A stretch of DNA of 64,000 nucleotides from Acarospora socialis. Its lineage: Eukaryota; Ascomycota; Lecanoromycetes; Acarosporales; Acarosporaceae. The notes under the pieces are model-generated. The model was not told the origin of the DNA. It did not search any database and was given only the letters and a program-made list of their open reading frames with translations. Location of the stretch: NCBI GenBank assembly GCA_025617375.2, contig JAMYGW020000010.1:1364001-1428000 (forward strand), in the 5' to 3' direction. Of this stretch, positions 1 through 64,000 are shown piece after piece; the stretch's first letter is position 1, and every line of letters begins with the position of its first letter. A program made the translations under genes and the position numbers.

Positions 1-404
1 ATCTAGGGATCTCGCCCTCGCTATTGCTTCTGAAAACAGGATCTCGGTGAGACAGTTCGTCTGTCACAGGCCTGTCAGTAACCTTAGCTTTACTGATATG
101 ATTTCGAAACCTGGAGAAGATGCTATACCAATTGTTGTGCAACAGCGGCCGCTTTACAGAACGCTTCGACAACTTCCAAGGACGTCCAGATCTTTTCTCT
201 TATCTTTAGGAGTATGTCTTCCGCTTCCGACTCAATTATCTCAATTTCTTCAAGAGTGAAGTGTTTCGAAGTCCTCGGTACAGTTGTAACATTCTGGGAT
301 AGCTTCGAGACTGTTTCGTCTGGTAGTAAGTACGCGCTTGGTATGGCACTATCACGTCGATCTCTTGCGATCGCTCCTATTTCTTTATAAGACTTTCCTT
401 CCAT
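1..404 (-). CDS. Amidase-signature family protein, 5' part only (cut by window edge)
   Basis: This is the N-terminal part of a fungal acetamidase-like enzyme, which hydrolyses amides to carboxylate and ammonia. The ATG is at 404-402. Exon 1 (404-129) carries the usual N-terminal layout: a basic helix, 'DSAIPSAYLLP', 'VPRTS', then an acidic helix ending 'VEAFCKAAAVAQQL'. A GT..AG intron of 68 nt (61-128) is removed, after which exon 2 continues 'TNCLTEILFSEAIARA' to the edge. That junction reproduces the family's conserved 'AQQLTNCLTE' stretch. The catalytic Ser-Ser-Lys core lies beyond the window, so substrate and intactness cannot be judged. It is divergent from the monooxygenase at 780. Family assignment rests on the N-terminal pattern and is fairly secure. 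Confidence 0.82.
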
Positions 405-779
405 TGTTTCTGGTTGTTGTAGTCGGAGAAGCTGAATTTGTTAAGATGCCTCTTCCTTTACCATCGGGCTACGGAGTATTGACAGGCGAATTGCGGGGTG
501 TCTTTGAGTTTGTGGGGTAGTTGCAACAGCATGCGAAAACCGTCAAGTTTTCGCAACACAGTCCATCAGCCTCTGCAGATGTGTGTAACGTTTTATAATT
601 CGGTATTTATAAAAGTGGATAAATGCTGCTTTATCATCCTCAGAGCTCGGCGACAATGGCTCTAGAACGAACACAAGGGCTTGGTGGTACTACTTCCGGT
701 ATCCGAGGCTCATCCCCAAAATTCACCCCGCCTTCGGTGACTACTCTTCCTTCTTCATCTTCAAAAGCATATCTGCATA
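405..779. other. Divergent intergenic region, amidase / monooxygenase
   Basis: About 375 bp between two divergent start codons. Apart from the TATA-like element at 608-614 there is no recognisable site. Short ORFs here (for example 623-832 on the plus strand) have no family features and overlap the monooxygenase start out of frame. Confidence 0.6.
608..614 (+). promoter_or_regulatory. TATA-like element of the monooxygenase gene
   Basis: TATAAAA lies within an AT-rich patch about 170 bp before the ATG at 780. The distance suits a fungal core promoter with a long 5' leader. Its use as a promoter is inferred from position and sequence only. Confidence 0.4.
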
Positions 780-2759
780 ATGGTCATACACTCGTCTATC
801 GAAGTTGCCGGCAGTGCCTCGGACCCACCTAATGGGACTAACTCGTCCGTTGCGGCTTCAACATATGTGGAGCACGAGCAGGACTATGCACCCGCTATCA
901 ACAACCGCGGTTATCAGATCTTAGAAGAGCCTCTAGGGAAGAAGCGGAGACTGAAAGTTATCATACTTGGCGCTGGGGCTTCAGGGATTGATTTCTTTAA
1001 GAACGCGGAAGAGAGATTGGAGAATGTCGAGATTCAGTGCTATGAGAAGAACAGCGATATCGGTGGCACTGTAAGTAAACAATCTCGAGGCCAAATATAG
1101 ACCTACATGCTGAGATTTACTTGCGGCATGCAGTGGTTCTCCAACAATTACCCAGGAGCTGCGTGTGACATACCTTCCGTGAACTACCAGTACAGCTGGC
1201 GGCCTACAACATGGTCCCAGTACTATAGTAGCTCACGGGAGATCTGGAGGTATCTGAAAGCGGTTGAACAGGAGAATAATTTCGTCAAGAAATATGTGAA
1301 ACTACAGCATGAGATTATGGCGGCAGAGTGGGACGCAGCAGCCGGACAGTGGGTTGTTCGGGTAAAAGATATTGAGGGAGGAAGGGAGTTCGAGGATAGG
1401 TCAGAGATCTTCATCAATGCCGGAGGGGTCCTTGATAATTGGAAATGGCCGGATATCGAAGGGTTCAAAACTTACCAGGGGAAGGTGATGCATACGGCGA
1501 ACTTTGATAACAGCTTTGACCTCACCGGACAAAGGGTTGCGGTCATTGGATGTGGTAGCAGCGGAGTCCAATGCATTGCCGCAATTCAGAGTCGTGTGTC
1601 AAAGCTGTATACTTGGGTCCGGAGTCCTATCTGGATAACGGCTGGTTTCGCTCAAAGGTTTGCTGGCAAGGATGGTGCCAACTTCAGTTATTCGGAACAG
1701 CAGAAACAGTGGCTTCGAGATAATCCGGACAAATACTTGGAATATCGGAAGGTCATCGAGTCAGAACTCAATCAGCGCTTTAAATTCATTATCAAGGGAA
1801 CCCCTGCGGCGGAGGAGGCTCGCACGTATTCGGAGAATGAAATGAGGCAGAAACTCGGACATGATCCGCGGTTGATCGACAAAGTCATCCCTAAAGATTT
1901 CAACGTCGGATGTCGTCGCCCAACACCTGGCAACGGCTTCTTGGAGGCATTGACAGCCAGCAACACAACTTGCTTCACCGATCCCATCGGCAAGGTCACG
2001 CCCAAGGGTTTCATCGACCATGAAGGCAACGAACATGAAGTTGACGTGATTATTTGTGCGACAGGCTTTGACACGTCATGGCAAGTATTCCGTCACGTTC
2101 TGTTTTGTATATCGTAGGAAGGTCAATGACTGACTTTCTCAAGGGTCCCTCGTTATCCCTTCCTAGTCGACGGCCATGACCTACGGGACACTTGGTCGAC
2201 TGCCAAAGGCAACAAAGTGATATCCTACCTTTCCTATGCAATTCCTGAATACCCGAATCACTTCTCTTACTGTGGACCTTACGGCCCGCTCGCGCACGGC
2301 AGTTTCTTCCCACTCATAGCCAAGTGGAGTGATCTAATCATCAAGATCATCACCAAGATGCAGATTGAGCGCATCAAAAGCCTAAAGCCGAAGAGAGAAG
2401 TGGCGGAGCAATTCACCGAACACGCGGATCTGTATCTACAGAGAACAGCGTGGACCAGTCCCTGCAGCAGCTGGTTCAAGAATGGCAGGAGAGATGGACA
2501 ACCGACCATCTACCCGGGCAGTAGATTGCATTTCATGCAACTGCTGGAGAACCCGAGGTACGAAGACTATGTGATTGAGTACCTCGACCCAAAGAACGTA
2601 TTTTCCTTTCTAGGCAATGGATTCGCGACGCGAGAGTTTGATGGTCGGGATATCACGAACTATCTGGGGCTCCTGGAAAGGCAGGAGGATCGGGATGAGC
2701 AGCCTGTGTTTGATGAAAGTCTCGTGGATTACCTGTGTGATCCGAATGCGCAGGACTAG
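780..2759 (+). CDS. Flavin-containing monooxygenase of the Baeyer-Villiger type
   Basis: Predicted FAD/NADPH enzyme of 617 aa that would insert oxygen into ketones or oxidise heteroatoms; the substrate is unknown. Three exons: introns at 1071-1133 (GT..AG) and 2081-2143 (GC..AG, donor GCAAGT). The first junction restores 'GGTW', the second 'DTSWVPRYPF'. Visible motifs are the FAD-binding GAGASG (residues 64-69), 'NNYPGAACD' after the first junction, an HT motif near 217 in a BVMO-like 'YQGKVMHTANF' context, the NADPH Rossmann GCGSSG (236-241) and 'CATGFDTS' near the C-terminal domain. Length is normal for fungal BVMO-like proteins. The ATG at 780 is chosen because the FAD motif is about 60 residues in and earlier ATGs are out of frame. 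No biosynthetic partners are adjacent, so a catabolic or detoxifying role is as likely as a metabolite pathway. Confidence 0.9.
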
Positions 2760-2917
2760 TCACGTCAATTTCTTGTATAGAGTGCATGAGATAGAATACA
2801 GCAGAGCATCAGAATATTTGTACTTACGTTGTGAGGCTCGACTTTTAGTTGATATCTTGCGCTTCGACGAAACACCCATGAAGTGGCCCAAGCGATCCTA
2901 GTAGCGGGGCCAGTCAC

Positions 2918-2934
2918 ACCTACCTAAGGTAGGT
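2918..2934. repeat. 17-bp inverted repeat upstream of ORC6
   Basis: ACCTACCT and AGGTAGGT flank a single A, a perfect 8+8 inverted repeat about 75 bp before the ORC6 ATG; the next bases (ACC) extend the ACCT theme. Similar TAGGTA/ACCTAAG words occur near 9911-9930 and 41508-41540, also next to start codons. It could be a factor-binding site. Confidence 0.45.
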
Positions 2935-3006
2935 ACCGACCTCAATTTCCGTACTGTAAATACCGTACCTTAACCTCTTAACTCCATACAAACCCCAACT
3001 CCCACC

Positions 3007-4427
3007 ATGGACCGATCCATCACCCAGTCGCTAACCGGCCTCATCCCCACCCTCAACGGCCCCATCCCCCCCTCCCTCATCGAACTGGCCATCTCACTCC
3101 TCGCACAATCCCGCAGCCGAGCCAGCAGTCTTAAAGCCGAAGAAGAGATCGCGCGCTCCTACGCCTGCGCCAACATCGCCTGCGAAAGGTAAGGTATCCC
3201 CACACCTATAGCCCACAGCCGTTCCCTCCTCCCCTCGCAAATCCAATCGCTAACCGCCATCAACGCCTCAGACTCAAACGCGCCCTGAACCTCCCCAAAA
3301 TCCAACCCCGCCCCCCTTGCCCCCCCCGCACTTACCAGTCCCTCTACCGCTACCTCGACCGCGCCCTGCCTGCGCACACGCGCCGCTCTGCGCGGTCGCC
3401 AAAGACGCGCGCCAGTCCTCCTCCGCTGGCTATGACGTCCTCGCCAGTTGGAACCCCTACGAAGACAACCGCGGCTGCGGCGACGGCTTTGAAGGCGCGG
3501 ACCACACCCTCGAAGCTCCGCACGCCCAGCAAAGCCATAGCTCCCACGGACACGCCTCGCAAGGCGCCGGGCTCGGTCACGGGTACGCCTACGCATACGC
3601 CCACGGCTAGGAAGCGCGGGATAGGTCTCCGGCACGAGGAGCGGGGCGTCGAGGTGCCGACATGGACGATGCCCGCGATCCGCCGGCTCTGCGCCGCACT
3701 CGACGCGCCCGCCGCGCCGCCGCATGTGTTTGCGGGCGTGAGCTCGATCCTGACGCTACCTCTGCCGCAACTCGACGGCAAGAGCCACGGCTTCACTGCG
3801 GGCTTGGCGGGCGAGGGGATCGGGGCCAGGAAGAGGGATAAGGTTCGCGCCCTCATCGTCGCTGTGTTTCCGTTTGTGGCGACGAGGTTGGTGGGGCGGG
3901 AGATGAGTGGGGGGGAGTATAGTCGGCGGAAGGAGATTGGGATGAGGGCGTTGAAGGGGGTGGGTGGTGAAGAAGGGGAGGGGGAGGAGATTGAAGGAAG
4001 GGATGTCGATGCGTGGGTTAGGGAGATTGGGGCGCGGGGGTGGCAGACGTTGGACTGGTTTCAGAATGTGAGGGTGGGGAGCGGGTTGGGGTTGGATGAG
4101 AGTGAGAGCGGGGAGAAGGACGAGCTGATGGATGAGGAGGGTGGTGGGGAGGTGGTCGAGCCTGTCACGCCGGTGAGGCGTAGAGCTAAGGGGATGCGGG
4201 TGCGGGATGTGAATGTAGGGACGCTGCAGGCTGGGCTAGGAACAATGGTGAGCCGACTGTGGGTTCATATATGGTAGGGACAATTGCTGATGGTGTTGTA
4301 GATGCAGGATAAGGTCGATTATTTGAGTGAGGAACGTCGCCTGGATTTTCTGGAGTGGAAGGCGGGCATGATGGCGAAGATAGAGACGATTGAGCGCGAG
4401 AGGCACATGGTGACAGCAGCAGGATAG
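3007..4427 (+). CDS. ORC6: Origin recognition complex subunit 6
   Basis: Orc6 is the TFIIB-like subunit of the six-protein complex that marks replication origins and helps load MCM. Three exons, 427 aa: introns 3189-3271 (83 nt) and 4248-4301 (54 nt). The N-terminal cyclin-like domain reads from 'MDRSITQSLTGLIPTL' through the joined 'ACERLKRALNLPKI' to 'CPPRTYQSLYRYL', the conserved Orc6 signature. A Thr/Pro/Ala-rich linker follows (about residues 130-200, SP/TP sites likely for CDK), then a second helical domain with 'VPTWTMPAIRRLCAAL'. The last exon gives 'DKVDYLSEERRLDFLEWKAGMM', matching the short C-terminal helix that contacts Orc3. The acceptor at 4301 is followed six bases later by a second in-frame CAG, so a variant two residues shorter is possible. 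GC content is clearly higher than in the flanks. Confidence 0.9.
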
Positions 4428-4542
4428 ATTCGGATTCTACTCTCTACCAAGCATTGCTGGAGTCTAGTCTTTATATATACCCCTTATAGCGACTTGATTC
4501 GAACGTAACGACGTTACTACCAAAAACAAGCTCTTTTAGAAT

Positions 4543-5854
4543 TCAATACCAGATACTCCTTGTTCTATGGTGAGGAATCGTCTCCTCGCCACCGGCTTCA
4601 CGCTCTTTCATGGTGTCATACAGGAAGAAGTCGATCAAGACGGCATTGACCGTGGCTTCGGGATGCTGGCGAAGGATCTCTCGCCGGATGAGCTCGACAC
4701 ACCAGATACTGCAGCCTGTCCAAGCCGTCAACACATATGCACGCCGTGCGGGAAGGACAGCATACCGCGTAGCTGGAGTTCCCAAGTGTGGCCACTGGGA
4801 ATCAGTTTCAGTTGACGAATGTGGTGTTCCAATGGAGGGCTATACCGAAGACAGCCGAGTGTGTGAAGCATTTGAGGGATTCGATAGTCTATATTCGTGC
4901 TCGGTCTCGGTCTGAGAAGCTAGGGATAATGCGGTAGTAAGAACTTACCCGCGAACATGGTGATCTTATCGATATCGGAAAATCTTCCGTATCCCTCGCC
5001 GTCGAAGCAAGCCCACAGATCTGCCACGAGAATCTGTGCGCGCTTGTAAAAACGCACTTTCTTGCCTTCGAAGGTAGACTCGTCCCGAAAACATGGGAAG
5101 GATTCTACCAGGAGATTGACGAGCGCAGCGGCCGAACAGTTCGCTTCGTTGATGCAGTTGCTGAATGTGCAATCGAAGCGCTGGTCGGATTAGTGTATTT
5201 CTTTTCTTCGATAAATCGAGGTCCCACCTCGTAAAGCACTTGTCCCGCTTCACGCAGGCAGGATACCCTCTCCTCAAAGAGTGGAATCTCCTCATCTGTT
5301 GCGGAGCGAAAAACATGCCGGAGCTTTTCTGTAGTGCACTCATTCTCATTCTGCCAGAAGTCTGAGCTCGTGATGGGGATATCTAGAGTCTCATAAGCCT
5401 TTAGCTGTAGCTCAGACCGTCACATACAGGCCGCTTTACCTTCATCCAAAGCTCTTTGAAGCGCCGCGACCAGACTCCAGTAGCCGGTCCATCGCTTGCC
5501 CTTGTACTCGACGGCGAATCGCTCATCGGGCCCTTTTTCAGACCAGAAACAGAAGTTTAATAGATCCATGGTGAAGATGAAATGGACGGTGTTGTCATCC
5601 TTGGTCCTCGGGTGCAGTTCATGCTTCGACCATGAGTTGGTGGAATATTTTTTCTCTTGCATTGAGGCCCAGATAGTGTTCGCGGCTGCCTTGCATCCTT
5701 TACTGTCCAAGGCGACATCGATCGAGTTGTTGTATACATATTCAGCACTCTCCAGGACCTTGGTCTCAGCTGGCGCATTGTTGTTGCTGCTTCCTAGCCC
5801 CAACGATTGACGGAGTAACTCAAGCAGCTCTGGATCTGGTTCATCGTCCGACAT
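4543..5854 (-). CDS. QNG1: Queuosine 5'-phosphate N-glycosylase/hydrolase (DUF2419, queuosine salvage)
   Basis: Qng1 releases queuine from queuosine 5'-phosphate so it can be reinserted into tRNAs with GUN anticodons. Five exons, 365 aa, near the family length of about 340. Introns: 5383-5439, 5181-5227, 4889-4948 and 4716-4765, each 47-60 nt with GT..AG ends. The joined protein has the family blocks 'NTIWASMQEKKYSTNSW', 'HFIFTMDLLNFCFWS', 'VADLWACFDGEGYGRF', 'DIDKITMFADYRIPQML' and the C-terminal 'CSIWCVELIRREIL'. Two junctions split codons exactly in conserved motifs (FA-D-YRIP and LRG-CSIW), which supports them. It lacks an N-terminal targeting sequence, so a cytosolic site is likely. Divergent from UBA2. 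Confidence 0.92.
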
Positions 5855-6442
5855 TGCACTTTTTATGTTTCTGCAAAGGCCTGGAGTGGAAAGATCTCTG
5901 GCTCATGACATATTGTTCACTGCAACGAATGACAACAACAATAAAAGCAGAACATATGTGACTAATTCAACTGATGTGCGACCCCGTAGATCTTCTACTC
6001 GAATCCCTGCTGCCACACCCGAGTGGATACCAGAAAGATAGTTGATTAATGTATATTAATAAGCGCCTCAAATGAAAGGCAAATGTGGTCAGAAACGAGT
6101 GGTCAGAGTGCGGATCACTGTAGTTTGTGTGGTTTCGTCTCTCGTCATGCAGCAGCGCGCCAGCCGCCAAGATTTAGCGGCGTCGTAGGGCTGGCGCAAT
6201 TGATTGATGCATGTCAGATTGGATTTAAGCTTTCCATAAGTTAGTGTGGAACTCACCCTCACACACCCTTCGTTCACTGCGCCCTCCAACCAACACCTCA
6301 GTTGTACATCAACTGAGGCACTCTTGTGTTAAAGAGCGACTGGCTTTCCTACCGTTGTTCTCTGTGCCCGGTTTCTGGTCTTTTGCACGTCTCTTCAACT
6401 GTCACCTTTCCTTTTCCCTGACCCTTCGATCCGTCTGGCAAC
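5855..6442. other. Divergent intergenic region, QNG1 / UBA2
   Basis: 588 bp between two divergent start codons. No convincing ORF, RNA or repeat. The ORFs at 6089-6289 (minus) and 6244-6675 (plus) run into UBA2 out of frame. It presumably contains both promoters and the UBA2 leader, which ends in a CT-rich tract just before 6443, as is common at fungal start sites. Confidence 0.55.
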
Positions 6443-8711
6443 ATGGGGCGGGACCGCTACCCCAAGCAGTCGCTTGGGGCTCTCTACACCAGAATCAAAC
6501 GGGTTTGTCTAGCATATCAAGAATCGCCATATCTCAGCTAACTCTGATGTGCTCTACAGACCCGTGTTCTCATGGTCGGCGCTGGAGGTATCGGTTGCGA
6601 ATTGCTCAAGAACCTTGTTCTCACCGGCTTTGGCGAAGTTCACATCGTCGACCTGGATACAATCGACCTAAGTAATCTGAACCGCCAGTTTCTCTTCCGC
6701 CACGAGCATATCAAAAAGCCCAAAGCTCTAGTATGATACCTGTTTATATGAGCGTGTTGGCGTCTGCTGATTCCTTTGTGCTTCAGGTCGCAAAAGACGC
6801 CGCCAGAAAGTTCAACCCCAACGTGAAGCTTGTGGCACACCACGCCAACATCAAGGATCCGGAGTTCAATATGGACTGGTTTCAGAGCTTCGACATCGTC
6901 TTCAATGCCTTAGACAACCTGGATGCGCGACGGCATGTTAATAAGATGTGTCTGGCTGCGGACGTTCCCCTGATCGAAAGTGGCACAACTGGGTTCAACG
7001 GACAAGTCCAGATCATCAAGAAGGTGAGTAATAACAATCGTGCGGATCAATGCCGGGAAATTTATACCGTATAGGGGAGGACGGAGTGCTACGACTGCAA
7101 TACGAAAGAGGTTCCAAAAAGCTTTCCTGTCTGCACGATACGAAGTACGCCAAGCCAGCCGATCCATTGCATAGTTTGGGCAAAGAGTTATCTATTTACG
7201 TATGGTCAACGCTTCGGCACCGAGAACTGGTACACTGATGCTTCCACAGGGAAATATTTGGTACCAGCGAGGATGATGCGCCAGAGCTGGACCACTCCGC
7301 CGACTCCGAGAATGGCAAGACTGCCGATGCATTGTGTATTGTACGGGGCGCTAACTGATGAGCAGCCAAAGAAATAGAAAACCTTCGACGAGAATCACAG
7401 GCCTTGAAGACGATAAGAGATTCGATGGACTCAGAGGACTTTCCCCGGAAAGTGTTTGAGAAGGTGTTCAAGCAAGACATAGACAGGTTACGAAGCATGG
7501 AAGATATGTGGAAGATTCGCAAACCTCCAGAGGCATTAGACTTCGACAAACTGGCGCGGGAGGCCTCGTCCATATATCAATCGATAGCGGAAAGAGACCA
7601 GAGCGTTTGGAGTCCCGCAGAAAACTTCAAGGTCTTCAAAGACAGGTGAGTGTTATATGTCGCCATAAAGGACACTTCTCAACTAACGCTGCCAAAGCTT
7701 ACGGCGCCTGAGCAAGAGACTGCAGGCGGCTCAAAAGACAACAACCAATGGTGATACCTCCCCAATACTTACGTTCGATAAGGACGATGTCGACACACTA
7801 GATTTCGTTGCATCTAGCGCAAATCTGCGCTCCATCGTGTTCGGTATTGAGACGAGATCGAAGTTCGATATCAAACGTATGTATTTTCCAGGGCGTTTGT
7901 ATCGACCTTACCGCTAAAACACGCATAGAGATGGCCGGTAATATCATTCCTGCCATTGCCACCACCAACGCCATGACAGCGGGGTTGTGCGTTTTGCAAG
8001 CGTTCAAAATACTGCGAGACGACCTGCACAGAGCAAAGATGGTATTCTTAGAAAGGTCCGCAGCGCGTGCGATCAACACGGATACACTCAAGCCTCCAAA
8101 CCCCAACTGTACGGTGTGTGGCGTCGCACAATCGAGATTGGTCGTCGACACTTCACGAGCTACACTCAATAACCTCGTCGAAGACGTGCTACGTCTTGAA
8201 CTTGGTTACGGTGATGAGTTCAGTGTCAATAATGAGGTCGGAACACTCTATGATCCCGAGCTCGACGATAACCTCCAGAAGAAGTTCAGTGATCTTGGCA
8301 TCAAAGGGGACAGCTTCTTGACAGTCATCGACGATGATGATGAGAATCCGCGGGTGAACCTCTCATTGACCATATCCGAAAAGTACTCTATCCCACAACA
8401 CTGTGCGTTGCGATGGAAGTAACTGACTTTGTGGCAGAGCATTACCCGAAGACTCAAAGCCGATATTAATTCCACAAAGATTAGAAGTCGGCAGAAAACC
8501 AAAGTCCACCAGTTTGCCATCAACGAATCGGCAGCCCAATGGAGCACCACTTCAAAACGGCATTGTTGGAAAGCGAAAACGCGATGCCGATGACGCTGAG
8601 CTGGAGGAGAAGCACGAGGCCAAGAAACGAGGCAAGGTCCAGCCCGCTACCCCCAACGACGATTTGGTAGTCCTGGACGATGCTAGCAACGGTGCTATCG
8701 TCATCGATTGA
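6443..8711 (+). CDS. UBA2: SUMO-activating enzyme subunit 2 (E1 catalytic subunit)
   Basis: Uba2 pairs with Aos1 to adenylate SUMO and carry it as a thioester before transfer to Ubc9. Nine exons, 614 aa. Introns: 6503-6559, 6731-6786, 7024-7074, 7200-7249, 7315-7365, 7646-7697, 7877-7928 and 8383-8437, all 50-57 nt. Motifs: nucleotide-binding GAGGIG (27-32), '[11 protein letters not shown]', '[13 protein letters not shown]', the zinc pair CYDC near 161-164 with its partner CTVC in a later exon, and the active-site cysteine in 'PVCTIRSTP' (Cys176). The ubiquitin-fold domain precedes a basic tail with 'GKRKRD' and 'AKKRGK' (nuclear signals) and a C-terminal 'DLVVLDDA' that looks like a SUMO-interaction motif. 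The fifth intron appears to be GC..AG; it restores '[11 protein letters not shown]'. Confidence 0.94.
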
Positions 8712-8804
8712 TGGCCGTCTTCAATCCACTTCATATGCTTCTTCACGGTATCTGACCAGCAATCCTCTCTTCCTTTGAATAGTCGGCGTAAGTGGGTGGA
8801 CTCT

Positions 8805-9886
8805 TCAGGTGGCGCTCAGGCCTCCATCAACGTTCAAAGTGCAATTGTTTGCATACGCATTGGTTGCAAGGAAGAAAGCAGCATCAGCGACTTCTTCGGC
8901 AGTACCGAATCTCTTCAACGGTATGGCGTCCAATGCTTGTGAGCGAGCCTCGGGAGTCATGGCTTAATGTATGATTAGCTGGAATTCAGGACGAACGGTG
9001 CTGTGGATAGTGATCTATACAGCAATCCTGGTGTGAAGCTCTGAGCTTACCTTCTGTCATTGGCGTCTCCACGTAGCCCGGAATAATGACGTTAACGCGA
9101 ATGTTGGATTGGCCGAGCTCTGCCGCCAACGACCGAGTGAGACCTGCAGTTATCAGTCGTCGACTCATCTCCGCCAAAGTCTGGGAGCTCCGCACCCAAC
9201 ACTCCTGCCTTTGAAGCAGCGTACGCCGTCGAGCCTCGCCCACCCTTCACGCCCAACAGCGACGAGACATTGATAATGCAGCCAGTATTGCTCGCTTCCC
9301 GCCGCTGCCGCATCATGACCTTGGACATGATCTGACACCCCCATATCGTCCCCATCAAGTTCGTCTGAACGACCTGCTCAAGCAATTCCGGTTTCGTCGT
9401 CATCAGCAGTGACGAGTGCGTTATGCCTGCGGCGTTGACGAGAATGTCGATGTCTTTCTAGATCCATCTTAGCTACATAAATACATCACAGACCACTCAA
9501 GATGATGTCCCCTAACGCAACGAGATACTAACCCACTCTTTCCCCAATTCCACCCAGAACTTCCGATCTGCCACATCTCCAACCCTGTATACATGCCGTT
9601 TGGAAGCTACGTCCCGCTCCTCATTGATCGCATTCGTGACCTGTTTGAGAGTCGTCTCGTCTCGCCCTATCAAAATCACTTTTGACGCCCCTCTATAGGC
9701 GTAGGTCTCGGCGATGGCGAGGCCGATGCCGCGAGAGGCGCCGGTTACGAGGATTGTTTTGCCCTTGAGTGGACTTGTTGAGCTCGCATTGGTGGTGTAT
9801 TGAAGGGGTCGCTTCGTGGTGATGCGGTGGATTGTTGTGGAGGAGCTGAGTCCATGGAACGAGCGCTGGAACATCGTCCACACCAT
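8805..9886 (-). CDS. Short-chain dehydrogenase, probable mitochondrial 3-oxoacyl-ACP reductase
   Basis: Classical SDR of 288 aa in four exons (9886-9533, 9457-9196, 9143-9051, 8962-8805; introns 52-88 nt). It has cofactor motif TGASRGIG (48-55), NAAG (126-129), Ser183/184 and the YxxxK pair Tyr197/Lys201, then 'NVIIPGYVETPM' and a C-terminal 'LNVDGG'. The FabG/Oar1-like order and the first 40 residues, rich in Arg, Ser and Thr and poor in acidic residues, suggest a mitochondrial type II fatty-acid synthesis enzyme reducing 3-oxoacyl-ACP with NADPH. Other SDR substrates cannot be excluded. The start at 9886 is chosen because it supplies the presequence. It converges on UBA2 with 93 bp between stops and shares a promoter region with elongin C. 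Confidence 0.85.
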
Positions 9887-10050
9887 GAGATAGATTGGTC
9901 TTCACCTGATGTAGGTAGTCACCTAAGAGCCGTGCCTTCGTCGCCTTGCGTTATCGATAAGCTCATTAGCGTGCCGCAATCGCGTCTCCCCAACCGAGTA
10001 AACTATAGCAAACACCACCTCCTCAAATTCTTCCAGTCTCAACATTCAAA
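9887..10050. promoter_or_regulatory. Compact divergent promoter, SDR / elongin C
   Basis: Only 164 bp separate the two divergent start codons. A TAGGTA/CACCTAAG patch at 9911-9930 resembles the inverted repeat before ORC6. No TATA box is seen on either side. Shared regulatory sequence is inferred from spacing. Confidence 0.5.
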
Positions 10051-10583
10051 ATGACTTCCCAACCCCGTGAATACGTGACATTGGTCTCCAGCGACGGTTT
10101 CGAATTCGTCGTTCGCCGATCCGCCGCCTGCGTCGCCGGCGCCATACGGCGAATGCTCGACCCTACAAGTCCGTTAACCCATTCCCCACAAACGGCGCCC
10201 CTTTCTCTCCTGTCCAGCAGGCACTAACCAGCCGTGACTGACACAGGCAACTTCGCCGAAGCGATCAGCGGACGATGCGTGTTTGAAAATATCAAGTACG
10301 TCAACCACCTCCCTCTCCGTCCCATTAACATGCCTCGCCAAGGATACGGGACGATCAGCAGCTGATGCCCTATGGTTGTTGGTGTAGTGGGATCGTGTTG
10401 GAGAAAGTGTGCGAGTATTTCTACTATAATGAGAAGTTCAAGAATGCAAAGGACGTGCCGGATATGGATATCCCGCCGGAAATGTGCTTGGAGTTGCTGA
10501 TGGCGGCAGATTATTTGAACAGTAGGTTTTCCTTCTCGCTGCGGTGGTTGGGGCTGGATGGTTGCTGAGTGATGACAGCGTGA
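10051..10583 (+). CDS. ELC1: Elongin C (Skp1-fold adaptor)
   Basis: Small BTB/POZ-Skp1-fold protein that bridges cullin to substrate receptors and, in fungi, acts with Elongin A and in Pol II turnover after DNA damage. Four exons, 101 aa. Introns: 10169-10246, 10296-10387 and 10522-10578. The protein reads '[20 protein letters not shown]', '[21 protein letters not shown]', '[20 protein letters not shown]', matching elongin C end to end. The last intron splits the final Thr codon and leaves a terminal coding exon of only CG plus the TGA stop, so the protein ends 'DYLNT', close to other elongin C tails. Reading through that intron would instead add about 16 residues of low-quality sequence. Confidence 0.92.
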
Positions 10584-10949
10584 GGCTCCGTGGCAGACGC
10601 GGATGCGGCGAACGGTGTTGCGGTACGATGTTATGATGCACGGTCTGTATAGTAGGTTTCCGAAATAGCGGGCGTTGTGGTGTACTACGAATGGACGAGA
10701 TGCAAGACCGAGCCAAGTTATGGACACCTCCGGGCTGCAATCATGTCGTTGAGCATTGAATCCACTGCTGCAAATTGAGAGCAGTCACACAATTCCCATC
10801 TGAGCATATGCGTTCCACCCCATCTTCACCATGGGTGGAATGTCTATAGATGATGGCAGAGCAATCACTCCCTCCTATTCAGTCCACCTTCTTCCGTCAT
10901 AACGAAGGTATGACTTTATTCCAGGTGAGACATGATCGTGTCTCTCGAC
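10584..10949. other. Convergent 3' region, elongin C / SEN54
   Basis: 366 bp between two stop codons; holds the 3' UTRs. The ORFs at 10224-10740 (minus) are antisense to elongin C. Nothing else is supported. Confidence 0.55.
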
Positions 10950-12292
10950 CTACTTCCCTCTTCCCCTTCCCCTTCCCCTACCACCTCGCCCACCTCCTTT
11001 ACCGCCCCTTTTACCACCTCCGCCTTTCCCGAACCTCTCGTATATTCTCTCCTGCCCGAAGCCGGCGTCGGCGACGCGCAGGTAACTCACCACACCCTGG
11101 TCCACGACTGCTAATATCACGTTCCGGTAACCGTGCTTTAATCGCTGATACACTTGCTTCTCCATCGATTTCGATGGTGGGTCGTACGGTGTACTCTCCA
11201 GCAAAGCGCTGAGCTGTGCGATGGTAGGGACGGAGGATTCGCGACCATCAACAACGGCGATACGGAAGTCTGGTGGGCCGGGGGAGGACTTCTTGAAAGT
11301 AGATGAAGGTTTATACACGTGGTAGGTTATCCGAAACGGCGGGGTTGTGTGTCTCGATTCAGAGGACGGTGGAAGTGTGGGATCATGATACGGGATGATA
11401 GAGAGTAGGCGATATATGTCGTCTACGTGAAGCAATAGTCAGCACAAGCTGACACACTAGATCGCCAGGGCTCACTGTAGCTGCGATAGAGACCGGGCAT
11501 GACCAGCGGGCCTAGAGGCGGAGGATCTTTCGATTTTCTTGTGACAAGCGACCTGAATATCCGAGCAAACAAACCCAACCCAAAACCCCAACTCTTCTCC
11601 TCCCTCCCCGGCTCCACCCTCCCCACACTCCTTTCAACCTCTTCCTCAACATCCCCACCCTCGTCCCCCCACGTCGGCGCTCTCAAAACCACATACCCCC
11701 CCCTCTTCAACCCCGCATAAACCACATACCTCTCCATCGACAACCCCCCGCTCCCCATCAAGCACGCATACACCCCCTGCAAACTCATCGGCACCCCCTC
11801 TTTTCCCTCCCCTTCCCCCTGCCCCAGCACCGGCCACCTCACATCTAGATTCCCCCTCTCGCACAAATACACCGCCTCCTCCGGCCCCAACCACATCCTG
11901 CCTCCCCTATCCGCCTTGCCCATCGTGCGGAAATGCTGCCCCTTCGCCCGCTCCACGACCGTCATGCCCGTCGCCGCATCCAGGTAGCCCACGATGTGCG
12001 ACTTCGGTGTGTGTAGGCGTGGGTACGAGAGCGCGGTGTGCATGGCTTGCCGCGAGGCGGAGAGGACGTCGGACTGGTGCGTGGTGCCGTGGGGTTCGAA
12101 GTCTTTTTCGCCGCGCCGGGGGAGGGTGGGGTGTGTGGGGCCATTGGTGGTGGCGGTGGAGGTGGGGTGGGAGAGGTGCGTGAGGAAGCGGAAATCTTGG
12201 GTTTCGTCGCTGAGGTCGTGGTCGTGGTCGTTGGGGGGGAGGGTGGTGTTGTGGAGTGGAGGGTTGGGGGCGTCTTCGTCGAGGTCTGTCAT
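10950..12292 (-). CDS. SEN54: tRNA-splicing endonuclease subunit Sen54
   Basis: Structural subunit of the Sen2-Sen34-Sen15-Sen54 complex that excises tRNA introns. Two exons, 429 aa, with a 53-nt intron at 11423-11475. The N-terminal domain shows the Sen54 signature: 'TQDFRFLTHLSHP', 'LPRRGEKDFEPHGT', 'SASRQAMHTALSYPR', 'MGKADRGGRMWLGPEEAVYL' and 'ERGNLDVRW'. The C-terminal nuclease-like fold contains 'DIYRLLSIIPYHD' and 'PDFRIAVVDGRES', with no catalytic triad, as expected for Sen54. The end of the protein is a Gly/Arg/Lys-rich tail (last about 35 residues), which may aid RNA contact. A client is nearby: the tRNA-Leu at 26684-26771 carries an intron. Confidence 0.92.
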
Positions 12293-12783
12293 TTGAGGTT
12301 GGGAAGGTGTGGGCGCTGGAACTGCTTATGCGTAGATTGGGCGTGGATTTAATTGTGGATAAATACCGGTTGTTTCCCAGTCATGCGCGCATCTCTTTCC
12401 TTACACTGCAAGGGTGAATCTGGGACAACACCGATAGCTATTATGAACTCGGAGAGCCTAACGTACATATAACATAACTGCACATGAAAAGTATTTGGTC
12501 AACCGCATGTCTGCGTCGCGGCTCATTCTACATACTGTACGTCACACTTATTGATACAGGCTGTCGCTTCCTCTACTCGGATATGCTTTTAATTACAGTC
12601 TTTCAACTCCGGCAGTCAGCAAAGTGAGGTGGGCGCATGAACACATTGAAGCAGTATGAGATGGAAGCTGTACATCACCGCTCTTTGGTCAATTAGAGTC
12701 AATCTCCACAAAACTTCTGCTCATCCCATAGCAAGGATAAACAGACCTCGTGCTGGATAAGCTTCGCTGACTTAAGTGTGCTT
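12293..12783. other. Intergenic, SEN54 promoter / RIM2 3' side
   Basis: 490 bp upstream of SEN54 and downstream of RIM2. The plus-strand ORF reaching 12352 is antisense to the SEN54 N-terminus and has biased Gly/Val content. No other feature seen. Confidence 0.5.
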
Positions 12784-13986
12784 CTATGCCTCCGTGTCGC
12801 ACCTCTTCAGTACGAACTCGTACACCCCGAGCGAGATACCAGCAGCCGGTACCGCACGCAGGAGATGCGGAGTCAAACCGCCATACATGGACCTGAACCC
12901 GTCCTCCTTCAATATAAGGCGGAAGCACTGAATCAGGCCGGTGTACTTCTGCTGTCCATTTTCCATTGGCAGTTGCCGTAATCTCGTCCTCACGACCTGA
13001 AAAGTGATATAGGTTAGCGTACTAACAAAATTGCTTAAGGTGAGCATGTATGTCACCTCGTGTGGGTATGCAATCAGACCTGCAAGGAGCTTTGAGGCTC
13101 CTGCCGCACCACTAATCCCAAGCCAACCTACAGTCCGATTCCAAGCCCCGACACTGCTGGATGCCCTATCTTCCTGTCCCGCAAGCAAATTCTTAAACTG
13201 CTCATACATCACCAAATGCAGTGTGGTCTCTACGGCACCCAGATAACTCGCGCTCAACCCTCGGAACATTCCCCTGAAGCCCTCCTGCCGCAGAACTTGA
13301 GTTAAGCAATCAAAGCTGTTCTTGTATCGCTGGGCCACTACACATCCTCCCTTTTCCATACGCAATCGATCCAGCTGCAACCTTGTCTTGACCAGCCATA
13401 TCGGGTTTGTCACGGTGCCGGTTACTACACCAGCAGTGGCAGCTGCAAGAAGATGAACCAATGCTGTCTCCTTCCCAAAGCTCTGCGTCTCAGATAGAAA
13501 CCGTTTGCAATTGCCATACGTGTAGAACTTGATCGTCGTCGCAGGGACGATGCCGGTAAGGTTTGGGCCGAGCCCTCTGAAGAGACCAGACCAGCCTTCG
13601 AGACGTTGAATAGAGGAGAGTGTTTGCAAGGTCCCGCGAACTGGAGAAGTGAAGGTGCGAAGAAGGGAATACGATCCGTAAGAGGACGGAGCCCTGAGAG
13701 CGTGGGAGGAGTCAGGCTGTGATCGATAGAGGTCAGACTGCAGCCTGGTTCTTAGGACGTCCAGAGGAGATGTGAGAAGTGTGGTTGCCGTTCCGCTAGA
13801 ACTGTACGGTACAAGTTCGTCAATGCGTGTCTCTGACAATTTAGAGAAGGTGAAGGAGATCACAGACGCGCCTGCTATGAGGTGTGGCCAAGACTTGTTG
13901 ACGGCACAATGATCAATGCCTTTCGCAGCTTGCGGTAAAGGTGCTTCTAACGAGCCTTGCGGCTTCTCTGATCTAAAGCTCTGCAT
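12784..13986 (-). CDS. RIM2: Mitochondrial pyrimidine nucleotide carrier (SLC25A33/36 type)
   Basis: Inner-membrane carrier exchanging pyrimidine (deoxy)nucleotides, needed for mitochondrial DNA and RNA synthesis. Three exons, 358 aa: introns 13802-13867 (66 nt) and 12997-13056 (60 nt). Both introns are multiples of three without stops, so the unspliced frame stays open to the end; splicing is inferred because it restores 'AGASSGTATTLLTSPLDV' and 'YPHEVVRTRLRQ'. Three carrier signatures are visible: PLDVLR, PIWLVK (the Trp in place of the acidic residue is typical of nucleotide carriers) and PHEVVR. Start: ATG at 13986 ('MQSFRSEKPQ') is preferred; an in-frame ATG at 14112 would add 42 residues with no carrier similarity. 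Confidence 0.88.
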   Translation of the reverse strand: MQSFRSEKPQGSLEAPLPQAAKGIDHCAVNKSWPHLIAGASVISFTFSKLSETRIDELVPYSSSGTATTLLTSPLDVLRTRLQSDLYRSQPDSSHALRAPSSYGSYSLLRTFTSPVRGTLQTLSSIQRLEGWSGLFRGLGPNLTGIVPATTIKFYTYGNCKRFLSETQSFGKETALVHLLAAATAGVVTGTVTNPIWLVKTRLQLDRLRMEKGGCVVAQRYKNSFDCLTQVLRQEGFRGMFRGLSASYLGAVETTLHLVMYEQFKNLLAGQEDRASSSVGAWNRTVGWLGISGAAGASKLLAGLIAYPHEVTYMLTLSNFVSTLTYITFQVVRTRLRQLPMENGQQKYTGLIQCFRLILKEDGFRSMYGGLTPHLLRAVPAAGISLGVYEFVLKRCDTEA

Positions 13987-15139
13987 CTCAGCATGGAGAT
14001 TGATGTTAATGCTAGAGAATATATAGCAGCGAAGGTAGTGATGGGAATGAACAAACGGGGGTATTGGGGTCAACAGCAGCGTCGTGGACGGCGTGCCAGT
14101 TGTATTCAGCACAAGACCTCGATTCTCCTATGACACTGATAGATATAACATTACATTCACAATATGGGGTTAGCAGTTAATGGTCGGAAATATGTCAGTT
14201 AATCACTTGTGCTATCGCACTCATGTAACTAAGCCACTGAAATGCAGATAGATACAAAAATGATGGTAGAGAGTTCATCTAATCATATGCAATTAGGCTT
14301 AGATTGAGCTACAAGAAACAGTTTGCAAGAGTGAGATTGAGTGTTGAGGTGTTATACCGTTTCAATATCATGAAGATACAGCTTTGTCAGCTCCACGGCA
14401 GCTTGAACAAGTTGCAGCCTCCCTTCCCTTGCCTTGGCATATGGCACAAATATATAGTTCAATTATTGAGATTCCACTCCCACCACAGCCCGCACATTTT
14501 ACCTGAACGATTCCGGCTCCATTACAAGCAGAACAATCTGGGATGAATGTGCTTCATGTTGACAGAACTTCAATTTTGACTGGTTGTTCAGATATAGCAA
14601 TGAGATACAGAAAAGCTTGCTGCTTTGAGCTGAAAGACCCAATGTCAAGCCATGTGAAGAGGTTCAAATGTTGAATGATCATCCAAAGGAAATAACAAAG
14701 CTTTATACTTCAAGACGTCCATTGCTTCTTCCATTAGCATGCAAACTGTTTCTAGAAACAGTGATGCGAGCAAACGCACGACAGATGTCAATGGTGAGTC
14801 ATAACAAGACGTTGGGACAGGACAGTTTGAGCATGGTGGGATGGTAAACACAGAAAGTACGTCGTCGGAATTCATGTTGAGGCTCTGGGGCTGGATTAAG
14901 AACTATTATTAAAGTTGGGGTTGACTGCAGTCATTGCCGCTAAATTATACCCTAGCCCTGATGATAGTAGTTTTGATACCATGTTTACCAGCATATGCTG
15001 CAAATCAACCAATCATGGAGTTCCCCATACAACGCAATCCTGCTCAAACCGGCACCGGTCATCTGAGAGATCTCCTCCACATCTCGATGAAACAGACTGT
15101 AAGCAATGTAAATGCTTAACTCCTGCTGACACTCGTACT
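13987..15139. other. Intergenic, RIM2 5' side
   Basis: About 1.15 kb, moderately AT-rich. It contains the RIM2 promoter and the 3' side of the next gene. Short ORFs at 14304-14546, 14645-14875 and 14915-15145 show no family motifs and shift between frames. No tRNA or repeat was recognised. Confidence 0.5.
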
Positions 15140-17449
15140 TCATAACAAAACTAGCCTCAGCTCGTGTTCACTTGCCGGCACCGCGCCAGCCGCGCATCCA
15201 ACGCAGCAACTCCGCGGTCTTATTACATTAAAGAAGTAAGATAAGCCTTGCTCTGCACTCAAACAGCACAAGTCGTTTAACTGTAACCACCTCGCAGCAG
15301 CGTTGTTAGTAACGTAGAAAAACCATTTCTTGGAAGATTCGTCTTTGTCCACTCTGGCGGGTTTCGAATTCTGGGTCCAGTGGATCGTACTCTTGACGAA
15401 GACTCTTTCTTGAGTTGAGGCTAAGCTCCTTTGCGGTGGGGGCCATCGACCGTAGTAGTGGTCAAGAACCTGGGAGGGCTTGTAGTTCTTTTGACTCGAA
15501 AAGTGAGGGTAGAGTACATGATTGTCAACCCAAGTGGTGGCCTCGTCCGTGACTTCGTCGCATTCACAACAGCGCAAAAGGGTGAACTTCATGCGCATTT
15601 CTTGCATTTCCCGAAAACCTAGCTTGTATCTTTTGGCAATGCGGTCATTGGACCGCCATTCAAAGATTTGAGTAACCGAGAAAGCATCGGTGCCGTGGTG
15701 GCCTACCAGGACTGGTCCCCTTTTAGTGCTACCAATGCCAGGGAAGTAAACAACCTTCTGCTCTGGACTTAGGACCTCACCCATTGTCTTAGATATCCTC
15801 AAATCAGTTGGACCGTCTATTATGCGTTCCTTTCGAACCCCTCGACGGGACGGGACTCCATGCATTACTCGCAAAGTATGCCTCGAAACGTCAGCAGGAT
15901 CGACCGCATCGATTGAGCCAAAGAAGATGCTCCAGCCCCAAGCGCTTATTAGAACGGCGGACCTGACGTGTTCCCAAGAATAACAATGACCCAGTAAAAG
16001 GCGTGAAAGCAACGCAAAAGACCTTACAAGATCAGGCATCGAACATCGCCAGAAGTGAGGCAACCTTTCAACTCCATGATCATCCCCCACGAGTTGACGG
16101 CAGACATCAACGGAAAGTGGCAGCTTTCTGCAGGCTTCCAAGTCGCGTATTCTGGCGAATGAAATTAGTATAGCTACGAGAGCTGGCCAGTTGATTTTGT
16201 CCAGGATGGCCTTCATCCGCTCAGGCCCTGGTAGAGGCGCTTCTAAGTCTTCCTTCAACAATTCCAGCCTAAGCTGGTCTAGAGCGAACAAAAAGATGCC
16301 CGCGGAGACGACCTTTTGCTCACTAAAGTCTTCCTGTGCTGAGGCTGACCCTGGTTTTCCAACCGAGTCAGCTCGGAACAGTTTAAGACTGCGGCCTATA
16401 ATCCAATGCGAGCAACACTGTAGTTCTTCATCAGACTCGGTTACCGTTCTAAGAATCTTCATGCCAAACCCGAAAGCATCCGCTCGAGTTTCGAACCCGA
16501 TTTCCGGATCCTCTTCAGTTTTGGACAACGAGAATAGCGGCACATTTCGGTCTGCAGGATCCAGAAGTGAGGCGCTCACTTCTTGAGAGTCACTGTCTTG
16601 TACAAACAGATTGCTGATGCCTTCTCCAAAGCAGACCTCAGTACCCTGCAAGCGGACAGTGACATTAAGCCCGAGGACGTGGTGACACTAGACAACGATA
16701 GTACTTATCCCAGTGACACATTCGATATGCAGTAATCTGTGTTCTGGGAAACTCTGCAAAGACTGAAGCCACATCAGCAACGACTGGAACACTGCGAATG
16801 GCAAAGAGCGATTTGTGGCATTCGTTATCTTTGATCTCTTGGTCACAATCCGCCTTCTCTTGGCGCTCCTTAGGGGACGTTGTCTATCCTCATCTGGGGT
16901 CTCTAAAGCCTTTTCAAGTTTGTACTCCACATCCTCATACAATGCCGACCATTGAAAGGCCACAGTCTGTTGTCGGCATGCCCTTATTGTCCCCAACAGC
17001 GCGACATAATCTGGTGCACGTTCGAGACCCGCTCCAGAATCGCGCAGAATATTCTCAATTGCCACCACAACCGCGTTAGCCAGGGATTCGTCTTCGTGCA
17101 CAAAGGCTAGCGCAGAGAGCTGAATGATCATAGAGAATAGTGCGGGGTCCTTCAAAGCCTCTTGCACTGTTGGCCCAGCGCCCGACTCCAACAGAATATC
17201 GACATATCGTGATATAACAGACTGATTCGATGTTGCAACCATCTCTCTGAAGTGGAATGCGATGGCGGGATCGACACGATGCCGTCCAAGAAGAGAGGCC
17301 AGTTTCATCTCCGTGATCAGATCCGAGCCCGATCTTCTTCTGATGGCATCAATGAGGGCCACAGATCCGAGAGTAGATAGAGCGTTGTTCAAAGGGCGGA
17401 CGATATTCGTGAGCTCGAAGCCAAGTTGAAACTGCGCGGGTAAAACCAT
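15140..17449 (-). CDS. Conserved-looking fungal protein of unknown function
   Basis: Two long minus-strand exons, 17449-16697 (251 aa) and 16645-15140, joined over a 51-nt intron (16646-16696), give 752 aa. I do not recognise a named domain. The first half is helical and repeat-like ('LITEMKLASLLGRHRVDPAI', 'SVISRYVDILLESGAG', 'SMIIQLSALAFVHEDESL'), like an armadillo/HEAT-type scaffold. A basic nuclear-type cluster, 'RSAKRRRIVTKRSK', is near residue 205. The second half has scattered Trp/Cys and 'YKLGFREMQEMRMKFTLLRC'. The donor GTTGTC is weak but is the only phase-compatible GT close to the end of exon 1; an additional intron near the C-terminus is possible. Codon use resembles its neighbours and the frame is open throughout, so it is probably functional. 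Confidence 0.68.
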
Positions 17450-19700
17450 TGTCGCTGCCTATATAGGGGGTTTCGTGCATAAACTTGCGGGCTATTGGCA
17501 TAGCGACGACGGGGTTCCAGTACCTCCCAATGCACCGCAAACGCAAAGACGGTATCGGGTGATGGAGTGTGTTCAATCTCAAATATCAGACGTAGCTTAT
17601 AGTTATGAATTCGATCAGCTCCTGTGGTTTAGGATAGAATGCTAAGTGATGATGGAGATAGTTGAAGGAAGCGCATGATTCAGCCTTCAGCATTTAGCCT
17701 TGCCCTCTGCACATGACTCCGCAAAGAACAGGGGACGGATAAGGCTAGCTGGATTTGAGTAAGCACAAGGATATCATTGGGTATTATGCTCAAAAGTCAT
17801 ATTATTATATATCGCTGCAGTTGCTTACTTTAGACACAATTCTGGATCTTGTTTTGTGAAGGGATTTATTGCTGTTTTGTTCTACACGGTTTGTTGTGAG
17901 ATTACGCCCTATCTTATCTCACTATGCATTCGAGCTCTGTTACAGGCCACAACATTCAATGGAGGAGAGCAATAACAGGCTCTGAGTCGTTCTACACGCA
18001 TTGTTGAGCGATCATTCCGATCTCTTCCGAATCCGTTCAAGTCTTATAATTGGGTCGATGTTATACCATGGTTGATCAGGATCCGGCTCCACGCGGAAAT
18101 AGGCCGCCGACTTTTCCGGACTCTATCCTTACGATGGCGTTCCGTTCTTGCGTGGTTGAATCCCCGTCGCTATGCTTCTACTGCATAATGCTGCTTCAGA
18201 GATGACATACATTGATCGGCTTGGTCCATCTGGTTCGTAATAGCCAAGTTGTTCTTCCTGTCACATATTCGGTCGAATCAATCAAATGAAACCCATGCAA
18301 TTACGGTGTCACGCAGCGTCGTATCATCACATCCTCGCGAACTGTAACTCCCGACTTCAAGAGAGCAACTGGAACGAGACCGCGCCACAATCAGATACAG
18401 GCACTGGGGATGACTATATAGCCTAAGACGTCCAGCATCCTAAGAGCGAACATGTTGAGGAGGAGGGTTAAGATATCTGCAACGAGCCTGAATACCATCT
18501 GGGCCCCTGACTGGCGAACATGCACTACTCAAAGTCTGGAGCGTTATCCTCGTGGCGATGAGGATATGTGCCGCCGGGTCTATTCCTCCGCCTGACCCGA
18601 ACCAACCAAAAGTCGACAAGGGTTATCTTGCCCTTCGCCTTGACAGAGGCGGAGGGTACGTTGTGGGATTGCATCAAATGCCAAGCGCGGTGTACTGCAG
18701 TCCTTTCCATCTGCGGTGCGGTCTGCATTTTTCCCGAACCAGAATTGCCGCTCGTGTGCGGGGTAAGGATTCCACTCTCCTGTTGCTCGTTCCTTATCCA
18801 TGGACGCGAACTAGAAGACCTTGCTTGGTAGGAATGCTGATACTGTTCTCCGGAAGGCCTGCCTTGGGGCTGCAGGCGCCAAGCGGATCTGTATTGAGTG
18901 CATTGAAAAATGCTTCAAACTTGGGGATATACCTCTGGATTGCTCCACTGCAAAACATCGGAAGTACACAGCCCCCGTAGCACTTCCCATGAAAGTTCAA
19001 CAGAAAAGACTCTAACGGGGAACGGCTCTTCAGATGTACCGGCAAGGACGGCACATCTGGTATCTGCACGGTTCACGGCTTTGCCAGGAGGGTTGATAAC
19101 TCAGGTATGCATCTCTCGCGAGCTTTTACCGGTAGTGCATCCGATGTGGCTAACACTGCCTCAAGGAGGTCAGTGCAAAGGCAGGTCACCTGACTGCGAC
19201 GTCTCCGTCAAGCCGGTCAAGGGTTGTCGGTAGACCAAGGAGGAGCACCAAGGTAGGAGGTTATAGACAGGGTCGACTGTTTATATATACCAGAGATTCT
19301 CGAAGACCTTTTTCCTGCTGTCAAATAACATTTTCCTTGATTGTACGGTGCCATCTATCAACCCAGAGGTACAACTCTTGTTCATATATCAAAGTCAACA
19401 TCTCCGTTCTTGGAGCTCTCCATACTCAAATGAGCATGATGAGTAATGCGGTAAGTGGACCTGACATACAAACGGCCCTCTGCAGATATATCGTATTTTA
19501 CTCAATAAGATTCATGACAAAGGCAAACTACTAAGGAGCCCTTCATATGTTTGATGGCGTAACTTAGGGTCTGAGATTGTAGGACTACGGAGGGTCATGG
19601 AGACTACCCTGCGGACGGTGGAGATGAAGCTGTAAGTGGAGAATAGTTAGTGGATCTAAGTTTAATTGCTTCTATGTAACAAATGATCTTCTTGTTGTCG
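17450..19700. other. Gene-free stretch, left part of the desert
   Basis: No gene is supported. Several overlapping short ORFs lie at 18525-19233 on both strands; some encode Cys-rich strings (near 18700-18960 on the plus strand), but there is no signal peptide, no stable frame and no family pattern. Base composition is near even, without the strong TA excess of heavy RIP. Confidence 0.5.
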
Positions 19701-19942
19701 AAGTGTTTGACCTAGTCTAGTGCCATCTAGCACCCACTAGTTGCTTTCTTGATGGAACGTGTATCCAGGATTGCTGAGGCAAGGCTGAATACAATCACAC
19801 ACGGCCCTGCCGGCATGATGAAGTCGGCATTTGTTATTTCTGACATATGACTCTTTGAGTGATGTAGACAAATGCTCGCAGCAGCAGCTATTTCTGTTGT
19901 GACATGATTAGACACATTCTTGAGAAGCTATCTTATCCCTCT

Positions 19943-20463
19943 TCATTTCTTTTTATCTGCTGTGGCATTAATTCCATCGTACATAATAACTATTAGTGTG
20001 GGGAAATATCTCTGTAAAGTCACCACCCAGTTCCCTGTGACGGACGGGGGAGCTAAGATAATAGTGGCCCCATACTCGCCCTGCGTCTGCCTGTTTGTCT
20101 GTTCTTGGATTAGAGCATAGAGCTGTAGGATCTGGCATGCGGCGATATCACCCAAGCACGGTAGGGTGCGCGCGTAATCTCTCGGACCTGCTTGTTGTTG
20201 AAGCTCAACAACTCCTTTCTCCTTTCTCCTTGGCAATCATCCAGGTCAGTCCCGGTGACAGGCCATGCCTGTAACTGAGAATCAATGGCCATGCCCGGTA
20301 TTTCGGGCGTTGCGGGATCAACACCCAAAGCTCTGAAGGCGCTGCTGTACTCATGTACACCTTGTGCTCTTGCTTTGAGCCCTTTAAGATCCCAAGGCGT
20401 CTCGATATCAAGGGTATCCGCGGTTTCTTCTTGCGCGTGTCCCATATCTGTAAGGTTCGTCAT
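19943..20463 (-). pseudogene. Relic of a SNF2-family ATPase (helicase domain, part)
   Basis: Minus-strand translation shows the front of a SNF2/Swi2 ATPase core distributed over three frames: 'SQLQAWPVTG' then 'TWMIAKEKG' (the Q-motif-like region before motif I), and 'QILQLYALIQEQ', 'EYGATIILAPPSVTGNW' and 'RYFPTLIVIMYDG', equivalent to the motif I-Ia region (usual form GLGKT...ALIL..P..L..NW). The Walker A GLGKT itself is no longer visible and the reading frame changes at least twice in about 500 bp, so the gene is dead here. SNF2 proteins remodel chromatin or act in repair; this copy cannot. It is likely the remnant of a longer gene whose N-terminal part may correspond to 21560-22560. Confidence 0.6.
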
Positions 20464-21559
20464 CCCTTTTTCCTTCTGGCAAGGACAGTCGAACGAAAAA
20501 CATCTTGATCATTCCATGGAGAGTCTGGCGCTGTACATCCCTCACTGTGTGGGATCATATCGTACAGGCGTTTGTGTCTTTGATGGGCAGACAGAGTGAC
20601 TTTGTGATTCAATAAAAAACGATCCGAAGTATCAATCTCATGTTAAGTTGATGCTCTATCTTGGGTAGATCTCGTCATTACGGTCCACACGGTCACCAAC
20701 ATCATCTCCAATTTGGGTGCTCCGCTCCGCATCACTGCCAGCGTCCAGTCCACCTTGCTCTTGCAATGTCTACCCTTCATTGGGCACGTACTGAGCACCA
20801 GCAACCATCTCTCTATCTTCATCTAACACCTGATTGGCCACGCTATCCTTGATCTGAAGTCAGCGTTCGATGCCAGCGGGAATATTCGATTCATATATCC
20901 TGCTCGTAACAGGTCCTCGTGCTGTCACCAGACACCATAGGATTTTTGTTGGTGCTCCAGCCTCACAGTATGCTCGAATGCGGGCCCAGTCGTAGTCAAC
21001 CCGGAGTCTGATAGTTGTCTGCTATGCGTTCGGTGGCTGTGCAGGTGTGATATGTGCAGCGAGTGATGTTATGTCCATGCCAAGATGCTGGAGATTGTAA
21101 GATAAGCAACATTGGTAACGATATATCCTGATAAGGACAATCACTTGTGCCAAAGTAGAGACAAATGAATAGTGGTGCAGCGCAGGTATAATGGCAGATG
21201 CCTGAAGGGAAAGTCTTATTGTGACATCAATTCATGGAGGAATCAAAGGTGACAGACTGACAATGACAGATAAAAATGAATGGCCTGTCTCCCCTAACAG
21301 ACTGGCCAACCAACAGACAAGCAAAGATTCTCATACTGCTAAAAACAGATCTCAGAAAGATCTGATCATCGGAATCAGAACATTCATGAGTAGGCAATTG
21401 AGGAAAGATAGGTGTAAAAAAACGTGGATGTTCAGTAAGTGGAACTAGCTGGTTGTGAGTTGAGAGAAAATCGGTATGTTTGTTGTCCTTTGTCACGGAA
21501 CTGCCGGATATCTTTGTCATGTTCAAGATCAGGTAGCGGCATGACTGCTGGTGGAACGT

Positions 21560-22560
21560 GTTGGTCTTCTTCTTCAATGATATCATCATGGTTCATCCAG
21601 TAGATATTCCATCTGCCGACGAGAACTGAACCCCTTCAGTAGATTCTCGTGCCTTCGCCTTCGATTGAATGTCTTTGTCTTCCCCGGCGTCATCTACTCC
21701 CGACATATGTGGTGGGATCAAAGTAGCTTGAGTGTCTGCTCGGATCTCAGGGCGTTTCTGAACACGATTGACTCATTTGACCGCTTGCCCCGGGCGATAA
21801 TAATGTTCTTGTGTGATGCCCTTGGGATGAAAAATTTTCGGGGGACACGAATCCTGATTCGCATCTCTGATCAGCAGTATGACGCGTACGACATGGTCTG
21901 CACCGTTCCACACTTCTATGTTTGGGCTGTCACTCGTATAATCTTCCCTTGGTCTTCTGCCAAACGTGCAGTATCGTATATCGCTGCGCCCTTCACATTT
22001 TTGATCTTGTGGCTAAGCTCCTTTCCTCAGAGCTGGCCGCGCTGCTTTCACCGGCATTCCTTGTGTTCGTGTACTCAAGGTAGAATGGCCAGAACTTATC
22101 AGCGTGTATGCTGCTGCAGAATTCTTGTGGATTTGAGAGCTTCAGATAGCCGGCAATCTTTGTAAATTCTGGAAAGTTCAGTAAAACACGATCGAGTGCG
22201 GATGTGCCATACTTGACCCTTTGCTTACAATCCGTATTCTTTGTTTTATACTGGTTTGGCATGTGCACTGAGGTCTGCCATGTGGATGCTCCGACGCTTC
22301 CTGCTCTCGAAGCTTCTGTTTATCATCTGCCACACAAATGGGTTTGAATCAGGTAGCTGGCCCTGTGTTTCCTGACCATAAGGGTTCTCTTCAGTTCTTG
22401 CCATGTCAGCCTCAGTGTTTATCCCAGTCTCTACGTCACTCATAGAGTTGTAGTTTGGAGGTATCGAAGGCATGCTTGTGAAAGGGCTCATCCGGCTCCA
22501 TTGAAAAGGCTTCTTGCCTTCCCTGATCTTGATCTTCAACTTCATCTTCTTGATCTTCTC
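21560..22560 (-). pseudogene. Decayed coding relic, possibly N-terminal part of the SNF2-like gene
   Basis: Minus-strand frames contain protein-like stretches interrupted by stops and shifts: 'LDRVLLNFPEFTKIAGYLKL' and 'SNPFVWQMINRSFESRKRR' (22000-22450), 'DSCPPKIFHPKGITQEHYY' (21800-21870) and an acidic block 'HDDIIEEEDQHVPPAVMPLP' (about 21530-21590). They lie on the same strand and upstream of the SNF2 helicase remnant, at a distance suitable for a long N-terminal region. No domain name can be given; the link to the SNF2 relic is inference. Confidence 0.4.
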
Positions 22561-23603
22561 TTAGACCAGCACAGCCTTGTGTGATCTCTTTTCATTGCTT
22601 TTCCGCCGGTTTCTTCTCTTACGCCCTTGCTGTAAGTATGGGCACAGTGTGTCGCCGGTTGTTATTAGATGACAGAGCGTAGAATGAGAATCTGATTTGG
22701 AAGTGCACCCTCTTTCTCTCTTCTAAGCTATATGAGCTTTGACGTGACCTTCAAATGAAGTAGAGTATAGGCCTCATCTCGAGTATCTTGAAGTTCCACC
22801 GCACATCCTGACTTATGACTGGGACCACTGTGGATGTGATAGATGACCGTTATGAGTTTGCCCCTCTGTGATATCTTTCTCGAATTCGCTACACTCTGTT
22901 GAAAGAAACAGAGGTATTGTTCAGGGAAGGATCATAGCAGTGATTAGAGGATAAGAAGGTTGAGAGAAGCCAGCACAATGAAGATGTCGTCTCAGCTTCA
23001 ATTCACCTGCTATTGACGTTGGGAAAGTCATGTGCCTAATTGAAAAGCTTAATCCCAATTGCTAAGGCATGTGATATCCACAGGGCAGCAGCGCCCGTCA
23101 ATGGTGTGGTGTCTCGAGAGTTCAGGATGTTGGATAATAAGTGATGAATCTGTGCAGCGAATCAAAGGTAGAAGAATTGATTCGATGCTTGCCTTGAAAG
23201 GACTTGCAATCTCTCTGGATGAAAGGTCTGAGAGTAGTGGAACAACACCATAACTGAGATTGAGTGTGGCGAGATAGAAGCGAGCTTTAAGAGATATGTT
23301 CAAGGAGGGTAAACGTATGCACAAGCCGACATTGAGCTGGGCGAGAGGAGTAGGCACAATTGCGATTCTATAAGATAAAAGCACGAGCGGTGCAGTGTCT
23401 GATTCGCACTTCTCAGATATCGACAAAGGAGATTTTAAAGAACTATGGGTCCCAAGCCCAACATGAGCGACATCAGGTTATAGTTAAAGACAAATCCGGG
23501 CTTGCACGGTGGAAGTTTCTCTGTTGTGAGCATTTAATATCATTAACCGGGAGCAAAATGGGGTGTGAGTTCCTAAGTGTCATTGCTGATCACTCTGAAA
23601 GGC

Positions 23604-24936
23604 TCACAACTTTTCCTGCATCAAAGACGTTGGCTTTGACAAATTGACGATTGGCGCACATAATGCAGCGCCCTGCGCAAACGATACTATTTCATTGAAC
23701 AGAATCCGTATCAACTCGCGCCTAAACTCAGAAACCGTAGTGCTATGATCAGTAAAGGAAGAGAGTACATATTTTGAGGATTCCTTACGTCCCTGCGCCT
23801 CGCTTGTCTGCGAGACTGTTGAGTTCTCCGGAACGCATCCAGATTTCTGATTCGTACACGACGTGCATAAGGACGATTTCTGCTTGGATTTCCGGCGGTA
23901 GGCGCTCAAATGAGAAAGGCATGATGGAAGATTTGAAATTGATGAAGTCTGTGATCTAGAGATCTCAATCATAGCAAGCCCTGCCCGAGCTTTCTACACG
24001 GTGCCGATTGCCGTTTTGAAGGTTCAGTATGAAAGACTCATCCAGTTTATGGTGACCCCGCTTCAATATTTCAACCTCTGGTGGTCGCTCAGGTTGTTGT
24101 GATAATATGTCACGAATTCTGTCAAAGCTCCGGTGATTCTCCGGTTCCCGGGGATCGACAAACACCTCTCAAATTCAGATCAACATCGGTTGACGCCTCT
24201 CAGTGGTTGTAGTAACGAAAGCATAGATGGGTCTGATTCACAAATTCAATACTTCTACTCAGGATACCCTCTTCCGTTGATGCATCTGATATCTTCTCTG
24301 GGCTTTGTGTGACAAAAGCCTGCCTTTGACATGGTGTCTTACCACCTCAGTACTGGGCGCAATGTGTGCCTGGCATGGAGAGTCGTAGACGATGCGCTTC
24401 AGCCTGAAGAGATCCTTGATAGTACCCGACGGGCCTGAAGGCAGGATGACCTTCGGTAGACGGTTTCGCCAGACGGTCCATCTTCATCTGCGTTGTTGAA
24501 CGCTGACGTTGCCTCCTTTTCTGGGTGTTGTTTCGGTGATGGGAAGGTTGCGCTCTGCTATCTCAGGACGTTGTGAAGTCACATAGCGGAAAGGAATTGG
24601 GCGAAAGGGCGCCCACCAAAAGCGTGACCATCTCCTCGTGGCCGTGTCCGGCCACAAGCTCAAGAACACATAGAAGATATGATATAATTCAAAACTTTGG
24701 GTTATGCGGAGGTCTCAGAAGAATATGCTGTTGATGAGAAACATCAGCTGTCTATGCCTAACATCAAGGGTTCTCCATACAAACATTATGGACTCAGATT
24801 GAGCCAGAACGAGGCCGTCCCATAAATGGATAGATGCAATCAAAGGCCACAAACTGTCAGAAAAGGGCTCGGTTCCCACATAATAGACATGGCGGGCATA
24901 CCACGGCATGGAGGGGGCAGGCTGGTCTTTGTGCAC
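23604..24936 (-). pseudogene. Further minus-strand coding-like relics, family unknown
   Basis: Broken open stretches of plausible protein quality: 'PEVEILKRGHHKLDESFIL' (23965-24165), 'SQRPEIAERNLPITE' (24484-24669) and 'YARHVYYVGTEPFSDSLWP' (24715-24936). Each ends in stops within 60-120 codons and no splice arrangement joins them convincingly. They may be the far 5' part of the same decayed gene as 19.9-22.6 kb, or of another. Unrecognised. Confidence 0.3.
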
Positions 24937-24956
24937 TAGACATCTGTTAGCCTTGC

Positions 24957-25063
24957 ACTGGGTGAGATGAAATACGGTGAGTGAGGTGAAATGAGGTGAG
25001 GTGAGAAGAGGTGGGGTGAGAAGAGATGAGGTGAGAAGATGTGAGATGAGATGAGATGAGCCA
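24957..25063. repeat. GA/GT-rich minisatellite
   Basis: About 105 bp of imperfect tandem units such as GAGGTGAGAA and GATGAGATGA on the plus strand, almost free of C. Units are 5 and 10 bases. It lies just upstream of a relic ORF. Such purine tracts can form triplex or be slippage-prone. Confidence 0.75.
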
Positions 25064-26683
25064 CTGAGCGAAAGACTTGCAAGATTGCAGTCACCTTACA
25101 TTCATTCATTGCACAATGAGAGTGTGATGCGCAACATTGTGACCAGCTATGGTGGTGATGAGAAAGGTTGCTGTTGGAGGTCAAAGTCACAAGTGTGATG
25201 TGGATGTAGGATGCAGGATCGTTTTGGTGATGGAAGGTTTGTCATGACTATGTGATGTTGATTCACTTTGCAGCCCTGCAAAGCTACATGACTCCATAAG
25301 CGTAACTGCCCACGTGCTTGCTATCACTCCTGTGAATTTACCATCTCACATGCGAGATGGCCTTATGCTGCTTGAACCAAACGGCGTTTATTTATAGCTT
25401 GAACTCTAGAGAAAGTCAACACTTCATCTCCAGTAAGCTATCAGAGAGCGTTGCACAAGACTTGTGGAGCTTAGTATAGCGAATTTTCATTTGTAGATCC
25501 TCTTCCCTCATGCAAGGGGGCGACCCCGGACAGTGCCGGCCCAGATTCAATTTGGAGTAGACTCTCGCGGATCAGTCTTCCAGTTAGGTGGTACTGAGAG
25601 TCGCTGATGCACTCGAAAATTCCTGGGGTCTTTGCCCTAATTATATGGACAGGAATATCTTGATATGCTTTGATCGAGCCAACGACGCCATCGAGGGTAT
25701 ATTGGTTCAGCTATGTTCGAGCTCGTTTGAGCGACGGGAGGACCCCCGATCATGCCAAGTCGATGTATGAGCCTTTCCCTATGAGTTGCAGCGTTCAGAT
25801 TGAACGACTCCATATCCTGGGAGTGGCAAGTGCTGTATGTCCACATCGAAGCAAGTTCCAGCAAGGTCTAGTACTGGTACAATGAATCGTCAAAACACTC
25901 TAGGTCCATCTTGCCAAGGGAGGATTGATGTTTTCATGACTCATCTAGTGTCTGACAGTCGTCGTAGGGTACAGAAGTATCTCAATATATGAGTTTGCAT
26001 TGTAGGAGCACTCCACATTCATATGGTCTTAATGATTAGAGCAATAGTGAGAACTCACAGTCAACATAACGGGCAGCCTTCAGTTTAAAAACGACTGGAC
26101 TGGCATTTTCTTCTCAAAATGCTTCTTGATAATTATAGCTTCACAGAGTGCGGAGGACTCCTGTGTACCTTGGGCGCAGTAATTCACAGGTGAGAATTAG
26201 GGTTCTGGGGCACAGTGCTGTATAGCCCTGCGGATAGGGAGAAATGCACTGTATAAATCTGACCGTCATTTCGAAGGCGCGAGATCAAACGTCAGACTTG
26301 ACCTGAGAATGTATGATTTTGTTGAGTCAATATACGCCGTTGCAAGGTCGAAGAATCCACCAAGCTGTACTTATAAGAATTGACATTATCGATGGTTGCA
26401 ATTTGGGACAGTATGAATAAAGTGAAACGATTTCTTGATCGTGGGTCAAACCTACAGGACCATCAGCAACCCCTCAACTTCTGAGTTCGAACGGAGAATG
26501 GTAGCCGACTATTAAAGAGTCCTCACACTGTATCTGTCCTTTCTTGATATTCTGATTTCTCTTAATCCAATACCGAAATGCTTGAGGCATATCCCAAATG
26601 CCCCTATTGCACCCTCAAAAATGCAGTCCTTTTCCCCCCTAACCCACCACAACCAAAATAGGTCAGCCAAACGGACAGCAAAA
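25064..26683. other. Gene-free stretch between minisatellite and tRNA
   Basis: Short ORFs at 25588-25885 on both strands are not supported by any family pattern. The rest is AT-leaning and featureless. Confidence 0.5.
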
Positions 26684-26771
26684 TGACAACTGCGCGATTC
26701 GAACGCGCGAGGTTTCCCACTGCGGGTTTAGATGCCTAAACACAGCGCCTTAACCACTCGGCCAAGTTGCC
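26684..26771 (-). tRNA. tRNA-Leu (anticodon UAG) with a 9-nt intron
   Basis: Reading the minus strand, the acceptor stem GGCAACT/AGTTGTC (one G-T pair) has discriminator A, the fungal Leu identity base. The D arm is GCC..GGC with GAGTGGTTAA. The anticodon stem CTGTG/CGCAG encloses 16 nt: a 7-nt loop plus a 9-nt intron after position 37. The anticodon TAG is at 26738-26736. A short class II variable arm (GGGAAACC) and a perfect T arm GCGCG-TTCGAAT-CGCGC follow. All features fit a class II leucine tRNA decoding CUA and other CUN codons. The internal A and B boxes (GGCCGAGTGG, GTTCGAATC) act as the Pol III promoter. It stands alone in the gene desert. Confidence 0.92.
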
Positions 26772-27977
26772 ATTTTGGGTTTACTGTCTCATAGACGTTT
26801 AATCACCAAGTCAGCAATATCAGCATCTGTTTCTGTAGGGGGGATAGGATTGTAATAGTGGGTTGGACGGGCCAGTACCTTTAGAGTGTGGTTTTAAATA
26901 ATAATTAGAGAAAGAAATCTATGATTCTGGTCAGTGAAGAGATCAGAAGGGTTTTAAATTTTCAAGGACTGATAATCGTTGGCTCAATCGATGAACCTGG
27001 ACCCTACCGCCCTATGTTATACATGGAACAAAACAACTGCTGAGTGCCGATGTAGTTGCTCTCAACGACATTATCAACGTGAAAGGCCTGGCGAAGAGGG
27101 GGTTTGAACAAAACAGCTTTTAGTAGCAGGGCGCAGCTGAATTGAGAAGCTTGACAGGGCTTAGCTTACGTAGGCTTCCGGAAGCATGGCCAAGGTTAGC
27201 ATGTTTATGGGGCAGTTTCTGTGAATCGCTCGCTGAGGCTTTTTATTTGAATCTTATTGCTTCGTTATCTGTTTACCCTTGCGATTGTGATTCGCCATTT
27301 TGAGATTTCGAAATCTAAAACTCTCTAGCCATTCATACGAGATAAACACTTGCCCCGGGCTTAGCAATGTCTGATCAGGGCTCAGAGATACTCTTCTCTC
27401 GACATCCTCAGCAAAGAATTATCAAAGTCCCACTGACGATCTTCCCCAATTGGAGCGTGGATACTGCTTCCATTGAATGTTTATCATAACCCTAACGCTC
27501 GATGGAGATAGAAGAGACCATCTCTGCTTTCAAGGCGCCCTTCGATCGTGGATGGTATAGGACACATCTCCATTCAGCACGTTTATGCCTCCAGACTACC
27601 TAGTACTCACCTCATAGAATACACTCTTCCCCTCACAGCCCCTTATTCTGTTGTGTGATTTCCAAAGGGAAGTAGACCATATGCTCCGACGTTCAACTAC
27701 ATGGAAAACAGCCCAAATTGAATAGATCATTCCCCAACGGAGTACGGAGTAGGACGCTGAAGATGCAGGATGTGAGCACTTAAGCAGGGATAATGCAGGG
27801 TCAATGAACGTCTTGGCGGCTATTGCGACTACCTTCTATAGACTGCTTCTCCATGTCTCTACGACATCTTTGTTCAAAGCCGCAGTGCTTGCGATTGATA
27901 CTCTTACTTCATAAGTGATGAAGAGTCTAACTGTACATCACAAGTTCTAGTAGACTACCACGCCATGCCGAAGTCCA
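26772..27977. other. Gene-free stretch, right part of the desert
   Basis: 1.2 kb between the tRNA and the PRP43 stop. No ORF longer than about 60 codons and no repeat recognised. The last 100 bp hold the PRP43 3' UTR. Confidence 0.5.
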
Positions 27978-30433
<2,456 letters not shown>

Positions 30434-30860
30434 GAGTATGACTTCTCTATGGTAAGGCAAGAAGGTTTTGTGACTGACGTTCTTGCTGGATTCCGTAAGT
30501 TGAGTTAAGTTAGGACGAGGAAAATAGTCTTGCCGCGCCTTCAGAAGTAGGGATTACCTTAGCCGAGACCGGTGAGGTAGCTTCAGCCTAACTGAATCAG
30601 CCTTAGCTTCGGCAGAATGATATGCAGGGCAACCTATCCTGCGCGGGACGCACGTCGGGGATTCCTCGGGACAGTCACTCCTTTGCTTTCTCCCTCCCTT
30701 CCATTTTATTCACCATTAGGCATATCTTTGAGGGCAAATGTGTCAACTTCTTTGAGTGCGCATCACCTCACATTCGAAGCAAGACCTTGGTTTGTCTGGT
30801 TAAACTGTTGTTTGATCTTGCCCTATTTGCCTGGATAGGCTACTTCGACTTCGATTTCAC
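30434..30860. other. Divergent promoter region, PRP43 / PRMT5
   Basis: 427 bp between divergent starts of two RNA-processing genes. It contains several TTAGC/CTTAGCC words (30555-30610). No TATA box. Short plus-strand ORFs (30617-30873) overlap the PRMT5 start out of frame and are not supported. Confidence 0.5.
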
Positions 30861-33832
30861 ATGGATTCTGTAGCGTCTGAAGATGATTATGTGCCCATTT
30901 TCTTTGTCGGACAACATGAAAGCAAGCGCGCTCTGTCAGTCTCTGCTGATGTGCTTCGACAGGCGCAAGAGTGTAACGTGAGTAATCTCCTACCACTTCC
31001 TAAGAATTTCATACTGACGGTTTCTACAGTATGACATGCTTACAACCCCAATAACGACTCCATACTTTCAGAGCAGAGTTTTAACTCTTCTATCTTCACA
31101 TACCTCACAATCAAGCTCCCACGAGTCACACGGCAGTCTATCAAACTCCCTGACCAACGTGCCTCTCTTGATACCACCATTGGGACCGTCAGACACAGCG
31201 ATCACCCCTAACGAAATCATTTCACAGCTTCTTGCAGTCGCTTCTCCTTGGATCGACCTCTGCTCTCCAGATCCAATGATCCAAAATATATCCCAGCAAG
31301 TCTTAAGTCTGGAAATCGCCTATGCAGCCTTCTGTGGGGTCGGAAATGTGATAATAGCAGGCCCAAAGCTGCGTCATGGCAGAGTGCATGGGGACGCCTT
31401 GGTGCAATATGCGCGCGCCATATCCGAGGCGTTGAGTATCGCAATCAACCTACAGATTGAGATTTTATTACCTATGACAGACCCGCCAGGATCGGATGTC
31501 GATGACAGTATGGGGAGTCTTACGCAACTAGCACGAGACGAATATGTTGGAGACCTACGAACGGACACGGCTCGGAAGCCGGATATGTATGGGTCTTGGG
31601 ATGCTTGGCATGTTATCCGCACTGTGTGTAGATATAATCCACGGCTGTTTGTAGGTAAGCATAAGAGGGGTTCCAATATATGTTCACTGTATATCAAACG
31701 ACCTTCTACAGAATTGAAGCTGAGAACACCCCTCGCTCCTTTCTGTCTCGCAGAATCTCCATCAGGTAGTTCAAGCATGAAGAGTCTGGACGTGATCTAC
31801 CAGAACTTGAGCCCTTCTGTTATTTACTAGAAAGCCGGCCTAGAGCTTTTCAAACCCTATACTGACGTTAGATACAAGCACTCTCCCTTCCTCGGCATCT
31901 ACCACCGCTCCCGATTCAGTCTCGATGGTATAGCGAACCCCTCCGGCTCCTTTCGATAGCCTCCAACTCCTTTCTCAAAAATCCTAAAGGCTACCCGGTG
32001 CTCTCGAAACCGCATCAGGCGCTCATTGCACGCTACATGCGGCTTCGTGTACCCCCATGGATCCTTTTATGCGACGTCGGCCCTATCCCCGGCCTAGACA
32101 ACCCCGAGTCGATCTTCACTATCGCGGATGGTTCTCTGAGCCCAAGTGCCGCAGCCGATGCAACTACTGGGAGCTCCGCTTCCCCAACCCCTTCTGAAGT
32201 TCCGAAGCAGACAAAAAGCCAGAGTAAGAAGTTCCACGATCCGACGCCGCACCTCTCCTACATCCGCAACCTTCAGCGCAGGCAGCCGCCTCGGACTATA
32301 ATCGAGCGCTTCGGTGCCGGCTTCCAAGATTATCTCCAATCGCCTCTACAGCCACTTACCGACAATCTGGAAAGCAACGTATACGAGGTATTCGAAAAAG
32401 ATCCCGTCAAATACGATTGGTACGAGCGGGCGATTGCACGCGCTCTCAGTGACTGGGCCGAGCAGGAAAAGCCTACTTCGGGTCCTGACGGCAGGGTCGT
32501 TGTGGCCGTTGTTGGCGCAGGAAGGGGTCCACTCGTTATGCGGGCATTGCAGGCTAGCCTGTCCACCGACGTACCGATCGAAGTATGGGCAGTGGAAAAG
32601 AACCCCAACGCTTATGTTTTACTACAAATGCATAATCAAAATGAATGGCTTGGCCAAGTTAACGTCGTCAAGTCCGATATGCGCGCATGGAAGGGCCCAT
32701 GGCGAGAAGGCGATCACAACGCGCAAGCACCCATATATTCTGCAGATACCAATACCTCTTCTACCCGTACCAGGGAGACACCTTCCTCCGTCATTGACCT
32801 CCCCGACCAAAGCGAGTCCGCCTCAGCCTCGCAACTCACCCCGCTCCCAGACCGCTCAGCAAGCTACGGCCACGTCGACATCCTCATCTCCGAACTCCTC
32901 GGCTCCTTCGGCGACAACGAGCTCTCTCCCGAATGTCTCGACGGAATCCAGCACGTCCTCCACCCAACCCACGGCATCTCCATCCCATCCGCCTACTCCG
33001 CCCACCTGACCCCGATCTCCGCCCCCAAACTGCACGCCGACATCGCCGCCCGCACCCTAACCGACCCCTGCGCGCCCGAGACGCCCTGGGTCGTAATGCT
33101 GCACGCCATCGACTACCTCTCCACCACCACCACTCCCGTCCCCGCCTCCGCCTCCGCACCCGCACCCGCATCCTCCCCGTCACCCTCAGCACCGACACCG
33201 ACACCCACCGTCCACACAGCCTGGACCTTCACGCACCCGCTGCCCGCCGCCCTCTCCACGCCCGGCACCAACGCGCACAACGCGCGCTACGCCCGCCTCT
33301 CGTTCCGCTGCCGTGAGCGCGGCGTCTGCCACGGCCTGGCGGGCTACTTCGAGACCGAACTTTACTGTGGCGTCGAACTGAGCACCAACCCAGTCACAAT
33401 GAGCCAGAAGAGCGCGGACATGATCTCTTGGTTTCCAATCTTTTTTCCGCTGAAGGTATGTGTTCTTTCCTTCCCTCCCATCCTCATTTCCTTCCCTTTC
33501 CCTATGACTCTCCTTTCTGTCTTATGTACATCACGCATCGCAGCGCACCCCACCCCACCCCACCACTCGTCCTCCCCCCCAGCTACTTAGAGCATATACT
33601 AACCACCTTCCCCCGTGTCCCGGGGCCGTGTATCATACAGACACCACTCTACTTCCCCGACCACTCGGAGTTAGAAATCAGCATCTGGCGGCAGACGGAC
33701 GACCGCAAGGTGTGGTACGAGTGGATGGTCGAGGCCTTCGTCTTCACGGCGCTGCTGGGCGGCGAGAAAAGGAGGGTCCGGCTGGGTGTGTCGGATCTGC
33801 ATTCGAGTCGCAAGAATGGGTGTTTGATGTGA
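30861..33832 (+). CDS. skb1: Type II protein arginine methyltransferase (PRMT5/Skb1/Hsl7)
   Basis: PRMT5 makes symmetric dimethylarginine on histones and Sm proteins and in yeasts tunes the G2/M kinase Swe1/Wee1. Four exons, 836 aa. Introns: 30978-31029, 31655-31878 (224 nt) and 33456-33640 (185 nt). The TIM-barrel half spans about residues 1-280 and ends 'RWYSEPLRLL', 'KGYPVLSKPHQALI'. The methyltransferase half has the SAM motif 'VVAVVGAGRGPLV', the double-E hairpin 'SELLGSFGDNELSPE' and the C-terminal barrel 'TPLYFPDHSELEISIWRQ'. An unusual Ala/Pro/Ser/Thr-rich insert of about 35 residues (33120-33230) interrupts the C-terminal barrel. The 224-nt intron contains an internal acceptor and donor that could define a 54-nt in-frame cassette exon. 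Confidence 0.93.
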
Positions 33833-34260
33833 AGGGGTAATTCTGACGTAGAGGAAGAAGGGAATGGTGGTTTGGCTCAGCGGTCGTGCGTTGCTTTACG
33901 GTCGGGGGTTTTCATGATAGAGGTTAGAGGCCAGAGCGGGATGGGATGGGATGCGGGGAAAAGTCCTTTTACACGGCGTTTGTTTGCTGGGTACCTGTGT
34001 TTCGGTCACTTGTGATGAGTAGCCGGAGTATACGGTCGCTGCTTTGGGCGGAGAATGCGCCGACACTGCTTCGGGCGAAATCTTTCCACTATCTAAGATG
34101 GACGCTATTTTGGGTCCAAGGGCCTCTCAAGATACAAGTCCCTATTCCACCGTAAGAGAAAAGAGAGCCATAGTCGCAACCAAACAAGAACTTTTATAGA
34201 AGCCATCCGTTCCATCTTCAATGTGACAGACGCAGTCTTGACAGCATAGAGGGTATCACA
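33833..34260. other. Convergent 3' region, PRMT5 / GDE1
   Basis: 428 bp between two stops. Short ORFs at 33946-34155 (plus) lack any support. It holds both 3' UTRs. Confidence 0.5.
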
Positions 34261-37200
34261 TCACGTAAGCGCATTCTCCAGTCCGCGGACGACCGTCTCG
34301 TCAAGAAGTCCATCGCTCGACTTGCTTGACCCGTTGGCCATGGCCGCAGCCTTCGCAGCCGGGTTATTATCCGAGCCTGTAAGACCTTTCCGAATAGCGA
34401 GGACATTGTCAACGATAACCGCGTCGATGCCTTCCTTGACTTGCAGCTTCAGGGTTGTCAGCTTGGCCTCCTTGCCAAACGGTTGTAGTGCATGGACATA
34501 CCTTGACTTTGTCCGGGTCATTATTCATAGCTCCGTACGACACGCACACCAACCCCGACTCCTTCACGACGCGCACGAGCCGAGGGCTGATGACCAATGG
34601 CTCGGCGGCCGAGACGATGCCGAGCAAGTTCCAGCGCGAGGCGAAGCGGATGGCCTCTTGGAGGCTGCTGGCTCGGATATCGCCGACGGGGCTGGTGCCG
34701 GCGTCGGTCAGGAACAAGATGGGGATGGAAGGCTGCTTGAAGGAGAGGAGGAGACAGATGTCCGGGTTGAAGCTGGAGAAGATGACGTTGCGTTTCTTGC
34801 CGAGGTCGTAGACTTTGGTTAGAACGGTGTCGACGAACGAGTTCAGCTCGACCGCGTACGTGTCCATTTCTTGTTCCTCGCTTTCATGAAGCATTGGGTA
34901 TTCTGCAGGCTGATCAGTGCCTGCTGCAATGTAACTGTGAGGTGCATGTTCGTTGCTTACTCATTTCGATGTTGAACCCGATAGATTCCGGAAGCTTCTT
35001 GAACATCTCCTCCAGAGTCGTAAAGGGCGCTTGGATAAAGTTGCCTCTGCTGTTGCCCTTGAAACCTTTTTGCTTGAAGTCGCGAGTGTGTTTCATGCGT
35101 TCGCTCATCTCCGAAGAGTCATCGTTCGTGGTTGTGCCAAGGGACATTGACCGGTGTCTCCGGTTGTCCCCTCCCTTCACATTTTTGATCCTCGGATCCT
35201 GTGTCTGGTCTGGTGAAGCTGGTCTAGAAGATCTCGGGGTGCGGTTATCACTGACGTGCAAAAACTGCAAGCGAGAATCAGCAAAGATTGATCGCAAACA
35301 TGTTACGAGGATTGTAGGAGGGAAATCAACCTGCTCTAAGGTAAGGGTGTGAACAGGAGCGTCAATGCCAGTTTCGCTAACTAGAAAGTCATGATATATG
35401 ACAGGAACGTGGTCCTTGGTCAACTGTACATCTGAGAAGGATCAATATCGTAATCATTCGCAGTAGGGTGCTATACAGTATTACCGAACTATCATCAATT
35501 AGTATATTGAAAGCGTTTGGGCAATTTGTGCTTACCTCAACGTAAGAAGCCCCAAGATTGGCGGCAGCAATAAACGACTAAAAATTAGCATTTCCTTATA
35601 GTCACATAGTTGAATCTGCTTACCTGTATCGTGTTCTCTCCCAATTGAAGCGATTTTCGAGCGGCCATATTCTTACCCAATCCTTCACAGCCGTTAGGGT
35701 TACAATAAGGGAAGAGAACATAAATGCAAAATCACCTCGGTGCCCAATGACCATCGTCGTCGTCATGCTCTTCCAGTAAGTCTGATTCTCGGTAATAGAC
35801 ATATTGGGGTGCGTGAACGGCGTGATGATCAAGAAGTTGAAGCTGACGGATCCTATCACCTCCAAGGTGTTGGCCGCTATGATGGGCACTGTATTGTCCA
35901 CTTGCAGCGTGATACGTTTTGATCCAAGGTTGGGTTTGACACTGGATAGTAACGCAACCCCACGTCCCACAATGTGATCCTTCGACCCCGCATAAGTGGG
36001 CACAATGTCAAATAGCAACCTGACCTTCGATGCATCGGCAGTGGTGAACACTATTTGGTCGGTGCTAACATTGTCTTGGATGGGAAGATCAATGATAGAT
36101 GGCTCACCGCTGGCTCCGCTGGCTGAAACCACGATCGACAGAGCAGTGTCGAGTTGAGTAGAATGAGCATCCGCGAGAGGAATGCGGTCAAGTTTCACGG
36201 CCTCTACCGTCTTCCTCATGTCCATTGAACCCAAGCTTACGAGGACCATGCTCTCGTTGGTAAGGTATCGATGACCAAAGGTTTTAACTGGCTCTGTGAT
36301 TCGAACAGTGCCATTTGCGTTGCTGGCACCGGATTTGCGGTCGGCCAAGGAGAGTGATGATGATGGAGGAGAGGAAGCCAGAGTAGACGTCTCGGAATCA
36401 GAAATATCGGGTGCTGTTGTCAGCTCCGCAAGCTTCTTCGCGATCCCCATGTGACCCCTCAGCGAAGCGTGTTCTTTCGATGTCCAGCCGGAAAGATCGG
36501 GTCTCTCAAGGTCAGCTCCTGCGTCTACCAAAAGTTCGACAATTGGAAGATGCCCATCGACACTGGCAACGAATAGTGGCGTCCAACCAAACGTATTCTC
36601 TGCCAACTCCGTGTCGGCCCGTTGATCTTTGGTGCCATCAAGAAGTAGTTTGGCGCATCTCTCATGCCCGAACCGAGCTGCCACATGCAAGGCGGTCTCT
36701 CCCTGCTCATCCTGGTAGTTGATATCAACTCCTGCTTCAACGAGCAGATGGACAATGACGACGAAATTCGCCTTCGTCGCCAAAGCTAAAACCGCACTGG
36801 ACTTCGAGACATGCTTCCGCACGGTTTGTTTATGGTCAGTGGCACCTCTCCAATTCTCGGCCTCGAGCAGTGCCTTCGTCGTCAGAGGATGGCCCCCTAT
36901 GACACTAAGATGCAACGGCGCCAGTCCTTCCGAGTCTTGCCAAGCGGGCGCATCAATCCCATCTGCGACGTCAAATTGGTCCCATAACTGCATATGTTGT
37001 ATGATTATCTCGCATATTATGACAAACCCGTACTGCGCTGCATAATGTAATGGCATACGGCCATAGCTATCTCTCGCTTTGAGAGCTCCTCGTTGTTCAG
37101 GACGTAGCCTATCCAAGAGGAACTCCAGCAGCTGCACGGATCTGTCGTCAATCCCTAGTAATTTAACTCCATCGGGCTCTTTCTTCATGTACGCCTGAGA

Positions 37201-38231
37201 GGTGAGAACTGGTAACGCTGCAGGTGTGATGTAATTCGCATCTTCGTCATTAACCTGAAGCAATGCATCTGCTGCAGGCTCGGTGTCACCGGCAGACTTT
37301 GAACGTCCGATGGTGATGACTAGGCGATGTATGCAGTTACGGTCATTGAGATCATCCTCCTCATCCAGAGATCTTATCAGACCGAGGAGCTTCTCGATAC
37401 ACCCTTTTGCTTGACATGAAATGGCGCGTTGCAAGAGGTTGAGTAAGAGTGTTTGAAAGATAGGCCCATTTGGGTCTTCAGAACCTGTATTAGCCTCCGG
37501 TAGGAGCTCAAGAATGATAGAAGCGTCGTCATTGCGTATCGCACGGTCAACAGTATCTAGAAGACCTGGTGGCAGATTCAATATAGCCTTCGACGAAACC
37601 CTCCGAATGGAGTGAGACGACCGAGACGAACTCGCATCACTCAATACCTTCACATCTCCAAGGGTAGACAGCCAAGCATTGATTGTGTTCATCGCTTCGG
37701 ATAGTCCCACATTCGTTGCGAACGGCTTAGGGTCGACCTTCGATTCAAGGTAGCGACGCTGCGCACAGGCGTTTGGAATCTGCTTATCCAGTTTCTTCGT
37801 AATCTTGATGAAGCCTCGACGGTTGACCTCCCCATACCATTGCAATTTCCTAAGCTCGCTGCGCAGTTCAAGTAGGGCACCCATAAAGTCCTCAACCTCA
37901 TCTTTGTCCATGCCCTCCGGAACCACGGTTGGTTTTCCATAACGGTCTTGCAGGAGCTTCAGCCGCCGTGCAGATTCATTGAATTTCTTATTGTAAAAGG
38001 CATGAACGTCTTCGAGGTTTCGATCGAGGGAATAGAAGAACTCTAGGGTATGCGTTAGTATGCTGTGTGCACCTCAACGATGTTTCCAAGCCCACCGGCC
38101 AGGTCTGCTTCCCCTCCATGCTTTACGGTTTCCGCAGCAGACTTGATAAGCTTCTTCAATGCCTTGTAATTGATGTAAGATGCAGACCACTCCGGGACCT
38201 GATTGCGAGGTAGGTTTCGGCCGAACTTCAT
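34261..38231 (-). CDS. GDE1: SPX-ankyrin-GDPD glycerophosphodiesterase (Gde1/Pho81-like)
   Basis: Predicted to hydrolyse glycerophosphocholine to glycerol 3-phosphate and choline, with the SPX domain sensing inositol pyrophosphates. Nine exons, 1179 aa. Introns: 38043-38095, 35683-35735, 35578-35623, 35489-35535, 35432-35484, 35265-35330, 34903-34960 and 34447-34501. SPX (about 1-170) starts 'MKFGRNLPRNQVPEW' with 'YINYKALKKLIK'. Ankyrin repeats lie at about 290-520 ('GETALHVAARFGHERCAKLL', 'GWTPLFVASVDGHLPIVELL'). The GDPD domain (about 810-1150) has 'VIGHRGLGKN', 'GENTIQSF', 'YVEFDVQLTKD' and 'YHDF', so the catalytic His and acidic residues are present. The motif YVEFDVQL is encoded across a 4-nt microexon (35488-35485). 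Start at 38231 because SPX must begin at the N-terminus. Confidence 0.94.
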
Positions 38232-39458
38232 GGTGGTGAACTTCCTCCCAGGGGAGGATCCGGGGCTTGAGTAGAGCGATGAGGCAGGCCCAGAGCGAGA
38301 AACCCGATACCTACCGATGGTTGACCTCAAGTGTTCAGTGACGTAAACGAACCCTACAGGCAGAGCAGGCGGATTTGGCGGTGGCCAGGAATAATTGGGC
38401 CATTCGATCGTTGTGTGATGGAAAGTTTTCTGTGTCAGAAATTAATTAGATATTTAAGTCTTTGATGAGTTGTGTGGGTCGGAGTGAGTTGTGTTGTTGA
38501 AGCACGTTTATGGCAAATCAAATCTCGTTGGCTGTTGTTTCGCAAGCAATTCACGCATAGAAGGACTCACCGACCGTGTCTATTCCGGCTTCTATTTCAG
38601 ATCCCCTTTGTCGGAGACCCTGGAATCAAAACGGAAAAGAGAGTTATGACCATCGACAAATTCGAGAGAAAGTGCTTTCGATGGCAGCACAAGCAATGCT
38701 CACCGCATATGCTGTGCGATAAGTTCCATCTCCATGCTGAGCGACTGTCAGGAGTAGCGTACTCTGCAGTACTTACTCCGTGGCTTGACAGGTAAAATGG
38801 TGAGTTGGCCAAGATATAGGACACTCTTGCCTTTTAAATAAGACGCTCTATTATATTGTTTGGTGGACCGGTTGCAGATAGAAGATGTCAGGTCTACCCG
38901 GACTACCCAATGAATGATCTACAAGCCCGCGCCATGGCTTGATCTAATGCGCAAGCCACAAACCTGTCAACGGGATACGGTGAAGACCAACGGCCAATTC
39001 TTCACGCGTTTGCATATATTTAGGTTTCGTGCAATAAATAACAAGGTAAAGTGTTAAAAATTGTCTTCACCCGGGAGGATATGATTTCCCTCCTCATCCG
39101 CAGCAATCTAAAACCCAAGGCTCGCCCTTCCCTTCCTCAAAGAACTCCTACTTTATCGTTGCCGATCCATACAAAACCACCATACTCCGTTGAAAGACAG
39201 TTTGCCGCAACCAGGGCTACACCCACTCCCAGGTCTTATTGGTCCGGCCGATAATATCATGTAGAACATAGTGTTTTGGTGGCAGGGCTTGTATCATCTG
39301 CGATTGCGGTCCAGAATAATACTGGTGATCGCATTACCCGTATGCACAGCAGTCGCGGATTCGGATACCGCGGCAATGGAAGAGCGTTTCATTGTGTGAC
39401 TGACGTCCAAGTGAGACGGCCGAACACGCTTCTAGGCCACTTCTTCACCTGCCGCCTG
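38232..39458. other. GDE1 upstream region / 3' side of PPR-like gene
   Basis: 1.2 kb. The part next to GDE1 is its promoter; the part near 39458 is the 3' side of the next gene. ORFs at 38472-38824 on both strands lack family features. One GCACGTTT word at 38502-38509 is listed separately. Confidence 0.5.
38502..38509 (+). promoter_or_regulatory. Candidate Pho4/NUC-1-type phosphate-response site
   Basis: GCACGTTT is identical to the core of the yeast PHO5 UASp1 Pho4 site and lies about 270 bp upstream of the GDE1 start. GDE1 is a phosphate-regulated gene in yeast, which makes the site plausible; an 8-bp match can also be chance. Confidence 0.35.
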
Positions 39459-41408
39459 CTACATGGAAAGTAGGCCAGTGGGCCATTCCCATAGACTGCC
39501 GTTCTCATGTTCTCTCCTTCCAGAAATACCAGGTATTATCTTAGAGTCCTCTAGTCGTGGCAAGTTCTTGTGGCGACTCTTCTGTGGAGAATCGCTTTCC
39601 TCAGCTTCAAAGACTTCCAATGCCGCCTCTTCAAGATCGTCATCGTAAGCTTCTTGTTCCATATCCATGTCAGGAGCTTCTTGGATGCCCTTCGCGGCCT
39701 TGGCGGCTTCCCGTCGTTCCTTTGCCATCATCTTCCGCAGATCTTGGATATCGGTTTGCAAAGGCCTACATTTGCCCGTAAAGAATTGTGGGAGAAACTC
39801 CATGGATACCCCTTGATCATTGAGTTCTCGCAGAATCTCATCGTAGATCTCTTGGCGATTGCAGGCCCTGCAAAGCTGAAGCATCCAGAGATACGCTCGG
39901 TCAGAAATGTATTCCGATGATTCTTTGATATGCTGCCAAACGGCGAACCCTCCTGCCCAGTCACGGTTAAGATTACAGCGTCGAAGGATGGCCGTGAGAA
40001 TCAGGATGTTGGGCTCCCAGCCTTCTTTTAGCATCTCATAATAGACTTTTATCCCTTGCTTGACACCACTAAATTTCAGGGTACCGTTTATCAAGGCTCC
40101 GAAGACATGGTGGTTCTTTGGAGGTTCTTGTATCACCTTTCCATTAGCGGTAATCAAACGACCTTCCGCAGCGGCGGTGATATTGATATCTGGTCTGGCA
40201 AGGATGAGACCACCGTTCCGTCCACGCAGTCTGGTTACGTAGCCTCGGAAGCCTTTCCTGTCATTCGTGAGAGTGTAAAACTTGAGTGTCGCAGATATCG
40301 TGATCTCGTTGGGGCGGACTCTACTCTCGTCGAAAGATTCTAACACCATCTTGACCAACTCGTTTTGTTGGAGGCGTGTAAGATGGGTAAGAAGTAGGTT
40401 GTAAGTGGTAACGTCAGGCGGCGAAGGAGCGAGCAACAAAACGGAACAAAGATTCTCTAACATCAATGCATAGTTTTTCGAACGACTATGCTCTTCAAAG
40501 ATAATGCTTATAGTTTCATTCAGTCTCCTTTGATCATCAGGCGAAAGACTGCCCCTATCATACGCTGGACGTGCAGGCCAGTCGGGTATGTAGTTTTGCG
40601 TAGGGTTTCCGTTGTCCCGGAGGTGTTGAAGATATTGATTCATTGTGGCGATCTTTGGGGCCAGCTTGCGTCGAGTAATCGCTGCTCCGTTTGAGACATC
40701 CTGTGGGGATCTACCGTTAAGGTCCTCCCGATCTCGTACCGATGATAGATGCCCAATTAACCGTAGCACAAGTTTGGCAACTGAGAGTTCAAAGGTTCGG
40801 AGCTTCTTGGAGGAATACTCCCGAAGCGATTCGACTGTCACCTCTGGAGGACAGTGTCCGTTCCGTATAAATCCTTTCCGCGCTGGATGCACCTTCCAAC
40901 CCCCTCCGAGTAGTTCGAGGAGTTGATCACTTGTCAAGATTTGCTCGATCTGAGCTTCCGACAGCTGCTTGTGGAGGTCAGGCGGAATAATCGTCGAAGC
41001 CAAGTGTCTCATGGTCCACCGATCATCTACATCTTCTGGGCGCAGCTTCACAACATCGCGCCACCTCGGCTTCTGTCGACCCACAAGATCTTCGGTGTCA
41101 CGGCTGGTTCCTCCTACACACTCAGCTCTTGTGCGCTCACGTTCCTCAAGGTCTTTCAGCTCTTTTCTGACTTCGGTAATCGCGCCGTCCAGCTCCTTTC
41201 GCCGTTCATCTTTGTACTTCGCATCTACTATAGCGGCGGTTGCGAATATGGAAGAGTAGAAAACTGTGAATGCATCTCCAAACTTGAGTCGTCTCCGCCC
41301 CGTAGCAGTAGCCGTACGTCGAGAGAGTGCCGAAGCAGCGAAAGACAAACAGGAAGAACATCGGCATGTGCATTTCGGCTGCGCAGCGCGGGACCAGAGA
41401 GTCTGCAT
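39459..41408 (-). CDS. Mitochondrial pentatricopeptide-type protein
   Basis: Single exon of 649 aa from the ATG at 41408 ('MQTLWSRAAQ'). The N-terminus has a Cys-rich element 'CTCRCSSC' followed by an Arg/Ala/Ser/Thr segment, 'TATATGRRRLKFGDAFTVFY', consistent with a mitochondrial presequence, a hydrophobic stretch and a charged coiled coil. The middle has helical pairs of PPR character: 'DVTTYNLLLTHLTRLQQNEL', 'RPNEITISATLKFYTLTND', 'NHHVFGALINGTLKFSGVK' and 'EPNILILTAILRRCNLNRD'. The C-terminus is acidic. PPR proteins bind organellar RNA; a role in mitochondrial RNA or translation is inferred. An in-frame ATG at 41447 would add 13 residues without improving the targeting signal. Divergent from the DUF866 gene, 270 bp apart. 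Confidence 0.8.
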   Translation of the reverse strand: MQTLWSRAAQPKCTCRCSSCLSFAASALSRRTATATGRRRLKFGDAFTVFYSSIFATAAIVDAKYKDERRKELDGAITEVRKELKDLEERERTRAECVGGTSRDTEDLVGRQKPRWRDVVKLRPEDVDDRWTMRHLASTIIPPDLHKQLSEAQIEQILTSDQLLELLGGGWKVHPARKGFIRNGHCPPEVTVESLREYSSKKLRTFELSVAKLVLRLIGHLSSVRDREDLNGRSPQDVSNGAAITRRKLAPKIATMNQYLQHLRDNGNPTQNYIPDWPARPAYDRGSLSPDDQRRLNETISIIFEEHSRSKNYALMLENLCSVLLLAPSPPDVTTYNLLLTHLTRLQQNELVKMVLESFDESRVRPNEITISATLKFYTLTNDRKGFRGYVTRLRGRNGGLILARPDINITAAAEGRLITANGKVIQEPPKNHHVFGALINGTLKFSGVKQGIKVYYEMLKEGWEPNILILTAILRRCNLNRDWAGGFAVWQHIKESSEYISDRAYLWMLQLCRACNRQEIYDEILRELNDQGVSMEFLPQFFTGKCRPLQTDIQDLRKMMAKERREAAKAAKGIQEAPDMDMEQEAYDDDLEEAALEVFEAEESDSPQKSRHKNLPRLEDSKIIPGISGRREHENGSLWEWPTGLLSM

Positions 41409-41678
41409 GGTGATATCATACTCCACTGCCACGGGTCTTTCGATCAATGGTTCTCAATAGTCACTGAGGTAGTTTGTGGTTCCAAGAAGCCTTGGTGATG
41501 ATGATGTAGGTACCTTAGCGAGGTAGAGTACCTATACTTGGCGCTCCAATCTTGGACGGATTAGGTTAGACGAAGCGGTCCGACATATCCCGCCATACCT
41601 ACTTTCCAGCCCTCTACCTTACTGCTGGCTCCCTCCACCCTTTGACCCAGAGATGGGATCCACTTAGACTGACCGATA

Positions 41679-42384
41679 ATGTTGGCGCTTACTTTAACCG
41701 CGGACTTGACAGGGTACGAATATACAATCCATTACAGTTTGCTATAATCTAATTAAATCTTCCCACAGTGTGACAGATCTACGGCCTAAAGACACCGCTG
41801 AAGCGCCCTACTTCTACACGTTTAGAGTACAATGTACCTCTTGTCGAGAGGTCCACCCCAACTGGGTGAATGTGAGCCGATATGTGAGTATTCGTTCTAC
41901 ATTGAGAGGAAGCTTGCTAATTTGAGAAAAGGAATCGAATGAGATGTCTGGCAGCAGAGGCGAAGCCAACTTTGTGTGGAGATGCAAGTCATGTAAGGTT
42001 CGGTGGTTTCTTCGAATGTCACAGAGAAGGAACAGTCGTGCTGATTGCACCTCCAGAGGGAATCGACGGCCACCATTAAGGCGCCACCTTCGTCTTACCA
42101 ACATGCTTCCCCTCCGAAGAGGCAGAACGTCGTTGAGTTTGACTGCCGGGGCCTTGAGTTTACCGAGTTCAAGGCGGATGTAAGTAGAGGATATTGCTCG
42201 TTTCGCAAACGCTTAGAAACCAGCTAATGGTCTTGCTAAGGGGGAGTGGCTTGCGAAGGGCTTGGACTCACCCACGGTCTTCTCCAGCATCGACCTGCAG
42301 GAAGGCGAGTGGTTCGATTATGATGAGAAGGCAGGAGAGGAGGTTAGCATCAAGGATCTCATATGGGAAATTCGACGAGCTTGA
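41679..42384 (+). CDS. CXXC-motif zinc-binding protein (DUF866, UPF0587 family)
   Basis: Small protein of 160 aa, the size of human CZIB and yeast YCR090C. Five exons; introns 41714-41768, 41884-41931, 41998-42056 and 42180-42240 (48-61 nt). It starts 'MLALTLTADLTGVTDLRP' and has two CXXC pairs, CTSC in 'FRVQCTSCREVHPNWV' and CKSC in 'NFVWRCKSCKRESTATI', which form one zinc site. The SRGEANFVW and 'VEFDCRGLEFTEF' blocks are family hallmarks, as is the closing 'GEWFDYDEKAGEEVSI'. Each intron junction falls in a conserved motif. The molecular role is unknown; family members are cytosolic and nuclear. Confidence 0.92.
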
Positions 42385-42830
42385 ATAGAATTATCTTACC
42401 ATCTCGGTTGAGCTTCTCTATGCTGGTAGGATAGAGGTAAAGTCGAAAATCAGGCAATCTCTGGAAATCATGAAACCGACTACGGTTGTATGATAGACAG
42501 GACAAGTGCAAAGCCATATTACTTGCTCATTCCATTTCATACCATAACACGCTAGCTTGAGCTGAGTTGCGATTCTCGTACATCAATCGTTCTGTAATCC
42601 TCATAGTAGTAACTCTAAGCTGCTTATCATTTATTCTGTGATCTATTCTTGGATGCTGTATAAAGATGAAGTCGGCTTCAGAGATTATGAGTGTGCTCCA
42701 AGCCCGGGGCTGTATGTTTCTATTCGGCAAATTCCGCAAGCACAGAAGCCTACTCTAGCTTCGACCGCGAAATTTACCACGTCGAGTGAGCTTGATACCT
42801 TGACAACCGCTTCTACAATCTGTCACAAAC
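42385..42830. other. Intergenic, DUF866 gene / SmF
   Basis: 446 bp. The plus-strand ORF beginning near 42638 runs through the SmF start in another frame and is not supported. Holds the SmF promoter. Confidence 0.5.
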
Positions 42831-43293
42831 ATGAGCGTATGATATTTTCCATTGAGGATCAGTTTGCTGTGCTAACTTGGGTCTTTGCCAGTTCGTCCCG
42901 CTCAACCCAAGGCCTATGTTGCAGTCCCTGTAAGCTCCTGAGCGCATTCACCTCAAAGCTTGGGAGAAGAGCTGATCGAAGCTCCATTCTAGCGTCAATG
43001 AGGAGGTCATCGTACGCCTGAAATGGGGCCAGACGGAGTACAAAGGACGGTTGATAAGTGTCGATTCGTACATGAACATCCAACTTTCCAACACGGAGGA
43101 GTTCATCGACAATAAGAGCACGGGGAGCCTGGGGCAGGTGTTGATCCGGTCAGTACGCGCTGCTGGATTGCTTCAACGAGTGATAGTCGGGCAGAACCGG
43201 GTACTGACGTGTAGGAAATGCTTTAGGTGTAACAATGTACTCTGGATATCCGGCGCGAAGGGAAAGCACGAGGATACGGCCATGGACGGGTGA
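42831..43293 (+). CDS. SMX3: Small nuclear ribonucleoprotein F (Sm-F)
   Basis: SmF is one of seven Sm proteins forming the ring on U1, U2, U4 and U5 snRNAs. Four exons, 88 aa, the standard size. The first coding exon is only ATGAGC (42831-42836). Introns: 42837-42891, 42930-42992 and 43149-43226. The joined protein reads 'MSFVPLNPRPMLQSLVNEE', then Sm1 'VIVRLKWGQTEYKGRLISVD', 'SYMNIQLSNTEEFID', and Sm2 'GQVLIRCNNVLWISG'. The last intron (78 nt) is a multiple of three without stops, so unspliced mRNA would stay open and insert 26 residues between the Sm2 halves. It converges on RTP1. Confidence 0.95.
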
Positions 43294-43526
43294 AGGTGGG
43301 CGGTATAGAGCAGACGTTCTAAAGAGCAGCACTCTCGAAGCTTTACAGTCTGTCTGGTTGCACACTTCAGCGCCACCATGAGATCCACAGAGGTCACGTT
43401 TGGACTCAGCGACGAAGATGCCAAAACTGGCACAAACTACGGGACAAGAAGGTGTTTATGTACATAGAGGCGTTTGGTGCAACTGGATCATGAGAACCAG
43501 ATACCCATAATGTCGATCACCATTTC

Positions 43527-46500
43527 TCAGTCCACTTCTTCAATGCACGGTCTTGTGTTTGAGGGCACGCTTGGATTGACCGATAATCCAGCCAGCCTAC
43601 CAGACCCCCGGAAACTCGTAGAACTCAAATCAGGACCTTCGAGGGAAGATGCGCCAAGGAGAGACTTCGAGCTCCACGCTTCTAGACTCTCGATTACGGC
43701 TGCAGTATGCTTCTTGACTAGATCATCCCTATCCGTGGCCTCCACGTATCGAAGCACTCTGACAACCTCTTCGAGGTTTTCCACCGCGAAACCGAAGCCG
43801 AGTTTTCGTCCCTCCTCTTCTGCCTTGTTAACAGCCTTGGCTAAGTTTAGACACAGTAGTACTGCAGCTCGGCGTAAGATGGCTGTTTCGTCACCTAGCT
43901 CCAGAGTCATGATGGAGATGGCCATATCGACGGCTGTAGATGTGAGTGTCGATCCCAGGCCGCCTGCGTTCGTGTGAATTGCAGCGCCGAGCACTGAGAG
44001 TGCGGACGTTCTGATCCGGACATCTTCCGCGGCTTCCTTTCCTTCCCAGCCTTCAACGATCTTCGCATGCCTTTCTAAGACTACGTCGTCCTCAATTTCT
44101 CCAGTCAGCGATGGTACTTCCCCGCCCCAGGCTTCTTCGGCCTCTGCAATCCTCGTCTGCTTGTCCCTCATGGTCTTGTGTCTCTGAGCTTCAGCTTTGG
44201 GCCGTCGTCCCCGTCTCCCAGCTAGCTCGATCGTAGTGTCTCCAACAATTCTCGCTGTCTCACCAATCAAACCCTCCCCTAGACCTTCCACAGTCCTTAA
44301 AAGAGCTTCACCTATCCTCAACCTCTGATCTAGCCCCACTTCTTCTTCGCGATCAAGATACCGCTCCGCTAGCATCTTAACTACAGTCTTGGGGTGGTGT
44401 TGCGCCAATAAGGAGAGTGACTTGATCGCGTTGAGGTATATGTATTCGTCCTCGTCCTGAAGTAGCGAAAGCAGAAGGACTGACGTGGCGAATATGTCAA
44501 GGATCACTGAATGCGATGATATTAGGGTCGTGAGAAGCGAAAGTCCTTGAGCGCGGACCGGGACAACGGAGTCACTGAGGTGCGTAAGAGCCAATGAGTA
44601 GATTTTACGGTCGTTAAGGTGGGGATCGAGTTTCGACGTTACGGCAGAAGGGTTAGAAGTGGAAACTTGAAGGTCAAGTAAGGTTGCAATGTTTGAGGCC
44701 GCTATTGAGAGCGATGAAAGTACCGATGTTTTCGATTTTGAGATATAGCGCAGGGAGGACTGCATTCTAGAAAAGATTTCGGTCGTTTTTGGAGTGCCGA
44801 CAAAGTCGGGAGAGGATAGAATCGCTGACAGGAGACTGAGAGCCACCGAGACGATTTCTGCTCGGTCGCCCTCAGTCTCCGTCGCTACGTCGGATTCTCG
44901 AATCGGCCGTTCGGGTCGCTCTTCGGTCTGGGCGATGATGGTTCTTAAATCAGAAAGAGATAAATTTGTGGTACCTGCGCTGGAGCGCTGATTCTTTCTC
45001 GTGTCGTTCTCGACAAATTCTTCCATCAGCTGGTCGACAAGCTCTAACAACCGGTCAGGACTACCAGCGAGCTTATTCTTGTACCGCTCCAGCATTCCCT
45101 GAGCAAGCTTGGCATAGATTAGAACGTGCATTGGGTTTGTGTTCTTGTCTCTGAATGCCTCAGAGATCTTGCCGCTTCCCTCTGCTCTCGATCCTGGCAA
45201 CAACCAGCGCTTGGTTATACTCATGAATACATCGGCAATGGTTTGCTGGTCATTGATGTCTGAGCCTAAGAGGCCCAGGAACTCTTCAACACGACTGTCG
45301 ACGTCCTGTACGATGGCGACTACATCACCAACGCTGTCTGGGCTGTGTGGTCGTTTTCGAATCTCGATACCACCTTGCCTTCCCGGCCCATAAGTCCACC
45401 ATGAACCTCCATCCCATAGGAGCTCTTCCGCAATTTTGACTACCTGCCCGGCGTTCGCAGCAGTGTTCAGGTAGGTATGAAGCAGCTTCGAGGGTTCATC
45501 AAGCCACGCATTTCTTCCTGTTTTCCTAGCATAACAGAGCAGACCCCACAACGGTAATACTAGTTGTCCTACGAGCCTTTTGGTTAGCCCTGGATTTGGG
45601 TGAGCAAGAATCAACGCGGCTAAGCGATTGAGCGCTCGTTGGACATAAGCCTCGTCGACAATGCAATAGTCGAGGTCAGATTCAGCTGCTTTGGTGTGGC
45701 TAGCAGTAGGGACTTTGGTTCCGTCTTGCGTTGGGTTCAGCCTTTCGATAATTGGCTGCGCAAACAGCTTCCAACCAATTGTACCGGGTGCACCAAATGC
45801 CCTACGCCCCAGAATACCACTTCCAACGACGAAAGCCCCTGCCCGGCGCAAATCATCGGGCCCTTCATCCAGAAGATCCAGTAGCTGCGGCGCGAGTCTC
45901 GTAAAGTAGTTCTCTGGAGTCAGAGAGCTTGGCACAGAAGACAGCAGCTTCGAAGCTTGGGTTAAGGTTTCAAGCGACAACACGGACCCTGCCTCGGTTT
46001 TGCCAGAAGGGTAGTCTTCGGACGTACTATTTGACATGGGCTTCGGGATTGTAGTGGCAAGAAATGTAATAGTCTGACGTACACCACCCGGACGAAGCGG
46101 TAGAAGCGACAGTGCAGTCGTCAAGGGACTCCGTAGCCATGGTGGACAGGAGGGCTGTAACAAGCCCGTAAGAATTGGGAAGAGAAGATATGTTGGTGTT
46201 CTAGCAGACAGATGACCCTCAGCCAGGATGCTAGTAGAAGGAAACGCTTACTTGCATGGAAACAGCGTGATAGAAGAGATGCATATGTCATAGTGAGGAT
46301 CTTTACGTACTCGTCCAGTAGTCGCTCTAAAAGGACTCGATATTCATTGCTCTGATATGTGCTTTCACAGGAATGGCCGTAAGCTAGCTCGCCGCAAGCA
46401 CAGATAACATCCACCAGATTTCTCTCACGGACTGCAGGGTTGACGCCTTTGTCACCAGCGAAGAAGATTTTACTCAAACTATCAATCACCTCCTTCAATA

Positions 46501-47013
46501 AACCCAATAGAATGTCTTTATTGTGACCTATCTCAGCCACGTACCTTGCAGCAACACCGGCTTGCAGGACGGATTTAACACGGCGCTTAATAGGAATGCC
46601 TACGCCCGGTGACAAGGCTGGGTATATACCCTCCAACGATATCAGATCCAATAATCCATCAATGACTCGTCTGTCCCTGGGATTGTATAAGGTCTGCTTA
46701 GCATCACAAGTATCAGACGATCCAATGAGAGCCACATGGATATCGCATAGATGGGTGACCGCTGCTCTCAGGACGAGTTCCCTCCTTTTAGGCAAGTCTG
46801 TCCCGGTTTGCTTGGGTAGTTGAACGATAAGGCGATCAACCAGAGACTGGCCTCGTGCTTTCACAAGAACATCTGGAATGATCAGAATAGTCTCCATCTC
46901 AGCGCAAAACCCCACTTACCTTTCCGCAAAACAGGGGCCAGGAAGATTTCCGAGGCTTTCAGAGCATCTTCCACTCTCAGTATATCATTACCTGGGTCAG
47001 TTGGGTCGGCCAT
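43527..47013 (-). CDS. RTP1: RNA polymerase II assembly/import factor Rtp1 (TANGO6-related)
   Basis: HEAT-repeat protein that in yeast helps assemble and import RNA polymerase II. Three exons, 1119 aa: introns 46873-46919 (47 nt) and 46231-46310 (80 nt, donor GTACGT). The second junction gives 'LLDDILAEGHLSARTPTYLL' and keeps the frame of the following 'PILTGLLQPSCPPWL'. The C-terminal half carries the two Rtp1 C-terminal blocks: 'NDRKIYSLALTHLSDSVVPV', 'VRAQGLSLLTTLI', 'EDEYIYLNAIKSLSLLAQHH' (about 690-790) and 'RTSALSVLGAAIHTNAGGL', 'LRRAAVLLCLNL' near the end. The ATG at 47013 is the first in frame, though the frame stays open upstream for 17 codons with protein-like sequence ('NFGYLLSPVLKSL'), so another short first exon is possible. 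Confidence 0.86.
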
Positions 47014-49430
47014 CAAAGACTTGAGAACGGGTGAAAGCAGGTATCCGAAGTTGCTGGAGCTTCGTCAACGAGGTATCGGCCGGTCACGTAGGCACGTGAC
47101 GAAGTGCTGGGTTAGCGTCATACGCTAACACTTTCCATACAACGCGTCGCCAAACTTCGCGACCAAGCCTCTTCTTATCCACATCAACCATCATCTCCGA
47201 TTCCACGTCTCAACCCTCTCCATCTGGCTTCAAAGCTCAATTGTTTTCAAGGTCATCTGCACTCAATCGTCAGCTAATGTACCATCCACCAAAACCGCGC
47301 TAGTACAACACGGCTCATTTCCACCTTTGTCTAGCCTACAGCCAGCTACTCTCACATCAACCATTCTCTCGCTCAGGCATGAGCATCGCAAACTGCAAGC
47401 AGTGCACCCTCCCCATAGTTCTCCGACTCTCATCTTCCAGCCTTTGTGCAAGGAATGTTTCAACGCCCCTCGTACCTATCTGCACACCTTGTGTTGACAC
47501 CGCACCTCGAGCCTCATAGCATGGTCTCACATGAGCTGCGGTGTAACAGACTTGGAGTGCTGCGACCGTAAGGCTGTAAAGGGTAGTACGGGGAGGATGG
47601 GTTTCGGAACTTAACCCTAAGTATTCGTCGGTTTTCCTCAGAGCAGGATTAGTCTCGCGGTCCACAGTTGTCAGGCTTCTGACTAGCGTCTCGATGTCTT
47701 CCCTCCGACACCCATCTGGAGCCAGGAGGACGACTGAGAGACGTGAAAAGATACCTTGACGTCCAGAGCTCCAACGAGCAGTGAATGGAAGTAGCATGCG
47801 CCGAAATTGGTCAGAATCTCACGCGAGGTCGCGCGTCGCTACTTGCAGCTGGGCATAATACTCTGATCATGCATGGGATGTTCTGGTTGATGCATTGCGT
47901 GGACAAGAAATCTTGGATGAAAGTAGGTGGGAAACGTCGGGCACCATTCAAGGTGGATTGTCTTAGGGATCTTCGACTGCTGTTTGTCTGTGGATTGCTG
48001 TGTTGTGCAGACTCTGGTCTTTGCTACCCCTCATATGGACATGCGCTGGTTGTTTGGGAGTTTGCGTTTTGAGTCTTCAGGCTAGTGTAGCTCTTTCCTT
48101 TACCTCGAATGTTTCGGTTTCCTTACTTTTCCGATTCTGGAAGAGACTACGAGCACGTCCACAGTCCTTGAAGGGGACCTGCCTACACACAGACTGCATT
48201 TCATGCGCTTTCTCGAACCTACCTTGGGCCGGAATTGTCCCGAAGATCCACTCGCCGGAATCATGTTCACCTGTACACTCGGAAGAGCGTTCGTGGATAT
48301 GTAGCGAGGTCTTCCGACAGTCAAACTGAAAGCTGCATGCAATGCGGTGGCTCATCTCATCTCATGACCTTCATTTGATGGGAGCGAGACATGGCATGGC
48401 GTCTGCTCCGGCTAGTTCTTCCGAATCGGAGAGTAGAGGAGTCAAAACATTTCGTGGTACAGGATAAGGAAGTGCTCATTACGCAGACATTCCGCTCATT
48501 TCAACTCTCTTGAGCTTGTTCTGGCAAAGCAAAGGCTAGAGTTACACCTCGCATGCGAGATTGGAACGACGGCAATGGCGAAGTTATTCCGCATGTTTCT
48601 CCAACACCCAATACTAGGCTTATAGGCCACTATTGGAACCGACTTTCCACTCCGATCTTAAACCACGTCGTCCTCTTGACGAAGCTTGCTCGCAGAACCT
48701 ACGCCGCGGTATCAACCATAGGTGTAGTTAACTCTTCAAAGTCCCGATCAGCCGTGTCAATCATCTCCTCGTGTGTTCATCACTTGAGTCGACGGTGAGC
48801 GCCGACATTTCCATCTGCCTGGCTCCCCAGAGCCGGGTAGGTGCCATTACCTCTCTTAGGGAGATGGAAGCGGTTTTTGATGATGTTCTTTGTCCGCTTA
48901 TCAACTGCCCTCCTGCAATCTTGCGGGAGAGGAAACAAAAACTAGTCTCTGAGGGTGCTGCACTTCGAACAGAGAGAATTATGTCGAGAAAGTAGCTGCT
49001 GAGGTCGGGAGCGCGTGTGAATGGCTGCAATTCGTATCTTGGCTCAGGCATGGTGTGCGACATAGCTGAAGAGATGACGGTCTGGATTGAACGAGAAGCG
49101 GATGTTCAGCGAAGCCACTGATGAGGGCGAGATGGGATAAGTGATGATAGTGAGGGAGCATTCGAACTTCAACAAGACTGCAGCACGGCTACCTCGGTGG
49201 ACTCATAATCACCAGACTCGATACCTGACCAGTAAACTTCAAGAAAACTGTGATCGTCCAGGACGCGATACCTAGCCATAGTTGCTACATCACCTCGCCA
49301 CCCTCTCACTCTTGACATCGATGGCTACTTATCCGAATATTGACGCCTTCGCCGGGAGTGCTCAGTCTGAGGCAGGCATTTGGAACGACAAACAGCGAGG
49401 ACGGGACCTCTCTAGAGTGAGGATCAAAGC
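47014..49430. other. Long region without a supported gene (RTP1 upstream side)
   Basis: CACGTG occurs at 47093-47098, about 80 bp before the RTP1 ATG, possibly a bHLH site. Beyond that, minus-strand ORFs (47357-47797, 48077-48355, 48761-49063) and plus-strand ORFs (47785-48329, 48553-48995) give no family pattern and could not be spliced into one gene. A short open frame from an ATG at 49321 (37 codons) is unrecognised. Confidence 0.45.
47357..47797 (-). CDS. Doubtful ORF, unknown
   Basis: 146 codons of fairly balanced composition with 'EDIETLVRSLTTVDRETNPA' and 'GVETFLAQRLEDESRRTMGR'. The C-terminal stretch is weakly reminiscent of the ends of fungal Zn-cluster regulators, but no zinc cluster is found upstream. 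It may be the last exon of a decayed or unrecognised gene. Confidence 0.2.
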   Translation of the reverse strand: MLLPFTARWSSGRQGIFSRLSVVLLAPDGCRREDIETLVRSLTTVDRETNPALRKTDEYLGLSSETHPPRTTLYSLTVAALQVCYTAAHVRPCYEARGAVSTQGVQIGTRGVETFLAQRLEDESRRTMGRVHCLQFAMLMPERENG

Positions 49431-49934
49431 TTAGTGCTTGTCTGTTCTCGAGGTTTGCCCGTGTTTGCCTGACTCTGAATTCCTGGTTGGGATTGTCTCT
49501 AGCCGGGTAGACAAGTCGTGTCTTTCGTTGAGTTTGGGAAACGCGAGGAAGATTGCGCTATGGTGATAATGGTAGCTCTGTCTGTGGGTCAAGGGAAGGG
49601 CGCTGGCCAGAATAACGAGCTTGGGGAAAATTGAGATCTGCGAAAGGTAGATGTGCAGCATGGTTTTCGAAGGCATTGACGCTCTCTCGGGTCGGACCGC
49701 GGTCGGTGACGGCGGAGTACGAAGAAGGGCTAGGGGAAGTAGCGATGAAAGGCTGAGGAGGCATATCAGCCGCTTCCTTTGCCCGGCCAATCTTCTGGAG
49801 AGGAAGGGTAATGGGGCGGCTGAAACTTTTTTTATAAGTCTCACCTCAACCTCTGAGTGGCAATAGCTAACTACTAAAGCAAGAACAGTCAAGCTTTGTG
49901 CTTGAACAGAGTCGTCAGATTGAGCAGAGTCCAT
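49431..49934 (-). CDS. Doubtful ORF, unknown
   Basis: 167 codons starting 'MDSAQSDDSVQAQSLTVL', with a hydrophobic stretch near residue 60 ('LICLLSLSSLLPLALL') and a Ser/His/Arg-rich end. No homologue is recognised. The first 30 residues look more protein-like than the rest, so it may be an exon followed by an intron. Confidence 0.2.
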   Translation of the reverse strand: MDSAQSDDSVQAQSLTVLALVVSYCHSEVEVRLIKKVSAAPLPFLSRRLAGQRKRLICLLSLSSLLPLALLRTPPSPTAVRPERASMPSKTMLHIYLSQISIFPKLVILASALPLTHRQSYHYHHSAIFLAFPKLNERHDLSTRLETIPTRNSESGKHGQTSRTDKH

Positions 49935-50062
49935 GGCTCATGATCTTCAACGGAAGGGTTCTTTATTATGGGTCGCAAGGATATGGGTTCGTCCGCTTGT
50001 GTGCGCTGTAAGAGACTGCTGGGCATGTGCTAAGAGGATGTAATAATATTGCCAATCTTGAA

Positions 50063-50875
50063 CTATACAAGAATTATTCCCCAGCTAAAGTCGCCGCAGG
50101 ACTCCTCCGCCGCATCATTGAGCTGGTTACGCCTCAGGAAATAGATCTGCCTGTGTGATTCAGTGCCAGCTGTCAACGTCATCTTCTTCCCATATCGAGA
50201 TAATGCGAAGCCCAAGCTAGACAATGTAAAGCCCGGACCAGATGACAAGCATCTTGAACAAGCTTCATTCACAATTGCAGGTGTCTTATTTACGCGCAAG
50301 CTTTCCTTAACTATCATGAACAACCATTGGACCCGACAAAGCAGCCACCTAGATGCGAACCACATCTGGTCGCTCATGTGCCAACTGCACAGTACATCTC
50401 GCCCCCTACCAACCAGTACCTTTCTCCCTGCTCTATCACCACGCTCTATCAGCAGTGGCAAATCTCTCTCTACCCCAGCCAGCACCATCACCAACAACCC
50501 ATCCCATACGACACAAACCCCTCCAGAAGAATGGTCCAATGGCTCTTCTTCAACAACTGCTTCTGGATTTGCACATACAGCTCTCTCACCACCACACTCA
50601 TTGTTTATCCTCTGCAGCAGTACAACTTGCAACCCTTCTGTCACCTTCTGTTGCTGATTCAGCGGCGGTGTTTTGATATGTTGCTGAATTTGGTTGCGCC
50701 CGGAAGAGTACGCTGGCCGTTACCTGCCTTGGTGAGGGAGGATAATGGAAGTGTTATTGCGCTGGTTACGTTGGGGGTGGGGATGGGGTTGGAGGAGGGA
50801 AAGAATGCGGGAAGGTGGGAGGTGAAGTATAAGAATGTTGAGCTTGGGAGGTTGGGTAAGGGGTAGGGTAGGGTG
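50063..50875 (+). other. Region of overlapping unsupported ORFs
   Basis: Three plus-strand frames (50163-50657, 50327-50866, 50353-50676) and one minus-strand frame (50063-50644) are open at once, which reflects low-complexity CA/CT-rich sequence at 50380-50640. The frame to 50866 ends in a Gly/Val-rich stretch. I cannot support a gene; it could be a small lineage-specific one. The stretch 50876-51487 shows nothing further. Confidence 0.3.
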
Positions 50876-51487
50876 TTGGTAGTTAGTCAGGGTGTTGGAG
50901 CTCCGCTTTGAGAAGCTTGCAAATGACGGACGTGCACTCCTAAGGTAATGTCTGATCGGCTCGACTTGGCTGGGCTCGGCGTGACTTTGATTGTGACTAT
51001 GACTGAGAGTAGCTGAATGCGTACCTTCGCCTTGAAGGTGCTCCCGCGTGAAATGGAACAACTAGTTATTATAAGGCACTCCATGAAGCTTCTCAACGGC
51101 ATAGCTAATCTATTGTTGCTAAGCACTCAAAACACTGCCCATCCTTCTTTGCATCATCTTTTGCACAATAAGAGCCAGGCATGCAGAGCCCCTTGGCATC
51201 ATACCGTGTAGACATCTCATACATCACTGTCACAGTTTGAGAAACTGTTGATGCAGATCTGAGATGGGGCGCAAATAGAGGGCATTGGAAGATGAGTGGC
51301 ATACTGGCTCCAAGATTCAATTGTATTTTGTACAGACTACTACACCAGTGAGGTTATTTTGATGTGAATCTCTGCTGAGGGGGCTGGTTGTTTCAGATTG
51401 ATTGGAGAGTGTCTGTCTATGAGGTAAGGTGGTGAGTATTCTATTGACGGTCCTACACAATATATCCTTCTTGTCCTCATCAATTTC

Positions 51488-54400
51488 TCAATCATCATCA
51501 TCATCATCGTCGTCGTCGTCATCATCAGTATTCTCATCACCGCTTCCGGCACGAGCGTTCCACTTCCCCTTGCCTCCCTTCCTTCCCTCATCCTCATCAC
51601 TGTTGTCTTCTTCTTCCTGTTTCCTTCTATCATTCTCATTAGCATTCTGCCTCCCCTTACTTCTCCTCCCATCCTCATGTCCGTCCCTCCTCGCTCCTTT
51701 CCTTCGATCGCCAGACCCTTCACCTTTGGAAGTTAGTCCTTTCAAGCCGCCCTCCTGTCGTTTTGAAGTCCTAAAGTTGGCCTGATCGTTGTACGAGTCA
51801 TTGCGCAGTCCTCGGGCTTTCGCCATGTAGTCATCGTCGCGGCCGTCATGCAACGTCTTCACATAGTCTTTGAATTGTTTGGAGAGCTGGACGACGCGCT
51901 TCATGTGTTCGAGGGTGAGAATGACGACCTTTTGCTCGCGTGTGTGGGCGTCGTATTCGGCGAGGGAGACGGCGGTTGAAAAGGCTCCTGTGCGTTAGCT
52001 TCGACTAGCTTAGGGAAAGGTGAATGGGTGGCTATGAGGAGTCAGAAATGAGAGATAAAGCTTACCGTTGCGGATCTCGCGGCCGTTCCACTTGAGGTTC
52101 TTGACGCCCTGGTCCCTGAGGATGTATTCTTTCGCCTCGTCTTCGATGCGGATGTCGTTCGCTTCGAGCCCTCGAAAGTGATTCTTCCAGATTCCCTTTC
52201 TCTCAGAATCTTTCAATTGGGGGTAATGTAGACTGACATGAATGCGGGATCGGAAAGCTTCATCGAAAGTTTTGATGCGGTTTGTCGTGAGGAACAGAAG
52301 GCCTCGATAGTATTCAAGTTCCCTAAGGAACACTGCACAATTTCAGTATTACCATCACCCGACACCCTGGGTTAGTCACCGGGAGTCGTACCAGATACAA
52401 GACTGTTGCGTTTGATGTCTTTGAGATCACGAGCCTCAAGGTAAATATCGGCCTCATCAAGGAGAACAACAGCATCCCAACCTTCCCCAAGTCTTAGAAA
52501 TTTGTGAAGCTTCTTTTCTACCTCTAGCGCTGTTACCCCAAGATCTCCACAAGTTAGTGACAAAAGAGGCCTTTTGGTTAGATCACTGATTGCCTCAGCC
52601 TAGGACGCGTTAGTTCGGACGGTGGCAACGAGCGATCAGTACCCACCGTCGCAGTCTTGCCCACTCCTGGAGGTCTAAAATAATTAGACTCTTTCAGTAG
52701 AAGGAGCTATGCGCTTACCCATGGAGCAGAATGATCTTGCCTTCACCCTTTCCTTTGATGAAGTCTGGCGAATAGGTGCTTGTCTTCTTCGGCGTCTTTG
52801 CATATGACGCTGTCAAGGCCTTGATGGTTGGCTTCAAATCTTGGGGCAAAACTAGATTTTCGAAAGAATTTGCTAGCTTGACGTCCTCGAGGTCTTCCAC
52901 GTTGAGTACTTCTGCAGATTCAATGTCAGATCATGAGGTGTCCTCCTAACCCCCAATGAAGGAACAGGATCTTACCGCATGACTTATCTTTGAGTAAGTA
53001 CCCGTATGCTCTCTCATCACAGAGCATGTAAAACAACTCTTCATCCGGTGGTGAGCTCTCTTTTGGGTCTAGGTTGTCGTAACCTTCAAATCGAGGTTTG
53101 GGTGCAGGTTGGCTTGTGCATGTGTCGCATTGACATCCAATCAAGCCTGTCTCGTCTTTCCGAAGGCCAGGGTCGAAGGATGGAAAGTCATCCTCCTCGG
53201 GCAAGACATACTTCTCAACGATGGCAGTGTTATAGAAAACCTTAGGATCGATCATCACACGGCCTCTAATCTGCACTCTTTGCTTTAGTCTAAATCCAAA
53301 TTGATGGGCATACACTTATGACTTTACCTCTTTATACGGCTTCTGAAGTGTCTTCCCATAATATTCTCTGTAAGCAGGTTCCTTAGCTAAGCTCCAATAT
53401 CGCTTCCCTCTGGTGATAAGGCGTTCTTTTGAAAAGCGGCTGCCAGGCTCGCAGACCTCCTTACAATATTTGGCAGGGATGACATTTAGCGCAGAAATCA
53501 AACGTTCGCCCTCAAACTTCTCAATGGTAGGTACCCTAGTCGCACGGCCAACAACTGTACCATCGAAGCACACATTCCATACATCGAGTCTGAAAGAAGT
53601 TATGTTTGGGTCTGGTAGTTCACCATCCCAGTCGAGATTATAAGCGGATATGACAAATGGTCCTGATAAACGTCCGTTCTCTCTCCAATAGCAAAGATCA
53701 CCTGGGCAAAAAAGTGTCCAAATATGATCAAAAGTACATGTTGGCTGAGCTCTGTCGTGATGTGCCAATTCCTGACGAGTACGCTGTAGGAAGGGGTTCT
53801 CATCAAAGAACCTAATCAAGACATCCAAGTCGTCGTTGCTGCGGGTCCTGTACTCTTCAGAATGGTAGTCCTGATTCTCGAAGCGGTAGGCCCTGAGTTT
53901 CCCAATATTGTGAACGAGCATCGGAAATGGGTCTTCCAGCGTCAAGATTTCCCCCATGAGTGAATTGCCTGGATAGTATTTGATCGTTGCACGCAGCGCG
54001 TTCATAATGTACGGCGAATGAATCTTAAGAGAGTAGCCGGCAATGCGTGTATCTCCAGGCATAGATGGCCGTTCCTTAGGTTCTCCATTTTCCGAATCCT
54101 TAATCCTCTCCCGCAAATCTTTTTCCGTAGCACTCTCAGAAGAGGTCGTTGACTTCAGTGTTGTGGTGAACTCCAGTACGAAACCATCTCCCGCTGGTTC
54201 AGACTTGGGAGTGAATGGATGAGGTGTAATCTTGCTTTCGACAGTATGACCATGATAGTCTTGATATTCAACTCGATATAAGATGCGTTTTGGTGGGTCT
54301 AAGGTCGAGGGGTCTTCAGAGGGTTTCGTATCCTCTGTGGGCCTGGATACTGTTTCTTTAGTGCTGTGGTGGGACAATGGAACGTCGTCCGCTTTAGACA

Positions 54401-54635
54401 AGTCAGGAGTATAGACACCATTCTGCACTGTGTTGTCGGATACAGGAGGCCGTGGAATCTCTTGGATCCGAACAACTGGATCGACTGGATGAGACCCAAG
54501 TTGTGCAGGGACTGCCTGATCCGTCACTTGACACTGCACATAATCCGAATCAGGCTATCAGAAAGTCACACACTGGTTGGAATAGTGTCTTACTGTTGCG
54601 TCCTCCACGGCAATAGCAGATACATTGGAGGCCAT
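51488..54635 (-). CDS. Fungal AAA+ ATPase with DUF7025-type N-terminal region
   Basis: Eight exons, 916 aa. Introns: 54534-54593, 53283-53327, 52912-52975, 52675-52718, 52600-52646, 52333-52391 and 51988-52065. A Pro/Ser/Thr-rich head (about 1-130) is followed by the fungal DUF7025-like region ('DLDVLIRFFDENPFL', 'TFDHIWTLFCPGD', 'VWNVCFDGTVVGRA') and one AAA module: Walker A GPPGVGKT (583-590) carried by a 28-nt exon, Walker B 'VVLLDEAD' (Asp640-Glu641), sensor 'LLFLTTNR' and the arginine-finger region 'AFRSRIHVSL'. The Lys/Arg/Glu-rich tail ends in 12 aspartates encoded by a GAY repeat. The acceptor at 51988 is a tandem CAGGAG, giving or omitting one residue. These ATPases are numerous in filamentous fungi and mostly uncharacterised; a protein-remodelling role is inferred. 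Confidence 0.87.
51491..51526. repeat. Trinucleotide repeat coding poly-Asp
   Basis: Twelve ATC/GTC units on the plus strand (GAT/GAC on the coding strand) immediately before the stop codon of the AAA+ ATPase. A triplet tract, prone to slippage, would change only the length of the acidic tail. Confidence 0.9.
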
Positions 54636-55505
54636 GTTTGCGAAATTCTATACACATTAATGGTTGGCACCAACAATGTAAGATGAGACACATGAATCGC
54701 TCAGGACAGTTCTTGTTTGAGAGGCTGATGCTTTTAAGACGTGAAGGCTGATACAAGTAGTTGTGAAGACAGCGCTACTTCAAGTAAGCATGCCAACCGC
54801 TGACCCCAACACTAAGTGGCTTGCATGCCGCTTGTCAACCCAACAATATCCATCTCGTGCAGATGCTTTATTTAGCACACAGTAGCTATTGCGAAGCGGT
54901 GAGTAACGGATTGAAACAACACAAGGGTAACCTAAGCCAGCCCGAGAACGCCGAACTGGTGTTGCATGGTGCCAAAAAAAACTTGAACTCCCATACTACC
55001 AGGCACTGAGATTTCTGAAGGCACACCGCTCGATCTCGGCATGCTGGTGACTGGGCCAAAGTATATCCCTCAAGGAAAGTCGCAATCAAGCCAACCATTG
55101 GCGAGGGTGACTCTCGTTGGCGGAGCATAAGCCACATCGAATGGAGACCTTGAAGTGTGTCTGGTCCCTTGTCACAGTGACAGAGTGAGGTTGTGGTTGG
55201 TCAAACACCTTAGTGTCTCCCTTGGCGTTATAATTCAGCCTTGTGCTACTTAAGGTACATTACCGTCAGCGGTACCTTGTGTGAGACTTACTCTGTACCA
55301 ATCCACAAGTACCGGCCCCTTTCAGTTGTCTCGTCTTTGGGGGCCAGAATATAGTGCATGAGAGTGGGTGTCAGCATGTTGTGGAGGACTTGTGGACGGA
55401 TTTCACCTGCATTTGCACCCACACAGACATCAATGGTTCTGTCACTCCTTGATACTCTCATCCAGAAAGAGACGATTCTTTGTGCTATATCGAATACTGT
55501 GATAG
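54636..55505. other. Divergent intergenic region, AAA+ ATPase / STAND-like gene
   Basis: 870 bp between divergent starts. Short ORFs (54821-55009 plus, 54886-55137 minus, 55288-55536 minus) are unsupported. No TATA box or repeat recognised. The two genes may share control sequences. Confidence 0.5.
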
Positions 55506-57782
55506 ATGGTGAAATCTCCTGCGATGGCAGCCCCACAAAGCAAATGCGTATTAGTTGAGCGAGAGGTTCGAGATGGGATGCAAGTGCGGCTTCAGAAGTT
55601 CATCTCTGAACGTGAAGTTGAATCAGACAATGAGCTACTCAAAAGTGTTCACAGGGTCGACGAAGCGGACGCACAAGAGCTTCTCATTACCAGGGTAGAA
55701 CGAGGGTTGTCGATCGGATCGGTCAAACTTGGTGACCAGGTCTTGCTGTACGCCATTAGCATGCCAATGTGACATCAGGGAGCTAACCGGCATCAAGGAA
55801 CATTGTGGATGATATCGACATTGCTGAGGAGTGTACCAAACTGAAAGAAGAACAGCAGCTCTGGCTTCAGACCCTCAATTCAGATGCAAAGGGTGGCGCA
55901 AAAAGCTCTTGGAGACGGATCATCCAGAAAAGACACCATGAGATTCCCACGGTAGTTCCGGAGCAGCAGGAGGAGTCAGTGAACGAGGATCCGATCAACC
56001 ACCTTCGCACCGCTGTCGAAACCGTCCAACAAGCACAACACAAGTGGAAAGGCCAGAAGCGGTTAAAGGATGGCAGAGTTCAAGGCAGATTTCATAAGTT
56101 GTTGAAATCACTGGACGGTTACTCAAGTGTACTCTCAATCCTGCCAAACAACGAATACACTTCAGTTCTTTGCGGCGCTATTAAAGTCTTGGTCAAGGTC
56201 TGTATCTTGAAGATGGGCCTGATCTGCATACTAACGAGTACCAGGCGGCTGCGAACCATGTGAGAGTTGCTGAACACTTGGATGATGCTCTGGATGAAAT
56301 TCATGTTCATATGAGTCTCTGTAGGCGGATGATCCGAGATCCACCTTCTGTGACCGCTCAAAAAGCACTTAATCTGTTCATGGCTCGCATCTTCCGTTAT
56401 CTGCGCTGCGCCTACAGATGGTTCAATTCCAGGAGCCGAAAGAAGGTACTGGATAGTGCTAACGCAAATGTCTACGAGGATCTCAAAATTTACCTCGACA
56501 ACATTGTTAAGGCTGCGAACATCTTCCAACACGCAAGTTTTGAACAAAGAGCGGCTGAAAGTGAGCAGAATGAGAGGGAGGTGCTTACTCGTTTGGGTCG
56601 ACTCGAGGTGGTGCATATAGAGGAGGCTGAGAGAAAGAAAATAGAAGCGGAGCACGCCAAGGCCGAGCAACTCGAGGACATGGCCGAAATCAGGACCTTA
56701 CGATTGGAATTTGAAAGAGAATTGAAGCTCGGCATCGCCGTGAGGAAGCTCTTGGAGACGAGTCTGCGCGCAGGTCTGCATGAGCCAATCCAACAATGTG
56801 CCCACAACAAAAGGGCCCTCAAAGGTATGGCTCAACATGCCAATTTGTGTGACCGGCTGACATATATGACGCAGAACCTAAAGGGAGTGATACCCATCTG
56901 AGGAGGTCATCCATAAAGTTCTATAACAAAGAGCAACTGCAAATACGGTCCCGTCACCTCGAGGATTATACCTCTGATAGTATTTCAATGCTGTATTCCG
57001 TCGATCCCGAACACCTCTACGCCGATTTCAATGTCGTGGACGCAATTCAGAGATGGAGCCACGCGGCAGAATCTAAGATATTGTGGGTCAAAGGCCCTTA
57101 TGAAGAGCAATATCCGTCATCTGCCTCTGCAGTCGCAGCAAAGGTGATTTCCGTCGCACTGAAGCTCAAGATCCCAACTCTCTTCTTTTTCTGCAGCGTG
57201 GATGACGATCCCTGCGACACTGAAAGCTACGAGTTACGCTTCCAGCTGGCTCTTATCGATTGTGTCTACTCGCTCATTCGTCAACTTATCGACGTTCTCG
57301 CACCTCAGGTCGCCGACGCCGGCACCGGCACACGCAAACTGGGAAAGCAGCGATTCGCCCAACTTGACGGATCGTTCGAAAGCCTCAGCGATGCTCTGGA
57401 CATTCTCAACGACCTTTTCTTGCTTGCGCCTCGTACCCTGGTAATAGTCATCGATGGCTTGGATCAGATCTGGGGGAGAGGAATTGATGAAGTGCTGCTC
57501 GACTTAATCCAACTGCTTGAAGATGTTCTGGTCAGAGGGTCAGAACGGAGGGCCAAAGACTATCGGATTTTTAAAGTCCTCTTCACAAGCACTGGGCCAT
57601 GCGACGCTCTCAACACAATTGCCACCGAGAATCTTGACATCGTGTTAGCGTCGGAGCCAACACCGAAACACCTAGTGAATAGAGATAGGCTACTAGGGGA
57701 ATCACATCTGATAGATGACGGGACGTCAGAGATGGTAGAAAGTGAGGAGAGTAGTTCTGATGATAGCGACGGCGAAGAGTAG
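55506..57782 (+). CDS. DUF7708-containing STAND-like protein with degenerate P-loop
   Basis: Four exons, 709 aa; introns 55748-55797, 56198-56244 and 56825-56874 (47-50 nt). The N-terminal half has the DUF7708-type helical domain found before NACHT or ankyrin modules in fungal NLR-like proteins ('RFHKLLKSLDGYSSVLSILP', 'VLCGAIKVLVKAAANH', 'FRYLRCAYRWFNSRSRKK'), then a coiled coil ('REVLTRLGRLEVVHIEEAER'). The second half resembles an NTPase core: 'ESKILWVKGPYEEQYPSSAS' sits where Walker A should be (about 475-495) but lacks GKT/S, while 'RTLVIVIDGLDQI' (about 595) matches Walker B. The protein ends in an acidic Ser/Asp/Glu tail without WD, TPR or ankyrin repeats. A role in self/non-self recognition or regulated scaffolding is inferred; nucleotide binding may be lost. 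Start: ATG 55506 or 55524. Confidence 0.8.
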
Positions 57783-58664
57783 CTCTAGCAAGCTTAGATT
57801 AGTATGAAGTCCAGTTCTCAAAGTCGAGAGAAATGATTTACAGTCATAAACGAATGCTATTCCTAAATCTTTGAAGTGATCCGTACATTGAGGGCATTGC
57901 AGCACATGGGTGTTCTAGTAACATTGGGAGGACTCTAGTAAGAGTGATCGTGGAATCTATTCATAGTATGGTGTTGTTGTGAACGCATCCTCGGATTTAC
58001 TTCTGGGTCTAAGGGCCACCCCAAGTCAAGTACTGGCAAGTACTGGCAGTCAATCAAAGCTATGCATGAAATGAATTCCACGGCCTAAAGGTATTATTTG
58101 TGCCCAAACCTTAGGCCTAGTCTTGGGTATTAGATTAACCATTTCTCAGCATCTAATCGACTAAAAGACCAGAGATGACAACATGGACAGCACAAGTGCC
58201 GAAGCAGTCACATAACGTTTCCTAGATTCATCTTTGATCTTTTAAGTATTCAATTTAGTCTGTTGTGGTGCTACTCACTGCGTCTCATTTATTAGCTAAT
58301 CACAATCATGTATTCCCACACGAAAGCATCTGATTTCAGTATCATCTCAATGAGGGTATTGATATTATAACAGGGTTACAGGAACCCCTCCCCAATACAA
58401 TACGCAACTACAGTTACCCAACTCAAACAGCTTATGGAGTTTCCCGCCTTACGAGAAGTCAAACACATCATGTCATCTAAGTTGCCGTCCAGACAACCGA
58501 TTTACAAAATCGTGTCATGCAGAGATGGCAAATTGAGAACTACATTTGCAAAGACCTTGCTCCCACCCACCCCGAGCAACATCCTAAAACCCTAACCCAA
58601 TTGACATAGCATTCGAAAGGCAATCTACGCTAACTCCATGACTGGCATCAGAACCCGAAGCCAC
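57783..58664. other. Intergenic, AT-rich
   Basis: 880 bp with no ORF above 60 codons. CAAGTACTGG is duplicated in tandem at about 58026-58045. Nothing else is supported. Confidence 0.5.
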
Positions 58665-58850
58665 TTAATAGCCCCTTCCATCGTCATACCCTCCATGTCC
58701 CTGTCCCAGCGGCGCCGGCGAGCCTCCATATCCATACTGACCCTGAGGCCGAGGAGCGTTCGGATTGTGTGCGTACGGGTTGACGCCGGGATACCCTTGT
58801 CTTGCTCTTGTGGGTAGTCTTGTGAAGGGTAGGGTGGATTGCCTGGACAA
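58665..58850 (-). CDS. Gly/Tyr/Pro-rich ORF, possible gene end or relic
   Basis: 61 codons ending 'GQGHGGYDDGRGY', with 'GYPGVNPYAHNPNAPRPQGQ' before it. An overlapping upstream frame reads 'NPYQYQHSYHQDQYHPLP', similarly Tyr/Gln/His/Pro-rich, but in a different phase. This could be the low-complexity tail of a broken or spliced minus-strand gene. No domain is recognised. Confidence 0.3.
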   Translation of the reverse strand: MSRQSTLPFTRLPTRARQGYPGVNPYAHNPNAPRPQGQYGYGGSPAPLGQGHGGYDDGRGY

Positions 58851-58959
58851 GGAAGTGGGTGGTACTGATCTTGATGATAGCTATGCTGATACTGATATGG
58901 GTTGGCTAGTGGGGGAGCTCTAGAGGAGTCGTGCTAGATTTGCTGGTACTTATATATCA

Positions 58960-59687
58960 GAGACTTACGGGAGTCCAGTTCAAGTCGCTTGCCGTGAAGG
59001 CTACGCTGAACTGGCGGGCCTTCTCGTCGAACACAACGCGGATATATCCGTCCTTGACCGCGAGAACCGGGCACCGCTTCATGACGCAGCTCGAGGTGGT
59101 CACGAAGCTCTGGCTAAAGCTCTCCTAACTCGAGGCATCGACCCGGATAGCCCAGACGTGGACGGCTCAACAGCACTCCACCATGCGATCTCGAACAGCC
59201 ACGCTAAGGTCGTAAATTACTACTCGACCACAACGCCAACGTTTGCGCCGAAGACAATTTCAAAGCACACGCCTTGTTCCGCGCAGCCGGTATGCACGAC
59301 TCGACAATCACCGCCCTCCTCCTCGCTGCCGGCTTCCACCCCAACGCACGCGACTGCTTCGGCCGCACCGCTCTCCACGGCCCCGCCGGCGACGACGACG
59401 TCACCGTCCAGCGCCTCCTCCTCTCGCACGGCGCCAACACCAAGATCGTCGGCGACGACAAGAAGACCGCCCTCCACAAAGCCGCTAACGTCGGCAACCT
59501 CGCCAACGTGAAACTGCTCCTCTCGTGGGATGGCATCAAGACCTCCCTGCAAGACAATGACCAAAAAACTCTCCTCAACCACACAATGCATCTCTGCCTC
59601 AGGTGCATCTTGCCGCTGAGTCTGCAAGCAGACTCAAAGTTCACTGAGTTGCTTCTTGACTTTCTTCAATTTAGTGGGGACAAATGA
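58960..59687 (+). pseudogene. Ankyrin-repeat gene fragment with a frameshift
   Basis: Plus-strand ankyrin repeats with consensus features: 'GSPVQVACREGYAELAGLLV', 'NRAPLHDAARGGHEALAKAL', 'GSTALHHAISNSHAKVV', then after a one-base shift near 59215 'LLLDHNANVCAEDN', 'GRTALHGPAGDDDVTVQRLL' and 'KTALHKAANVGNLANVKLLL'. Six or more repeats of about 33 residues are present. Read without the shift the frame ends within 30 codons. No start codon or N-terminal domain precedes the first repeat, so the 5' part is missing too. The repeat region is GC-rich against AT-rich flanks. It could once have been the sensor half of an NLR-like gene; a sequencing error at the shift should be considered. Confidence 0.72.
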
Positions 59688-60543
59688 AAGAGAGTGTTTC
59701 TCTTTCGTGTGATACTCACAATACTACTTAATAACTACAATGTGGTCATAGTAATATGTTCTGTCTTTGATATAAATCCATTGACTGCTGTGAACAGCGT
59801 AATTGCAAAGATGCAAAGGAGTTCTCATGCAAGAGTTTGAATTGGGGGTGATTCTAGTAATTTGCCGGCTTTGGAATACTATGCCACACAAGTACCATAA
59901 CCAGCCCCACATCTATCTCCACAGTAAATAGGGTAGAAATTCAAATTCTGTTGTTGAAGTAATAACTGATACAGATTATTAGATTGACTTCAGTTCATAT
60001 GTCAGGAGCTTTTGTGTGCTTGATATTGTGGGTTTTGTACTCCGTATGTGGTGACCTCTGTATGTACAGAGATTACTAAGTACATCGTGTACGAAGTACT
60101 TCGTACAAAGCGCCACCTTAACACTTTGCTCTTCAAACAAGTAACAATAACAGAGATCCATAATATCAGCTGATTGAGCTTAGACTTGTGTTCTCTACTG
60201 CTTGTATACTAAGATGAACGTTGCACAGGTCATAGTCCTTATAGTTGACCAAGTAGCTCTGAGTTGAAGGTTCTCCATTGTATAGGGTAAATCTTTGGGG
60301 TTGGCGGAGACTCTTGCAAAAAGCTTTCGTACAAACTAGACCTGAACCGGTTTGCGACTGCTTTGAATCAAGCCTGAGAACAGTGGTTGCTAACCCAACC
60401 ATATGAATTTTCAGTTATGATTCATCAAGACTCCCTCGAATCCCCAATTGCTCGTAAACCACTTCAAACTCTTTTCATCACTGAAGCTGCATAACCACCA
60501 GTAAGAACTTTTGCACCTCCAATTTCTTCTCTGCCCTTCAAAG
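59688..60543. other. Intergenic, AT-rich
   Basis: 856 bp. Minus-strand ORFs 59724-59912, 59979-60161 and 60166-60402 show no family pattern. A short run of GTACGAAGTACTTCGTAC (60090-60107) is a perfect 18-bp palindrome. The right end is the promoter of the protease gene. Confidence 0.5.
60090..60107. repeat. 18-bp perfect palindrome
   Basis: GTACGAAGTACTTCGTAC reads the same on both strands; neighbouring TACTAAGTACATC and AGTACTTCG words extend the AGTACT theme. It lies about 440 bp upstream of the protease gene. Function unknown. Confidence 0.6.
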
Positions 60544-62045
60544 ATGTCGAGCAACAAGCGCGGATACAATACTAGCGACAAATCAGCATCCTCATCCTCG
60601 ACAAAGTACTCGATGCGATCATTCAGCACTGCCGCAACAAGTCCACCCCGCGGTCCAGATCCGGAGGATAGCGGCTGGTTCGCCTCTAATAGAACCTATG
60701 CCATCCGAGCAGATGATGCCATAGTGAAGCCATGGAATGAGGATCGTCTGTGTGAAGCTGTCATGAGCGAGGTTCGGACGTTGAATGACTGGGTTAGTGT
60801 GGATATTTTTCTGCGTGAGGAGTCTCTCAGAGCCTCCGAGTGTCCTCCCACAGTTGCGATCTCTATTATTCCTGGCAAATGGGACGAAAACTACAAAAAT
60901 ACTGTCTGGAAGATAAAGGTACTTCTCGAAAGATATGAGCTTGATGCAGCGGTAGAAATCGTGGAGAGTGTTGTGACTAGGTATCACAATCTCAAAGACG
61001 ACCCTGAGAAGAGTGCTGGCATTGGTGCGAGTGTGGCCCGGCAGGGAGGAGCGACAGGTACTCTTGGTGGGTATATTCAGCTGAATATGCCTGGAATGGC
61101 ACCAAAGATCTGCGCCTTAACATGCCATCATGTTGTGGCATCACGTGATGTGTCTCCGAAAGGGAAGTGACAAATCTATTCCTGTGAATTAGAGATACCT
61201 ATTAGTGACACCGCTAGGTGTATATGAGTATGGGCTTAGCCCTGTTGACTTGGAGCCCTCGGACTTCAGAATGGAGAGCCCAAGCAAGATAGATTTGAGA
61301 GATACCCTTGAGAAGCGGATAGAATTTCGACAAGAGCGACTAGATATACTGAACGAAACTAGGAGGCAAATCGAGAATGGACTCGCGAGCGCAAGCCGAA
61401 CACGACGTCTTGGGGGCGATAAGATCAACTGGAAGAGGGCAGTCAAAAGCGTTAGCCACCTAGAGTGCTTAGATCGGCAGCTGGGCCGCGTCGTAGCATC
61501 ATCTGGGCTTCGAGTAGGACACACAGGCTGCTCACTCGACTGGGGCCTTGTGGAGGTGGCCAAGGAACGACTCGCGGGAAATCTCGTGAGTCTTCGCATT
61601 AGCAGCTTCGGCATGAAAAGCTTGGAGAGATGCATCCACTGACCTAAAGTAGCTGAAGGAAGTGGAAGGAAAGTTCCGAGCTGATGCCGATCATGTCGAG
61701 CAAGTTTGCGAGATCGAAGACGGGAAGAGATTTAGCAAATTCGGTCGGACCACGGGATTTACGAACGGCCGGTGGAGCTTTATTGACTCCCACGTAACAT
61801 GGCCTGTCTGTCCCCATGTGACGACAGAGCATGTATTCTGCTCCGCCGACGGATTTGGGACACGATTCAGCTCACCAGGCGATTCTGGAGCATGGGTTTT
61901 CAATTCCAAAGGCCACCTTGCGGCTATGGTCATGGGAGGCCACCCGCAAAATCCCTGGAGTTATGTCACACCGATCTCGGTGATATTCGAAGACATCGAG
62001 ACGCGTCTTGGTTGTAAGGTTACCCTAGTTGATGGGAAACGTTGA
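60544..62045 (+). CDS. Trypsin-like (chymotrypsin-fold) serine protease domain protein
   Basis: Three exons, 457 aa; introns 61145-61205 and 61586-61652. After a Ser/Thr-rich head and an N-terminal region of about 170 residues of unknown fold ('DWVSVDIFLREESL', 'SRYHNL'-type helices) comes a protease core with a complete apparent triad: His in 'LTCHHVVA' (195/196), Asp312 in 'LDWGLVEV' and Ser405 in 'SPGDSGAWVF'. A helical insert with a coiled coil ('LEKRIEFRQERLDILNETRR') lies between His and Asp. There is no signal peptide, so it should act inside the cell. Intracellular fungal trypsin-like domains of this sort occur alone or as effectors joined to NLR-type proteins; substrate unknown. The first donor (after the Ser200 codon) was chosen by phase and is the least certain junction. 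Confidence 0.8.
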
Positions 62046-62160
62046 TATATCGTCTCTTCTTTCAAACGCAATAAGCCTTTTCTGTGGCACATCACTGTAC
62101 AGCCTATCTCCTGTGAAGATATCCACCAATTGAACGTATCAGCTTCGTATCGCACGCGTG

Positions 62161-62355
62161 TCACAAGCAGGTCAGGTCATCCAAACCTACAAGAGTTAGT
62201 AGAATCGTCCAGTCGTCCATTCCAAGGCGTTTTCTTGCCACGGTCATTCCCATCCGGACAACAAGAAAGAGGCCGGCAACAATGACCATAACCACGCTGA
62301 GAATGTAAAGAGTCCAACCTCGCTGAACAGGCCCCCGCTGTGCCCCACCCAACAT
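62161..62355 (-). pseudogene. Fungal rhodopsin-domain protein, N-terminal fragment
   Basis: ATG at 62355 opens a frame reading 'QRGWTLYILSVVMVIVAGLF', a membrane helix, followed by 'ARKRLGMDDWTILLTL'. The helix plus the (D)DDW(T)I motif is the start of the fungal rhodopsin-like seven-helix family (PTH11-related plant-pathogen receptors among them). A donor-like GTAGGT follows, but the remaining six helices are not found before the protease gene's 3' end at 62045. It therefore looks like a truncated relic. Confidence 0.5.
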
Positions 62356-62389
62356 TGGGAGCCATAGATTGACTATAGCCGTTGTAGGA

Positions 62390-62655
62390 CGGTGCTACCA
62401 TCATGTGTCTCTCATCATACGCCCTCACTGACAGCAATCTCCTCATCTGTCTCTCCGGCAAAACGTCACCATCGAAGAGATTGCAGTCCTCGACGTGAAT
62501 AAATATAGGGCCCGTGCCGCGGTAGGGTGTGACACTGTCGGCTGGGAAAGGGTCGTAGGCAATGAGGTTGAGTAAGTTGCCGGGGCTTGCGTGGAGAAGG
62601 CAGCGGCGGAGGAGGTCGGCGGCTAAGGCAAGGGCTAGGGAGGAAGTGGTGAGGA
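62390..62655 (-). pseudogene. DUF1203-family fragment
   Basis: Minus-strand translation gives 'GNLLNLIAYDPFPADSVTPY', 'RGTGPIFIHVEDC' and 'RRLLSVRAYDERHMMVAP'. The 'PYRxxGPIFxH' and 'LLSVRAYDxxxMM' blocks are the DUF1203 signature. The family's N-terminal part is interrupted by a stop in frame (near 62664) and the C-terminal block after 'MMV' is missing, so this is a broken copy. Function of DUF1203 is unknown. It directly abuts the rhodopsin fragment on the same strand. Confidence 0.5.
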
Positions 62656-63778
62656 TCTTGGAGAGTCATGGCACTGAGGACGTGCCGGTCGTCACGCACG
62701 AGAGGGACGATTGGAAACTGTCGCCGGGTGGGTGGCGTTGGGCGCGGCCGAAGTTGTGGGAGAATGTCGATCGGTTGGTTGAGCAGTCAGCGGTTTGAAT
62801 CCGGGACGGCTTCGGCTTGACGTCCCTTGGGTTGAAAGTGATGGATGAGCGTCGAATGGGGTGATGGAGTTATTGTGGTTGGGTCTCACAATGTGGTCTT
62901 TTGGGCTGCTTGCCTCGTCCATGTTCTTGGGCTCTGTAAACCTCTTTATATCTATCGGCGGATGTTTATGTGTATCATGCCTATCATATACTTAGGCTAG
63001 TATATGTATTACTGCACACATATCTTTGATCCCGCCCTACCAGGACATAACTTACCCGTAGGAAGCTTTATGTCTTCGCTTACTAAGCAATTCCCGCCCG
63101 ACTCCGGCAGAACCTGCCCGACGACATGTTCATCTCTGGCCCCTTCCTGTTCGTTCTCTTGCCCATCTAGTTCATTGGTAGTTCTACTTTCGGCATGCGA
63201 GATGTCGAGGATGAAGTTCTGATGAGTCATAACCAGCTTTCATGTGATGGGATATTAGATGGGCGCGAAGGGGGTGCAGATAGAGGTAAGGGGCCAAATA
63301 TGTAGAAGCCTGGAGCGAAGCGTGACGAGTATCTACGAAAGATGCGAGGCAGCACTCATGAGTAGTGTATGACGAGAAGGTGAGGGAGGCATAATCGCAC
63401 GCTTCCCTAGGGTTCACCATCAGCGTGAGAGAAGTCTCACATGCTCACCGCACGTGCCCATCTTCCATTTCAACATAAACTGACGCTTGCATTGATTTCC
63501 TGACTGCCTAAACGACTACTTGATAGAAGAAAGAAACCTCACCGCCTCTTTCCTTTCATACAAGCAACTGTTCTTTTCCTACACAGTTCTGAAATCCTGA
63601 CAAGACTTACGCAGTAATACAGACCCTTGAAAAGCGATGCGGGTTAGACAGGACGGAAGAAGAGAGGGCCATACTAAGTACAGTACTGGGTAGACAATGA
63701 GAGTTGCGTGAACATGGCTGATAATGCTCTCAATGATACCCGGCCGCTCTTCCAAGCCGCCTGCTCAAGACTGGACTC
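62656..63778. other. Intergenic, no supported gene
   Basis: 1.1 kb. A minus-strand ORF at 62692-62922 (Ser/Thr/Pro-rich) may be the decayed 5' end of the DUF1203 gene. ORFs near 63004-63420 lack support. The region 63420-63780 has the 3' UTR of the last gene. Confidence 0.45.
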
Positions 63779-64000
63779 TCACATGAGAGGGAACTGCGCC
63801 TTGTACTTCGCAATCTCCGCACGTTCTTCCTCACGGATGGTGTTGAAGAACTTGTCGACAGCTTCGTAATGGACGCCTTCGGAAGTCGGAAAGCGACGGA
63901 CTGGCTCATAGAAGAAAGATGGGGCCGCAGCGTTCATGGGTCCCTTCGAGCCAGCCTGGGTTCCGGCGCCAGTCACTTGCCCAGAAGAACGCCTACTGCT
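63779..64000 (-). CDS. C-terminal end of an unidentified protein (cut by window edge)
   Basis: An open minus-strand frame runs from the edge to a stop at 63779: 73 residues with a Gly/Ser/Thr linker, 'NAAAPSFFYEPVRRFPTSEG', and a charged helix 'EEERAEIAKYKAQF'. The sequence looks like real coding DNA, but I cannot name the family. No start or intron can be judged. Confidence 0.5.
   Translation of the reverse strand, partial: SSRRSSGQVTGAGTQAGSKGPMNAAAPSFFYEPVRRFPTSEGVHYEAVDKFFNTIREEERAEIAKYKAQFPLM

Follow-up and report, generated by a model that had tools for sequence, protein, structure and literature searches.

The window analysed here (64,000 nucleotides of the Acarospora socialis genome) contains on its minus strand a nine-exon gene, GDE1, the product of which is predicted to be a Gde1-type glycerophosphodiesterase. 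Removal of its eight GT-AG introns (53, 53, 46, 47, 53, 66, 58 and 55 nt) leaves a single frame of 1179 amino acids, and the gene very probably includes an exon of only four letters, TTCG, without which a metal-binding residue of the active site would be lost. The features of the gene are as follows, in the direction of its transcription; exon boundaries apart from those of the microexon were set from the frame and the splice signals.

34261..38231, minus strand: whole GDE1 coding region, nine exons, 1179 amino acids, SPX-ankyrin-C2_GDE1-GDPD
38231-38096, minus strand: exon 1
38042-35736, minus strand: exon 2
35682-35624, minus strand: exon 3
35536..35577, minus strand: exon 4, 42 nt, SFIAAANLGASYVE, ending in GTT GAG (...TTACGTTGAG at 35536)
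35489..35535, minus strand: predicted intron 4, 47 nt, GTAAGC...GATAG, branch motif CTAAT, whose A lies 10 nt before the intron end
35485..35488, minus strand: predicted exon 5, the 4-nt microexon TTCG
35432..35484, minus strand: predicted intron 5, 53 nt, GTAATA...TCTCAG, branch motif TTGAT, whose A lies 10 nt before the intron end
35331..35431, minus strand: exon 6, 101 nt, the final two bases of an Asp codon and then VQLTKDHVPVIYHDF...
35424..35425, minus strand: alternative AG acceptor; an intron from the donor at 35535 to this site would be 112 nt long and in frame, with FDVQ deleted
35264-34961, minus strand: exon 7
34902-34502, minus strand: exon 8
34446-34261, minus strand: exon 9

The first-pass annotation had named the gene GDE1, and the name is borne out by Pfam matches to SPX (79 bits), Ank_2 (99.2 bits), C2_GDE1 (180.1 bits) and GDPD (187.3 bits), all above cut-off, the last spanning profile positions 1-242 of 244. 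The order of these domains, with SPX at the N-terminus, ankyrin repeats in the centre and GDPD at the C-terminus, is the layout of fungal Gde1. Downstream of GDE1 and on the opposite (plus) strand, window positions 31018-33590 hold long open frames, which we take to resemble the arginine methyltransferase PRMT5.

The active-site motif of GDPD enzymes is described as HR...EN...E-x-D...HD (PMC4926365), and the spliced GDE1 protein possesses the corresponding series GHRG, GENT, YVEFD and YHDF, in which E-x-D is present solely when TTCG is an exon. According to the same source, the metal of ttGDPD is bound by Glu44, Asp46 and another Glu, and alanine at any one of these positions inactivates the enzyme; the split motif had been said to contain catalytic residues, which agrees with the metal-binding role reported for the E and D of E-x-D. 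The EFD of GDE1 is equated with these metal-binding acids through the common E-x-D motif. In Schizosaccharomyces pombe Gde1, likewise an SPX-ankyrin-GDPD protein, the active-site Glu and Asp are needed for function: the E845A-D847A mutant is reported to behave like a deletion in an inositol-pyrophosphate toxicity assay (PMC8749416), in an account that, as far as its accessible text goes, mentions no microexon. The argument that the A. socialis microexon is essential, because the E and D of E-x-D bind metal, is therefore sound, given the deletion-like behaviour of the S. pombe mutant.

The predicted exon 5 and its flanking introns

Upon re-reading of the sequence, introns at 35535-35489 and 35484-35432 and the exon TTCG between them were found exactly where they had been placed from first inspection, and both are GT-AG introns with usable branch points, as had also been proposed. 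Exon 6 starts with ATGTACAGTTGA at 35431 and reads AT GTA CAG TTG, so that the joined codons GAG/TTC G/AT GTA CAG TTG specify E F D V Q L within the stretch YVEFDVQL; TTCG itself comprises the whole Phe codon but, of the Asp codon, the first base alone, so that it does not encode both residues. Intron 4 has a second, overlapping TTGAT with its A 6 nt from the intron end, and intron 5 has a donor (GTAATA) without G at +5 and a 3' end that reads TTGAT-TCCTTCTCAG. Each of the eight GDE1 introns has a YTRAY motif, the A of which lies 7-13 nt before the intron end. The AT content of the GDE1 introns is 57%, against 48% in the exons, and that of the two introns flanking the microexon is 66% and 60%. 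By size and splice signals (a microexon being an internal exon of no more than about 30 nt), TTCG is a putative microexon, with its 4 nt lying between GT-AG introns that carry branch motifs.

Alternative gene models were enumerated between the anchors NLG upstream and HVPVIYHD downstream, allowing one or two introns of 30-150 nt with GT or GC donors and AG acceptors and demanding an open frame. There are 33 such arrangements (14 with a single intron, 19 with two), 13 of which have no GC donor (7 with one intron, 6 with two). E-x-D is retained in just one of the 33, the pair of introns around TTCG, which upholds the statement that no other arrangement yields the motif; a single intron preserving FD, which would have spoken against the microexon, is absent from the 14 single-intron arrangements. 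With a nearer VQL anchor, which leaves out the acceptors at 35424 and 35415, 27 arrangements are open and the same one alone keeps E-x-D. Among five splice forms compared, the full 1179-aa frame is obtained solely when TTCG is an exon, and retention of intron 4, intron 5 or both leads to a stop. Skipping of the microexon had been said to give a stop within three codons, which is true of the exact skip, 35535-35432 (EMYS-stop), but does not extend to seven single GT-AG introns with other ends, which stay open and among which 35535-35424 stands out.

Against the Pfam GDPD profile, the microexon product scored best of the six (out of 33) that were compared, at 191.9 bits, followed by a GC-donor product (EVN) at 183.3, a product with FGNT at 175.1, the FDVQ deletion at 170.2, a 16-residue insertion at 165.3 and a larger deletion at 154.8. 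In five of five PDB alignments, the best five of 12 matches, the E-F-D of the query is matched without a gap to E-(L/I/F)-D. The 4-nt exon is the best gene model found, and as a gene model it can be accepted with high confidence.

The chance of finding such an arrangement was gauged with dinucleotide shuffles of the 104-nt gap, its ends fixed. E-hydrophobic-D was restored by a 4-nt exon in 20 of 20,000 shuffles in one run and in 139 of 200,000 in another, the latter count falling to 2 when branch motifs were demanded in both introns as well; these counts are guides rather than strict p-values because the criteria were chosen after the sequence had been seen. In 572 of 20,000 shuffles the gap contained some AG/4 nt/GT whose introns measured 35 nt or more; by themselves, therefore, splice signals of this kind are no rarity, and specificity comes from the E-x-D motif.

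Splice sites were also modelled. In 264 kb of the genome, strict patterns between coding-like flanks yielded 55 putative introns versus 7 in a reversed control, with a median of 59 nt when lengths were restricted to 40-99 nt, and the lengths of introns 4 and 5 (47 and 53 nt) fit these pattern-defined introns. A higher coding threshold gave 32 versus 1, and another run of fixed patterns at the loosest threshold gave 45 versus 3. The self-trained models were less satisfactory. The first, which put the acceptor of intron 4 at the 1st percentile and the donor of intron 5 at the 3rd, converged on coding-like G-rich sites; another was left with 4 junctions; and the last, which scored introns 4 and 5 at 9.0 and 10.3 (38th and 66th percentile), a rival intron at 35489-35432 at 9.6 and the exact-skip intron at 11.6, drifted to 400 putative introns versus 188 in the reversed control. 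The two scored models are unfavourable or neutral to the microexon, and were judged unreliable because they settled on coding-like sites or gave reversed-control sets nearly half as large as the real ones; the fixed patterns did better.

Several other readings of the interval were considered. A single 112-nt intron, 35535-35424, by which TTCG would be no exon and the protein would read YVE/LTKD without FDVQ, leaves an open frame and has a GTAAGC donor and a CAG acceptor. It is very unlikely nonetheless: the metal-binding Asp is lost, the family score falls to 170.2 from 191.9 bits, the length exceeds that of every intron of the GDE1 gene model (46-66 nt, n=8), and the TTGAT-TCCTTCTCAG acceptor 8 nt upstream would have to be skipped. 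Still less probable is a single 58-nt intron, 35489-35432, with the donor GTTCGG, for which intron 4 would be read through to place 16 residues where FD should be. Its length is usual, its frame is open and its score in the unreliable self-trained model (9.6) is close to the 9.0 of intron 4, but it has T at donor position +3, loses the Asp and matches GDPD in two separate stretches (165.3 bits), and the insert that it retains holds a whole intron, including donor, branch and acceptor. A GC-AG intron at 35531-35432, which preserves frame and length as YVEVNVQL and has the second-best family score (183.3 bits), seems equally far-fetched since it replaces the catalytic Asp by Asn, and it would be 100 nt long with a GC donor that has no counterpart elsewhere in GDE1.

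The split motif might instead be an artefact of assembly error or belong to a decaying gene copy, an explanation that can be given hardly any weight beside the intact remainder of the 1179-aa frame, a gap made up of two complete introns, and the fact that no single-base change could undo the split. The 20-base junction sequence has one match in the assembly at up to two mismatches (a backward control likewise has one), and therefore no second copy is there to confuse. Adjacent short introns in a fungus also bring to mind a stwintron, an arrangement known from fungi (PMC6616335) in which one intron lies within a splice element of the other, and which here would remove TTCG along with both. The probability of this is close to nil: each intron is complete on its own, the two are adjacent rather than nested, and loss of TTCG leads to a stop or to the absence of FD. 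The reading that TTCG is a genuine, constitutive 4-nt exon of GDE1, with the adjoining short introns removed in turn and YVEFDVQL restored, is highly likely.

Other GDPD genes and very short exons in the genome

A GDPD family search of the genome identified one further gene, on contig C6, which has the motif AIETDIHL within a single open frame. A protein search identified an additional locus on contig C2 (L013 1779-4031), a 751-aa open frame, presumably Pho81-like, with ankyrin-like and GDPD-like sequence. HRG, E-x-D and HD are absent by eye from the matching places of this frame, which is uninterrupted there, and its GDPD part seems no longer to carry the catalytic motif. Of these three GDPD-type genes, only GDE1 has a split motif.

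Other very short exons may be present. On the minus strand of the window, a 28-nt exon at 52674-52647, flanked by introns of 44 and 47 nt, encodes the Walker A sequence GPPGVGKTAT of what we take to be an AAA-type ATPase gene, apparently a further case within the window of a very short exon that carries a catalytic motif. Beside the GDPD gene of contig C6, an apparent tubulin gene (L012 2703-2710) has a first exon of seemingly 8 coding bases, ATGCCTAG, as judged by eye. A scan for exons of up to 30 nt in 264 kb (C10:1164001-1428000, which takes in the window), with a coding flank of 75 nt demanded, gave 25 candidates versus 13 in the reversed control in its relaxed double-intron form, and 5 versus 1 in its strict form, at least one of the five being a mis-split 28-nt exon. 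The relaxed result is a weak hint of more very short exons in the genome. The GDE1 microexon itself was missed, probably because the 42 nt of exon 4 fall short of the 75-nt flank, and the scan is therefore silent on how common such exons are. Other searches included one for the actin family, aimed at exon lengths in further genes, which gave 19 matches, and two for relatives: a pattern scan of viral contigs gave 5 matches, one of which has a relative over 28 residues, and a scan of genome contigs matched 58 stretches, none of them a relative.

Proposed splicing and relation to known microexons

The sequence of the microexon, its frame, its uniqueness, its fit to the family and its splice and branch motifs are established here, and from them we infer that TTCG is really spliced, that its inclusion is constitutive and that its introns leave in a certain order. 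Introns as short as these suit recognition across the intron, for which a long exon is not required. GDE1 would accordingly present two ordinary short GT-AG introns, 4 nt apart, each recognised across the intron. Four nucleotides would hardly accommodate the complexes of the intron 4 acceptor and the intron 5 donor at the same time, so that the introns would be removed one after the other. Intron 4 would probably be removed first, because it has the better donor (GTAAG) and a CTAAT branch, which would fuse TTCG to exon 4. By the time that intron 5 was removed, the microexon would be part of a normal exon and intron 5 an ordinary intron, and the product would have the GDPD sequence Y-V-E-F-D-V-Q-L restored with its two metal-binding acids.

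Fungal exons this tiny are already known, and GDE1 illustrates them well and sets a trap for annotation rather than revealing a new mechanism. The basidiomycete Phlebia radiata likewise has, between short introns, coding exons that do not exceed one codon and can be as small as 2 nt (PMC6540522). They are described in a genome-wide remark on gene models that in its accessible portion does not mention GDE1, whereas the present analysis works out a catalytic motif along with its in-frame bypass. Cytochrome P450 genes of another basidiomycete, Phanerochaete chrysosporium, also have tiny exons between introns of about 45-55 bp (PMC1184071), but the shortest is described as 6 bp, compared with 4 nt in GDE1. 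The switch-like microexon of Trichoderma virens Xlr2 was missed by annotation and is required for a functional domain, as is predicted here; it has been shown by RNA and is regulated by glucose (PMC11121469), whereas the GDE1 microexon is predicted from sequence and is not known to be regulated. Microexons of 4 nt in animal MPC1 (PMC9929638) and in a rice gene (PMC8831610) are, like that of GDE1, not a multiple of three and required for the frame, and both are reported with experimental proof. The Arabidopsis APC11 exon (PMC4674806) resembles the present reading in being constitutive, shorter than a codon and a half, and missed by annotation, although it is of 1 nt, from a plant, and experimentally shown. 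Iso-Seq is reported to be worse than RNA-Seq at very short exons (PMC11590231). Literature searches combining microexon with GDE1 or with glycerophosphodiester, with most subscription papers outside their scope, found no report of the GDE1 exon, which may nevertheless be in print; the second led only to work on mammalian organs.

It is unlikely that the microexon is a regulated switch, its inclusion yielding the active enzyme and its bypass, in frame, to the AG at 35424 yielding an SPX-ankyrin protein of full length but without catalytic activity. If it were, the inactive form could act as a sensor of phosphate or inositol pyrophosphate, and a single gene would, through splicing, supply both an active Gde1 and an inactive counterpart resembling Pho81. 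Under the favoured reading of a constitutive exon, GDE1 is a clean case of homology pinning down an ultra-short exon, and may serve as a natural substrate for studying how splice sites 4 nt apart get used in turn. Automatic annotation may well show 35535-35424 or the 58-nt intron 35489-35432 instead, and the error would likely be silent, as an in-frame single-intron model drops a catalytic residue without shifting the frame. Surveys that call fungal GDE1 proteins active or dead from annotated sequences could therefore be misled.
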